The notes beneath the pieces are model-generated. The model worked only from the letters and a program-made list of their open reading frames with translations. It was not told where the DNA came from and did no database searches. Made by a program: the position numbers and the translations under genes. From Actinomycetes bacterium (GTDB lineage Bacteria; Actinomycetota; Acidimicrobiia; Acidimicrobiales; JAJYXR01), in the NCBI GenBank assembly GCA_021801525.1, contig JAJYXW010000056.1, positions 1 through 46,684 on the forward strand: a DNA stretch of 46,684 bases. The letters run 5' to 3'. Below, piece by piece: positions 1 to 46,684 of this stretch. The stretch's first letter is position 1. Each line of letters opens with the position of its first letter.

Positions 1-664
1 CACGCTGTCGTTTGCATAGAAGTTCACGTTCGAGGCCATGGGTGCCTGCCCACCGGCTGGATAGGCGCTCAGGTAGCCGGGGGCAGCTGGCCCAGTCACG
101 GTTAGGTTCACCACCACCGCAGCCACCCCGGATGCCGGTAGCCCGCCAACGCCTCCTACCTGGACCTCTTGGGGCACACCTGGAGAGAGGGTGTGGTTGT
201 TGCACTGTGCCTCTGCACCAGATAGCCCCGAGGGATTGCCTGAGCGTGTGTCACAGATGCGAACCGGGGAGACCGGCGTGTAGCTCTCCCCCGAGGCGGA
301 GTAATACCCAGCTACGTCCACCACCACGTTCGTGTCCCCAGCAGATCCGTTGTAGATGGACACCTGACCAGAAGAGGAAAGTGGCACCTCCACCAGGTTC
401 GCAACGGTCTCACCAGCAGAGAAGTTCAAGTTCGATGCAACCGGGCGTATGGATCCCTGCGGGTAGATCGTGAGATATCCAGGCGAGGTGGGCCCAACCG
501 CAGTCACGTTCAACACAGCTGCAGATACCCCAGATGTAGGCACGTTGCCCACACCTGCTACTTGGACATCGAGGGTAGAGCACGCCCCGAGGGTCTTGCC
601 CGCGTTCGGCTCACCAGAGCCTGCCCTCGTATCTGTGATCCTGGTGGGTGAAAGGGGCGTGTAG
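1..664 (-). pseudogene. 3' part of IS-interrupted secreted repeat protein gene (runs off left edge)
   Basis: Reading the minus strand from 664 down to 1, one frame stays open to the window edge. It encodes a beta-rich module that begins SYTPLSPTRITDTRAGSGEP, followed by most of a second copy (SYTPVSPVRICDTRSGN). The same module occurs three times at the C-terminus of the GH43-type protein at 27856-30354. There is no start codon at the left end, because this is the continuation of the gene at 2608-4687, separated from it by the insertion sequence at 669-2603. Joining the two flanks through a single CTAG gives PTPSPSS-YTPLSPTRITDTRAG in frame, which closely parallels PSPVPSGSYVALPPERIADTRAG in the GH43 protein. 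The true C-terminus lies outside the window. The function of the module is unknown; surface attachment or carbohydrate contact is only a guess. Confidence 0.8.
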
Positions 665-685
665 CTAGCGGAACCTTCCGGGCTA
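665..685 (+). repeat. left end of IS: CTAG plus 17-bp terminal inverted repeat
   Basis: Positions 665-685 are the exact reverse complement of 2587-2607. The outer four bases are CTAG and the inner 17 begin CGGAACC. The junction with host sequence lies between 664 and 669. Confidence 0.85.
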
Positions 686-2603
686 TCCCGTGATGGAACG
701 CCATTTGCCCAGGTGGAAGGTGGTGTTCGCGGTGTCGGTCTGTAGTACCTAACTCTCAGTTCGGCTCAGGGTTTCGGGGCGTAGGCCTCGAGGCCGAACA
801 GGTCGTAGAGGCGGCTCTGGGTAGGGTCGATCTCGGTGAGCATCCGCCGGGCACGGGGCCGTCCCCGCTCGCCCTGGTAGAGCATCAGCGTCTCTTCGAT
901 GCCGGCCAGGGTGTCGAGGAGCTCACGGACGCTCATGTGCATCCCGGCGTGCTCGGCTTCGCGCACCATGAGCCGGGCGACCATGAGCGCGAGCACGCAG
1001 TAGAGGACGTGGACACGGATCTTGGACTCGGTGAAGTGGAACATCGGGGAAAACGAGACGACCTTCGGGTCCTTCATCTGGCGGAAGTCACCCTCGACTG
1101 ACTCCTGGGAGCGGTACTCGGCGACTATCTGGGCGGTCGAGGACTCGCCGGGCGTCTTGTCGCTGAAGAGGATCCGCTTGCCAAAGAGCTCCTCTTCCAG
1201 CACCGCGCGGGCCTTCTCGTCGGTCGAGAAGCTGAGGCGCAGCTCTTTCGGATCCTCGCCAGAGAGCGTGGTCGAGACGACCCGGGACACCCAGCGCGGG
1301 GCGAGGATCTGAGCTATCTCGGCTTCCACCTTGTCCTTGGCCTTGCGGGTCTTTCCACGTGCCAGGCGAGCCTGGAGCTCTCCGAGCTGGCGCGTGGCCT
1401 TGGCGAGGGTCTGGGTAAAGCCCCGGGACTGCTTTACATGGAGTCCCTCTGAGTGGCATACAACGAGGCGGCGCTCGGCCCCGAAGACGACCTTTGTCGT
1501 CTCGAAGGCCCTGAGGCCAGGGAAGGCCTCTTTGTCGACGGTCTTGTAGCGGTGCTTCGAGATGCCAAGGAGGTCGGGATGGTCCGACGGCGGGAGCGAT
1601 CCGACGAAGTGCAGCGCTGCACCGTCGAGCAGCTCGTAGTTGTCCTCGGAGTTCTGCCCGGCGTCGTAGACCAAGGTGAGCCGTTCCCCTGGCTCGGCGT
1701 CGTCATCGACCAGCACGCAGAAGCGCGCGACGAGCTCGGCCACCATCACCGGGAACTGGGTGACGTCTGGCTTGTTGCCCGGGTAGGGGTGGCTGACGAG
1801 CGGGACGGCCCCGTCTCTGGAGACGACAAGCCCGAGACCGACAATGCGCAGGTCGTTCCTCTTCTGCTTCGAGTGCCCCCTCTGGGCGATCGGCGCACGG
1901 TCGTTGCCGGAGTCGATCCAGGTGGCGAAGTTCGTCATGTCGAGCACGAGACCGGACAGGTCCACCTGGAACGTCTCGACCATGGCCGAGACGATGCGGC
2001 GCTCTATCTCTTTGATCTGCTCCTCTCCGATCGCGTCCATCGCCTCCCAGAAGCGACGGTGGTCGAGCGCTCCGGCGGGAAGCTGCAGCCACCGGTCCCC
2101 GGCGGTCTTCGCCCACCACTGCGAGAAGGCGAGCTTCGAGCAGGGGTCGACGACCCGGTTCAAGGTCGCGAGAGCGATATAGGTCCCGACCGATGCCCCT
2201 GCATCGGAGCGTCGTTGACCGACCACTTCGTCGATGATCTCTGCGACACGGAGCCGCCGGAGCATCTCCCACACCGCAGCGACATCGCCGAAGGAGAGGT
2301 GACGGGTGCGATCGGGCATCACCGTCGCACCGGAGACTGCTGCCTCGATGTCGGCGGCTTTACCCAAGTAGCGCTGGGAGACGATCCGGGGCTTGCCGCC
2401 CACCCGGGCCGACTCGGCCAGGTAGTAGTAGGTGTGCCCGCTGATCGTCTTGGAGATGATGGAAGCCATACATTAGGTAATACACCATCTGCCGACAAAT
2501 CGCGAGCTTTTGACCAGGGCAAACGCGCTGGTCAGAGGCTTGTTTGGAAGAAAGTTCCCAGAAGGCCTGAGATCACCTCAACGGCGTAGCCCGGAAGGTT
2601 CCG
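669..2603. mobile_element. IS1634-like insertion sequence (IS4 superfamily)
   Basis: A 1935-bp element carries one transposase gene and is bounded by 17-bp perfect inverted repeats (669-685 and 2587-2603). Each repeat is flanked on its outer side by CTAG (665-668 and 2604-2607), best read as a 4-bp target duplication. CTAG is palindromic, so the sequence alone cannot show whether it belongs to the repeat or to the target. Removing the element plus one CTAG restores the frame of the interrupted host gene, which supports these boundaries and a fairly recent insertion. The perfect inverted repeats and intact transposase frame suggest the copy could still be active. Confidence 0.85.
766..2469 (-). 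CDS. IS1634-family DDE transposase
   Basis: A 567-residue protein that catalyses cut-and-paste movement of the surrounding element. The layout fits IS4-superfamily, IS1634-type transposases: a first catalytic Asp at about residue 177 (VLDMTNF), a second at about 269 (LVYDAGQNS), and a C-terminal block at about 452-466 (YRSQESVEGDFRQMK) that matches the YREK signature with Q in place of R, giving Glu459 and Lys466. A long insertion between the second Asp and the Glu is also family-typical. The ATG at 2469 is 134 bp inside the right terminal repeat and the stop is 97 bp inside the left one, so the gene fills the element. No frameshift or internal stop is seen. Confidence 0.93.
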   Translation of the reverse strand: MASIISKTISGHTYYYLAESARVGGKPRIVSQRYLGKAADIEAAVSGATVMPDRTRHLSFGDVAAVWEMLRRLRVAEIIDEVVGQRRSDAGASVGTYIALATLNRVVDPCSKLAFSQWWAKTAGDRWLQLPAGALDHRRFWEAMDAIGEEQIKEIERRIVSAMVETFQVDLSGLVLDMTNFATWIDSGNDRAPIAQRGHSKQKRNDLRIVGLGLVVSRDGAVPLVSHPYPGNKPDVTQFPVMVAELVARFCVLVDDDAEPGERLTLVYDAGQNSEDNYELLDGAALHFVGSLPPSDHPDLLGISKHRYKTVDKEAFPGLRAFETTKVVFGAERRLVVCHSEGLHVKQSRGFTQTLAKATRQLGELQARLARGKTRKAKDKVEAEIAQILAPRWVSRVVSTTLSGEDPKELRLSFSTDEKARAVLEEELFGKRILFSDKTPGESSTAQIVAEYRSQESVEGDFRQMKDPKVVSFSPMFHFTESKIRVHVLYCVLALMVARLMVREAEHAGMHMSVRELLDTLAGIEETLMLYQGERGRPRARRMLTEIDPTQSRLYDLFGLEAYAPKP

Positions 2604-2607
2604 CTAG
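2587..2607 (-). repeat. right end of IS: 17-bp terminal inverted repeat plus CTAG
   Basis: Perfect inverted copy of 665-685. The host frame of the interrupted gene reads into this repeat and stops at 2573-2575 inside the element, adding residues from the repeat and a few more. Confidence 0.85.
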
Positions 2608-4687
2608 AGGGGCTGGGCGTAGGCGGGGTGTTCCCGTAGGTGAAGGAGTCAGCGCAGGTGAGAGAGCTGGAGCTGGTGCCATTCGGCGTAGTGACGCTCA
2701 CTGCGACGCTGCCAGGGCTTCCCGACGGAGAGGTGGCAGTGATCTCGGTGTCCGACACGACGTTCACGCTGGTTGCGGGCGCGCTGCCGAAGTCGACTGC
2801 AGTGGCGCCGCTCAGGTTCGTGCCGGTGATAGTGACCGCGGTGCCTCCTGTAGCTGGACCCGAGGATGGAGTGACAGCCGTGACCGTCGGGGCTGTTGAG
2901 GCGAGCGAGAGGATCACGATGTCTGCACTAGTCTGCCCGACGGCTTCACAGGAAGTGGCCGAGGTGCACGACACGCCGTTGAGCTGGTCCACCCCCGAGG
3001 GGAGGGACTCAGCTGCCCAGCTCGTGCCGTTGAAGGAGAGCGCGACGCTGCTGGAGTAGTTGTACCCCACCGCCTGGCAGGAAGTGGCCGAGGCACACGA
3101 CAGGGCGTTGAGATAGCCCACCCCCGAGGGGAGCTCAACTGTCCAGCTCGTGCCGTTATAGGAAAGTGCGGAGCTGCCCCCCACAGCCTGACAGGAAGTG
3201 GCCGAGGCACACGACACGGCGCTGAGGTCACCCACTCCCGAGGGAAGGGACTCAGGTGTCCAGCTCGTGCCGTCATAGGAAAGTGCGACGCCAGGGGTGC
3301 CGCCGGTGCCGCCGGTGCTGGAGGGGTAGTAGTTGCCCCCCACCGCCTGGCAGGAAGTGGTCGAGGTGCACGAGACGCCCTCGAGATAGTTCACCCCCGA
3401 GGGGAGGGACTCAACAGTCCAGCTCGTGCCGTTATAGGAAAGTGCGGCACCGGCACCGGAGGAGTCGTACCCCACCGCCTGGCAGAAGGTGGCCGAGGTG
3501 CACGACACACCGTCGAGGCCGACCACCCCCGAGGGGAGGGACTCAACAGTCCAGCTCGTGCCGTTATAGGAAAGTGCGGCACCGGCACCGGAGGAGTCGT
3601 ACCCCACCGCCTGGCAGGAAGTAGCCGAGGCACACGACACGGCGTTGAGATAGGCCACCCCCGAGGGGAGGGACTCAGTTGTCCAGCTCGTGCCGTCATA
3701 GGAAAGTGCGACGGCACCACCGTCGGAGTTGTACCCCAGCGCCTGGCAGGAAGTAGCCGAGGCACACGACACGGCGTTGAGGCCGCCCACCCCCGAGGGG
3801 AGGGTCTCAGCTGCCCAGCTCGTGCCGTTATAGGAAAGTGCGGCGGGGGAGGCAGAGGAGTAACCCCCCACCGCCTGGCAGGAAGTGGCCGAGATGCACG
3901 ACACGCCGGAGAGGGGGCTCACCCCCGAGGGGAGGGACTCAGCTGTCCAGCTCGTGCTGTTGAAGGAAAGCGCAGCGGCGCGGTCGCCGGAGGAGTAATA
4001 CCCCACCGCCTGGCAGGAAGTGGCCGAGATGCACGACACGCCGCCGAGGAAGCCCACTCCCGAGGGGAGGGACTCAGATGTCCAGCTCGTGCCGTTATAG
4101 GAAAGCGCGACACCGGGGCCGGAGGGGTTGCCGGAGGAGTCGTACCCCACCGCCTGACAGGAGGTGGCCGAGATGCACGACACGGCGTAGAGGGTGCCCA
4201 CCCCCGAGGGGAGGGACTCAGTTGTCCAGCTCGTGCCGTTATAGGAAAGTGCGACGCCAGCGGTGTCGTTGGTGCTGGAGGAGAAGTTGCCCCCCACCGC
4301 CTGACAGGAGGTGGCCGAGGTGCAGGAGACGCCCTTGAGATAGCTCACCCCCGAGGGGAGGGACTCAGTGTCGTTCACCCACGTGGCACCAGCGTCGGTC
4401 GTCTCGTAGAGCGCCGGTCCACGGACGGTGTTGGAGCCCACGGCGAAGCACGTGCTGGCGCTCGAGCACGACACCGCCTTCAAGTTCTCGGCCGGGGCGA
4501 GGTAGCTCGCCTGGGTCGACCAGGAGAGGCCTGCTGCCGAAGCCCCACGCGTGCCTACGAGGATCCCGACGACGCCGAGGCCACCGATCATCGTAAGAGC
4601 TGCAGAGACGCGGATGCCTCGGGCCACGAGCCCCCGGAGCTTGCCTGCTCGAGCACCGGCTCGGCTCGTCATCCTCGTATGGCGCAT
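2608..4687 (-). pseudogene. 5' part of secreted 12-repeat protein gene, truncated by IS
   Basis: The ATG at 4687 has GGAGG 7 nt upstream, which is why I prefer it to the longer open frame that would overlap pyrR. Residues 1-51 form a long basic then hydrophobic signal peptide ending ASA-A. Residues ~54-575 hold 12 copies of a ~40-50 residue repeat (core VSCxSATSCQAVG, then ALSYNGTSW and ESLPSGV), each with a pair of Cys separated by five residues. Such repeats suggest a beta-propeller-like extracellular fold with one disulfide per blade. An IPT/TIG immunoglobulin-like domain follows (about 590-675, VTAVTPSSGPATGGTAVTI). The frame then enters the insertion sequence and stops at 2573. The C-terminal modules are stranded at 1-664. 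The truncated product would still be secreted but would lack its tail. The function is unknown. Confidence 0.85.
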
Positions 4688-4902
4688 TGCCGTGCCTCCG
4701 CACTGTCGTTGCCAAAGAACAGACAGTCGTGAAACGTTACTGCGATTCGCCAGTCTTATGGGGCCGGTCGACCAGGCAGGGTGCGGGCGCTCCTCCTTCG
4801 CCGGGTAACGCCGACGAGCGGGAGCGCTTCGACAAGTGTCGTGTTCTCCGGGAGGTCCGATCAGCTCGAGCCGCAGGTTCTGCAGGCGGCTGGCAGTGCT
4901 GC

Positions 4903-4908
4903 TAACCT
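4903..4908 (+). promoter_or_regulatory. candidate -10 box of the pyr operon
   Basis: TAACCT is the best TAnnnT match upstream of pyrR. Transcription from about 4915 would give a leader of roughly 50 nt that starts just before the PyrR-binding-loop hairpin. No convincing -35 is seen, so this is weak. Confidence 0.3.
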
Positions 4909-4925
4909 CGATCGAAACCGTGAAG

Positions 4926-4943
4926 CAGGTCCCGCGAGGCCTG
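4926..4943 (+). promoter_or_regulatory. PyrR-binding loop in pyrR leader RNA
   Basis: CAGG and CCTG (4926-4929, 4940-4943) pair around TCCCGCGAGG. The core 4928-4941 matches the known PyrR binding-loop consensus ARUCCNGNGAGGYU at 12 of 14 positions, and the two differences swap the closing A-U pair for G-C. The loop ends 9 nt before the GGAGGA ribosome binding site (4953-4958), and I see no terminator hairpin after it. This fits translational repression by PyrR, as described in mycobacteria, rather than the attenuation used by Bacillus. Confidence 0.7.
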
Positions 4944-4964
4944 TACGGATCCGGAGGAGCCCAG

Positions 4965-5534
4965 GTGGCCGAGCGTGAACGCAAGCTGACCCCGCCGCGA
5001 GGTGGGGTTTTCGTTCCCCGAGGGCAGGTTCTCTCCACGGAGGACGTCCACCGGGCGCTGACCCGGATCGCCCACGAGATCGCAGAGCAGAACCGGGGGC
5101 TCAGGGACGTCGTGCTCGTGGGCCTCCAGACCGGTGGGGTTCCGCTCGCCTACCGGATCGCCTCCGTGCTCGAGGAGGTCGAAGGTGTGGCCGTCCCTGT
5201 CGGCACGCTCGACGTCGCCTTCTACCGCGACGACATAGGTCTGCGCCCGGTCCTGCCCGAGGCGGTGACAGACATCTCCTTCGACCTCGCCGGCAAGGTG
5301 GTCGTGCTCGTGGACGACGTGCTCTTCAGCGGGAGGACGGTGAGGGCTGCCCTCGACGCATTGGCGGACTACGGGCGTGCCAGGGCGGTACGCCTTGCGG
5401 TGATGATCGACCGCGGGCACCGCGAGCTGCCGATAAGGCCCGACTTCGTCGGCAAGAACCTCCCGACGCGCCCCGACGAGCAGGTCGACGTAAGCCTCGA
5501 CGGCGTGCTCCTCGGTGAAGTGGTGAAGCGCTGA
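4965..5534 (+). CDS. pyrR: PyrR bifunctional regulator / uracil phosphoribosyltransferase
   Basis: A 189-residue protein that binds a loop in pyr mRNA when UMP or UTP is high and lowers expression. Many members also convert uracil and PRPP to UMP. The PRPP-binding motif [18 protein letters not shown] is clear at about residues 110-127, and the N-terminal [21 protein letters not shown] and the [12 protein letters not shown] segment are family-typical. The GTG at 4965 is chosen because GGAGGA lies 6 nt upstream and the length then matches the family (~180 aa). A longer open frame reaches back to 4836 but would place the binding loop inside the coding region. It is the first gene of the pyr run; pyrB starts one base after its stop. 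Confidence 0.95.
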
Positions 5535-5535
5535 A

Positions 5536-6621
5536 GTGCTGACCAGTGCTCCACCTCGAGACTCGCGCGAGGTGCGCGCCGCGACGCGGCACCTCCTGTC
5601 GATAGCCGATCTCGGCGCTGCCGGCATAGAGGAGCTCCTCAGGCTGTCCGACTCCTTCGTCGAGGTGAGCCTGCGGGCCATCCCCAAGGTTCCCGCGCTT
5701 CGCGGCAAGACGGTGGCGACGCTCTTCGCCGAGGACTCGACGCGCACGCGCCTCAGCTTCGAGACGGCGGCTCGCCGGCTCTCGGCCGACGTCATGACCT
5801 TCCACGCCGCCAGCGCCTCTACCCGGAAGGGCGAGTCGCTGCGCGACACTGCGGAGACCCTGGCAGCGATGGGCGTGGACGCGTTCGTCGTACGCCATTC
5901 CTGCGCTGGCGTGCCTGTCCAGGTCGCGCGCTGGGTCGACGCATGCGTCGTGAACGCCGGCGACGGCGCGCACGAGCACCCTACGCAAGCCCTCCTCGAT
6001 TGCGTCACTCTTCGCCAGGTTCTGGCGGAGCGTGACGGCAGGGCTGTGGAGGACTGCGGGGTCGAGGCGTTCGAGGGGCTGAGGGTTGCGATCGTGGGTG
6101 ATGTCCGCCACAGCCGCGTGGCGCGCTCCGAAGTGCTCGCGCTGTCGGCTCTGGGCGCGGTCGTGACCCTGGTGGCTCCGGGCAGCCTTCTCCCCCCGTC
6201 CCTGGACGGCTGGCCCGTGGAGGTGTCGCACGACTTGGACGAGGTGCTCGGGTCGACCGACGTGTGCTACCTGCTCAGGCTCCAGGTGGAGCGGGGGACG
6301 GCCGCGCGCGTTCCGACTGCGCACGAGTACTCGACCTTCTACGGGCTGAACGCGAGGCGAGCTCGCTCGATGCCCGAGGGCGCGGTGGTGATGCATCCCG
6401 GCCCGGTGGTCCGCGGGCTCGAGATCTCGAGCGAGGTCGCAGACATGCCGCGAGCGCTCATCCGCCGGCAGGTCTCGAACGGCGTGGCGCTCAGGATGGC
6501 AGTCCTCTTCTGGTTGCTCGGTCCCGACCGCATAGGCCTCGAGGGCCCGGACATGGATCGCATTGGAGCAGGGCACCCGGGTTCCACCGGAGATGCGCTG
6601 GTGGAGGTAGGCGGTGCCTGA
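5536..6621 (+). CDS. pyrB: aspartate carbamoyltransferase, catalytic chain
   Basis: Condenses carbamoyl phosphate with aspartate to carbamoyl-aspartate, the first committed pyrimidine step. The 361-residue protein has the carbamoyl phosphate loop EDSTRTRLSFETAARRL, HPTQALLDCVTL, and the C-terminal MHPGPVVRGLEISSEVAD block. No pyrI regulatory chain gene is nearby. The GTG start at 5536 follows the pyrR stop by one base, so translation is probably coupled. The protein is ~50 residues longer than E. coli PyrB; part of this is the C-terminal tail after the helix LFWLLG, which overlaps the start of pyrC by 8 nt. Confidence 0.96.
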   Translation: MLTSAPPRDSREVRAATRHLLSIADLGAAGIEELLRLSDSFVEVSLRAIPKVPALRGKTVATLFAEDSTRTRLSFETAARRLSADVMTFHAASASTRKGESLRDTAETLAAMGVDAFVVRHSCAGVPVQVARWVDACVVNAGDGAHEHPTQALLDCVTLRQVLAERDGRAVEDCGVEAFEGLRVAIVGDVRHSRVARSEVLALSALGAVVTLVAPGSLLPPSLDGWPVEVSHDLDEVLGSTDVCYLLRLQVERGTAARVPTAHEYSTFYGLNARRARSMPEGAVVMHPGPVVRGLEISSEVADMPRALIRRQVSNGVALRMAVLFWLLGPDRIGLEGPDMDRIGAGHPGSTGDALVEVGGA

Positions 6622-7987
6622 GGGCTCGAATGCCGGGGAGCCCCTGCTCGCCATACTGGGCGGCACCGTTGTGGATGCGCTCGGCGAGCGCCGGGCCGAT
6701 GTGCTCGTTGCCGGGACGGCGATCGTGGAGGTGGGCGAAGGCCTCGAGGTTCCCACGGGTGCCCGCCGGTTGGACGCGGAGGGCTGTGTCGTCGCTCCCG
6801 GCCTGGTGGACCTGCACGCGCATCTGAGGGAGCCCGGGTTCGAAGAGTCGGAGACACTGGAGACCGGTGCGCGGGCCGCGGCACTGGGGGGGTATACGGC
6901 GGTGGTCGCGATGCCGAACACCGACCCCCCGGTGGACGGCGCGGCGGTGGTCCACCACGTCCGGACCCTTGCAGCGAAGGCCACTTGCAGGGTCGAGGTA
7001 GCCGGCTGCATAACTGCCGGTCGCGGAGGCGAGCGGCTTGCCCCGATGGCGGAGATGGCAGAGGTCGGAGTCAGGATCTTCACCGACGACGGTGCCGGGG
7101 TCCAAGACGGCGACCTCATGCGTCGGGCGCTCGAGTACGCCCGTGGTCTCGGCGTCACCCTCGCACAGCACTGCGAGGACGCGAGCCTGGCGGCGGGCGG
7201 CCACATGCACGAGGGGTCCTGGTCGAGCAGGCTCGGCGTCCCTGGCATACCGGCCGCTGCCGAGGAAGCCATGGTGGCTCGCGACATTGCCCTCGCGCGC
7301 CTGACCGGCGGCAGGCTCCACCTGCTCCACGTTTCGAGCGCGGGTTCCCTCGGCCTGGTTGCAGCGGCGAAGGCCGAGGGGATAGCGCTCAGCGCGGAGG
7401 TGGCTCCTCACCACCTGGCTCTGTCCGACGCCGCGCTGGCAGGTTTCGACCCCGTCTTCAAGGTCAACCCTCCGCTTCGCTCCCCGAGGCACGTTCTGGC
7501 TCTGCGCGAGGCGTGCGCGTCCGGGCTCGTGGACGCCATAGCGACCGATCATGCTCCGCACCCGCCCGAGGCCAAAGACCTGCCGCTCGAGCATGCGGCC
7601 TTCGGGATGCTGGGCCTCCAGACAGCACTCCCGGTGGCTATCGGTGCCCTGTGCAGGGGACTCCCGGCCTTCGGCACTGCTCCCGATGACCACGCGGGTC
7701 CGAGCCACATGAGCTTGGCCAACCTGCTCGGGTTGTTGTCGTGGGGCCCTGCGCGAATCGCGGGGATCGCGCTGGACCAAGGTGGCGACCAGGGCGGTCC
7801 CCTCGTGGCTGGCGGGCCGGCCAACATCTGCGTCATAGATCCGGGCGCCACCTGGACGGTGGACCCGGCGCAACTCGCGAGCCGGAGCTCCAATACGCCT
7901 TATGCCGGCTGGGAGCTCCAGGGTGCACTGCGCCACACGGTGTTCCGGGGTGAGCCGGTCGTCGTGGACGGCCAGGCGCAGCGATGA
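6614..7987 (+). CDS. pyrC: dihydroorotase, class I
   Basis: Cyclises carbamoyl-aspartate to dihydroorotate. The 457-residue amidohydrolase shows the metal-binding DLHAHLREPG (His68 and His70 by this start), GYTAVVAMPNTDPPVD, the Asp-containing RIFTDDGAGVQDGDLM segment that in class I bacterial enzymes can supply the bridging metal ligand, and the terminal metal Asp in AIATDHAPHP. The GTG start overlaps the end of pyrB by 8 nt. It lies between pyrB and carA, as in many actinobacterial pyr operons. A separate active subunit with PyrB, as in Aquifex, cannot be judged from sequence. Confidence 0.96.
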   Translation: MPEGSNAGEPLLAILGGTVVDALGERRADVLVAGTAIVEVGEGLEVPTGARRLDAEGCVVAPGLVDLHAHLREPGFEESETLETGARAAALGGYTAVVAMPNTDPPVDGAAVVHHVRTLAAKATCRVEVAGCITAGRGGERLAPMAEMAEVGVRIFTDDGAGVQDGDLMRRALEYARGLGVTLAQHCEDASLAAGGHMHEGSWSSRLGVPGIPAAAEEAMVARDIALARLTGGRLHLLHVSSAGSLGLVAAAKAEGIALSAEVAPHHLALSDAALAGFDPVFKVNPPLRSPRHVLALREACASGLVDAIATDHAPHPPEAKDLPLEHAAFGMLGLQTALPVAIGALCRGLPAFGTAPDDHAGPSHMSLANLLGLLSWGPARIAGIALDQGGDQGGPLVAGGPANICVIDPGATWTVDPAQLASRSSNTPYAGWELQGALRHTVFRGEPVVVDGQAQR

Positions 7988-8003
7988 GGGGTCGGGTGCA
8001 GCG

Positions 8004-9143
8004 ATGACGGCTGCGGAGCGGCTCGGGGTCGCAGGCCAAAGGCCCGAAGGCCTCCTCGTCCTGGCCGACGGCGAGGTGTTCGAGGGCTACCTGGCAGGTG
8101 CGCCTCCCCGCGGAGGCACAGCCACCGGGGAGCTGGTCTTCAACACGGTGCTTTCGGGGTACCAGGAGGTCGTGACGGACCCGAGCTATGCGGGCCAGGT
8201 CGTGGCGTTCACCTACCCCCATATAGGCAACTACGGGACGACGCCGGAGGACGACGAGTCGCGACGCCCGTTCTGCCGGGGGGTGGTGGTCCGGGAGCTA
8301 GCGGGTCGCCCGTCGAGCTGGCGCTCGCACGAGGCGCTGGAGGCCTTCCTCGTGCGCCACGGCGTGCCGGCGATCACCGGCGTGGACACGCGCCGGCTCA
8401 CCCGTCACGTCCGCGACGAGGGGGCGATGGGCTGCGCGTTCGGTTCCTCGAGCGAGGCGGATCTCCGGGCTGCGGCAAGGGCGGAGCCGGGGACCACGGG
8501 ACGCGACCTAGTGTCCGAAGTGACGACGGATCGTGTCTACGAGCGGGGGTCGGGTCCGCTCAGGCTCGTCGTCTACGACTTCGGTGCCAAGGAGACGATG
8601 CTGCGGCTCGCCGAGGCCTTCGCAACCGTGACGGTGGTGCCGGCCGGGTTCGCGGCGGACGACGCCTTGTCCCTCGACCCCGACGGGATCCTCCTCTCCA
8701 ACGGCCCTGGGGACCCAGCAGCCCTGGAGGCCCAGTCGGCGACCGTGTCCGACCTCGTAGGCAAGGTTCCCGTCCTCGGCATCTGCCTGGGCCACCAGCT
8801 CCTGGCCCAGGCGCTCGGCGCGACGACCTACAAGCTCCCCTTCGGGCACCACGGGGGGAACCACCCGGTCCGTCGCATCGACACCGGGGCGGTGGAGATC
8901 ACGAGCCAGAACCACAACTACGCGGTGGACCCCGCCTCGCTCACCCGTGCCTCGCAGCTGGCCGGGCCGCTCGGCGTGGAGGTCACCCACGTCAACCTGA
9001 ACGACGGCGTGGTGGAGGGGATACGGGCCAGATCCGCCAGGGCACTCGGGCTCCAGTACCACCCGGAGGCCGGCCCAGGGCCGCACGACGCGCGCTATGT
9101 CTTTGCCGAGCTCGAGGCGATGATGTCTGCCGGGCGCTCCTGA
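8004..9143 (+). CDS. carA: carbamoyl-phosphate synthase small (glutaminase) subunit
   Basis: Hydrolyses glutamine and passes ammonia to CarB. The 379-residue protein has the CPSase N-terminal domain ([37 protein letters not shown]) and a class I glutamine amidotransferase domain with nucleophile Cys261 in [16 protein letters not shown] and the His-Glu pair in [14 protein letters not shown]. The ATG at 8004 is chosen from the family N-terminus; a GA-rich stretch lies just before it. The 16-nt gap after pyrC and the TGATG overlap with carB support one transcript. Its product feeds both PyrB and the ArgF encoded at 41058. Confidence 0.95.
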
Positions 9144-12100
9144 TGCCGCGTCGCGACGACATCGAGTCGATCCTCGTGATCGGGTCGGGGCCGATAGTGA
9201 TCGGCCAGGCCTGCGAGTTCGACTATTCCGGCACCCAGGCGTGCAGGGTGCTCCGCTCCGAGGGCTATCGGGTCGTGCTCGCGAACTCGAACCCGGCCAC
9301 CATCATGACCGACCCTGGCCTGGCGGACCGCACGTACGTGGAGCCGCTCGACGTGGAGGTGCTGGCAGCGGTAATCGAGCGGGAGCGGCCCGACGCGCTG
9401 CTCGCGACCCTCGGGGGGCAGACGGCCCTCAACCTCGCGGTGGGGCTCTACGACGCGGGGGTCCTCGACGCGTTCGGTGTGCAGCTCATCGGGGCGAGCG
9501 TCGAGGCTATCCACACTGCCGAGGACCGCGACAAGTTCAAGGCCGCGATGGGGGAGATCGGCCTCGAGGTGCCGGCTTCTGGCTTTGCCCACAGCCTCGA
9601 GGAGGCGATGGACGCCGGCGAGGAGATCGGCTTTCCCATAATGGTGCGCCCGAGCTTCATCCTGGGGGGGGCAGGGACCGGGACCGCGCGCGATCGAGAC
9701 GCGCTCGCCCGCATAGCTGCCGAGGGGCTGGCAGCGAGCCCCGTCCATCAGGTGCTCGTGGAGCGCTCCATAGCAGGATGGAAAGAGTTCGAGCTGGAGG
9801 TCATGCGCGACGGCGCCGACAACTGCGTGGTCGTGTGCTCGATCGAGAACCTCGATCCGATGGGCGTGCATACCGGGGACTCCATCACTGTGGCTCCTGC
9901 GCAGACGCTGTCGGACCCCGAGTACCAGGCGATGCGCGACGACGCCTTCGCGTGCATCCGCAGAGTGGGCGTGGAGACCGGCGGCTCCAACATCCAGTTC
10001 GCAGTAGACCCCGCAGGCGGGCGCCGCATGGTCATAGAGATGAACCCGCGGGTATCGCGCTCCTCTGCGCTCGCGTCGAAGGCGACGGGGTTCCCGATAG
10101 CCAAGATCGCGGCCCGCCTGGCGGTGGGATATCGCTTGGACGAGGTGGTTAACGACATCACCGGAGCAACCCCGGCGAGCTTCGAGCCGACCATCGACTA
10201 CGTGGTCACAAAGATCCCGCGATGGGCCTTCGAGAAGCTTCCGGGAGCCCCGGAGAACCTCGGAACGCGGATGCAGTCGGTGGGTGAGGTGATGGCGATC
10301 GGGCGCACGTTCCCCGAGTCGCTCCAGAAGGCCCTCCGCTCACTCGAGCAGGGGCGAGCCGGGCTCAACGCGGATCGCGCCGAGGAGGCTTATTCCTCCA
10401 TGGACACCTCCGAGCTCGTTCGGCTTGCTGCCGAACCGGCCCCCGAGAGGGTGTTCGCCCTCGAGGCGGCGATAAGGCGTGGCGTGAGCGTGGAGGAGCT
10501 GGTGGAGGTGAGCGGGGTAGATCCCTGGTTCCTCGACCAGATCGCCATCGTCGCCGCCGAGCGCGGGCGGCTCGAGGAGCTCGCCTCCTCGGGAGCCGGC
10601 CCGGAGGATCTAGGCACTAGGGCGTGGCGGGAGCTCAAGCGCCTCGGGTTCTCCGATGCGCAGCTCGCGTGGCTGTTTCGCTGCGGCGAGGAGCGGGTGC
10701 GGGCTGCTCGGCGTGCAGCGGGGGTCCGGCCCACCTACAAGACGGTCGACACCTGCGGAGCGGAGTTCGAGGCCCACACCCCCTACCACTACTCCACCTA
10801 CGAGGACGAGGACGAGGTGGAGCCCTCGGGGCGCGAGCGGGTGGTGATCCTCGGGTCGGGGCCCAACCGCATCGGCCAGGGGATCGAGTTCGACTATTGC
10901 TGCGTGCACGCGAGCCTCGCGTTGAAGGAAGCCGGATACGAGACGGTCATGGTCAACTGCAACCCCGAGACGGTCTCGACCGACTACGACACCTCCGACA
11001 GGCTCTATTTCGAGCCGCTAACCGTCGAGTCGGTCCAGGACATCCTGGAAGCCGAGACGATGGCCAGCCGTGGTGCCGGTCGGGTCGCGGGGGTGATAGT
11101 GACGCTGGGTGGTCAGACGCCGCTCAAGCTCGCGAACGCCATCCCCGCGGCGATGCTCGTCGGGACGCCCGCTGCGTCCATAGACCTTGCCGAAGACCGC
11201 GAGCGCTGGTCGGAGCTCTGCAGGGAGCTCGGTATCGAGCAGCCCCCGGGCGCGAGCGTGAGCACGGTGGACGAGGCCTTGGAGGCGGCGGCGAGCGTGG
11301 GTTACCCGGTGCTCGTGCGGCCGAGTTACGTGCTCGGCGGGCGCGCCATGGAGATCGTCTACGACGACGCCAGGCTCCGCGAGGTGGTCCGCGACCTCGA
11401 CAGGGCGCTCCGGCGCGAGGGAGGGGTGTCGGCTGATCGGCCGGTGCTCGTGGACCGCTTCGTCGAGGACGCCATCGAGGTCGACGTCGACGCGGTCCGC
11501 GACGAGGGAGGAGAGGTGCTGATCGCCGGGATCATGGAGCACGTCGAGGAGGCCGGCGTGCACTCCGGGGACTCCGCCTGCGCGCTCCCGCCGCAGACCC
11601 TCGGAGCCGGTGTGGTCGCCGAGCTCGAGACCCACACGAGAGCCATAGCGGAGGCTCTAGGCGTGGTTGGCCTGGTGAACGTCCAGTTCGCCGTGCGCGA
11701 CTCGCATGTCTACGTGCTCGAGGCGAACCCCAGGGCCAGCCGCACGGTGCCTTTCGTCGCCAAGGCCACCGGGGTGCCCGTGGCCATGGTCGCGGCGCGA
11801 GTGATGCTCGGCGCAAGCCTGCGGGACCTCCGAGAGGAGGGTCTGGTGCGCCCCGCCTCGGGTGGAGGGCACGTGAGCGTGAAGGAGGCAGTGCTTCCAT
11901 TCGCGCGCTTTCCGGGGATCGACACGCTGCTCGGCCCGGAGATGCGCTCGACGGGCGAGGTCATGGGCATAGCCGGCAGCTTCGGCTTGGCGTTCGCGAA
12001 GAGCCAGATCGCCGCCGGGAACCGGCTGCCCGATCGCGGGACCGTGTTCTTCTCGGTGGCGGACCGTGACAAGGAAGCCGGCCTGCAGGTTGCGCGTAGC

Positions 12101-12568
12101 TTTCGCGACCTCGGTTTCACCATCGCAGCGACCTCGGGCACCGCCGCCTATCTCGAGGCGAACGGCATCGCCGTCGAGACACTCGTGGCCAAGGTGGGCG
12201 AGCCGGGTGCGCCAGGCGCGGTGGACCTCATAGCCTCTGGCAAGGTGCAGCTCGTCGTCAACACGCCACGGGGCCGCGGGCCGAGAGCGGACGGCGCGCA
12301 CATCCGCTCCGCGGCGCTAGCCAACCAGGTTCCCTGCCTCACGACACTCCCTGCGGCCCGTGCCGCTGCGGCAGGCATAGCCGACTGGCGGAACCATGCC
12401 TTGGAGGTACGCAGCCTGCAGGAATACCACTTGCAGCCGCAGCCGCAGCCGGAGTCGGGCTCGCAGGCGCAGCCGGAGTCGGGCTCGCAGCCGCAGCCGC
12501 AGTCGGGCTCGCAGGCGCAGCCGGAGGTGCGCCTCGGCGGCGCGCCGGGAGGGGGTACGCCCGCTTGA
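9143..12568 (+). CDS. carB: carbamoyl-phosphate synthase large subunit, with unusual repeat tail
   Basis: Makes carbamoyl phosphate from bicarbonate, ammonia and two ATP. The 1141-residue protein shows two homologous ATP-grasp halves: [19 protein letters not shown] at the N-terminus and [19 protein letters not shown] at about residue 570. [16 protein letters not shown] and [16 protein letters not shown] occur in the respective halves. An MGS-like allosteric domain follows at about 950-1085. The E. coli protein is about 1073 residues; the excess is mostly a C-terminal tail (about 1097-1141) of Gln-Pro and ESGSQ repeats with no counterpart in the family I know. It starts in the TGATG overlap with carA. 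Confidence 0.96.
12432..12525 (+). repeat. in-frame low-complexity repeat encoding the CarB tail
   Basis: CAGCCG/CAGGCG units alternate with GAGTCGGGCTCG and CAGTCGGGCTCG blocks. All are multiples of 3 nt, so the frame is kept. They encode QPQPESGSQ-type repeats beyond the conserved allosteric domain of carB. Confidence 0.85.
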
Positions 12569-13572
12569 GCCTGGGTGCACTGCTCGGGAGGGTGGACGCG
12601 ACCGCGCAGGTGGGGAGCGTGGCGCTTGCTTCCCCGGTGATGACAGCCTCTGGAACGGCTGGGCACGGAGCCGAGCTGGCGCCTTACATGGAGCTCTCCC
12701 GGCTCGGCGCCGTCGTCGTCAAGTCGCTTGCTGCTTTCCCCTGGCCCGGCAACGCGGCACCTCGGGTCCACCCGACCGCGGCAGGCATGCTCAACTCCGT
12801 TGGGCTGCAGGGACCGGGCGTGGCCCGCTGGCGCGAGAGGGACCTGCCGGCGCTCGTGGAACGGGGGGCACGGGTGGTGGCGAGCATCTGGGGCCGGACG
12901 GTCGAGGACTACCGCCGCGCGGCCGAGATGCTGGCCGGTGCCCCGGGGGTGGTGGCAGTCGAGGTGAACGTGAGCTGCCCGAACGTCGAGGACAGGAGCC
13001 GCATGTTCGCGCACTCTCCTTCGGCTACAGCCGATGCCGTCGAAGCGGCCGCGGCAGCGGCGTTGCCTTGCTGGGCCAAGCTGAGCCCCAACGTGCCTGA
13101 CATAGCGGAGATCGCCGAGGCAGCGATAGGAGGGGGCGCCGAGGCGCTGGTGCTCGTCAACACCGTCCTGGGTATGGCGATAGACGCGAGGAAAAGGACC
13201 TACAAGCTTGGATCCGGTCCGGCCGGGGGAGGCCTCTCGGGTCCGGCTCTGCGGCCCGTGGCACTAAGAGCAGTCCACGACTGCCGCTCGGCCTTCCCTG
13301 GTATCGGGATCGTTGGTGTGGGAGGTGTGAGCCGCGGGGTCCACGCGGTGGAGATGATGCTTGCGGGGGCAGACGCGGTCCAGGTGGGCACTGCAACCTT
13401 CGCTGACCCGCGTGCTGCGGCAAAGGTGGCGGCAGGCCTCGAGCGCTGGTGCAGGCGCAACGGGGTGAGCCGGGTGCGTGACCTGGTGGGCGCTGTGCAA
13501 GGTGCTCCCGTGGGTGAGGCTGATCGGGGCGATCGAGATCGGAGTGGTTCTGGTGGCAGCGACGATCAGTGA
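12565..13572 (+). CDS. pyrD: dihydroorotate dehydrogenase, class 1B catalytic subunit type
   Basis: Oxidises dihydroorotate to orotate using FMN. Class 1B is indicated by the catalytic-Cys segment [12 protein letters not shown], the [14 protein letters not shown] segment, [14 protein letters not shown], and the FMN phosphate loop [27 protein letters not shown] (shown in part). A TTG start at 12565 overlaps the carB stop as TTGA. Class 1B enzymes normally work with PyrK, an iron-sulfur/FAD subunit usually encoded next door, but none is here. The last ~20 residues (rich in D, R, G) are not conserved and overlap the start of pyrF. Confidence 0.93.
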
Positions 13573-14275
13573 CCCGCGGGAGCGTCTGGCTCTCGCCTTG
13601 GACGTGGACGACCTGGTGGCAGCATTGCGCCTTGCCCGGCGAATGCGCCCTTGGTTCGGCGTCGCGAAGGTGGGCCTCGAGCTCTTCAGCGCGGCCGGGC
13701 CCGAGACTGTCTATGCACTTGTCGTCGAAGGGTACCGGGTCTTCGTGGACCTGAAGCTCCACGACATACCTACGACTGTCGGCAGGGCGGCTCGAGTGCT
13801 CGGCGGCCTTGGCGCGGCTTACGTGACTGTGCACTCTTCGGGCGGGGAGGCCATGATGCGCGCCGCCGTGGAAGGGATGGAGCAGGGGGCGTCGGGAGCC
13901 GGTGCCCCGGCCCCCTGCGTTCTCGGCGTGACGCTGCTCACGAGCGAGGCGGAACGCCCGGCCGAGCTTCTGGCGGCTCGCGCTACCTCGACGCTGGCCA
14001 GTGGCTGCGGCGGGATCGTGTGCGCCGCCGGGGATCTAGCGTTGTTGGGAGCCCTCCCCGAGCAGGCGAGGGCCCGATTGGCGGGCCTCGTGAAGGTGGT
14101 GCCCGGCATCCGTCTGGACGGCGACCACCGCCACGACCAGGCGGCAGCGGCAACCCCGCGGGAGGCCCTTGCTGCCGGGGCCGACCTGCTAGTCGTAGGC
14201 CGGAGCGTAACCGCCGCAGCAGACCCCGAGCCGGTCGCCGCGAAGCTCCTTGCTGCCGTCAGGGATCCCGGGTAG
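13553..14275 (+). CDS. pyrF: orotidine 5'-phosphate decarboxylase
   Basis: Converts OMP to UMP, the last step of the pathway. The 240-residue TIM barrel has the substrate/catalytic motif FVDLKLHDIPTTV with the Lys and Asp of the active site, VTVHSSGG, and the phosphate loop PGIRLDGDHRHDQ ... LLVVGRSVTAAADP. The GTG at 13553 is preferred because GGAG lies 8 nt upstream; the open frame extends further but would overlap pyrD more. A short Gly/Ala/Pro insertion (ASGAGAPAP) follows EGMEQG. pyrE is not in the window. Confidence 0.94.
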   Translation: MAATISDPRERLALALDVDDLVAALRLARRMRPWFGVAKVGLELFSAAGPETVYALVVEGYRVFVDLKLHDIPTTVGRAARVLGGLGAAYVTVHSSGGEAMMRAAVEGMEQGASGAGAPAPCVLGVTLLTSEAERPAELLAARATSTLASGCGGIVCAAGDLALLGALPEQARARLAGLVKVVPGIRLDGDHRHDQAAAATPREALAAGADLLVVGRSVTAAADPEPVAAKLLAAVRDPG

Positions 14276-14318
14276 GGACCACGGCGAGGGGCACCGGAGA
14301 GCTGGACCCCCTCACCAG

Positions 14319-14347
14319 GTGACTCGCGGCTCCAATGGCGCTAAGGT
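14319..14347 (+). promoter_or_regulatory. candidate promoter for leaderless mihF mRNA
   Basis: GTGACT (14319-14324), a 17-nt spacer and TAAGGT (14342-14347) sit so that transcription would begin at or near the ATG at 14355. No Shine-Dalgarno sequence precedes that ATG. Confidence 0.45.
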
Positions 14348-14354
14348 GTCGTCC

Positions 14355-14675
14355 ATGCCGCAACCTCCTGCACTTACTCCCGAGCAGCGCCAGGCGGCGC
14401 TCGAGAAGGCTGCCAAAGTCCGCCGTGAGCGGGCCGAGGTGAAAGAGAAGCTGAAGATGGGGACGATCACCTTGTCTGCTCTCCTGGCGAAGGCCGACAA
14501 GGACGAGGTCGTCGGGAAGATGAAGGTCCTCTCGGTGCTCGAGTCGCTCCCCGGCCTCGGCAAGGTCAAGGCGAGGCGTCTCATGGAGACGGTGGGCATC
14601 AGCGAGACGCGCCGGCTCCAAGGGCTCGGAGCCAACCAGCGCCAAGCGCTGCTGTCCAGCACCTCGAAGTCCTGA
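14355..14675 (+). CDS. mihF: integration host factor, actinobacterial type (mIHF)
   Basis: A 106-residue basic DNA-binding protein of the actinobacterial IHF family, which bends DNA and helps compact the nucleoid. The sequence shows the family layout: a helical N-terminal half (LTPEQRQAALEKAAKVRRERAEVKEKLK, shown here only as a region at residues 7-34), a TLSALL segment, and an H2TH-like helix-hairpin-helix at LESLPGLGKVKARRLMETVG. Its position between pyrF and gmk is conserved in actinobacteria. The ATG is 7 nt after a TAAGGT box with no ribosome binding site, so a leaderless message is likely. An in-frame GTG lies 9 nt upstream and cannot be excluded. Confidence 0.93.
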   Translation: MPQPPALTPEQRQAALEKAAKVRRERAEVKEKLKMGTITLSALLAKADKDEVVGKMKVLSVLESLPGLGKVKARRLMETVGISETRRLQGLGANQRQALLSSTSKS

Positions 14676-15253
14676 TATTCGTCATATCCGGGCCCGGCGG
14701 CGCCGGGAAGAGCACGGTAGCTGAAGCGCTCGCGGGCGAAGACCCGTTTTTGTGGCTGAGCAGGTCATGGACGACGCGCGCGCGGCGCGAAGGAGAGTCG
14801 GAGGACGCCTACGTTTTCGTGGAGCGTTCCGCCTTCGAGCGCCGGGCGAGGGCTGGAGGCTTCATCGAGTGGGCGGAGTTCCTGGGGAACCTCTACGGCA
14901 CGCCGTGGCCGGATCCTCCCCAAGGTGCGGACGTGCTCCTGGAGATCGACGTCCAGGGGGCCCGGCAGGTGAAAGAGCGAGATCCGTCTGCGGTGGTGGT
15001 CCTTCTCGTGCCGCCTTCGACAGAGGAGCAGCAGGCACGGCTCCGCGCGAGGGGAGACCCAGACGAGAAGGTGGCGCTGAGGTTGGCCAAGGGGATCGAG
15101 GAGGTGGAGGCTGGTCGCGCGCTTGCAGATCACATCGTCGTGAACGGCAGCCTGGGTTCTGTGCTGGAGGAGGTCAGGTGTATAATCGCACTCCACCGCC
15201 AACGCGCTGCGAGCGAAACCGCCGGCAGCGCCCCCGAGGAGCCTGATGCCTAA
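14672..15253 (+). CDS. gmk: guanylate kinase
   Basis: Phosphorylates GMP to GDP. The frame shows IFVISGPGGAGKSTVAEALA (P-loop), LSRSWTTRARREGE for nucleotide binding, EWAEFLGNLYGTP, and LLEIDVQGARQVKER. No ATG, GTG or TTG occurs between the P-loop and the end of the previous gene; the codon that fits is CTG at 14672, which overlaps the mihF stop as CTGA. The first TTG downstream (14750) would remove the P-loop and so cannot be the start. With CTG the product has 193 residues, normal for the family. No strong ribosome binding site precedes the CTG, so translational coupling to mihF is the likely mechanism. Confidence 0.9.
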   Translation: MIFVISGPGGAGKSTVAEALAGEDPFLWLSRSWTTRARREGESEDAYVFVERSAFERRARAGGFIEWAEFLGNLYGTPWPDPPQGADVLLEIDVQGARQVKERDPSAVVVLLVPPSTEEQQARLRARGDPDEKVALRLAKGIEEVEAGRALADHIVVNGSLGSVLEEVRCIIALHRQRAASETAGSAPEEPDA

Positions 15254-15599
15254 CCGCTCGACCACGCTCATGGACCCGCCCATCGAGAGCTTGCTGGACA
15301 AGGTCGACTCGAAGTTCACACTCGTAGTCGTCGTGGCAAAGCGCGCGCGGCAGGTGAACACCTACTTCAACCATCTGGGCGAGGGGCCTGGCAGCATGGT
15401 TCCGCCTCAGGTGCCCACGCTCTCGGGGAAACCGCTTACGATCGCCTTCGCTGAAGTGTCGGCCGGGAAGGCAGCCTTCGTGAGGATCGTGCCCGGCGAC
15501 GCTGGCGTTGACGCCCCCGGCGACACTGCTTCGGCGATGTCAGGGGAGGTCGGGGTCTTCGCGGGGGCCGAGCGCGGTGGCGACGAGCCCGAGGGCTGA
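15246..15599 (+). CDS. rpoZ: RNA polymerase omega subunit
   Basis: A small subunit that helps assemble RNA polymerase. The 117-residue protein has the characteristic N-terminal region PPIESLLDKVDSKFTLVVVV and AKRARQVNTYFN. The KPLTIAFAEVSAGKAAF part corresponds to the conserved end of the family. The remaining ~40 residues are a Gly/Ala/Asp-rich tail. The ATG lies inside the last codons of gmk. The order gmk-rpoZ-coaBC-metK is standard in actinobacteria. Confidence 0.93.
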   Translation: MPNRSTTLMDPPIESLLDKVDSKFTLVVVVAKRARQVNTYFNHLGEGPGSMVPPQVPTLSGKPLTIAFAEVSAGKAAFVRIVPGDAGVDAPGDTASAMSGEVGVFAGAERGGDEPEG

Positions 15600-16848
15600 C
15601 ACCATCGCCCAGGGCGGGGATGGCCCGGCTCCCAGCGGGGAATGCATAATCCTCGGCGTGACGGGCGGGATCGCCGCCTACAAGGCAGTCGGGGTCTGCC
15701 GGCGCCTGGTCAGCGCAGGGTTCCACGTCGTTCCGGTGATGACGGCGACCGCCACCCGCTTCCTCGGGGAAGCCACGCTGTCGGCGCTTGCCTCCGAGCC
15801 GGTCAGGAAGTCCCTCTTCGAGGGTGCCGGCCCTATAGTCCACACGACGTTGGGCAGGCGGGCGGACCTGGTCCTCGTCGTCCCGGCCACGGCGCGCTTC
15901 ATTGCCTGCTACGCGAACGGCATCGCGGACGGCTTGCTGCTCTCCACGGTACTCGCGACGAGGGCGCCCGTGGTGGTGTGCCCTGCGATGCACACGGAGA
16001 TGTGGGAGCACCCGGCCCTGCGGCACAATCTCGAGCTACTCGTGGAGAGGGGAGTCCTCGTCGTACCGCCGGAAGAAGGTCCCCTGGCCGGGGGCGACCA
16101 AGGAGCGGGCAGGCTTGCCTCCCCCGAGAACATCCTGGATGGCGTTACACGAGCCCTCCGGCGCCGGGAGCTCGACCTGTCGGGGCTGCGCGTGCTCGTG
16201 AGCGCTGGAGGCACCCGCGAGCCGATCGACCCGGTAAGGGTCATCACCAACCGCTCGTCGGGCAAGCAGGGCCACGCTCTGGCGGTCGCGGCCGCCGAGC
16301 GAGGTGCGGAGGTGGTCCTTGTTACGGCGGCGAGTCTGCCGGGACCGACGGGGGCGAGCGTCGTGCGTGTGGAGACAGCCGCGCAGATGGAGCAGGCCGT
16401 GCTGGAGCGTGCCGCCGGCTGCGACGTGGTCGTGATGGCTGCAGCGGTGGCGGACTTCCGTCCGAAGGTCACCGCCTCCTCGAAGATCTCGAAGTCGGAA
16501 GGCACTCCCGAGCTGGTCCTCGAGCCGACTCCTGACATTCTCGCGGAGCTCTCCCGGCGCCGCGGAAACGGGCAGGTGCTCGTAGGTTTTGCGGCAGAGA
16601 CCGGTGACGTGGCAGTGCGAGCGAAGGCGAAGCTCCAGGCAAAGGCCGTGGACCTCATGGTCGCAAACGACGTGTCCGCCCCTGGTGCTGGGTTCGACTG
16701 CGACACCAACGCTGTCACGATCACGGGGGCGGACGGCAGCGTGGTGGAGGTGCCGCTCGCCTCCAAGCGCGAGGTGGCCGACGCAGTGTTGGATAGTGTG
16801 GTCGCCTTGCTGCGCCGTGACAACCCTCTACCCAGGAGCACAAAGTGA
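15577..16848 (+). CDS. coaBC: phosphopantothenoylcysteine decarboxylase / phosphopantothenate-cysteine ligase
   Basis: A fused enzyme of coenzyme A synthesis. The N-terminal flavoprotein domain (CoaC) has [20 protein letters not shown] and the substrate-recognition segment [13 protein letters not shown], where many members have PAMNTxMW. The C-terminal CoaB domain (from about residue 200) shows [39 protein letters not shown] and KISKSEG. The start is not certain: the GTG at 15577, overlapping the end of rpoZ by 23 nt, gives a short leader before the conserved glycine-rich loop. It ends in a GTGA overlap with metK. Confidence 0.93.
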
Positions 16849-18041
16849 GCAACAGGTACACGTTCACCTCGGAGTCGGTCACCGAGGGGCATCCCGACAA
16901 GATGGCCGATCAGATCTCCGACACCGTGCTCGACGCCGTGCTTACCCAGGATCCTCACGGGAGGGTTGCCTGCGAGACTCTCCTCACCACTGGCCTCGTG
17001 GTAGTTGCGGGCGAGATATCGACCGAGTGTTACGTGGACATACCCTCGCTCGTGCGCAAGACGGTGTGCGAGATCGGCTACGACAACGACGCGTACGGCT
17101 TCAACGGGCGCACCTGCGGAGTGATGGTCGCGATCGACGAGCAGTCGCCCGACATCGGTCAGGGCGTCTCGAGTGCTCTCGAGGTCCGCTCAGGATCCGG
17201 CGGCGAGGATGCCCGCAATGCCCAGGGAGCCGGTGACCAGGGCATGATGTTCGGCTTCGCCTGCGACGAGACCCCGGATCTCATGCCCATGCCGATCTGG
17301 TTGGCGCACCGCCTGTCCCAGCGCCTAGCCCAGGTGAGGCGGGTCGGGGTGCTCCCCTACCTCCGGCCCGACGGGAAGACACAGGTGAGCGTGACCTATG
17401 AAGACGGCCGGCCCGTGGCGCTCGACACCGTTCTCATCTCGACCCAGCACCAGGCCGGGCTCGACATAGAGACTCTGCTCCTGCCCGACTTGCGCGAGCA
17501 CGTCATCCAGCCCCTGCTGCCGCCCGGCCTCGAGTCGTCCTCCATGCGGGTGCTCGCGAACCCCACCGGCCGCTTCGAGCTCGGAGGTCCACATGCCGAT
17601 GCCGGCTTGACGGGCCGGAAGATCATCGTCGACACCTACGGTGGAATGGCCCGCCATGGCGGAGGCGCGTTCTCCGGAAAGGACCCCTCCAAGGTCGACC
17701 GCTCGGCGGCGTACGCCGCGCGCTGGGTCGCCAAGCACGTGGTCGCATCGGGTGCCGCGAGGCGCTGCGAGGTGCAGGTCGCATACGCCATCGGGGTAGC
17801 ACAGCCCGTTTCGCTCATGGTCGAGACCTTCGGCACCGAGGTCGTCGACCCGGTTGCGATAGAGAGCGCCGTTCGCGAGCTGTTCGATCTGCGCCCTTCG
17901 TCGATCATTGCCGACCTCGACCTGCTCAGGCCCATCTATCGCCGCACGGCCGCGTATGGCCACTTCGGGCGTACCGACAAGGAGTTCACCTGGGAGGCGA
18001 CTCCCCGGGTGGAGGAGCTGAAGCGGGCGCTGCAGATCTGA
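16845..18041 (+). CDS. metK: S-adenosylmethionine synthetase
   Basis: Makes SAM from methionine and ATP. The 398-residue protein carries [20 protein letters not shown], the [17 protein letters not shown] motif and the phosphate-binding loop [19 protein letters not shown], and ends normally (TWE...[10 protein letters not shown]). The GTG start overlaps coaBC by 4 nt. No SAM riboswitch can sit directly before it, since there is no leader. Confidence 0.97.
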
Positions 18042-18157
18042 GCGATTCCGGTCCCGGCCGGCATGCCCGCCGGAGCTCCAGGGCTGCGGGGACCGCTCGC
18101 AGGCAGGAGCTCCCCCGGGAGGGCGTTATACGCGATGCCTGGCCTGACGGCGCCAGG

Positions 18158-20212
18158 GTGGTGCGAGTCGCGCCCGATCTGCGCCGGCTGGGTAAGACCT
18201 TCGACTACCTGTTGCCTGCCGGCACGGCTCCCGCCGCCGTCGGGGCAGGCACCGGCGCTCAGGTCGAGGTGGGAACCGAGGTACGAGTACCGCTGAACGG
18301 CAGGGTGGTGAGGGGTTGGGTCGTGGCCCTCGACACTGATCCTCCTCCGGGGGTCAGGCCGAGCCCGATCGTCGCGCTACGCAGCATCGGCCCTCCTCCC
18401 TCCGTGGTTGCCCTGGCGGAGTGGGCAGCGTGGAGGTGGGCCGGTCCGCGCAGCTTGTTCCTCGGCACCGCCTCCTCGGATACGGTGGTACGGGCACTGC
18501 CGCCTGCATCGCCTGCTACGTGTGGTCCGCCTGCTCTGTCTGCACCGCTTGCACCGCCTGGTCCAGCTGCGCCGGGGGTTGCGTTTGATCGTGCGCAGCA
18601 GTGGGTGCGTCCCTGTGGGGATGTGGCCGGTGGGGATGTTCCCGGTTGGGAAGGGCAAGAGGTGGGCGCCGGATGGGAGCTCGCGAACGAGGCGCTGGGT
18701 GGAGGCGTCAGCGTGGTCCGGCTCCCTCCTGCGGAGGACGGTTTCGCGATAGTGCTCGCTGCCGCGTCGCTCGTGCCGATCGCTGCGCCACAGCCACAGG
18801 GTCGAGGTGTCGCTGCTGGGGTGTTGGTGCTGGTGCCCGGCCGTGCGGCCGCTGCCGCGTTGGCTTCCAGGCTGGAGAGGGCGGGCATCAGGCCCGCCCT
18901 GATGCCGGGGGGGTGGGCGCGGGCCAGGGCGGGCGGGTGCGTAGTGGTCGGGACTCGCTCCGCCGCTTTCGCACCGCTGCCGGAGGTGGCGGCAGTGGTA
19001 GTACTCGATGCCCACGACGAGGCCTACGAGGAAGAGAGCGCCCCTACGTGGTGCGCGTGGCGCGTCGCCGTGGAGCGCGCGCGACGCGACAGGGCGCCTT
19101 GCGCGCTCTTGTCCCCGGTACCGACCCTGGAGATCCTCTCGTCCGGACGTCTTGTCGCTCCGTCGAGGAGCGTCGAGCGCAGCGGGTGGCCTCCGCTGCA
19201 GGTCGTGGACCGCCGGGGAGCAGACCCGCGTACTGGCATGTTCTCGGAGCCTGTCGTCGAGCTGGTCCGCTGGGCGGTGGAGCCGGGCACGGCCCGGCGG
19301 GTTGCCTGCGTGCTCGATAGGACCGGGCGCGCGCGCGTAGTCGCCTGCGGCGCGTGCGGCGAAGTTGCCCGCTGCGAGCGCTGTGGCGTCGCACTGCGCG
19401 TCGAGGCACCGAATGCCGAACGCCTTTCCTGCCGTCGTTGCGCGACCGAGCAGCCCATGGCGTGCCCGCGATGTGGGTCTACCCGGCTGAAGAACCTCCG
19501 GCCCGGTGTCAGCCGTGTTCGCGAGGAGCTCGAGGCCCTGGCGGGCGCGCCGGTGGCGGAGATGTGGGGACCGGGTACGCGACCGGGGCGGGAGCTCCTC
19601 GCACCGGGAGAGCGCCGCGGCGATGTCGCCGGTGCACCGGGGGATCGGGCGGGGCTCGCGAGCGGCTGGGCGGGGGCCGTGGTTGGCACCGAAGCGGTGC
19701 TGCACCGCCTGGACTGGGCCGACTACGTGGTGTTCCTGGACTTCGACGCGTACCTGGACGTGCCTCGCTACGCTGCCTTCGAGGACGCTCTGGCGCTCGT
19801 CGCGAGGGCGGCCCGGCTGGTGAGCCGGTCGCGTTCGGTCGGGGGAGGGACCGCGAGGGCGCCCGGGCGCGTGCTTCTACAGACCTGCCAGCCTCGTCAC
19901 GACGTCGTCGTGGCGGCCGCGAGAGCCGATCCGGCTCACCTCGGCGCGGCAGAGAAGCCAGTGCGCGAGGCGCTGCGTCTCCCGCCGTTCGGATGCCTCG
20001 CGCGGGTGTCCGGTCCGGCGGCGCCCGCATACGCTGCCGCGTTGGAGTCGGCTCTGGCGAGCGGAGCTCACCCAGGCGCGAGTCTCGACGCCGCGTCCGG
20101 CGGGGCTTGGTGGCTGAGGGCGCCTTCGGCGAACGTGCTGGCCGCCATCCTTTCCTCATGCGAGCGGCCTCCGGGGCGCCTGAGAGTGGAGGTGGAGCCG
20201 CGCCATGCTTGA
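18158..20212 (+). CDS. priA: PriA-type primosomal protein without helicase P-loop
   Basis: A 684-residue protein of the PriA/N' family, which recognises stalled forks and reloads the replisome. The N-terminal DNA-binding part (RVAPDLRRLGKTFDYLLPAG, VRVPLNGRVVRGWVV) and a zinc-binding region with paired Cys (CGACG, CERCG, CRRCA, CPRCG, about residues 400-450) are present. The Walker A motif is absent, and the DEAH box of true PriA helicases is replaced by LDAHDEAYEEES. Such inactive forms are usual in actinobacteria. Two Pro/Gly-rich stretches between about residues 115 and 190 look like expansions. The GTG at 18158 is the first start in the open frame, but a second GTG follows directly. Confidence 0.88.
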   Translation: MVRVAPDLRRLGKTFDYLLPAGTAPAAVGAGTGAQVEVGTEVRVPLNGRVVRGWVVALDTDPPPGVRPSPIVALRSIGPPPSVVALAEWAAWRWAGPRSLFLGTASSDTVVRALPPASPATCGPPALSAPLAPPGPAAPGVAFDRAQQWVRPCGDVAGGDVPGWEGQEVGAGWELANEALGGGVSVVRLPPAEDGFAIVLAAASLVPIAAPQPQGRGVAAGVLVLVPGRAAAAALASRLERAGIRPALMPGGWARARAGGCVVVGTRSAAFAPLPEVAAVVVLDAHDEAYEEESAPTWCAWRVAVERARRDRAPCALLSPVPTLEILSSGRLVAPSRSVERSGWPPLQVVDRRGADPRTGMFSEPVVELVRWAVEPGTARRVACVLDRTGRARVVACGACGEVARCERCGVALRVEAPNAERLSCRRCATEQPMACPRCGSTRLKNLRPGVSRVREELEALAGAPVAEMWGPGTRPGRELLAPGERRGDVAGAPGDRAGLASGWAGAVVGTEAVLHRLDWADYVVFLDFDAYLDVPRYAAFEDALALVARAARLVSRSRSVGGGTARAPGRVLLQTCQPRHDVVVAAARADPAHLGAAEKPVREALRLPPFGCLARVSGPAAPAYAAALESALASGAHPGASLDAASGGAWWLRAPSANVLAAILSSCERPPGRLRVEVEPRHA

Positions 20213-20290
20213 TGCCACGCAGGTACGAGGCCGCGCCACGCACGGAGCCGCCCGTCGCCAGCAGCCGCGTTCGCGCAGTTGCCTGGCCGT

Positions 20291-20296
20291 TAGCAT
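20291..20296 (+). promoter_or_regulatory. candidate -10 box for leaderless def mRNA
   Basis: TAGCAT ends 6 nt before the ATG at 20303, and no ribosome binding site is seen. No clear -35 is visible at 17 nt. Confidence 0.4.
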
Positions 20297-20302
20297 ATGG
20301 GG

Positions 20303-20875
20303 ATGGCTCCGTACTCGATCAGGGTCTACGGCGACCCGGTGCTGCGACAGGTGGCTCCGCCGGTCGACGAGATCGACGGCCGCGTCGCGAAGCTGGCCCG
20401 CGACATGCTCGACACCATGTACGCGGCCCCTGGCGTCGGTCTCGCGGCCACGCAGGTCGGGGTGCGAAAGCGGCTGTTCGTCTACGACATAGACGAGGAT
20501 CCCCATGTTCTCGTGAATCCTGTCGTCCGCGAGGTGAGCGGTGAATGGGTCTACGAGGAGGGCTGCCTGTCCGTGCCGGGGATGTCGTGGCTCATAACAC
20601 GCCCGCGTGAGGTCCACGTGACCGGCTACGACATCGAGGGAAACGAGGTGTCGATCGAGGCCGACGATCTGCTGGCTCGGCTCGTCCAGCACGAGATCGA
20701 CCACTTGGACGGCGTTTTGCTGGTCGAACGGCTCGACGAGGACCAGCGCAAGGACGCGATGCGGGTCCTGCGCACGCGTGCGCTCGACCTCTCCTCCGCG
20801 GCGCGGGCGGGCTCGCCTGGGGCGGGCTCGCCTGGGGCGGGCTCGAGCAGCCCGCCGGTCGCGGAGGGCCCGTAG
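20303..20875 (+). CDS. def: peptide deformylase
   Basis: Removes the formyl group from nascent proteins. All three metal-site motifs are present: GVGLAATQVGV, EEGCLSVPG (Cys ligand) and QHEIDHLDGVL (two His ligands and the catalytic Glu). An alternative ATG lies 6 nt upstream (20297); I prefer 20303 because of the TAGCAT box 6 nt before it. The protein is 190 residues; the last ~25 are a Gly/Ser/Pro tail encoded by a 15-nt direct repeat (about 20807-20846) not expected in the family. fmt follows after 8 nt, the usual def-fmt pairing. Confidence 0.95.
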   Translation: MAPYSIRVYGDPVLRQVAPPVDEIDGRVAKLARDMLDTMYAAPGVGLAATQVGVRKRLFVYDIDEDPHVLVNPVVREVSGEWVYEEGCLSVPGMSWLITRPREVHVTGYDIEGNEVSIEADDLLARLVQHEIDHLDGVLLVERLDEDQRKDAMRVLRTRALDLSSAARAGSPGAGSPGAGSSSPPVAEGP

Positions 20876-20883
20876 AGCCCAGC

Positions 20884-21762
20884 GTGGCACGGTTAGCGTT
20901 CTTCGGGACCCCGGAGGCTGCGGTTCCTACGCTCGTCGGACTGGTCGACGCCGGACACGACGTCGCGCTCGTGGTGACACGCCCGGACAAGCGCCGTGGG
21001 CGCGGCTCTGCGAGCATGCCGAGCCCCGTGAAGGCCGCCGCCACAGACCTCGGCATCCCCGTGAGCCACGACCTGGGCGAAGTGCTGTCCGCTCGGGTGG
21101 AGGCCGGCGTGGTGGTCGCCTACGGCAGGATCATCCCGAAGGCCCTGCTGGACGAGGTGCCGATGTTGAACGTGCATTTCTCCCTACTGCCGCGCTGGAG
21201 GGGGGCGGCCCCGGTGGAACGTGCCGTGCTGGCGGGGGACACCGAGACGGGCGTGTCGATAATGCGCCTCGACGAGGGGATCGACACCGGTCCGGTTCTC
21301 GCGAGGCGCGTAGTGGCAATCCTCGACGGCGAGAGCGCGCCCGACCTCGAAGAGCGCCTCTCCCGCGAAGGTGCGGACCTCATGGCGCGCCTCCTCGAGG
21401 CGGGTCTGGGAGCCCTCCCCGACGGGGAGCCGCAGAGCGGGGAGGCTACCTACGCCGCGAAGATCGACCCCGGCGAGCTGCGAATCGACTGGTCCCGGAG
21501 CGCCGACGAGCTGGTTCGGCTGGTACGCCTTGGGCGTGCCTGGACGCCGTTTCGCTCCAAGCGACTCCTGGTTCTTCGAGCAACTGCACTGCCCGAGGAT
21601 CCAAAGGGCGCGCCCGGCACGCTGGCGCCTGGGTGCAAGGTGGCGACGGGCAATGGCACGCTCGTCCTCGAAGAGGTGTGCCCCGAGGGTCGCAGGGCCA
21701 TGAGCGCAGCAGAGTGGGTCAGGGGCGCACGCCTGGAGCTCCCCGCGCTGGTATTCGGCTAG
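20884..21762 (+). CDS. fmt: methionyl-tRNA formyltransferase
   Basis: Formylates initiator Met-tRNA. The 292-residue protein shows FFGTPEAAVPTL, the VAYGRIIPKALLDE segment, and the formyl-folate site LNVHFSLLPRWRGAAPVERA with its catalytic Asn-His followed by the Asp of EGIDTGPVL. The C-terminal OB-like domain is present but short. The GTG start lies 8 nt after the def stop. Its 3' end overlaps the convergent membrane protein gene by 44 bp. rsmB, often next to fmt, is not here. Confidence 0.95.
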   Translation: MARLAFFGTPEAAVPTLVGLVDAGHDVALVVTRPDKRRGRGSASMPSPVKAAATDLGIPVSHDLGEVLSARVEAGVVVAYGRIIPKALLDEVPMLNVHFSLLPRWRGAAPVERAVLAGDTETGVSIMRLDEGIDTGPVLARRVVAILDGESAPDLEERLSREGADLMARLLEAGLGALPDGEPQSGEATYAAKIDPGELRIDWSRSADELVRLVRLGRAWTPFRSKRLLVLRATALPEDPKGAPGTLAPGCKVATGNGTLVLEEVCPEGRRAMSAAEWVRGARLELPALVFG

Positions 21763-23095
21763 TGCTAGTGCTAGGGCTGGGGCGAGGGGCGCGGGGAGGA
21801 AGGAGCGGGCCCCTATCGAAGGTCCACGCCCAGGCCGCCGCGATACCGACTCCGATCAGCACGGCGAAGCACGCCTGGCAGTCCGAGCTGTAGCGCGAGT
21901 CGGAAGAGAGCACTCCCGACACGAACGCGTAGAGCCCGATGGGCGCTAGGAGGATCCAAGTCCGGGCTCGCTTCCGCCTCAGCCACCAGAGCGTCGCGAG
22001 CCACAGCGGAAGGGTGATCATGGAGACGTCGTGGTACAGCCACCCGGCCCAGAGGGGCCAACCACCTGCGGCCAGGAGGTCCCAGACGGCGCTGTTCAGC
22101 TGACGGGGCCAGACCTCGAAGGCGCGCGCCTCGCGTGCTGCCACTACGGCTCCGAGGCGCCCGAGGTGGTGTCGCGTGTAGGAGATCGCCCGGTCTCGCA
22201 GGGCGTAGTCCTGCACCGAAGCGTCGGAGGTGACCACGTGCGGGTCGTGAAGCGTCGTGCAGGCGACCTGCCAGGTGCCTATCGAGGGGCCGTAGAACGA
22301 TTCCTTGCACGCTCCGCCGGCCATGGTGGCTCCCAGCTGCACCGACACGAGCTCGGGGCGCCGGAAGTACGCGATGTTCCGCCCCACCCACGGGCCCACC
22401 AGGAGCACTATCGCCGCCGAGTAGGCGGCACTCTGCCCGATGCGGCGCCGCCAGTCGAGCTTCCTCACGAACAAAGGGGCGAAGACCACGCCCAAGACGG
22501 CGAGCTCGGTCCGCGCAAGGGCAGCCAGAGCGCAGAGCACTCCGAGTCCGACCGCGGTCACCATCCTCGGCGAGCGGTGCATCCGCAGCGCTACGAGCAC
22601 GGTGGCCGCGACAAGAGGCACGACGAGTGTCTCGGAGATCACCTGGGCTCCGAAGACCCACATGCCGGGGAGGAGCGCGGCTGCCCAGGCGGCTGGGACC
22701 TCGGCCCGGCGGCCGCCTACCTCCCTCGCTACGAGTGCTGAGAGCACAACGGCCGAGCTCGATACGACAGCGAGAAGCGCACGCTGGGCGTCCATGCTGC
22801 GGAGCCCCGCGAGGTCCGCGAAGGCTAGGAGGGCCGAGAACAGCGGCGGGTGGTTCGCTCCGGGCACGAATGATCCCCTGAGCGCGGCGCAGGGGTCGAC
22901 GAAGAGATGACCGCGCACGAGCAGCGCCGCCTGTTGCCTGAACCAGCGAGGGTCTACAGCGCATCCCCTCGGAGGGGTGGGCTGGTGAACCCCGACGGCG
23001 AACACCAGGCGCAGCGCTAGTCCGGAGGCAGCCGGTATCCCGAGGCGCAGCCAGTGGCGGGTTCCGCGGCGCTGTGGCCAGAGCGGCTGCCTCAC
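21719..23095 (-). CDS. membrane glycosyltransferase-like protein (GT-C / PMT type)
   Basis: A 458-residue integral membrane protein with about ten hydrophobic segments spread from residue ~18 to ~430. The first large loop has an acidic residue in a CAVDPRWFRQQAALLVRG context, followed by GANHPPLFSALLAF. This resembles the extracytoplasmic loop of GT-C enzymes that move sugars from polyprenyl phosphate carriers (ArnT/PMT_2-like). Donor and acceptor cannot be named. The GTG start has no ribosome binding site but has TAGCGT 6 nt upstream, again suggesting a leaderless message. The C-terminus is a low-complexity tail (RPSPSTSTSRIPARG) that overlaps the end of fmt on the other strand. Confidence 0.75.
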   Translation of the reverse strand: MRQPLWPQRRGTRHWLRLGIPAASGLALRLVFAVGVHQPTPPRGCAVDPRWFRQQAALLVRGHLFVDPCAALRGSFVPGANHPPLFSALLAFADLAGLRSMDAQRALLAVVSSSAVVLSALVAREVGGRRAEVPAAWAAALLPGMWVFGAQVISETLVVPLVAATVLVALRMHRSPRMVTAVGLGVLCALAALARTELAVLGVVFAPLFVRKLDWRRRIGQSAAYSAAIVLLVGPWVGRNIAYFRRPELVSVQLGATMAGGACKESFYGPSIGTWQVACTTLHDPHVVTSDASVQDYALRDRAISYTRHHLGRLGAVVAAREARAFEVWPRQLNSAVWDLLAAGGWPLWAGWLYHDVSMITLPLWLATLWWLRRKRARTWILLAPIGLYAFVSGVLSSDSRYSSDCQACFAVLIGVGIAAAWAWTFDRGPLLPPRAPRPSPSTSTSRIPARGAPGVRP

Positions 23096-23174
23096 GCGGC
23101 AACGCTAACGCAGTGAGCGGTGCTGGCGGGGCTCATGGCGGGTGGTGCCGACTGGCGGCGTAGGATCGGAGCTG

Positions 23175-23924
23175 ATGGACGAACCCCGGATACTGGTCGC
23201 GCCGTCGGTACTCGCGGCCGACTTCGGGAACTTGGCGGAGGCTGTGGGGGAGGTGGCGCCTGCCGCCGACTGGCTCCACGTGGACGTGATGGACGGGCAC
23301 TTCGTGCCGAACCTCACCGTAGGGCCGCCCGTCGTGGCCTCCATCCGGCGCCACACCGGCCTCCACCTGGACTGCCACCTTATGATGACCAACCCTGGCG
23401 ACTTCCTCGAGCCGTTCCAGAAAGCGGGCGCCAGCGGGTGCAGCGTGCATGTGGAGGTCGGCTCGACGAGAGAGCTGATAGGTGAGGCGCGCAGGCTCGG
23501 TCTCGTGGTGGGCCTGGCGCTGAACCCCGACACGCCGGCCAGGGCAGTGGAGCCCTACCTGGGGGAAGTGGACCTCGTGCTCTGTATGACCGTGTTCCCC
23601 GGCTTCGGGGGACAGCGCTTCATGCCCGAGGTGCTGGCAAAGGTGGAGGCTATCCGGGCGATGCTCGACCAGATGGGATCGGGCGCATGGATCGAGGTCG
23701 ACGGTGGCATCGACGAGGAGACGGCGCCCCAAGCCGTGGCTGCCGGCGCCACCGTGCTCGTAGCGGGGAGCGCCATATTCGGCCACGAGCGACCCTGGGA
23801 GGCAGCAACCCGGATTCGCCGGGCGGCAACTCAGGTGCTGCGGGTGCCCGCGAGTGCACGCCCGGTGGCGAGGCACCCGCATGGCCAGTCGGCCGGGCCT
23901 CTAAGCTCGGTGTCCCATGACTGA
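23175..23924 (+). CDS. rpe: ribulose-5-phosphate 3-epimerase
   Basis: Interconverts ribulose-5-phosphate and xylulose-5-phosphate. The TIM barrel has APSVLAADFGNLAEAV, WLHVDVMDGHFVPNLTVGP (metal and catalytic residues), DCHLMM, VFPGFGGQRFMPEVL and VDGGI. The 249-residue protein has a ~25-residue tail (ARPVARHPHGQSAGPLSS) that overlaps ribD by 8 nt. The ATG at 23175 has AGGA 9 nt upstream, which itself lies in a TAGGAT box 8 nt from the start, so either initiation mode is possible. Ribulose-5-phosphate is also the substrate of RibB encoded two genes later. Confidence 0.95.
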   Translation: MDEPRILVAPSVLAADFGNLAEAVGEVAPAADWLHVDVMDGHFVPNLTVGPPVVASIRRHTGLHLDCHLMMTNPGDFLEPFQKAGASGCSVHVEVGSTRELIGEARRLGLVVGLALNPDTPARAVEPYLGEVDLVLCMTVFPGFGGQRFMPEVLAKVEAIRAMLDQMGSGAWIEVDGGIDEETAPQAVAAGATVLVAGSAIFGHERPWEAATRIRRAATQVLRVPASARPVARHPHGQSAGPLSSVSHD

Positions 23925-24951
23925 CGAGAGCGAGGCAGCGGCTGACGGTTGCCTGCCCGCAGGTCGTGCCCCGATGCGGCGGGCGCTCGAGCTGGCCGGA
24001 TCAGCGCGCCTGCGCTCTTCCCCCAACCCTTGGGTCGGATGCGTCATCGTGCCTGTTGATTCGCGAAAAGGCTCGGCGAGCGAGGTGTTCGAGGGTGCCA
24101 CAGAGGCCCCGGGTGCGCGCCATGCGGAGCAAGTAGCGCTCGACGCGGCGGGAGCCAGAGCACGCGGAGCCACTCTGTACACGACGCTCGAACCCTGCGC
24201 GCACCACGGGCGAACGGAGCCCTGTGTCGACGCGATCGTCCGTGCGGGCGTGGCTCGCGTGGTGGTGGGCATGGTGGACCCCGACGTGAAGGTCTCGGGT
24301 CGCGGTATCGAGGCGCTGGCTCGTGCCGGCATAGACGTGGAGGTCGGTGTGATGGCGAACGAGGTAGCCGAGCAGCTTGCCCCGTACGTCAAGCACCGGA
24401 CGAGCGGGCGACCGTTCGTTGTCCTGAAGCTGGCTCTCAGCCTGGACGGCCGGATAGCAGCCCGCGATCGCTCGAGCCGCTGGATCACGGGGGACGCGGC
24501 CAGGGCCGACGTTCACCGGTTGCGAGCTGTGTCGGACGCGGTGCTCGTCGGCGCCGGGACCATCCGGGCCGACGACCCCGAGCTGAGCGCTCGGACAGAT
24601 CCCCCGCCGGAGCGCCAGCCGCTTCGCGTGGTGCTCGGCTGCGCGCCAGACGAGGCGCGGGCCCAGCCTCTCGTCGAGCTGTCCGGTGACCTCGGCAGCG
24701 TGCTCGACGATCTCGGGCGCCGCGGGGTTCTGCAGGTGCTCGTGGAGGGGGGAGCCACTGTGGCGCACGGCTTCCACAGCGCCGGTCTCGTGGATCGTTA
24801 CGTGCTCTACGTGGCACCGGTGTTCTTCGGCGGCGACGACGGCGTTCCGGCGTTCGCGGGCCCCGGAGCGGGCTCGATGGACGCTCTGTGGCGAGGCCGC
24901 TTCGTATCGGTGACAGAGCTCGGCGGCGACCTGCGGATAGAGGTGGCCTGA
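23917..24951 (+). CDS. ribD: riboflavin biosynthesis deaminase/reductase
   Basis: Deaminates and then reduces the pyrimidine product of GTP cyclohydrolase II. The deaminase half has RSSPNPWVGCVIV, ARHAEQVAL with the His-Ala-Glu zinc/proton site, and TLEPCAHHGRTEPC with the two zinc Cys. The reductase half begins at FVVLKLALSLDGRIA and includes SSRWITG, VGAGTIRADDP and LVEGGATVAHGF. At 344 residues it is a normal fused RibD. It overlaps rpe by 8 nt and ribBA by 1 nt (TGATG). A riboflavin synthase gene, often next, is not present. Confidence 0.95.
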   Translation: MTDESEAAADGCLPAGRAPMRRALELAGSARLRSSPNPWVGCVIVPVDSRKGSASEVFEGATEAPGARHAEQVALDAAGARARGATLYTTLEPCAHHGRTEPCVDAIVRAGVARVVVGMVDPDVKVSGRGIEALARAGIDVEVGVMANEVAEQLAPYVKHRTSGRPFVVLKLALSLDGRIAARDRSSRWITGDAARADVHRLRAVSDAVLVGAGTIRADDPELSARTDPPPERQPLRVVLGCAPDEARAQPLVELSGDLGSVLDDLGRRGVLQVLVEGGATVAHGFHSAGLVDRYVLYVAPVFFGGDDGVPAFAGPGAGSMDALWRGRFVSVTELGGDLRIEVA

Positions 24952-26174
24952 TGGCCTTCGCACGGGTGGACGAGGCGATCGCGGCCGTAGCGCGTGGCGA
25001 GATAGTGGTCGTCGTGGACGACGAGGAACGGGAGAACGAGGGCGATCTCGTGATGGCAGCGGAGATGGCTACGCCCGAGAAGATCGCGTTCTTCCTAGCG
25101 CACACGTCGGGGGTCATCTGCGTGCCGCTCACCCCCGAGAGGGCGGACCAGCTCGAACTGCCCCTCATGGTGAGCGCGAACACCGAGTCGCAGCGGACCG
25201 CCTTCACCGTGAGCGTGGACTCCAAGCACGGCACCAGCTCCGGGATATCTGCCGAGGATAGGGTCAGGACGATACGGGCGTTGATCGATCCGGGGACCCG
25301 GCCGAGCGACCTGAACAGGCCTGGGCACATCTTCCCCCTCAGGTACCGCCCAGGCGGGGTCCTCAAGCGTGCGGGCCACACGGAAGCCACCATCGACCTG
25401 GTGAAGGCTGCGGGGCTGTCCCCGGCTGGGGTGCTCTGCGAGGTGGTGAGCGAGGACAAGACGACGATGGCACGCCTCGGTGAGCTCGAACGCTTCGCAG
25501 AGCGCCACGGGTTGCTCATAATCTCCATCGCGGACCTGATTCGCTACAGACGCCAGAAGGACAAGCTGGTCCGGCGCATTGCGGGTCCGGCAAGGATCCC
25601 CACGGAGTTCGGCGACTTCAAGGGGTACGCGTACGAGTCCGTGCTCGACGGCGAGCAGCACCTCGCTGTCGTCTGCGGCGAAGTAGAAGGCAGGGAGAAC
25701 CTGCTCGTCCGTGTCCACTCGGAGTGCCTGACGGGGGACGTCTTCGGATCGCTCCGATGCGATTGCGGTGCTCAGCTGCGCGAGGCTCTGCGCCTCATCG
25801 CGGGCGAGGGCGCTGGCGTGGTCGTCTACCTTCGCGGCCACGAGGGACGGGGGATCGGCTTGGCACACAAGCTGCGCGCCTATCACCTCCAGGAGCAGGG
25901 GCACGATACCGTGGACGCGAACTTGGAGCTCGGGCTCCCTGTAGACAGCAGGGAGTACGGGATAGGAGCGCAGGTGCTCGTCGACCTCGGCGTCACGACA
26001 ATGCGCCTCATGACGAACAATCCGAGCAAGTACGGTGGCCTCGAGGGCTTCGGCCTCGACGTGGTGGAGCGCGTTCCGCTGGAGCCCAGGGCCAATCCGG
26101 AGAACATCCAGTACCTCCGCACCAAGCGCGAGCGGATGGGCCACATGATCGGAGGCCTCGATGACGTCCTCTGA
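24951..26174 (+). CDS. ribBA: bifunctional DHBP synthase / GTP cyclohydrolase II
   Basis: Supplies both precursors of riboflavin. The N-terminal DHBP synthase part shows VDDEERENEGDLVMAAE (acidic metal loop), TPERADQLELPLM, and RAGHTEATIDLVKAAGL. The C-terminal cyclohydrolase part, from about residue 205, has VRVHSECLTGDVFGSLRCDC with the zinc Cys ligands, YLRGHEGRGIGLAHK, and MTNNPSKYGGLEGFGL. At 407 residues it is typical. Start ATG overlaps the ribD stop by one base; its last codons contain the ATG of ribH. Confidence 0.96.
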   Translation: MAFARVDEAIAAVARGEIVVVVDDEERENEGDLVMAAEMATPEKIAFFLAHTSGVICVPLTPERADQLELPLMVSANTESQRTAFTVSVDSKHGTSSGISAEDRVRTIRALIDPGTRPSDLNRPGHIFPLRYRPGGVLKRAGHTEATIDLVKAAGLSPAGVLCEVVSEDKTTMARLGELERFAERHGLLIISIADLIRYRRQKDKLVRRIAGPARIPTEFGDFKGYAYESVLDGEQHLAVVCGEVEGRENLLVRVHSECLTGDVFGSLRCDCGAQLREALRLIAGEGAGVVVYLRGHEGRGIGLAHKLRAYHLQEQGHDTVDANLELGLPVDSREYGIGAQVLVDLGVTTMRLMTNNPSKYGGLEGFGLDVVERVPLEPRANPENIQYLRTKRERMGHMIGGLDDVL

Positions 26175-26715
26175 CGCCACACGGCTCGACCCCGGGGTGC
26201 TCGCCGAGCTGGCGACACGTGGTGGGCGGGTTATCCAGGGATCGCCGGGCGAAGCGGGTGCAGGGGGCGAAGCGGGTGAAGCGGCTCGCGTGGCGCTTGC
26301 CTGCTCGCGCTTCAACGGGGGCATCACGACCAGGCTGCTCAGCGGTGCGCTCGACGCGCTCGACCATTACGGTGTGCCTGCGCAGTCCGTGACCATCGCG
26401 TGGGTGCCGGGTGCGTTCGAGCTGCCGCTGGTCGCCTCCCGCCTGGCACGAAGCGGGGAGCACGACGCTGTCGTATGCCTGGGGGCGGTCATACGCGGCG
26501 ACACGGCGCACTTCGAGTACGTGGCGGGCCGGTGCGCCTCGGGGATCAGCCGCGTAGCCCTCGACACGGGCGTCCCGGTCATCTTTGGGGTGCTAACCAC
26601 AGAGGACGTCGACCAGGCGCTTGCCCGCAGTACAGGGGGGGAGTCGAACAAGGGATACGAGGCGGCAGCCGGGGCTCTGGAGATGGTGGACTTGTTGCGC
26701 AGGATGGGTGAGTGA
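26161..26715 (+). CDS. ribH: 6,7-dimethyl-8-ribityllumazine synthase
   Basis: Joins the RibB and RibD-branch products to give lumazine. The 184-residue protein has SRFNGGITTRLLSGALDAL, WVPGAFELPLVASRLA, GAVIRGDTAHFEYVAG with the catalytic His, and PVIFGVLTTEDVDQA. It is ~25 residues longer than most family members, because an N-terminal arm with a Gly-Glu-Ala repeat (GEAGAGGEAGEAA) precedes the first strand. It overlaps ribBA by 14 nt and touches hisG. Confidence 0.94.
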   Translation: MTSSDATRLDPGVLAELATRGGRVIQGSPGEAGAGGEAGEAARVALACSRFNGGITTRLLSGALDALDHYGVPAQSVTIAWVPGAFELPLVASRLARSGEHDAVVCLGAVIRGDTAHFEYVAGRCASGISRVALDTGVPVIFGVLTTEDVDQALARSTGGESNKGYEAAAGALEMVDLLRRMGE

Positions 26716-27590
26716 TGCTGAGGCTGGTCCTTCCCAAGGGATCTCTGGAGCGGGCGACCTTCGAGCTGTTCGCGGCGGCAGACCTCGCCGTGGTGCGCTC
26801 GTCGGACGTGGACTACCGCGCTACCATCGACGATCCCCGCGTGGCCGAGGTGCGGATATTGCGCCCCCAGGAGATCCCCGTGTACGTGGCGGACGGCCTG
26901 TTCGACATCGGGGTCACGGGGCGGGACTGGGTCGAGGAGACCGGAGCCGGCGTGGTCAGCGTGGGGGAGCTCGCCTACTCCAAGGCCACGGCCAATCCGA
27001 TACGGGTGGTGCTCGCCGTGGCCGCCGACTCCCCGGTGCAGAGTGCAGGCGATCTTCCTCCGGGAAGCCGCGTCGCGACGGAGTACCCGTCGCTGACCAA
27101 GCGGTTCCTGGCTGCCCGGGGGGTGGAGGCCGACGTGAGGCTGTCCTATGGCGCGACGGAGGCGAAGATCCCCGAGATAGCCGACGCGGTGGTGGAGATC
27201 ACCGAGACCGGGAGGGCGCTGGTTGCGGCCGGCCTCCGGGTCGTAGATACGGTCCTGGTGTCGAGGACGGAGCTGATAGCCAACCCCGTCTCGGCTGCAG
27301 ATCCTGCCAAGCGCCACGCGATGGAGCAGCTGCTCACCCTCCTCCAAGGAGCGTTGGATGCGCGCGACAAGGTTCTCATAAAGCTGAATGTCTCTCAGGA
27401 GGCACTCGACGACGTGCTGGCGGTGCTCCCTGCGATGAGAGCTCCCACGGTGTCGGAGCTCTCTGGCAAGGACGGTTTCGCCTTGGAGACGGTGGTGCCG
27501 AAGTCGGAGGTGAACGTGCTCATTCCCGAGCTGAAGGACCGGGGTGCCTCCGACATCATCGAGCTGCCGCTATCGAAGATAGTGAGGTGA
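26715..27590 (+). CDS. hisG: ATP phosphoribosyltransferase, long form
   Basis: First enzyme of histidine synthesis. The 291-residue protein has LRLVLPKGSLERATFELF, FDIGVTGRDWVEE, and the ACT-like C-terminal regulatory domain (about residues 210-291, including MRAPTVSELSG). Presence of this domain means it is the long HisG, which does not need HisZ and is usually inhibited by histidine. A GTG 3 nt upstream is an alternative start; the ATG gives a TGATG overlap with ribH. No other his genes are in the window (hisE is absent beside it). Confidence 0.94.
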   Translation: MLRLVLPKGSLERATFELFAAADLAVVRSSDVDYRATIDDPRVAEVRILRPQEIPVYVADGLFDIGVTGRDWVEETGAGVVSVGELAYSKATANPIRVVLAVAADSPVQSAGDLPPGSRVATEYPSLTKRFLAARGVEADVRLSYGATEAKIPEIADAVVEITETGRALVAAGLRVVDTVLVSRTELIANPVSAADPAKRHAMEQLLTLLQGALDARDKVLIKLNVSQEALDDVLAVLPAMRAPTVSELSGKDGFALETVVPKSEVNVLIPELKDRGASDIIELPLSKIVR

Positions 27591-27600
27591 GGTCGGCGCC

Positions 27601-27951
27601 TTGGGCACCGCGACGAGCTGCTTCGGTGTCGTCGAGTTCTTCGACGAGCCCCGCGGCCTGGGGGTCGTCAGGTGCGCGTCGGGGGAGGAGCTTCCGTTCC
27701 ATTGCACCGCGGTTGCAGACGGCAGCCGGCGGATCGAGCCCGGGACCGAGGTGCACTTCGGGATCGGCGCGGGCCATCTCGGGCGCTACGAGGCGGTGCA
27801 GCTCGTGCCGGTTCGTGCCGCTCTCGGCAGCGAGTCTCCATGCGTCGCTCAGCGCTCAGCCGAGCCACCCCACAACGTCCACGATGACATCGGCGGTGCC
27901 CGTGTTGTTGGTGAAGGCCGCGTAGCCGCTCCCGAGAGGCAGGACGGCTAG
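27601..27951 (+). CDS. cold-shock-domain-like protein
   Basis: The first ~70 residues fit the cold-shock / OB fold of a family found in actinobacteria: GVVEFFDEPRGLGVVR, LPFHCTAVADGSRRI, and GTEVHFGIGAGHLGRYEAVQL. This fold binds single-stranded nucleic acid, but the RNA-binding aromatic motifs of classic CspA are only partly kept, so the role is uncertain. The start is a TTG at 27601, ten bases after the hisG stop, with a GAGG 9-10 nt upstream. The last ~45 residues after LVPV are not conserved in character and overlap the end of the convergent secreted GH43-type gene by 96 bp, so the true C-terminus may be chance read-through into antisense sequence. Confidence 0.75.
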   Translation: MGTATSCFGVVEFFDEPRGLGVVRCASGEELPFHCTAVADGSRRIEPGTEVHFGIGAGHLGRYEAVQLVPVRAALGSESPCVAQRSAEPPHNVHDDIGGARVVGEGRVAAPERQDG

Positions 27952-30354
27952 GTTGGCGACGGTCTGGCCCGCCTGCCAGTTGAGGTCGGAGGAGCTGGGC
28001 TCGTTGGTGAACGCAGGGTACGCGACGAGGAAGGAACCGCCGCCGCCGGTATCCGTGACGGTCACGTTGGCGACGACTGCGACAGCCCCCGAAGAGGGCA
28101 CCCCGCCGTTGCCGGCCACCTTCACGTAGAGGGTCTCGCCGCCGGGCGTTAGGGTGTGGCCCGTGCACTGGTCGGAGACGCCCGACGCGCTGGAGGGCCG
28201 CGTGTCGCAGATCCTGGCCGGGGAGAGGGGATGGAACATCGCTCCGGAGCCCCCCGGGGCGCTGAAATAGCCCTCGGCGTCCACGACGATGCCCGGGTTC
28301 CCGCCGGAGGAGTAGACGGAGACGTCACCACCCTGCCCTACTTGGACGATCACGCGGTTGGCGACGATCTGACCGGGCCGGAAGTTAACATTGGACGCCG
28401 TCGGGGGGCTCATGCCGGTGGGGTAGACCGTGAGGAAGCCGCCCGACGTGGGGTCCACTGCCGTCACGTTCAGGACCACGGCCCCCACGCCCGAGGAGGG
28501 GACCTGGCCGTTTCCCTCGACGGGAACCGTGAGGCTCTGCCCCGGGCCGGGTGTCTTTCCGGTGCAGGGAGTCGTGTAGCCGGTGCCCTCCCGGGTGTCG
28601 CACAACCGCTGCGGAGACAAGGAGTCGTACAGTCCGGCCCCGGCCTGGGCGTCGGCGGTCACGTATCCCTCCACGTCCACGACGATGTTCGTGGGCGTGG
28701 AGGAGCCGTTGTACACGGCGACCTCGCCTTGCGCGCTACCCGTCGAGAGTGGGACGCTCACCAGAGCCGGGACGATCCCGCCCGGGCCGAAGCTGACGTC
28801 AGAGGCCAAGGGGCGAGCGCTGCCCGCCGGGTACACGGTGAGGTAGCCGCCGGCGGCCGACGAGATGGCGGTGACGTCGAGCATCGCCGAGAGTGCCCCC
28901 GAAGACGGCACGCCGCCTTTGCCGCCTACCTGGACTTCGAGGGTAGAGCAGGCCCCGATGGCTTGCCCGGCGTAGGGCTCGCCGGAGCCCGCCCGGGTGT
29001 CAGCTATGCGCTCGGGTGGGAGCGCGACGTAGGAGCCCGACGGCACGGGCGAGGGGGCGTTGCCGTAGTCGAAAGCGTCGTTGCAGCCGATGGAGGATCC
29101 CGACGAGCCGTTCGGCCCCTGCACGGTCACGGCCACTTGCCCTGCCTGGGCCTGCGGCGGGGTCGCGGTGATCTCCGTATCGGAGACGACGCTGAAGCTC
29201 GCCGGAGCAGAGCCGAACTGGACTGCGGTGGCGCCGGTGAAGCCTGCGCCGGTGACGATGACGCTGCCCCCGCCGGAAAGGGTCCCCGAGGACGGCGACA
29301 CGCTCGACACGACCGGCGGGGCAGGGGGCGGCGGAGCCGTGCCGAACCCGAGGCCCCCGACGTAGAGCTGGCGTGCGCCCCCGCAGGAGTACGAGGTGCA
29401 GCCGGATGTCCAGGCGGCGTAGGCGATCCTCCAGTTGCCCTGCAGATCCCTGAAGACATCGGCACCGCCCGGCCCGGCGACATCGCCGTAGGAGCTCAGG
29501 ATAGGACCCTCCTGCGGTTGGGTGCAGGGGCCGGCCGGGCCCGAGCAGACGGCGTAACCCTCGGCGTACCCGGACGAGTCCCAGAGTCCCCCGGAGAAGA
29601 ACAGGTAGTAGGTGCCGCCGGCCAGCACCATGTCGGGGTTCTCGACCGTGGTCTCCCAGGGGTGGGAGACCGTGTTCTGGTCGAGGATGTCCACCGGCGG
29701 GGCTGCGAGGGCCGTGCCAGCGGCGTCGAGGGGCGCCGACCAGATGTGGGCGGGCTGGGAGGAAGATCCGTCGTTGGACTTCCACACGAGCCACGGCTGA
29801 CCGGCTGGCGTTACGAACGGGCTCGGGTCGATGGACCCGCCGTAGCCCGTCTGGCACACGAGAGGCCCGGAGGAGCTGTCGGCAAAGGGCCCCTGGGGCG
29901 TGGGTGAGGTTGCGACCGAGATGCAGTAGTGACCTCCCTCTGACGGGTCGGCTGCGTCGTAGAACATCACGTAGCTCCCTGCCCAGAAGAACACACCGGG
30001 GGAGGTCTCCGAGCCGGCCTTCTGCCAGGACGGGGGATTGGGCAGGGCGCTGGAGCCGTAGCTCTTCCCGGTGATGGTGTGCCAGCCTGCTGTGGGGCTC
30101 ACCGAGGTGAGGACGCCGAGGTTGTTACCCCAGGTGGTGCCAGTCGTGTACGCGTAGTACTGCGATCCGGCGACGAGGACGGTGGGATCGGGAGCGTCGG
30201 CGGCAAAAGCGGGCGAGGGCATCTCGGCCACCTGGGGGACAGCCGGCGTCGCCCCGCCGGCGCCGGGCGCGAGCGGCGCTAGCCCGGCGGATGCCGCCAG
30301 CGAGGCGAGAGCGGCAGCCAGGGCTGTCCTTGGAAACGGGGACGGGAGCGCCAC
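27856..30354 (-). CDS. secreted GH43-type glycosidase with IPT/TIG domain and three C-terminal modules
   Basis: Numbered from the GTG at 30354, the ~832-residue protein starts with a signal peptide of Ala/Leu repeats (ALAAALASLAASAGLAPLAP). A five-bladed propeller like family 43 glycoside hydrolases follows: Asp56 in APDPTV (base), Asp176 in GGSIDPSPF, and Glu238 in TTVENPDMV (acid). Such enzymes trim arabinose or xylose side chains, but the substrate here is unknown. Next come an IPT/TIG domain (VVSSVSPSSGTLSGGGSVI) and three ~125-130 residue modules, each with a DTR segment, GxVPSSG and VVDxxGY. The last ends IVDVVGWLG at the stop. The frame stays open to a GTG at 30444 inside the inverted-repeat element, so the start is uncertain; neither has a good ribosome binding site. 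Confidence 0.82.
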   Translation of the reverse strand: MALPSPFPRTALAAALASLAASAGLAPLAPGAGGATPAVPQVAEMPSPAFAADAPDPTVLVAGSQYYAYTTGTTWGNNLGVLTSVSPTAGWHTITGKSYGSSALPNPPSWQKAGSETSPGVFFWAGSYVMFYDAADPSEGGHYCISVATSPTPQGPFADSSSGPLVCQTGYGGSIDPSPFVTPAGQPWLVWKSNDGSSSQPAHIWSAPLDAAGTALAAPPVDILDQNTVSHPWETTVENPDMVLAGGTYYLFFSGGLWDSSGYAEGYAVCSGPAGPCTQPQEGPILSSYGDVAGPGGADVFRDLQGNWRIAYAAWTSGCTSYSCGGARQLYVGGLGFGTAPPPPAPPVVSSVSPSSGTLSGGGSVIVTGAGFTGATAVQFGSAPASFSVVSDTEITATPPQAQAGQVAVTVQGPNGSSGSSIGCNDAFDYGNAPSPVPSGSYVALPPERIADTRAGSGEPYAGQAIGACSTLEVQVGGKGGVPSSGALSAMLDVTAISSAAGGYLTVYPAGSARPLASDVSFGPGGIVPALVSVPLSTGSAQGEVAVYNGSSTPTNIVVDVEGYVTADAQAGAGLYDSLSPQRLCDTREGTGYTTPCTGKTPGPGQSLTVPVEGNGQVPSSGVGAVVLNVTAVDPTSGGFLTVYPTGMSPPTASNVNFRPGQIVANRVIVQVGQGGDVSVYSSGGNPGIVVDAEGYFSAPGGSGAMFHPLSPARICDTRPSSASGVSDQCTGHTLTPGGETLYVKVAGNGGVPSSGAVAVVANVTVTDTGGGGSFLVAYPAFTNEPSSSDLNWQAGQTVANLAVLPLGSGYAAFTNNTGTADVIVDVVGWLG

Positions 30355-30364
30355 GCCGGGGAGG

Positions 30365-30463
30365 CTAGTGGTCCGTCTCGCAAATAGCGTGACGTTGGCC
30401 GCCGAGCCAGGGGCGTCATCTGGCCGGCGGGAACCCAAGATCACTTGCGAGACGGACCACTAG
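30365..30463. mobile_element. 99-bp MITE-like element with 19-bp inverted ends
   Basis: Positions 30365-30383 (CTAGTGGTCCGTCTCGCAA) are the exact reverse complement of 30445-30463, with 61 bp between. Both ends carry CTAG, the same tetranucleotide that flanks the insertion sequence at 669-2603, but the inner repeat is different, so it is not a deletion derivative of that element. It has no coding capacity of its own. It sits 10 bp before the GTG of the GH43-type gene, so insertion here would have replaced the promoter or start region of that gene. A plain regulatory palindrome is the alternative. Confidence 0.6.
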
Positions 30464-30510
30464 CTCGCGCGCAGAGCGTCGCCCTGCGTTATCGGCCTGG
30501 CCACCGGTCT

Positions 30511-31023
30511 CTAGGCTGTTGCGGGAGCCTCGCCCCCGGTGCTGTCCCCGCCGGTGCTCGGCGAGGTGCTCATCTGCACGAAAGCAAGGCGGACCTGTGC
30601 CAGGGCGTCCTTCAGGGTCGGCCCGGCTTCGCCGAGCCGGGATGCCACACCTTCGACGAGCGCGCCCATGGCGTCGGTGGCAAGGCGCGCCTCCTCCAGG
30701 TTCGGGGGTGTGGCGGCGAGGTGGATGGCAGCCAGCTCGAACAGTCCGTATGCGTGGTTGGCAACGACAACCGACGCAGGAGTAGCGAGGATCTCCTGGC
30801 GCAGCTTCTCGAGCTTGGCGCGATCCGCCTCCGTGGGCGCCGCCGCGTCCGGAGCTCGGCCTGGCGTGGGCCGCCGTGCGGATGCCTCTTGCGGGTGCTC
30901 GGATCCGGGCGCATGCCGGGGAGCCTGCGCAGAAGCTGGCCGGTCGGTAGCGCGCTCGGCAGATGGTCGTTGCGGGTCCCGGCGTATCGGAACCTCGCCG
31001 TCTGGTGTCCACAGGGTGCTCAC
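30511..31023 (-). CDS. DUF1844-type protein
   Basis: A 170-residue protein. After a Pro/Ala/Arg-rich, probably disordered N-terminal half, residues ~85-150 match the DUF1844 family, which I recall as often encoded beside infC in actinobacteria: ILATPASVVVANHAYGLFEL, AAIHLAATPPNLEEARLATD, AMGALVEGVASRLGE and KDALAQVRLAFVQM. The family is short and helical, and its function is unknown. The GTG at 31023 was chosen because TACGCT lies 7 nt upstream (leaderless type); the open frame reaches further back but has no family similarity there. It is divergent from infC. The C-terminal tail is Ser/Thr/Gly-rich. Confidence 0.72.
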   Translation of the reverse strand: MSTLWTPDGEVPIRRDPQRPSAERATDRPASAQAPRHAPGSEHPQEASARRPTPGRAPDAAAPTEADRAKLEKLRQEILATPASVVVANHAYGLFELAAIHLAATPPNLEEARLATDAMGALVEGVASRLGEAGPTLKDALAQVRLAFVQMSTSPSTGGDSTGGEAPATA

Positions 31024-31217
31024 GGCTGATAGCGTATGCGCTGGAAGAAGACTCCAAGCGGGGTAGCGCCGCCATTGCACCCCCACCCGGCCACGATTTG
31101 CAGGAATGTGCGCCGGGTTGCAGCAGGCCTCGAGTCCGAGGCGCTGGACGGCGGCCATCCCGCCGGGATCATTGGCACCGGGGAGGTTCCGGGCCAGGCA
31201 CATGGGAGGTACGCCGC
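31024..31217 (+). other. divergent spacer and 5' leader of infC
   Basis: A 194-bp stretch between the DUF1844-type gene and infC. It must hold the promoters for both directions. On the minus strand TACGCT is visible next to the GTG at 31023. On the plus strand I see no clear promoter; a strong GGGAGG at 31204-31209 serves infC. Confidence 0.5.
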
Positions 31218-31940
31218 ATCGCCAGCGCCACGACCACAGGCGAGCCGAGGATCAACGACCGGATCCGCGCCAAGGAGGTTCGGCTCGTGGACCACGACGG
31301 GAAGCAGCTCGGTATCAGGCTGCTTCCCGAGGCACTCGTCATTGCCCGTCAGGCCGACCTCGACTTGGTGGAGGTGGCTCCAATGGCGGTGCCTCCCGTG
31401 TGCCGGATCATGGACTACGGGAAGTTCAAGTTCGACGCCGCCCAGCGGGCCAAGGAGTCGAAGCGCAAGGCCAGCAACGTAGGCATCAAGGAGATGAAGT
31501 ACCGGCCGAAGATCGGCCCGGGTGACTTCGACACGAAGACTCGCCTGGTAGCGAAGTTCCTGAGCGAGGGCCACAAGGTGAAGGTGACGATCATGTTCAG
31601 AGGGCGCGAGGTGTACCACCCCGAGCTCGGCAAGCGCATCCTCGACCGGATTGCAGAGCAGGTGGATGGCACTGCGCGGGTGGAGGCGGAGCCGAGGCTC
31701 GACGGCCGCAACATGGTGATGGTGCTCGCACCGGACAAGCGGGCGAAGCAGTCGGCAGCAGCAAAGGCCGCGCACGGCTCCGAGGTCGGGAGCGACACGC
31801 CCGTGGACGCCGGCTCTCCGAGCGCAGGGGGGACGGCAGACCAGATGGCAGCGCACGGCGAGCAGGCCGGCGCGCGACCTGCCGAGGCCGTCGACGGTGC
31901 TCGAGCACGGCCGGCGCTCGACGGTGACGAAGGGAGCTGA
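31218..31940 (+). CDS. infC: translation initiation factor IF-3, ATC start
   Basis: IF-3 keeps ribosomal subunits apart and proofreads start codons. The conserved region begins GEPRINDRIRAKEVRLVDHDG and includes DLVEVAPMAVPPVCRIMDYG and KEMKYRPKIGPGDFDTK, then VKVTIMFRGREVYHPELG. No ATG, GTG or TTG lies in frame between this region and 30963, deep in the divergent gene. An ATC at 31218 has a perfect GGGAGG 8 nt upstream and gives the expected short N-terminus, so ATC is the likely start. infC uses ATT in E. coli, and rare start codons let IF-3 repress its own translation. The product has 240 residues, about 60 more than usual, owing to an Ala/Gly/Asp-rich C-terminal tail. rpmI follows after 3 nt. 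Confidence 0.93.
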   Translation: MASATTTGEPRINDRIRAKEVRLVDHDGKQLGIRLLPEALVIARQADLDLVEVAPMAVPPVCRIMDYGKFKFDAAQRAKESKRKASNVGIKEMKYRPKIGPGDFDTKTRLVAKFLSEGHKVKVTIMFRGREVYHPELGKRILDRIAEQVDGTARVEAEPRLDGRNMVMVLAPDKRAKQSAAAKAAHGSEVGSDTPVDAGSPSAGGTADQMAAHGEQAGARPAEAVDGARARPALDGDEGS

Positions 31941-31943
31941 GAG

Positions 31944-32138
31944 ATGCCCAAGATGAAGACCGACAGGGGAGCAGCCAAGAGGTTCAAGGTGACCGGTACC
32001 GGGCGGCTTCGCCGGCGAAGGGCGATGCGCTCGCACTTGCTGGAGAAGAAGCCGAGCAAGCGGACGCGCCGGCTTGCCCGCGAGACGGATGTTGCCGCGG
32101 CAGACGCCCGTCAGGTGCGCAGGCTGCTCGGGCGCTGA
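31944..32138 (+). CDS. rpmI: 50S ribosomal protein L35
   Basis: A 64-residue basic protein with the L35 pattern [20 protein letters not shown], then [18 protein letters not shown]. It directly follows infC, as in nearly all bacteria. Confidence 0.97.
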
Positions 32139-32314
32139 GGTAGTCCCCCCCCGAGCGAGGCTCGCCGACCGGGCGCCGGTGTCTCGTCGCGGCGGTTGGC
32201 CGGTCAGCTCGATTCGAGAGGCAGCCACCGGTTCCCAACGGGGTCGTCGCGAGGGTTCGACCTCGTGGCACCCGCTCGAAGTTGTAGACGTCAGCTGGAG
32301 GAAAGGAGCATGTC
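32139..32314 (+). other. 176-bp rpmI-rplT spacer with hairpins
   Basis: Right after the rpmI stop there is a run of C, then two small perfect hairpins (CGAGC-GAG-GCTCG and ACCGG-GCG-CCGGT). A third occurs at about 32250-32265 (CGAGG-GTTCGA-CCTCG). The usual gap between rpmI and rplT is short, so this could be an L20 leader, a processing site or an internal promoter. No open reading frame of note is present. Confidence 0.35.
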
Positions 32315-32788
32315 ATGGCCAGGGTGAAGCGCTCGGTCCACGGGCGCAAGCATCGGGTGGCAGTACTCGATCAGGCCAAGGGTTATTACGGCAACCGGAG
32401 CCGGAGTTTCCGGTCGGCCAACGAGGCGGTCATGCACTCCTTGCAGTACGCCTACCGGGACCGAAGGGCCCGCAAGGGAGACTTCAGGCGTCTGTGGATA
32501 CAGCGCATCAACGCCGCGGCTCGACAGAACGGCACCAGCTACAGCCGCTTGGTGGCGGGCCTGAAGTTGGCCGGTGTGACGGTCGACCGCAAGGTGCTGG
32601 CTGATCTCGCCGTGGATGATCCGGGGGCGTTCGCATCGCTTGTCGGGGTTGCCATGGACGCGCTCGGCGGCGAGGCCACAGCCGGGTACGGCTCGGTCGC
32701 GCCCGCCGACGATGGTGCTTTGCCCGCCGAAGATGGCTTCCCTGCTCGGGCTGGTGCCACAGAATCGCGCCAGGAGAGCGCGTCCTGA
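32315..32788 (+). CDS. rplT: 50S ribosomal protein L20
   Basis: Begins [20 protein letters not shown] and continues with [38 protein letters not shown] and [20 protein letters not shown], all typical of L20, which binds 23S rRNA early in assembly. GGAGGAAAGGAG lies just before the ATG. The conserved protein ends near residue 118; the remaining ~38 residues ([12 protein letters not shown]...) are an acidic, low-complexity extension that is not part of normal L20. Confidence 0.97.
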
Positions 32789-33606
32789 AGGTTGCTCTGG
32801 GCTTCCGGCACAAGCGGGTCCAGCGTCTCAGACGCCTCGTAGCTCGCAGCAGCGTACGACGCGAGGAGGGCGTGTTCGTCGTCGAGGGCGTGAAGCTTCT
32901 CGGTGCGGCTCTGGGGGCTGGAGCGGAGATCGAGTCGGTCTTCCTCGCGCCGGGAGCCACTTCCGTACCGGAGGTGCTCTGGGAGGTCGAGTCTGCACGA
33001 GCTGCAGGCGCCCGCGTGTTCGACCTGGAGCCGGGGGTGATGGAGCGTATAGCCGCGACAGTCACTCCGCAGCCCGTGATCGCCGTTGCCAGGATCCCGT
33101 GCAACGGCCTGGAGACGATAGCGGGTGCCCGCTTCGTAGTCGTCTGTGTAGACGTGCGCGACCCGGGCAACCTCGGGGCAGTCATGCGCGTGGCGGACGC
33201 AGCGGGTGCCGGAGGCCTGGTGTGTTGCGAGGGGACGGCAGATCCCTACAGCCCGAAGACCGTCCGAGCGGCAGCAGGCTCCCTGCTGCACCTGCCTGTG
33301 ATCTGCGCAGGCCCACCTGAGGAGGTGCTCACCACTATGGCGTCCCTGGGCCTGCGCCGGCTTGCGGCGAGCGCTCATGGTGGGCAGGAATACTCGTCGA
33401 TGGAGCTTTCCGGCCGGATCGCTCTCGTCCTCGGGAACGAGGCGCGCGGCCTGCCTGCGGAGCTCGGCCCGCTCGTCGACGCCGAGGTGACCGTCCCCAT
33501 GACGGGAAGGGCCGAGTCCCTCAACGTATCGGCTGCAGCTGCGGTCATATGCTTCGAGGCCCTGCGCCAGCGCTCTACGATTCTCGGGATGGAGGACGGA
33601 AGTTGA
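32785..33606 (+). CDS. SpoU/TrmH-type RNA 2'-O-methyltransferase, probable CTG start
   Basis: A 273-residue protein with an N-terminal substrate-binding domain ([18 protein letters not shown]) and a C-terminal SPOUT knot. The family motifs are [35 protein letters not shown] and [20 protein letters not shown]. It likely methylates a ribose in rRNA or tRNA; the position between rplT and pheS matches the TsnR-like genes of actinobacteria. A GTG at 32872 would cut off the first strands. CTG at 32785 gives the expected N-terminus and has AGGAG 8 nt upstream, and it overlaps the rplT stop as CTGA. It ends in a TTGA overlap with pheS. Confidence 0.88.
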
Positions 33607-34685
33607 CCAGCGCAAGCGCCGGCGGCGTGCCGGACATAGCGTCGCTCGTTTCCGAGGCGAAGCGTAGAGTCTCGTCGTGCTCCACGCTTGCCGAGCTCGC
33701 AAGCTCGGAGGCAGCGCTTCTCGGCAAGCGATCGCCATTGAGCGAGGCGAGCAGGATGCTCGGCAGCCTCGGGCAGGACGAGCGCCGGCGCGTCGGCCGG
33801 CTCGTCCAAGAGGCGCGCCGTGATATCGAGTCTGCGCTGGCGGAACGGATGGAAGTGCTCCACGCAGCGGAGCGGGCTGCCAAGCTGGTGGAGGACCACC
33901 TCGACCTGAGCGAGGCCGTCCTGCAGGTCGCGTCCCCCGGCCCCGGGCACGGACCGCTCGCGCGCGGGCGACTGCACCTCGTCCAGCGGACCAGGGACGA
34001 GTTGGAGGATGTGTTCGTCGGGATGGGCTTCGTGGTGGCCGAGGGGCCGGAGGTGGAGACCGACTGGTTCAACTTCGAGGCCCTCAACATCCCGCCGGCG
34101 CATCCTGCAAGGGGCATGTGGGACACGTTCTATCTCGACCTGGGTGAGAGGGAGTCGGTGCTGCTACGTACCCACACTTCCCCTGTGCAGATCAGGCTGA
34201 TGCGGGAGCAGGAGCCACCGGTCTACGCAGTCATGCCGGGGCGCTGCTATAGGCGCGATACCCCCGATGCAAGGCACCTGCCGACGTTCCACCAGATAGA
34301 GGGCCTCGTAGTCGACCGCTCGATCAGCTTTGCCGACCTGGCCGGCACGATCGAAGCCTTCACTGCTGCGTATTTCGGCGAAGACGTGCACTCTCGGCTC
34401 CGCCCGGCGTACTTTCCCTTCACGGAGCCGTCGGCGGAGTTCGAGGTGACATGCACGATCTGCAAGGGCGGGGGCTGCCGGACGTGCTCGCACACCGGCT
34501 GGGTCGAGCTGGGAGGATGCGGCATGGTCGACCCCGCCGTGTTCGAGTTCGTAGGGATAGACCCCGAGTCCTGGAGTGGCTTCGCCTTCGGTTTCGGAAT
34601 AGACCGCTGCGCCTTGATGCGCCATGAGATCCCGGACCTCAGGATCCTGCTCGACAACGATGCCCGCTTTCTCTCCCAGGTCTGA
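33603..34685 (+). CDS. pheS: phenylalanyl-tRNA synthetase alpha chain
   Basis: Charges tRNA-Phe together with PheT. The 360-residue protein has an N-terminal coiled-coil region for tRNA contact (about 1-95) and the class II core: GFVVAEGPEVETDWFNFEAL, THTSPVQIRLM (motif 2 region), RDTPDARHLPTFHQIEGL, and the C-terminal GFAFGFGIDRCALMRHEI (motif 3). It includes an ICKGGGCRTC segment with three Cys, known from some PheS. The TTG start has GGAGG 7 nt upstream and overlaps the stop of the previous gene, a good case of a real TTG start. Confidence 0.96.
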   Translation: MTSASAGGVPDIASLVSEAKRRVSSCSTLAELASSEAALLGKRSPLSEASRMLGSLGQDERRRVGRLVQEARRDIESALAERMEVLHAAERAAKLVEDHLDLSEAVLQVASPGPGHGPLARGRLHLVQRTRDELEDVFVGMGFVVAEGPEVETDWFNFEALNIPPAHPARGMWDTFYLDLGERESVLLRTHTSPVQIRLMREQEPPVYAVMPGRCYRRDTPDARHLPTFHQIEGLVVDRSISFADLAGTIEAFTAAYFGEDVHSRLRPAYFPFTEPSAEFEVTCTICKGGGCRTCSHTGWVELGGCGMVDPAVFEFVGIDPESWSGFAFGFGIDRCALMRHEIPDLRILLDNDARFLSQV

Positions 34686-34739
34686 GCGATGCGAGCTCCG
34701 GTGAGGCGCGCCCGGCGCGCGCCAGGGAGGTCCTAGCAG

Positions 34740-37313
34740 ATGCGAGTGCCGGTGTCGTGGCTGCGGGACTTCGCCCCCTTTGGCGACGAGGTGGAAGTGC
34801 TGGTCGCGAACTTGGACGACCTCGGTCTCGTGGTGGAAGGGGTGGAGCACGTGGGGGCCGGCCTCGACGCCGTGGTCGTGGCGCGCGTCCTCGAGATCGC
34901 GGCGATCGCCGGAGCCGACCGGATCAGGCGCGTCGTCGTGGATGACGGCGCAGGGCCGGTCGAGGTGGTTTGCGGCGCTTGGAACTTCCAGGTGGGCGAT
35001 CTGGTCCCGCTCGCGCCCGTGGGAGCAGTCCTCCCGGGCGGCTTCGAGATATCCCGGCGCAGGATGAAAGGCGTCGACTCGTTCGGGATGCTGTGCTCGG
35101 CAAAGGAGCTCGGCCTCTCGGAGGACCACGCAGGAATACTCGTAGTGGGCGATAACGGCCCGGTAGGCAGCGACGAGCCGAGGCCTGGCATGGCACTCAC
35201 CGAAGCGCTCGGCATCGAAGCCGATGTCGTGCTCGATGTAGCCGTGGAGGCCAACCGGCCAGACGCCTGGTGCATGGCCGGCATCGCCCGGGATCTCGCG
35301 GCCCGCCTGAAGCTCCCCTTCGCGTTGCCGGAGCCGCCAGGCGAGACAGGCGACGCAGGCGGCGCAGGCGGCACTCGGGCGGCTCGCGCCGAGGAGCTGA
35401 CGAGTGTAGAGCTGGTGGATCCAGACCTCTGCCCGCGCTTCACGGCAAGGGTTGTGACCGAGCTGCAGGTGGCTCCGGCCCCTGGCTGGGTTGCCCGCCG
35501 GCTGATGCTGGCAGGTATGCGCCCGGTGAACAGCGTTGTTGACGCGTCGAACTACGTGATGCTCGAGCTCGGCCAGCCCACGCACCCCTACGACCTCGAC
35601 CGGCTGGCCGGCGCCGGACTGAGGGTGAGGGCGGCGCGCCGAGGGGAGGAGGTCGTCACGCTCGACGCCGTGAGGCGCGTGCTCGGGATGCGCTCGGTCG
35701 GCCCGGGAGACGACCTGCGCGACTGCGTCATATGCGACGCCGAGGACATGCCTGTCGGCATCGCCGGGGTGATGGGCGGGAAGTCGAGCGAGATAACGGG
35801 ATCCACTACCAGGGTGCTGCTCGAGGCTGCGTACTTCGCCCCTATGGCGATAGCTCGGACCTCGAAGCGCCTTGCCCTGCGGACCGAGGCGTCTGCCCGC
35901 TTCGAGCGTGGAGTGGACCCGGAAGGAATCGACAGGGCCGCCCTGCGCTTCATCGAGCTCCTCGGGGCCGTGGACGGTACTGCGCCCGTGCAGGCAGCGG
36001 GAGCGATCGACTCGAGGGGAGAGCTCCCGTCCCCGATCCGCGTAATACTGCGCGTAGGCCGGGTCGGATCGCTCCTCGGTTGCCCGCTCAGCAAGGCGGA
36101 GATTCGTAGCTGCCTGGAGCCGATCGGCTTCCACTGCGAGGATGCCGGCGAGGACGCGCTTGGGGTCGAGGTGCCGTCCTTCAGGCCCGACACCTCCCGC
36201 GAGGTGGATGTCGTCGAGGAAGTGGCAAGGCATGTCGGCTACTCGAACCTGGGAAAGCGCCGGCCGAGCTCGCCCCAGGTGGGCCGGCTGAGCCCGTACC
36301 AGCGGGAGCGCAGGGTGACGCGCGACGTCATGGCAGGTATGGGCGCGTACGAGGTGTGGACATCGTCACTGCTGGCCCCGAGGGACCATGAGCACGCGGG
36401 GATCGGGGGAGCGTCCATCGAGGTGGGCAACCCCCTGTCTCCCGAGGAGTCCATCCTGAGGCGCAGCTTGCTCCCGGGGATGATGAAGGCGCTCGGGTAC
36501 AACGTAGAGCGTCGCCAGGGGGATCTTCGGCTCTTCGAGGTGGGTCGTGTCTTTCCCTTTCCGGAGAGAGCAAGGGTGCAGCGCGCGATTGCACGCGGAT
36601 CGGAGAGCGTCGTGGACGAGCGCGAGATGCTCGGCATGGTGCTCGCCATGCCCGACGACGACGCGCGAAGCGCCGCGGCCGCATGGGGAGCTCTGGCCGG
36701 CACCTTGGGCATCACGGGCGTCTCGTTGCTGGCCTCGGACACCGCCGGCCGGCCGGCCGGGCTCCACCCGAGCAGGAGCGCGTTCATCATCCGCCAAGAC
36801 GGCACGAAGCGCGCATCTGTAGTCGCAGGTGACCTTGCCGGCTCATCGGGCGTAGTGGGTGACGTTGCCGGCTCATCGGGCGTAGTGGGTGTCGTCGGCG
36901 AGGTGGACCCCGACGTGCTCGAGGCGTTCGGGATCTCCGGAGGGTCGAGGCGTGTCGGATGGCTCGAGGTGGATCTGGAGCGCTTGCTCGCTTGCGAACG
37001 TCGCAGCCCGCTGGCGAAGCCGGTGAGCCGGTTCCCGTCGAGCGACGTGGACCTGGCATTCGACGTCCCTGACGCCGTGTCTGCCGCGGAGGTGCACTCC
37101 GTGATCTCACGAGCGGCGGGTCCGCTTCTAGAGGCGTGCTGGCTCTTCGACGTCTACCGGGACGCGGCCAGGCACCGGGGATCGCGTAGCCTGGCATACC
37201 GGCTGCGGTTCTCTGCTGCGGACAGGACCCTCACCGACTCGGAGGTGGGAGAGATCCGGCAGCGCTGCGTCGACGCGGCGGAAAGGGAGCTGGGCCTGCG
37301 CCTTCGTGGTTGA
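34740..37313 (+). CDS. pheT: phenylalanyl-tRNA synthetase beta chain
   Basis: The 857-residue partner of PheS. In order: N-terminal tRNA-binding/OB domain (about 40-150, VVCGAWNFQVGDLVPLAPVG), B3/B4 editing domain (about 215-385, AGMRPVNSVVDASNYVMLEL), B5 domain (about 410-480), class II-like core (VGNPLSPEESILRRSLLPGM), and a C-terminal anticodon-binding FDX-ACB domain (SRFPSSDVDLAFDV). GGGAGG lies 9 nt before the ATG. Residues near 698-717 contain a 10-residue duplication (DLAGSSGVVG, DVAGSSGVVG). The 54-nt gap after pheS contains the palindromic stretch GGCGCGCCCGGCGCGCGCC. Confidence 0.96.
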   Translation: MRVPVSWLRDFAPFGDEVEVLVANLDDLGLVVEGVEHVGAGLDAVVVARVLEIAAIAGADRIRRVVVDDGAGPVEVVCGAWNFQVGDLVPLAPVGAVLPGGFEISRRRMKGVDSFGMLCSAKELGLSEDHAGILVVGDNGPVGSDEPRPGMALTEALGIEADVVLDVAVEANRPDAWCMAGIARDLAARLKLPFALPEPPGETGDAGGAGGTRAARAEELTSVELVDPDLCPRFTARVVTELQVAPAPGWVARRLMLAGMRPVNSVVDASNYVMLELGQPTHPYDLDRLAGAGLRVRAARRGEEVVTLDAVRRVLGMRSVGPGDDLRDCVICDAEDMPVGIAGVMGGKSSEITGSTTRVLLEAAYFAPMAIARTSKRLALRTEASARFERGVDPEGIDRAALRFIELLGAVDGTAPVQAAGAIDSRGELPSPIRVILRVGRVGSLLGCPLSKAEIRSCLEPIGFHCEDAGEDALGVEVPSFRPDTSREVDVVEEVARHVGYSNLGKRRPSSPQVGRLSPYQRERRVTRDVMAGMGAYEVWTSSLLAPRDHEHAGIGGASIEVGNPLSPEESILRRSLLPGMMKALGYNVERRQGDLRLFEVGRVFPFPERARVQRAIARGSESVVDEREMLGMVLAMPDDDARSAAAAWGALAGTLGITGVSLLASDTAGRPAGLHPSRSAFIIRQDGTKRASVVAGDLAGSSGVVGDVAGSSGVVGVVGEVDPDVLEAFGISGGSRRVGWLEVDLERLLACERRSPLAKPVSRFPSSDVDLAFDVPDAVSAAEVHSVISRAAGPLLEACWLFDVYRDAARHRGSRSLAYRLRFSAADRTLTDSEVGEIRQRCVDAAERELGLRLRG
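36831..36890 (+). repeat. 30-bp tandem duplication inside pheT
   Basis: 36831-36860 and 36861-36890 are the same 30-nt unit with one mismatch. It adds ten residues in frame in a loop before the FDX-ACB part. Confidence 0.9.
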
Positions 37314-37331
37314 TTCGCGCTCGTGCTCAGC

Positions 37332-37793
37332 TCACCTGCCGGGCAGGAATGGCTGGTCGCCGGTCTGCATGGACTCGAGTATGGCGAGCGTGCGCGCTCC
37401 GAGGCCCGCGTGCAGCATGCGGAGCTCCTCGTCGGAGAGGCTGTCGAGAAAGGCCCATCCGACGAGCTCTTCGGCATCGGGCGAGGAAGTAGCTACGGCT
37501 TCCACCGCTGCGAGGCACGCCGCGAGCCTGGGGGCACACGAGCCGATCGCCGTGGCGAGCTCCGACACGTGCTCGGCCAGGTTGCCGAGGAAGGCAGCGG
37601 CACCGGGGTCGCCGTCGGCCTCCCGGAGCAGGGGGACAAAGCGGTCGAGAAGCTCAGGGGCCGTCACCAGGATGGTCATCACCTCCTCTTCGAGACCGGC
37701 TTCCTCATCGCGAGTGGCTTCATCTTCACGAGCAGCTTGATCCGCCCCATCCGGGGAAGGTTTGAGAGCAGAGAATACATGAAAAAGCAGCAT
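37332..37793 (-). CDS. small acidic helical protein, unrecognised
   Basis: I do not recognise this 153-residue protein. Codon third positions are strongly G/C from at least residue 30 onward, so it looks coding. The N-terminal ~38 residues are acidic (REDEATRDEEAGLEEE), then helical segments follow: ILVTAPELLDRFVPLLREAD, AAAFLGNLAEHVSELATAIG and LVGWAFLDSLSDEELRMLHA. It has no signal peptide or membrane segment. The start could be the ATG at 37793 or the one at 37679 (after GAGGAGGTG, which is very close). It is convergent with pheT, 18 bp from its stop, and divergent from argC. Confidence 0.55.
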   Translation of the reverse strand: MLLFHVFSALKPSPDGADQAAREDEATRDEEAGLEEEVMTILVTAPELLDRFVPLLREADGDPGAAAFLGNLAEHVSELATAIGSCAPRLAACLAAVEAVATSSPDAEELVGWAFLDSLSDEELRMLHAGLGARTLAILESMQTGDQPFLPGR

Positions 37794-37869
37794 AGATAGG
37801 GAAACGTAACCGCGTGGTGTCCTGGTGGCAAGCGCTATTGCGGCAGGACGCGGTCCGGCCTGCCTGGCC

Positions 37870-37898
37870 TTGCATGAATATGCAGCAGCATGTATGGT
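37870..37898 (+). promoter_or_regulatory. argC promoter with ARG-box-like operator
   Basis: TTGCAT (37870-37875), a 17-nt spacer and TATGGT (37893-37898) form a good promoter ending 6 nt before the ATG at 37905. TGCAT-GAAT-ATGCA at 37871-37884 has the arm-spacer-arm layout (5-4-5) of ARG boxes and overlaps the -35. A weaker GCAT-8-ATGC inverted pair lies at 37888-37903 over the -10. ArgR, encoded at 42068, would block polymerase when arginine is high. Confidence 0.6.
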
Positions 37899-37904
37899 AA
37901 TGCG

Positions 37905-38921
37905 ATGATCCGCACAGGGATAGCGGGGGCGTCGGGCTTCACGGGAGCAGAGCTTCTGAGGCTCGCTTCTGCGCACCCGAAGCTGAGCGTGGACCTGGTG
38001 GGGGCTGCAGGCCACGCTGGTTCACGGGTCGCAGAGGTCTACCCCTCGCTCGCTGCCGCCTTCCGGGACCTGGTGTTCCGGGAGCTCGCCCCGCGTGACC
38101 TGGTTGGCCTCGACCTCGTGTTCCTGGCGCTTCCGCACGGGGCTTCGGAGACCTTCGCCCGCGAGCTCGCCGGGAAGGTGGGGGCGCTCGTAGACTTGTC
38201 GGCGGACTTCCGGCTTCGGGACCCAGGCACCTACCAAGAGTGGTACGGGAGGGAGCACGGCTGTCCCGAGCTGATCGGCTCGTTTGCCTACGGGCTTCCG
38301 GAGCTGTTCCGCGACGACTTGCAAGGGGCCGACCTGGTGGCATGCCCTGGCTGCTACCCGACCGCAGCGGCGCTTGCTTTGGCACCATTCGTGCGTGCCG
38401 GAGTTCTCGGAACGGGTGGGGTGCTCGTGGACGCCGCGAGCGGCGTGTCTGGCGCCGGCAGCGGCCTCGCCCGCTCCACGCAGTTCGCGGTCGTGGACGG
38501 GGACTTCAAGGCATACGGGCTCCTCGAGCATCGCCACACGCCGGAGATGGAGCAGGCCATCGGTGCCGAAGTACTCTTCACCCCGCATCTTGCTCCGATG
38601 ACAAGGGGAATCCTCGCCACCTGCTATGGCCGTCCCGTCATCGACATCGACACCGACGGAGCGCTCGCATTGCTCGCGGAGGCTTACGAGGCGGAGCCGT
38701 TCGTGGTGGTCGGCGCCGAGCCGCCTTCGACCAAGGCCACGCTCGGTTCCAACTGCGCGCAGCTCACTGCCCGGGTGGACACCCGAACGGGATGGCTTGT
38801 CTCCATCTGCGCGATCGACAACCTGATGAAGGGGGCCTCGGGTCAAGCCATGCAGTGCGCCAACCTGGCCCTCGGGCTTCCCGAGACCACCGGGCTCCCC
38901 TTGGTGGGGGTCTACCCGTGA
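37905..38921 (+). CDS. argC: N-acetyl-gamma-glutamyl-phosphate reductase
   Basis: Reduces N-acetylglutamyl phosphate to the semialdehyde. The 338-residue protein has the NADP-binding start RTGIAGASGFTGAELLRL, the catalytic Cys in ACPGCYPTAAAL, the HRHTPEM block, and SICAIDNLMKGASGQAMQC. The ATG at 37905 is favoured over 37890 by the promoter spacing. The stop overlaps the GTG of argB by 4 nt, so there is no room for argJ, which commonly stands here in actinobacteria. Confidence 0.95.
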   Translation: MIRTGIAGASGFTGAELLRLASAHPKLSVDLVGAAGHAGSRVAEVYPSLAAAFRDLVFRELAPRDLVGLDLVFLALPHGASETFARELAGKVGALVDLSADFRLRDPGTYQEWYGREHGCPELIGSFAYGLPELFRDDLQGADLVACPGCYPTAAALALAPFVRAGVLGTGGVLVDAASGVSGAGSGLARSTQFAVVDGDFKAYGLLEHRHTPEMEQAIGAEVLFTPHLAPMTRGILATCYGRPVIDIDTDGALALLAEAYEAEPFVVVGAEPPSTKATLGSNCAQLTARVDTRTGWLVSICAIDNLMKGASGQAMQCANLALGLPETTGLPLVGVYP

Positions 38922-39847
38922 CCGCCGGCGCACTGGCCAAGGCGGAAGTTCTGGCCGAAGCTCTGCCCTACATAAGGCGCTTCTGGGGCAAGACCGTCGT
39001 GGTCAAGTACGGAGGCAACGCTCTGGCGGCGGACAAGGGCGCAGCAGGCGCGCCGGAGACAGGCCCGGAGACAGGCCCGGAGACAGGCCCGGCGGCCGCC
39101 GGCGGAGCGACGCCGCTCCAGTCTTTCGCCGAAGACATAGTCCTCATGTGCTCCGTGGGGATGCGGCCTGTCGTGGTCCACGGCGGTGGTCCCCAGATAG
39201 GCGCGCTGATGGACCGGCTGGGAAAGGTGCCTGAGTTTCGCGACGGGCTCAGGGTGACCGATGCCGAGACTCTGGACATCGCCCGCATGGTCCTCGTCGG
39301 CAAGGTGAACCGAGAGATCGTCTCCGCGATCAACGTTCACGGCGCCCTCGCAGTTGGGCTGTCCGGCGAGGACGCGAACCTGATCCGTGCGGCAGCGCGG
39401 CCAGGTGGCCTCGGCTTCGTAGGTGACGTGGAAGTCGTCGACCCGACTATCCTCGAGCGGCTGCTCTCCCAGGGATTGATTCCCGTAGTCGCGACTATCG
39501 GCGCAGACGCAGCCGGCCAGGCCTACAACATCAACGCCGATACCGTCGCTGGTGCCATAGCGGTCTCGCTCGGGGCGGAGAAGCTGGTCTTCTTGACCGA
39601 CGTCGATGGCTTGCGCGCCGACCCGTCGGACCCGGCGAGCCTCGTGCGCACCGCGAGCGCCGGCGAGCTGGAGCTGATGGTGGAGAGGGGCGTCGCGGGG
39701 GCGGGCATGGCCCCCAAGGCGCGGGCCTGTGCCCAGGCGGTACGAGGTGGAGTCGGGCACGCCCACATCCTCGACGGCCGCGTGCCCCATGCGCTCTTGC
39801 TCGAGATATTCACGGACGAGGGAGTAGGGACGATGGTGACCAAGTGA
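38918..39847 (+). CDS. argB: N-acetylglutamate kinase
   Basis: Phosphorylates N-acetylglutamate. The 309-residue protein shows RRFWGKTVVVKYGGNAL, RPVVVHGGGPQIGALMDRLG, SGEDANLIRAAAR, NINADTVAGAIAVSLGAEKL, FLTDVDG, and GAGMAPKARACAQAVRGGVG. After KYGGNALAADKGAAGAP it carries an insertion of three ETGP repeats encoded by three exact 12-nt copies (39055-39090); this is in the loop after the first strand, where family members are short. The N-terminal helix needed for hexamer formation and arginine feedback appears to be present. Confidence 0.95.
   Translation: MTAGALAKAEVLAEALPYIRRFWGKTVVVKYGGNALAADKGAAGAPETGPETGPETGPAAAGGATPLQSFAEDIVLMCSVGMRPVVVHGGGPQIGALMDRLGKVPEFRDGLRVTDAETLDIARMVLVGKVNREIVSAINVHGALAVGLSGEDANLIRAAARPGGLGFVGDVEVVDPTILERLLSQGLIPVVATIGADAAGQAYNINADTVAGAIAVSLGAEKLVFLTDVDGLRADPSDPASLVRTASAGELELMVERGVAGAGMAPKARACAQAVRGGVGHAHILDGRVPHALLLEIFTDEGVGTMVTK
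39055..39090 (+). repeat. three exact 12-bp tandem copies in argB
   Basis: GGAGACAGGCCC occurs three times in a row without mismatch and encodes ETGP three times, which suggests recent slippage. Confidence 0.95.
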
Positions 39848-41061
39848 TGAGCGCAGGGGGGACCCGGGAAGGAGGGGATCTCGCAGGCCAGTCCCTCATG
39901 GGGACCTACCGCCAACCGCCCGCCGTCTTCGTCCGCGGGGAGGGCACGTTGCTCTTCGACGCTGCCGGGAGGCGCTACCTCGACTTCCTCTCGGGGATCG
40001 CGGTGACGTCACTCGGACATGCCCACCCGGTGGTTGCGGACGCGCTGGCTGCCCAGGCGCGCAAGCTCCTCCACGTCTCGAACCTCTACGGGAACGAGCT
40101 CGCCCCCGAGGTTGCCGCGACCATCGACCGGCTGCTGGGTGGTGGTTCGCACCTGGCAGGCCGGGTCTTCTTCGCCAACTCCGGCGCCGAGGCTAACGAA
40201 TGCGCGATCAAGCTGGCGCGGCGCTGGGCGGGCCCAGGCCGGCACGTGGTGGTGAGCGCATGGGGGTCGTTCCACGGGCGGACACTCGCTACGCTGCATG
40301 CGACCGGCCAGCCGGCCAAGCACGCCCCGTACGAGCCGTTGCCTGTGGGGTTCGAGCACGTTGCCTACGGCGACGTCGATGACCTCCGGCGCGCGGTCGA
40401 TCCCGTTCGGGTGGCCGGCGTGCTGCTCGAGCCGATCCAGGGGGAAGCCGGCGTGGTGGATCCGCCTCCGGGGTACCTCCGGGCAGTACGCGACCTTTGC
40501 TCGGAGCGCGGCGTGCTGATGATGGTCGACGAGGTCCAGACCGGGCTCGGGCGAACGGGGCGGTGGTTCGGGTTCGAGCACTCCGAGGTTGCTCCTGACG
40601 TGGTGACCCTTGCGAAAGCTCTGGGCAACGGCTTCCCGGTCGGTGCGTGCTGGGCGCGCGAGGAGGTTGCCGAGGCGTTCGGGCTCGGTGATCACGGCAC
40701 GACCTTCGGAGGGCAGCCCCTTGCGATGGCGGCAGTGCGGGCCACGCTAGAGACCATGGAGGCCGAGCAGGTCCCCGAGCGGGCTCGGCGTGCCGGTGGG
40801 CGCCTTGCAGAAGGGCTCTGCGCGATGGCCGGGATCGACCGAGTACGCGGTCGAGGGCTGCTGCTCGGAGCGGTGCTCGCACTGCCCGCGGCGCCGGACG
40901 TGGAGGCCGCGGCGCTCCGCAGGGGGCTGGTCGTGAACGCGCTCGGATCGGACACGATCAGGCTGGCACCGCCGTTGCTCGTGAGCGATGAAGAGGTCGA
41001 CGAGGCAGTCGAGATCCTCGGAGATGCGCTGGCTGAGGTTGCCCTGGGGGGAAACGAGTGA
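39847..41061 (+). CDS. argD: acetylornithine aminotransferase
   Basis: A class III PLP aminotransferase that makes N-acetylornithine. Motifs: LDFLSGIAVTSLGHAHP, FFANSGAEANECAIKLARRW, MMVDEVQTGLGRTG, the PLP-lysine in VVTLAKALGNGFPVGACW, and DHGTTFGGQPLAMAA. It is 404 residues, or one more from the GTG at 39844. It overlaps argB by one base (TGATG) and argF by 4 nt. Confidence 0.95.
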   Translation: MSAGGTREGGDLAGQSLMGTYRQPPAVFVRGEGTLLFDAAGRRYLDFLSGIAVTSLGHAHPVVADALAAQARKLLHVSNLYGNELAPEVAATIDRLLGGGSHLAGRVFFANSGAEANECAIKLARRWAGPGRHVVVSAWGSFHGRTLATLHATGQPAKHAPYEPLPVGFEHVAYGDVDDLRRAVDPVRVAGVLLEPIQGEAGVVDPPPGYLRAVRDLCSERGVLMMVDEVQTGLGRTGRWFGFEHSEVAPDVVTLAKALGNGFPVGACWAREEVAEAFGLGDHGTTFGGQPLAMAAVRATLETMEAEQVPERARRAGGRLAEGLCAMAGIDRVRGRGLLLGAVLALPAAPDVEAAALRRGLVVNALGSDTIRLAPPLLVSDEEVDEAVEILGDALAEVALGGNE

Positions 41062-42071
41062 GCGACCGTACCAGGCATCTGCTCGACCTAACCGACCTGA
41101 CCGTGGAGGAGCTGGAGGAGGTGCTCTTGCTGGCGGAGTCGCACGACAGCCTTCCTCGCCTGCTCGAGGGCCGGGGAGCCGCTCTCGTGTTCGAGAAGCC
41201 ATCGGCGAGGACGCGTAGCTCGACAGAGTTGGCGGTCCATGCCCTCGGCGGGTATCCGGTCTACATCCAGGGGAGCGAGGTGGGCTTCGACCAGCGTGAG
41301 ACCGTGGAGGACGTGGCGAGGACGCTCGCGTGCTACCACGCTGTCATATGCGCTCGGGTCATGGCGCACGAGACGCTCGTCCGGATGGCAGGCGTGCTCG
41401 ATTCCAGCGGTCTGGGTGTGCCCGTCGTCAACCTGCTGTCCGAGCGCGCCCACCCCTGCCAGGCCCTGGCGGACGTTCTCACGATCCGCCAGGTGTTCGG
41501 TGGCACACGAGGCCGGATCCTTGCCTACGTTGGTGATGCCAACAACGTGTGGCGCTCCCTATCGCAAGCAGCTGCGATGACTGGCATGCGCCTGAGGATC
41601 GCAGCACCGGAGGGATACGCGCCGGTCAGCACCGACCTCGCGGTGCTGGAGCGGCTGGGTGCGTCCGTGGAGGTGACCGGCGACCCTGCGGAGGCGGTCG
41701 CAGGGGCCGATGTCGTTTACACCGACGTGTGGATCTCGATGGGCCAGGAGCACGAGGGCGCCGAAAGGCGGAAGGCGTTCGAAGGCTTCATCGTCGACGG
41801 CGATCTGGTCGCACGGGCGGCCCCTGCAGCGATAGTCATGCACTGCCTGCCGGCACGCCGGGGGGAGGAGATAGCGGCCGAGGTGCTGGAAGGCCCGCAG
41901 AGCGCGGTGTGGCGCCAGGCAGCCAACAGGAGATTGGCCGTGGCGGGGCTGCTTGCCTGGATATTCGGAGCGAGGCCGCCGGTGGTTTTCCCGAGGGGAA
42001 CTGGCGGCTCCGGCTCTGAAGGGAGCGCGCCACAGGGCGAGCGAGATGATGAAGGCCCGGGCGCGCCATGA
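41058..42071 (+). CDS. argF: ornithine carbamoyltransferase
   Basis: Makes citrulline from ornithine and carbamoyl phosphate, and so competes with PyrB for the CarAB product. The 337-residue protein has the carbamoyl phosphate loop as FEKPSARTRSS (SxRTR with Ala in place of the usual Thr), AHPCQALADVLTIRQ, YVGDANNVWRSL, and the HCLPARRGEEI ornithine/catalytic loop. After VVFPRG the last ~25 residues are a Gly/Ser/Glu tail. The GTG start overlaps argD as GTGA. Confidence 0.95.
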   Translation: MSDRTRHLLDLTDLTVEELEEVLLLAESHDSLPRLLEGRGAALVFEKPSARTRSSTELAVHALGGYPVYIQGSEVGFDQRETVEDVARTLACYHAVICARVMAHETLVRMAGVLDSSGLGVPVVNLLSERAHPCQALADVLTIRQVFGGTRGRILAYVGDANNVWRSLSQAAAMTGMRLRIAAPEGYAPVSTDLAVLERLGASVEVTGDPAEAVAGADVVYTDVWISMGQEHEGAERRKAFEGFIVDGDLVARAAPAAIVMHCLPARRGEEIAAEVLEGPQSAVWRQAANRRLAVAGLLAWIFGARPPVVFPRGTGGSGSEGSAPQGERDDEGPGAP

Positions 42072-42631
42072 GGCTCGGCAAGCAGCAGCGCCAGCACCTC
42101 GTCGCGCGGCTGATCGAAGAGAGGGGCGTCGGCAGTCAGAGTGAGCTGGTGGAGCTCCTGGGCGCCGAGGGTGTGGAAGCAACTCAGGCCACGGTTTCGA
42201 GGGATTTGGAGGAGCTGGGCGCGCTAAAGGTTCGTGTCCCCGGCGGCGAGAGCGTCTACGCGCTGCCCGAGGTACCCGTGAGGAGCATGCCACCGCACGA
42301 CCACCTCCGCAGGGTCTTGGGCGAGTGGGTGGTGGAGGTGGCGTCGTCGCAGAACGTGGTTGTCCTGCGGACTCCACCGGGATGCGCGCACGTCGTGGCT
42401 TCTGCGCTCGATCGCAGCGCACTCGGCGGCATGATAGGAACCGTAGCCGGGGATGACACGGTGTTGGTGGTGGCGTCGGAGGAGATGGGCGGAAACCGGC
42501 TGGCGTGCAGGCTCGCTGAGCTGGCTGGCGCTCCGGGTGCTCCGGCCAGTGCTGAGGGCACTCCGGCCAGTGCTCAGAGCAGCGTACATGGTGGCCGGGA
42601 GCCAATAGCGAGAGACGACAGGAGGTCCTGA
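42068..42631 (+). CDS. argR: arginine repressor ArgR
   Basis: A 187-residue arginine-responsive DNA-binding protein. The N-terminal winged helix (QQRQHLVARLIEERGVGSQ, QATVSRDLEELGALKV) binds ARG boxes. The C-terminal oligomerisation/arginine-binding domain has the conserved GTVAGDDTVLVVA segment. The likely target is the operator at 37870-37903. After CRLAELAG there is a ~30-residue tail with a repeated Gly-Ala-Pro / ASAEGTPASAQ pattern not found in typical ArgR (~150-170 aa). The ATG overlaps argF as ATGA. Confidence 0.95.
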   Translation: MRLGKQQRQHLVARLIEERGVGSQSELVELLGAEGVEATQATVSRDLEELGALKVRVPGGESVYALPEVPVRSMPPHDHLRRVLGEWVVEVASSQNVVVLRTPPGCAHVVASALDRSALGGMIGTVAGDDTVLVVASEEMGGNRLACRLAELAGAPGAPASAEGTPASAQSSVHGGREPIARDDRRS

Positions 42632-43836
42632 TGGCAAAGCGCGTAGTTCTCGCATACAGCGGCGGGCTCGACACTTCGGTGGCGGTCCACTGGCTCGGCA
42701 GCGAGCTCGGCCTGGAGGTGGTCGCGGTAGCTGTTGACGTGGGACAGGGGGATGACTTCGAGGCTCTGCGCGAGCGTGCCCTCGGTGCGGGAGCCGTCGA
42801 GGCCGTTGTCATTGACGCCCGAGCCGAGATGGCCCGGGACTTCGTCGCTCCTGCCATAGCGGCCAATGCGCTCTACGAGGGCAAGTACCCGCTCGTGTCC
42901 GCGCTTTCGAGGCCGGTAATCGTGCGCCACCTGGTCGCAGAGGCGCGCCGGCACGGAGCAGAGGCGGTGGCCCACGGATGCACCGCCAAGGGCAACGACC
43001 AGGTCCGCTTCGAGCTGGGGACGCGGGCGCTCGCTCCCGATCTGGAGATCCTGGCGCCCGCTCGTTCGTGGGGGTTCACCCGTGCGGAGGCCATCGACTA
43101 CGCGGACCGCAACGGCATACCGGTGGAGGCCACCAAGGAGAAGCTGTACTCGATCGACGAGAACCTTTGGGGCAGGGCCATCGAGTGCGGCGTCCTCGAG
43201 GATCCGTGGGCGCCGGCGCCCGAGGACGCGTTCAGTCTCACGAAGCCGGGGGATACCGAGCCGCGCGAGGTGGTGCTCTCCTTCGAAGGTGGGGTGCCCG
43301 TCGGGATCGACGGCCGCTCCCTCGCGCTGGAGGACCTGGTGAGGGAGCTGAACGGGCTGGTTGGCAGCTATGGCTGGGGACGGGTCGACATGGTGGAGAA
43401 CCGGAGGGTAGGGATCAAGAGCCGCGAGACCTACGAGTGCCCGGCCGCCCTAGCGCTCGTCCTCGCGCACCGGGACCTCGAAGATCTCACCCTGGAGCGC
43501 GACCTCGCGCATTACAAGGCCGTCCTCGAGATTCGCTGGGCCGAGCTCGTCTACGACGGCATGTGGTTCTCGCCACTGAAGGAGGCCATAGACGCGTTCA
43601 TCCTCGCTTCACAACGTCACGTGACAGGGGATGTGCGGCTCTCCCTGTCACGTGGCTCCTGCACCGTGGCGGGGCGGCGGAGCCCCGCCGGGCTCTACGA
43701 CCACGGTCTCGCCACCTATGGATCGGAGGATTCCTTCGAGCACGCGGACGCCGCGGGCTTCGTGAAGCTGCTGGGTCTGGGCATAGAGACCTGGGCGTCC
43801 AGGCAGGGTGGGATCGGCGCGGGTGGGATCGCGTGA
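42631..43836 (+). CDS. argG: argininosuccinate synthase
   Basis: Joins citrulline and aspartate using ATP. The 401-residue protein has the N-type P-loop VLAYSGGLDTSVAVHWL, AHGCTAKGNDQVRFELG, and KEKLYSIDENLWGRAIECG. AGGAGG lies 5 nt before the ATG, which overlaps the argR stop by one base. The last residues are glycine-rich (GGIGAGGIA). Confidence 0.96.
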   Translation: MAKRVVLAYSGGLDTSVAVHWLGSELGLEVVAVAVDVGQGDDFEALRERALGAGAVEAVVIDARAEMARDFVAPAIAANALYEGKYPLVSALSRPVIVRHLVAEARRHGAEAVAHGCTAKGNDQVRFELGTRALAPDLEILAPARSWGFTRAEAIDYADRNGIPVEATKEKLYSIDENLWGRAIECGVLEDPWAPAPEDAFSLTKPGDTEPREVVLSFEGGVPVGIDGRSLALEDLVRELNGLVGSYGWGRVDMVENRRVGIKSRETYECPAALALVLAHRDLEDLTLERDLAHYKAVLEIRWAELVYDGMWFSPLKEAIDAFILASQRHVTGDVRLSLSRGSCTVAGRRSPAGLYDHGLATYGSEDSFEHADAAGFVKLLGLGIETWASRQGGIGAGGIA

Positions 43837-43852
43837 TCCCCGAGGAGGAAGC

Positions 43853-45253
43853 ATGACCTTGTGGGAAGGCCGTCTCGGCCGCTCGACCGCCGAGGAGGTG
43901 ATGGACTTCACGGTGAGCCTGGAGTTCGACAGGCTCCTCGCGATGGACGACCTGTTCGGAACCCGTGCCCATGTGAAGGGCCTCGCTCACGCCGGTGTAA
44001 TAGAAAAGGAGGAAGCGTCCGTTCTTGGCGCGGCACTCGATCGCGTGGAGGAGGAGCTCGCGTCGGGTTCTTTCGACTTCGCTCCCGGCGACGAGGACAT
44101 CCACACTGCGATCGAACGTCGGGTGACCGAGATCGCGGGGGACACTGGCGCCAAGCTGCACACTGGCCGCAGCCGGAACGACCAGATCGCGACTGATCTG
44201 CGGCTCTACGCGAGGCGGGAGCTCGCCAGGGTGGCAACCAGGTTGCTCGACCTCGAGGAGATCATCCTGAGGCGGGCCGGGGAGGCTGGAGACGCCTACC
44301 TCCCCGGCTACACGCACATGCAGCGTGCCCAGCCGGTGCTCCTCGCGCACCACCTGCTCGCGCACGGATGGGCGTTCTCGAGGGATGTCGACCGGCTGCT
44401 CCACAGCGTCGACCGCCTGAATGTGAGCCCCCTCGGGGCGGGAGCCCTTGCCGGGTCCTCCTTGCCGCTCGACCCCGACTTCGCAGCAGGGGAGATGGGC
44501 TTCAGCAGCCGCTTCGAGAACTCCCTGGACGCGGTCTCCGACAGGGACTTCGTGTGCGAGGCGCTGTTTGACCTCGCTTTGCTCGGGATCCACCTGTCAC
44601 GCCTCGGCGAGGAGCTCGTGATCTGGTCGAGCGAGGAGTTCGGCTTCGTGGTGCTCGACGACGCCTACGCGACGGGGAGCTCGATGCTCCCGCAGAAGAA
44701 GAACCCCGACGTAGCAGAGCTCGCTCGCGCCAAAGCCGGGAGGCTCCTCGGGCACCTGGCGGGCTTCATGACGACCATGAAGGGTCTCCCCCTCGCGTAC
44801 AACCGCGACCTCCAGGAGGACAAGGAGCCCCTTTTCGACGCCATCGGGCAGGTGGGGCTCGCCCTCGCGGCGATGGGAGGGCTCCTCGGTTCGTCGTCGT
44901 TCGTCACCGAGCGCATGCAGCAGGCAGCAGACGGACCGGCTGCCGCTGCGGTCGACCTGGCGGAGTGGCTCGTCATGCGCGGCATGCCCTTCCGCCAGGC
45001 GCACTCGGTGGTCGGCAGCCTCGTCCGAAGCTCCGTCGAGCGAGGCGTGCCCCTGGCGGAGCTGGTCCAGGCTCACCCGGCGCTCGGGGCGGAGGCACTT
45101 GGGCTCCTAGAGCCGGGTTCGGCGGTCCTGCGGAGGACCACCGCGGGCGGGACGGGCCCAGTTGCGGTGGCGGCGCAGGCTGCGCGATTTCGTCACAGGA
45201 TCGACGTGGACCGCGAGCGGGTTCAGCACGCTCTCGAGAGCTGGACCCCATAG
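43853..45253 (+). CDS. argH: argininosuccinate lyase
   Basis: Cleaves argininosuccinate to arginine and fumarate. The 466-residue protein shows EDIHTAIERRVTEIAGDTGA, LHTGRSRNDQIATDLRL, YTHMQRAQPVLLAHHLLAH and the fumarase-superfamily signature GSSMLPQKKNPDVAELARAK. GAGGAGG lies 4-5 nt before the ATG at 43853, 16 nt after the argG stop. It is the last gene of the arginine cluster. Confidence 0.96.
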   Translation: MTLWEGRLGRSTAEEVMDFTVSLEFDRLLAMDDLFGTRAHVKGLAHAGVIEKEEASVLGAALDRVEEELASGSFDFAPGDEDIHTAIERRVTEIAGDTGAKLHTGRSRNDQIATDLRLYARRELARVATRLLDLEEIILRRAGEAGDAYLPGYTHMQRAQPVLLAHHLLAHGWAFSRDVDRLLHSVDRLNVSPLGAGALAGSSLPLDPDFAAGEMGFSSRFENSLDAVSDRDFVCEALFDLALLGIHLSRLGEELVIWSSEEFGFVVLDDAYATGSSMLPQKKNPDVAELARAKAGRLLGHLAGFMTTMKGLPLAYNRDLQEDKEPLFDAIGQVGLALAAMGGLLGSSSFVTERMQQAADGPAAAAVDLAEWLVMRGMPFRQAHSVVGSLVRSSVERGVPLAELVQAHPALGAEALGLLEPGSAVLRRTTAGGTGPVAVAAQAARFRHRIDVDRERVQHALESWTP

Positions 45254-45257
45254 CCCG

Positions 45258-45332
45258 ATGAGCAGGACGATGCTCGGAGCCCGACCGGCAGGCCGATGAG
45301 CAGGCCGATGAGCAGGCCGATGCTCGGAGCCG
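45258..45332 (+). repeat. imperfect duplication around the glycosylase start
   Basis: A 25-nt block (GATGAGCAGGACGATGCTCG and GAGCC) at 45258-45282 recurs with one mismatch at 45308-45332. The second copy is part of the 12-nt tandem at 45296-45319. Confidence 0.8.
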
Positions 45333-45919
45333 GCTTCTTCGAGGGCGACGCGCTCGAAGTTGCGCCGAAGCTGCTGAACAAGCTCCTGGTGAGGGGAGGG
45401 CTCGTGGGGCGGATCGTGGAGGTGGAGGCCTACCGCGGCTCGGAAGATCCGGCATCGCACGCGTACCGTGGCATGACGCCCCGCAATGCCACGATGTTCG
45501 GGCCGGCGGGCCGGCTGTACGTGTACTTCACCTACGGCATGCATTGGTGTGCCAACGTGGTGTGCCGTCCGGAGGGCATCGCGCAGGCAGTGCTGCTCAG
45601 GGCCGCGGCCCCGTTGGCGGGCACCGAGGCGATGCAGGCAGCGCGCGGCTCCGCGCTCCGCCAGCGCGACCTTGCGAGCGGCCCGGCACGGCTGTGCCAG
45701 GCATTCGGCATAACCGGTGCGGACGACGGGGCGGACCTGGTGGCGGTCGACCGGGGGATCTACATAGCCGATGATGGCGTACCTCCGCCGGATCATCCGG
45801 GTGTGTCTGGCCGGGTCGGGATACGCGACGGCGTGGATCTTCCCTGGCGTTGGTGGGTACCCGGCGACGAGAACGTGTCGCGCCCGCCGGCCGCGAAGCG
45901 TGGCGCTAGCCGCCTTTGA
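45296..45919 (+). CDS. 3-methyladenine DNA glycosylase (AAG/MPG family)
   Basis: A base-excision repair enzyme that removes alkylated purines. The conserved core starts GAGFFEGDALEVAPKLLNKL and has GRIVEVEAYRGSEDPASHAY (catalytic Glu), RNATMFGPAGRLYVYFTYGM, DLASGPARLCQAFGI and VGIRDGVDLPWRWW. It fits the family length (207 aa). The N-terminus is uncertain: ATGAGCAGGCCG is repeated twice at 45296-45319, giving MSRPMSRPM, and the ATG at 45320 may be the real start. The stop codon lies inside the -35 box of the rRNA promoter. Confidence 0.9.
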   Translation: MSRPMSRPMLGAGFFEGDALEVAPKLLNKLLVRGGLVGRIVEVEAYRGSEDPASHAYRGMTPRNATMFGPAGRLYVYFTYGMHWCANVVCRPEGIAQAVLLRAAAPLAGTEAMQAARGSALRQRDLASGPARLCQAFGITGADDGADLVAVDRGIYIADDGVPPPDHPGVSGRVGIRDGVDLPWRWWVPGDENVSRPPAAKRGASRL

Positions 45920-45944
45920 CATGTGCTGCGGAGCACGCTAAAGT
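45916..45944 (+). promoter_or_regulatory. rRNA operon promoter
   Basis: TTGACA (45916-45921), a 17-nt spacer and TAAAGT (45939-45944) form a near-consensus promoter. The spacer contains the perfect palindrome GTGCT-GCGG-AGCAC (45923-45936). The -35 overlaps the stop codon of the glycosylase gene (45917-45919). Confidence 0.8.
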
Positions 45945-46275
45945 GAAAAACCCCGGAAGAAAGGTAGTTGCGCTCAGCTGAGCCCAGTCGGCTCGGCCCA
46001 GCTCGGCGATCCGGACAAACGGGGAGAGGTACGACCTCCCGGAGCACAAACGCTCCCGGAGGCGACGGCTGTCGCTCTTTGAAAACGGAACAGTGAATGC
46101 CAAAAGCCAGTGCGGGTGGCTGGTACGCCTAGCGTGCCACGCCACGACGTCAATGCACTGACACGGACAACATCCGTGCTGTGCCAGCTGGCCGAGGGGA
46201 GCGATCCCCGAGGCCGGCTCTCCGATCGCCGAAGTAGTTCAGGGTCCTCAGGGACTCGGGACTGCCGAGGAGATC
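45945..46275 (+). other. rRNA 5' leader
   Basis: No gene is seen here. 46035-46045 pairs with 46052-46062 as an 11-bp stem with one mismatch and a 6-nt loop. 46074-46085 (GCTCTTTGAAAA) resembles the boxA antitermination element. The region just before 46276 should pair with sequence beyond the window for RNase III processing, which cannot be checked here. Confidence 0.6.

Positions 46276-46684
<409 letters not shown>

What the first reader, a model, noticed from the sequence alone, without database searches (positions are those of the whole stretch)
30365..30463. 99-bp CTAG-ended inverted-repeat element at the start of the GH43 gene
Perfect 19-bp inverted ends and no coding capacity fit a MITE, and it shares the CTAG flank with the full IS in this window while having a different terminal sequence. 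It lies 10 bp from the likely start codon and the gene frame runs through it, so it may supply a new start, remove a ribosome binding site or act as a promoter or silencer.
Basis: partly seen in the sequence, partly recalled or inferred. Interest (0 to 1): 0.5.

Follow-up and report, generated by a model that had tools for sequence, protein, structure and literature searches.

The report
Mobile hairpin element near stop codons
The 99-base palindrome is a shortened copy of a jumping DNA hairpin that is widespread in actinobacteria; its larger relatives keep one folded core while carrying many different transposon ends, and they often sit exactly at the ends of genes.

Summary
In detail: window 30365-30463 is a 99-bp palindrome with perfect 19-20-bp arms. 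It is a MITE copy, but the main result is its family. The window's draft genome has 31 listed places (at most 29 distinct loci): 12 distinct long copies (165-168 bp), 3 short ones (98-99 bp, the window's included), and fragments. Ends and TA duplication in CTAG match IS630 (Tc1/mariner) elements in other genomes; no complete IS630 was found in this one. A same-family relative has the neighbouring genes without the element.

Long forms fold, on one strand, into a rod-like hairpin with a conserved purine-rich internal loop and strong covariation. A covariance model finds the core in 31 of 298 genomes of the order (16 families), 21 of 396 of the phylum, and 85 of 246 of a genus taken to be Streptomyces. 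The core recurs behind very different ends and two kinds of target duplication, at similar total length. Element edges coincide with stop codons of long open frames far more often than random points or CTAG sites do. No Rfam match. The window copy has lost the internal loop. Mobility and the conserved fold are well supported; what the fold does is inferred.

The parts
30365..30463 (+). Short-form element with its CTAG flanks (99 bp); '+' is the strand whose long-form relatives fold best
   Evidence: (R1 hit 30396-30432, E 7e-5)
30366..30367 (.). TA target duplication, left copy, inside CTAG
   Evidence: sequence; in the family the bases outside TA vary independently at the two ends while the inner G and C mostly stay
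30461..30462 (.). TA target duplication, right copy
   Evidence: as above
30368..30383 (+). Left terminal inverted repeat GTGGTCCGTCTCGCAA
30445..30460 (-). Right terminal inverted repeat, perfect complement
30399..30430 (+). What is left of the core: one stem-loop
   Evidence: fold
30406..30424 (+). Single 19-nt unit GCCAGGGGCGTCATCTGGC; long forms carry it twice, starts 69 nt apart, so the segment with the conserved loop and apical hairpin is missing here
27856..30354 (-). GH43 gene next to the insertion (likely start GTG 30354-30352)
   Evidence: homologue in G001 without the element
30511..31203 (-). Upstream conserved gene (no Pfam match); element lies 47 nt after its stop
   Evidence: match in 19 of 21 genomes, own included

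Best explanation
A short copy of a family of non-autonomous palindromic transposable elements. SHOWN: dispersed copies, IS630-like ends, TA duplication, absence at the same gene neighbourhood in a relative, and a family core with one conserved single-strand fold that recurs behind many different ends. INFERRED: a resident or lost transposase moved it in trans by cutting at the inverted repeats; insertion into C-TA-G copies the TA, and because the element begins with G a TAG stop is rebuilt, so insertions at gene ends cost little and persist; the fold (rod, purine-rich loop, apical stem-loop) acts at the level of the element itself, as RNA from its own strand or as a single-stranded DNA hairpin bound by a protein, and not as an orientation-dependent signal for the neighbouring gene. 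The window copy arose by loss of the segment between the two 19-nt units, or descends from such a copy. Beside GH43 it is most likely a near-neutral insertion that separates two genes that are 11 nt apart in a relative.
For: Copies: 41 end matches against 3 for the reversed control pattern; 30 places cut out plus the window, two of them contig-end duplicates. Similar ends on IS630 elements: L051, 1,186 bp, own two ends differ at 2 of 15, and L057, 1,132 bp, 4 of 15; transposases NF033545 E 1e-56 and 4e-79. G046 has an IS630 end one mismatch in 12 from its own element's end. Locus without the element in G001. Fold: A5 28 of 35 pairs changed on both sides, 91.4% paired vs 73.3 shuffled and 29.5-55.2 slid; A6 33 of 35; A7 34 of 35, 90.6% vs 58.8 shuffled. 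Forward strand folds better in 30 of 30; G-U 123 cells vs A-C 21. Core identity 0.67 vs arms 0.48 (shuffled 0.38), 378 pairs of 28 elements. Prevalence. Stop codons, after removing duplicate loci: 108 of 296 edges and 85 of 148 elements, against 1.3% of 2,667 random points and 17 of 85 CTAG sites (p 2.6e-8); 55 at the 5' edge, 53 at the 3' edge.
Against: No transcript, excision or movement was observed. No complete IS630 in this draft genome and none paired with the G119 end. Of ten IS630 loci in six host genomes, only G046 (1 mismatch) and perhaps G239 (2 mismatches, beside CTAG) match the local element's end; the ends found in G005 and G142 do not, and 2-mismatch matches also occur by chance in these loci. 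The core is not needed for spread: at least three 99-bp short forms in G040, one of 24 in G119. Several elements with the same ends, some also 168 bp (L045, L055, L063), carry interiors that R1 does not match, and for L055 and L065, as I had oriented them, the forward strand did not fold better. Arms are not fully unrelated between end types (0.48 vs 0.38; 0.55 in G119). A5-A8 were fitted to the model and hits were chosen by it, which favours structure and G-U pairs. Copy counts are lower bounds (10-16 candidates scored per genome).
Confidence: 0.78

Rival explanations
1. The pairing is kept by mutation, not selection: long palindromes copy one arm onto the other by template switching, which mimics covariation.
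For: The whole element is a quasi-palindrome and the arms do change together.
Against: Template switching would make perfect pairs; instead G-U pairs persist on one strand (123 vs 21 A-C cells, in model-fitted rows) and the unpaired motifs are conserved (CAAGG in 131, ACGCVG in 142 of 152 distinct cores).
Confidence: 0.1
2. Host-useful gene-end hairpins: copies survive because they end or insulate transcripts between genes.
For: 108 of 296 edges are stop codons of open frames of 150 codons or more; 23 of 148 elements lie between two such stops; annotated examples in Streptomyces plasmids (with 118, 115 with 117).
Against: No strand preference relative to the gene (55 vs 53) although the fold is strand-specific; by eye no conserved T-run after the hairpin (sequences).
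Confidence: 0.18
3. A fixed regulatory palindrome of the GH43 gene.
For: Lies 10 nt from the likely start.
Against: Multicopy; absent beside the same gene in G001.
Confidence: 0.02
4. A remnant of the window's own IS1634-family insertion sequence.
For: Both are flanked by CTAG.
Against: Different ends; different family from the IS630 elements that bear such ends.
Confidence: 0.01

Closest known systems
Correia/NEMIS elements of Neisseria (review PMC2229807, passages)
   Same: About 107 and 155 bp forms that differ by a 50-bp internal segment; TA at the ends; long RNA stem-loops; here 99 and 168 bp
   Different: Here one core with a conserved internal loop recurs across classes of a phylum behind many different ends; sequences were not compared directly, but no Rfam family matched
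RUP of Streptococcus pneumoniae, proposed to be moved by IS630-Spn1 (PMC2229807, passages)
   Same: Short, non-coding, IS630-type ends, insertion at TA
   Different: No conserved fold or multi-end family reported in those passages
MRSC-65-2 motif, class 'mobile/repeat sequence candidates' (PMC11109978, passages)
   Same: Long covarying stem, many copies, possibly acting as DNA; the class is marked by inconsistent orientation to genes
   Different: Conserved UYCCGG repeat there; here TYCCGG in 3 of 152 cores and never twice
IS630/Tc1/mariner family (PMC2170065, passages)
   Same: TA duplication; preference for CTAG (title of Tenzen and Ohtsubo 1991 seen in its reference list)
   Different: No transposase here; G119 copies of one end type duplicate TNA instead

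Membership tests
MITE (non-autonomous IS derivative) | Short, non-coding, terminal inverted repeats | tested here: met
   99 and 165-168 bp
MITE (non-autonomous IS derivative) | Dispersed copies in one genome | tested here: met
MITE (non-autonomous IS derivative) | Ends shared with an autonomous element | tested here: met
   L051 and L057 in other genomes; G046 within its own genome, 1 mismatch in 12. Not found in the window's genome, nor in most other hosts looked at
MITE (non-autonomous IS derivative) | Site without the element in a relative | tested here: met
   G001 locus lacks it; flanks too diverged to compare base by base
IS630-type mobilisation | TA duplication | tested here: met
   Outer bases vary independently while G..C mostly stay; C75 has CTCG at both ends instead
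IS630-type mobilisation | Movement by the transposase | not testable with these tools
   needs an assay
IS630-type mobilisation (G119 copies of the second end type) | TA duplication | tested here: not met
   3-bp TNA in 10 of the 10 copies printed and 11 of 12 (L193 has TAA/TTA), so these are not filed as IS630
Any of 4,227 Rfam families | Match on an element | tested here: not met
   (the window stretch and 16 loci): no element match near a gathering score; best were miRNA-type hits (E 0.37 and 0.012)
MRSC-65-2 motif | UYCCGG repeat | tested here: not met
   3 of 152 cores once, 0 twice; its alignment was not available

The most novel reading that the evidence does not exclude
The conserved unit is the folded core, not the transposon: a selfish structured RNA (or single-stranded DNA) hairpin, ancient in Actinomycetota, that keeps its fold and overall size while exchanging its ends between transposase families (TA and TNA duplications in one genome), and that persists largely in stop codons which its insertion rebuilds. 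Its conserved loop would bind a host or transposon protein and raise its own spread.
Probability: 0.35. Interest if true: 0.88.

Novelty: new variant of a known kind. Interest (0 to 1): 0.7.

Why it matters
Bacterial MITEs are usually seen as dead IS deletions whose ends matter and whose middles drift. Here the middle is conserved and the ends turn over. That makes a testable case of selection on the nucleic-acid fold of a mobile element, in a genus (Streptomyces, as inferred) that can be worked with in the laboratory, and it gives a reason why insertions accumulate at stop codons.

Tried and rejected
Regulatory palindrome and IS1634 remnant: rejected (see rivals). Full IS630 in the window's genome: PF13546 and PF13358 none, NF033545 only three hits below its cut-off. 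4-bp CTAG duplication: considered because C75 has CTCG/CTCG; rejected because outer bases differ between the two ends in other copies. A partner IS for two Streptomyces-type ends: 16 plasmid records matched; in the four regions opened no transposase was annotated. Phage search with one long element: none; plasmid search with the G565 element: none. The GC3-based gene caller was approximate (57 of 135 elements touching a stop); the main count uses open frames only, where 22 of 173 elements were dropped for short flanks and 3 more as duplicate loci. The element edges were set at fixed distances from the core and allowed 6 nt either way, the CTAG control none, which slightly favours the elements. 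In one search, 48 of 124 hits had no ends found automatically and the G119 copies were cut wrongly (136 bp); one search lists the hits for reading by eye. The gene at 30511-31203 reminded me of DUF1844, but Pfam gave nothing. A hammerhead-like reading of the GGACGA motif was dropped unsupported. Literature: searches listed no description of this family (titles and abstract starts; five papers opened for passages); the library is open-access only and the supplement of PMC11109978, which may list unnamed Streptomyces motifs, could not be read.

Full report
Observation. CTAG is rare here (33 in the window, about 101 expected).

Family in the genome. The window lies in a draft genome of 3.38 Mb, 193 contigs, 93% complete. 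A search with the 99 bp gave 41 matches, self-matches and split halves included; a search for the 19-nt end with up to 3 mismatches gave 41, against 3 for the reversed control pattern. I cut out 30 places besides the window: 13 long copies (165-168 bp as cut there), two more short ones (98 bp) and 15 fragments, contig-edge pieces or lone ends, some of which may be chance. Two places repeat others because contig ends overlap (C193 with C129, C37 with C67), so there are 12 distinct long loci. There are two subfamilies of ends, GTGGTCCGTCTCGCAA and GTGCTCCGTCCCGGAA. Long forms carry the unit GCCAGGGGCGTCATCTGGC twice, starts 69 nt apart; the window copy carries it once and is 69 bp shorter.

Ends and target. 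The same ends across GTDB contigs (24 stretches) include two complete insertion sequences, 1,186 bp in a Solirubrobacterales MAG and 1,132 bp in a Chloroflexi MAG, each with an IS630-family transposase. In the family the bases outside the central TA vary independently at the two ends (TTAG/CTAG, CTAG/CTAA, ATAG/CTAG), while the inner G and C mostly stay: a TA duplication with CTAG preference, as described for IS630 (PMC2170065, passages read; the CTAG paper of Tenzen and Ohtsubo seen as a title only). The window's genome has only weak transposase hits, so the mobiliser is absent or missing from the assembly. In 30 host genomes searched for IS630 transposases, 6 had one over the cut-off; of ten such loci examined, G046's end matches its own element with 1 mismatch in 12 and G239's perhaps with 2, the others do not.

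Locus without the element. In G001, of the same family, the homologue of the upstream gene and a GH43 gene (70% aa over 417 residues) stand side by side without the element; there the gap is 11 nt by my reading. The flanks are too diverged for a base-by-base empty site.

A conserved core behind changing ends. A DNA search of 59 genomes, the window's own included, matched 10; the clear cases in order-level relatives (G005, G026, G040, G046) carry the core within elements whose ends differ strongly. Folding showed a rod-like hairpin over the whole length with a purine-rich internal loop. A covariance model from eight real sequences (R1) found the core in 31 of 298 genomes of the order, in 16 families; a second model (R2) found it in 21 of 396 genomes of the phylum at E<=1e-5, of which 14 lie outside the class, and in 85 of 246 genomes of the genus of G625. 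That genus is taken to be Streptomyces because an element of G625 matches 36 Streptomyces and 2 Embleya plasmid records. Not all elements with the window's ends belong: of the GTDB loci, R1 matched only L061, L068 and L052 at E<=0.001, and some 168-bp elements (L045, L055, L063) have other interiors. Covariation: 28, 33 and 34 of 35 pairs changed on both sides in A5, A6 and A7; 91.4, 90.6 and 90.6% of cells paired against 73.3, 70.0 and 58.8 in shuffles and at most 55.2, 49.7 and 50.5 when slid. These alignments were fitted to the model, so the exact numbers lean towards it. The forward strand folds better in 30 of 30 loci, with 123 G-U cells against 21 A-C. Conserved unpaired motifs are CAAGG (131 of 152 distinct cores) and ACGCVG (142 of 152). 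In the window's subfamily the loop can be read as a run of tandem G.A pairs between single G-C pairs, and G046 has GGCC/GGCC where others have GGAC/GGAC; this reading is mine.

Length and ends. Of 86 elements with ends assigned, 65 measure 163-167 from TA to TA. Core identity averages 0.67 and arm identity 0.48 against 0.38 for shuffled arms (378 pairs). G119 alone holds two end types on cores that agree at 82 of 106 positions, arms 0.55; the second type, AGGGCCCGTGTCATAATTA, forms 24 closed pairs (46 of 48 ends exact) in three sizes: one of 93, 17 of 162-163 and 6 of 207 bp, with a TNA duplication in 10 of 10 copies printed and 11 of 12. So short, long and extra-long forms coexist, and similar cores are used with two kinds of target duplication.

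Stop codons. By open frames alone and without duplicate loci, 108 of 296 edges lie within 6 nt of the stop of a frame of 150 codons or more, against 1.3% of 2,667 random points; 85 of 148 elements have such an edge and 23 have two; TAG 84, TGA 15, TAA 9. CTAG sites elsewhere in the same loci: 17 of 85 (odds ratio 5.4, p 2.6e-8). Published annotation agrees in three of the 15 plasmid loci opened (one without annotation), where a gene's stop overlaps the element edge (with 118, 115 with 117; the others were not checked base by base). There is no orientation bias (55 and 53). The element begins with G, so C-TA-G insertion rebuilds TAG: low cost explains survival. The lack of orientation bias speaks against a cis role in the neighbouring mRNA, while the one-stranded fold speaks for a role of the element's own RNA or single strand. 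The window copy itself lies 47 nt after the upstream gene's stop, not at a stop.

Known or new. Rfam has no match on an element. The nearest described things are Correia and RUP elements (PMC2229807, passages) and the class of mobile/repeat sequence candidates, MRSC (PMC11109978, passages), one of which is a long covarying stem but with another motif. Ten literature searches (listed under Tried and rejected) did not show this family; an unread supplement may.

Noticed in passing
window 665-2607: Complete IS1634-family insertion sequence (567-aa transposase, NF033559 E 1.5e-91) with ends CGGAACCTTCCGGGCTA and CTAG flanks.
   Followed up: partly
window, whole: CTAG occurs 33 times where dinucleotide shuffles give 101.
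   Followed up: no
window about 46600-46684: Reads like the start of a 16S rRNA gene at the contig end (recognised from memory).
   Followed up: no
L043 1140-1165 and L042 3072-3106: Lone element ends form the first codons of an open frame that looks (from memory) like an enoyl-CoA hydratase and the last codons of another frame.
   Followed up: no
L173 1121-1371; L175 1285-1536: Two elements with different ends nested or fused, of opposite strand; the two loci share flanking sequence.
   Followed up: no
   Followed up: partly
L284 and L266 (G393, G502): Two cores close together in single loci.
   Followed up: no
L053, L056, L059, L066: Bifidobacterium contigs carry the same IS630-type ends; L059 and L066 hold candidate elements of 124 and 231 bp with other interiors.
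   Followed up: no
L068 1234-1446; G119 207-bp copies: Extra-long forms with an additional hairpin between the 19-nt units.
   Followed up: partly
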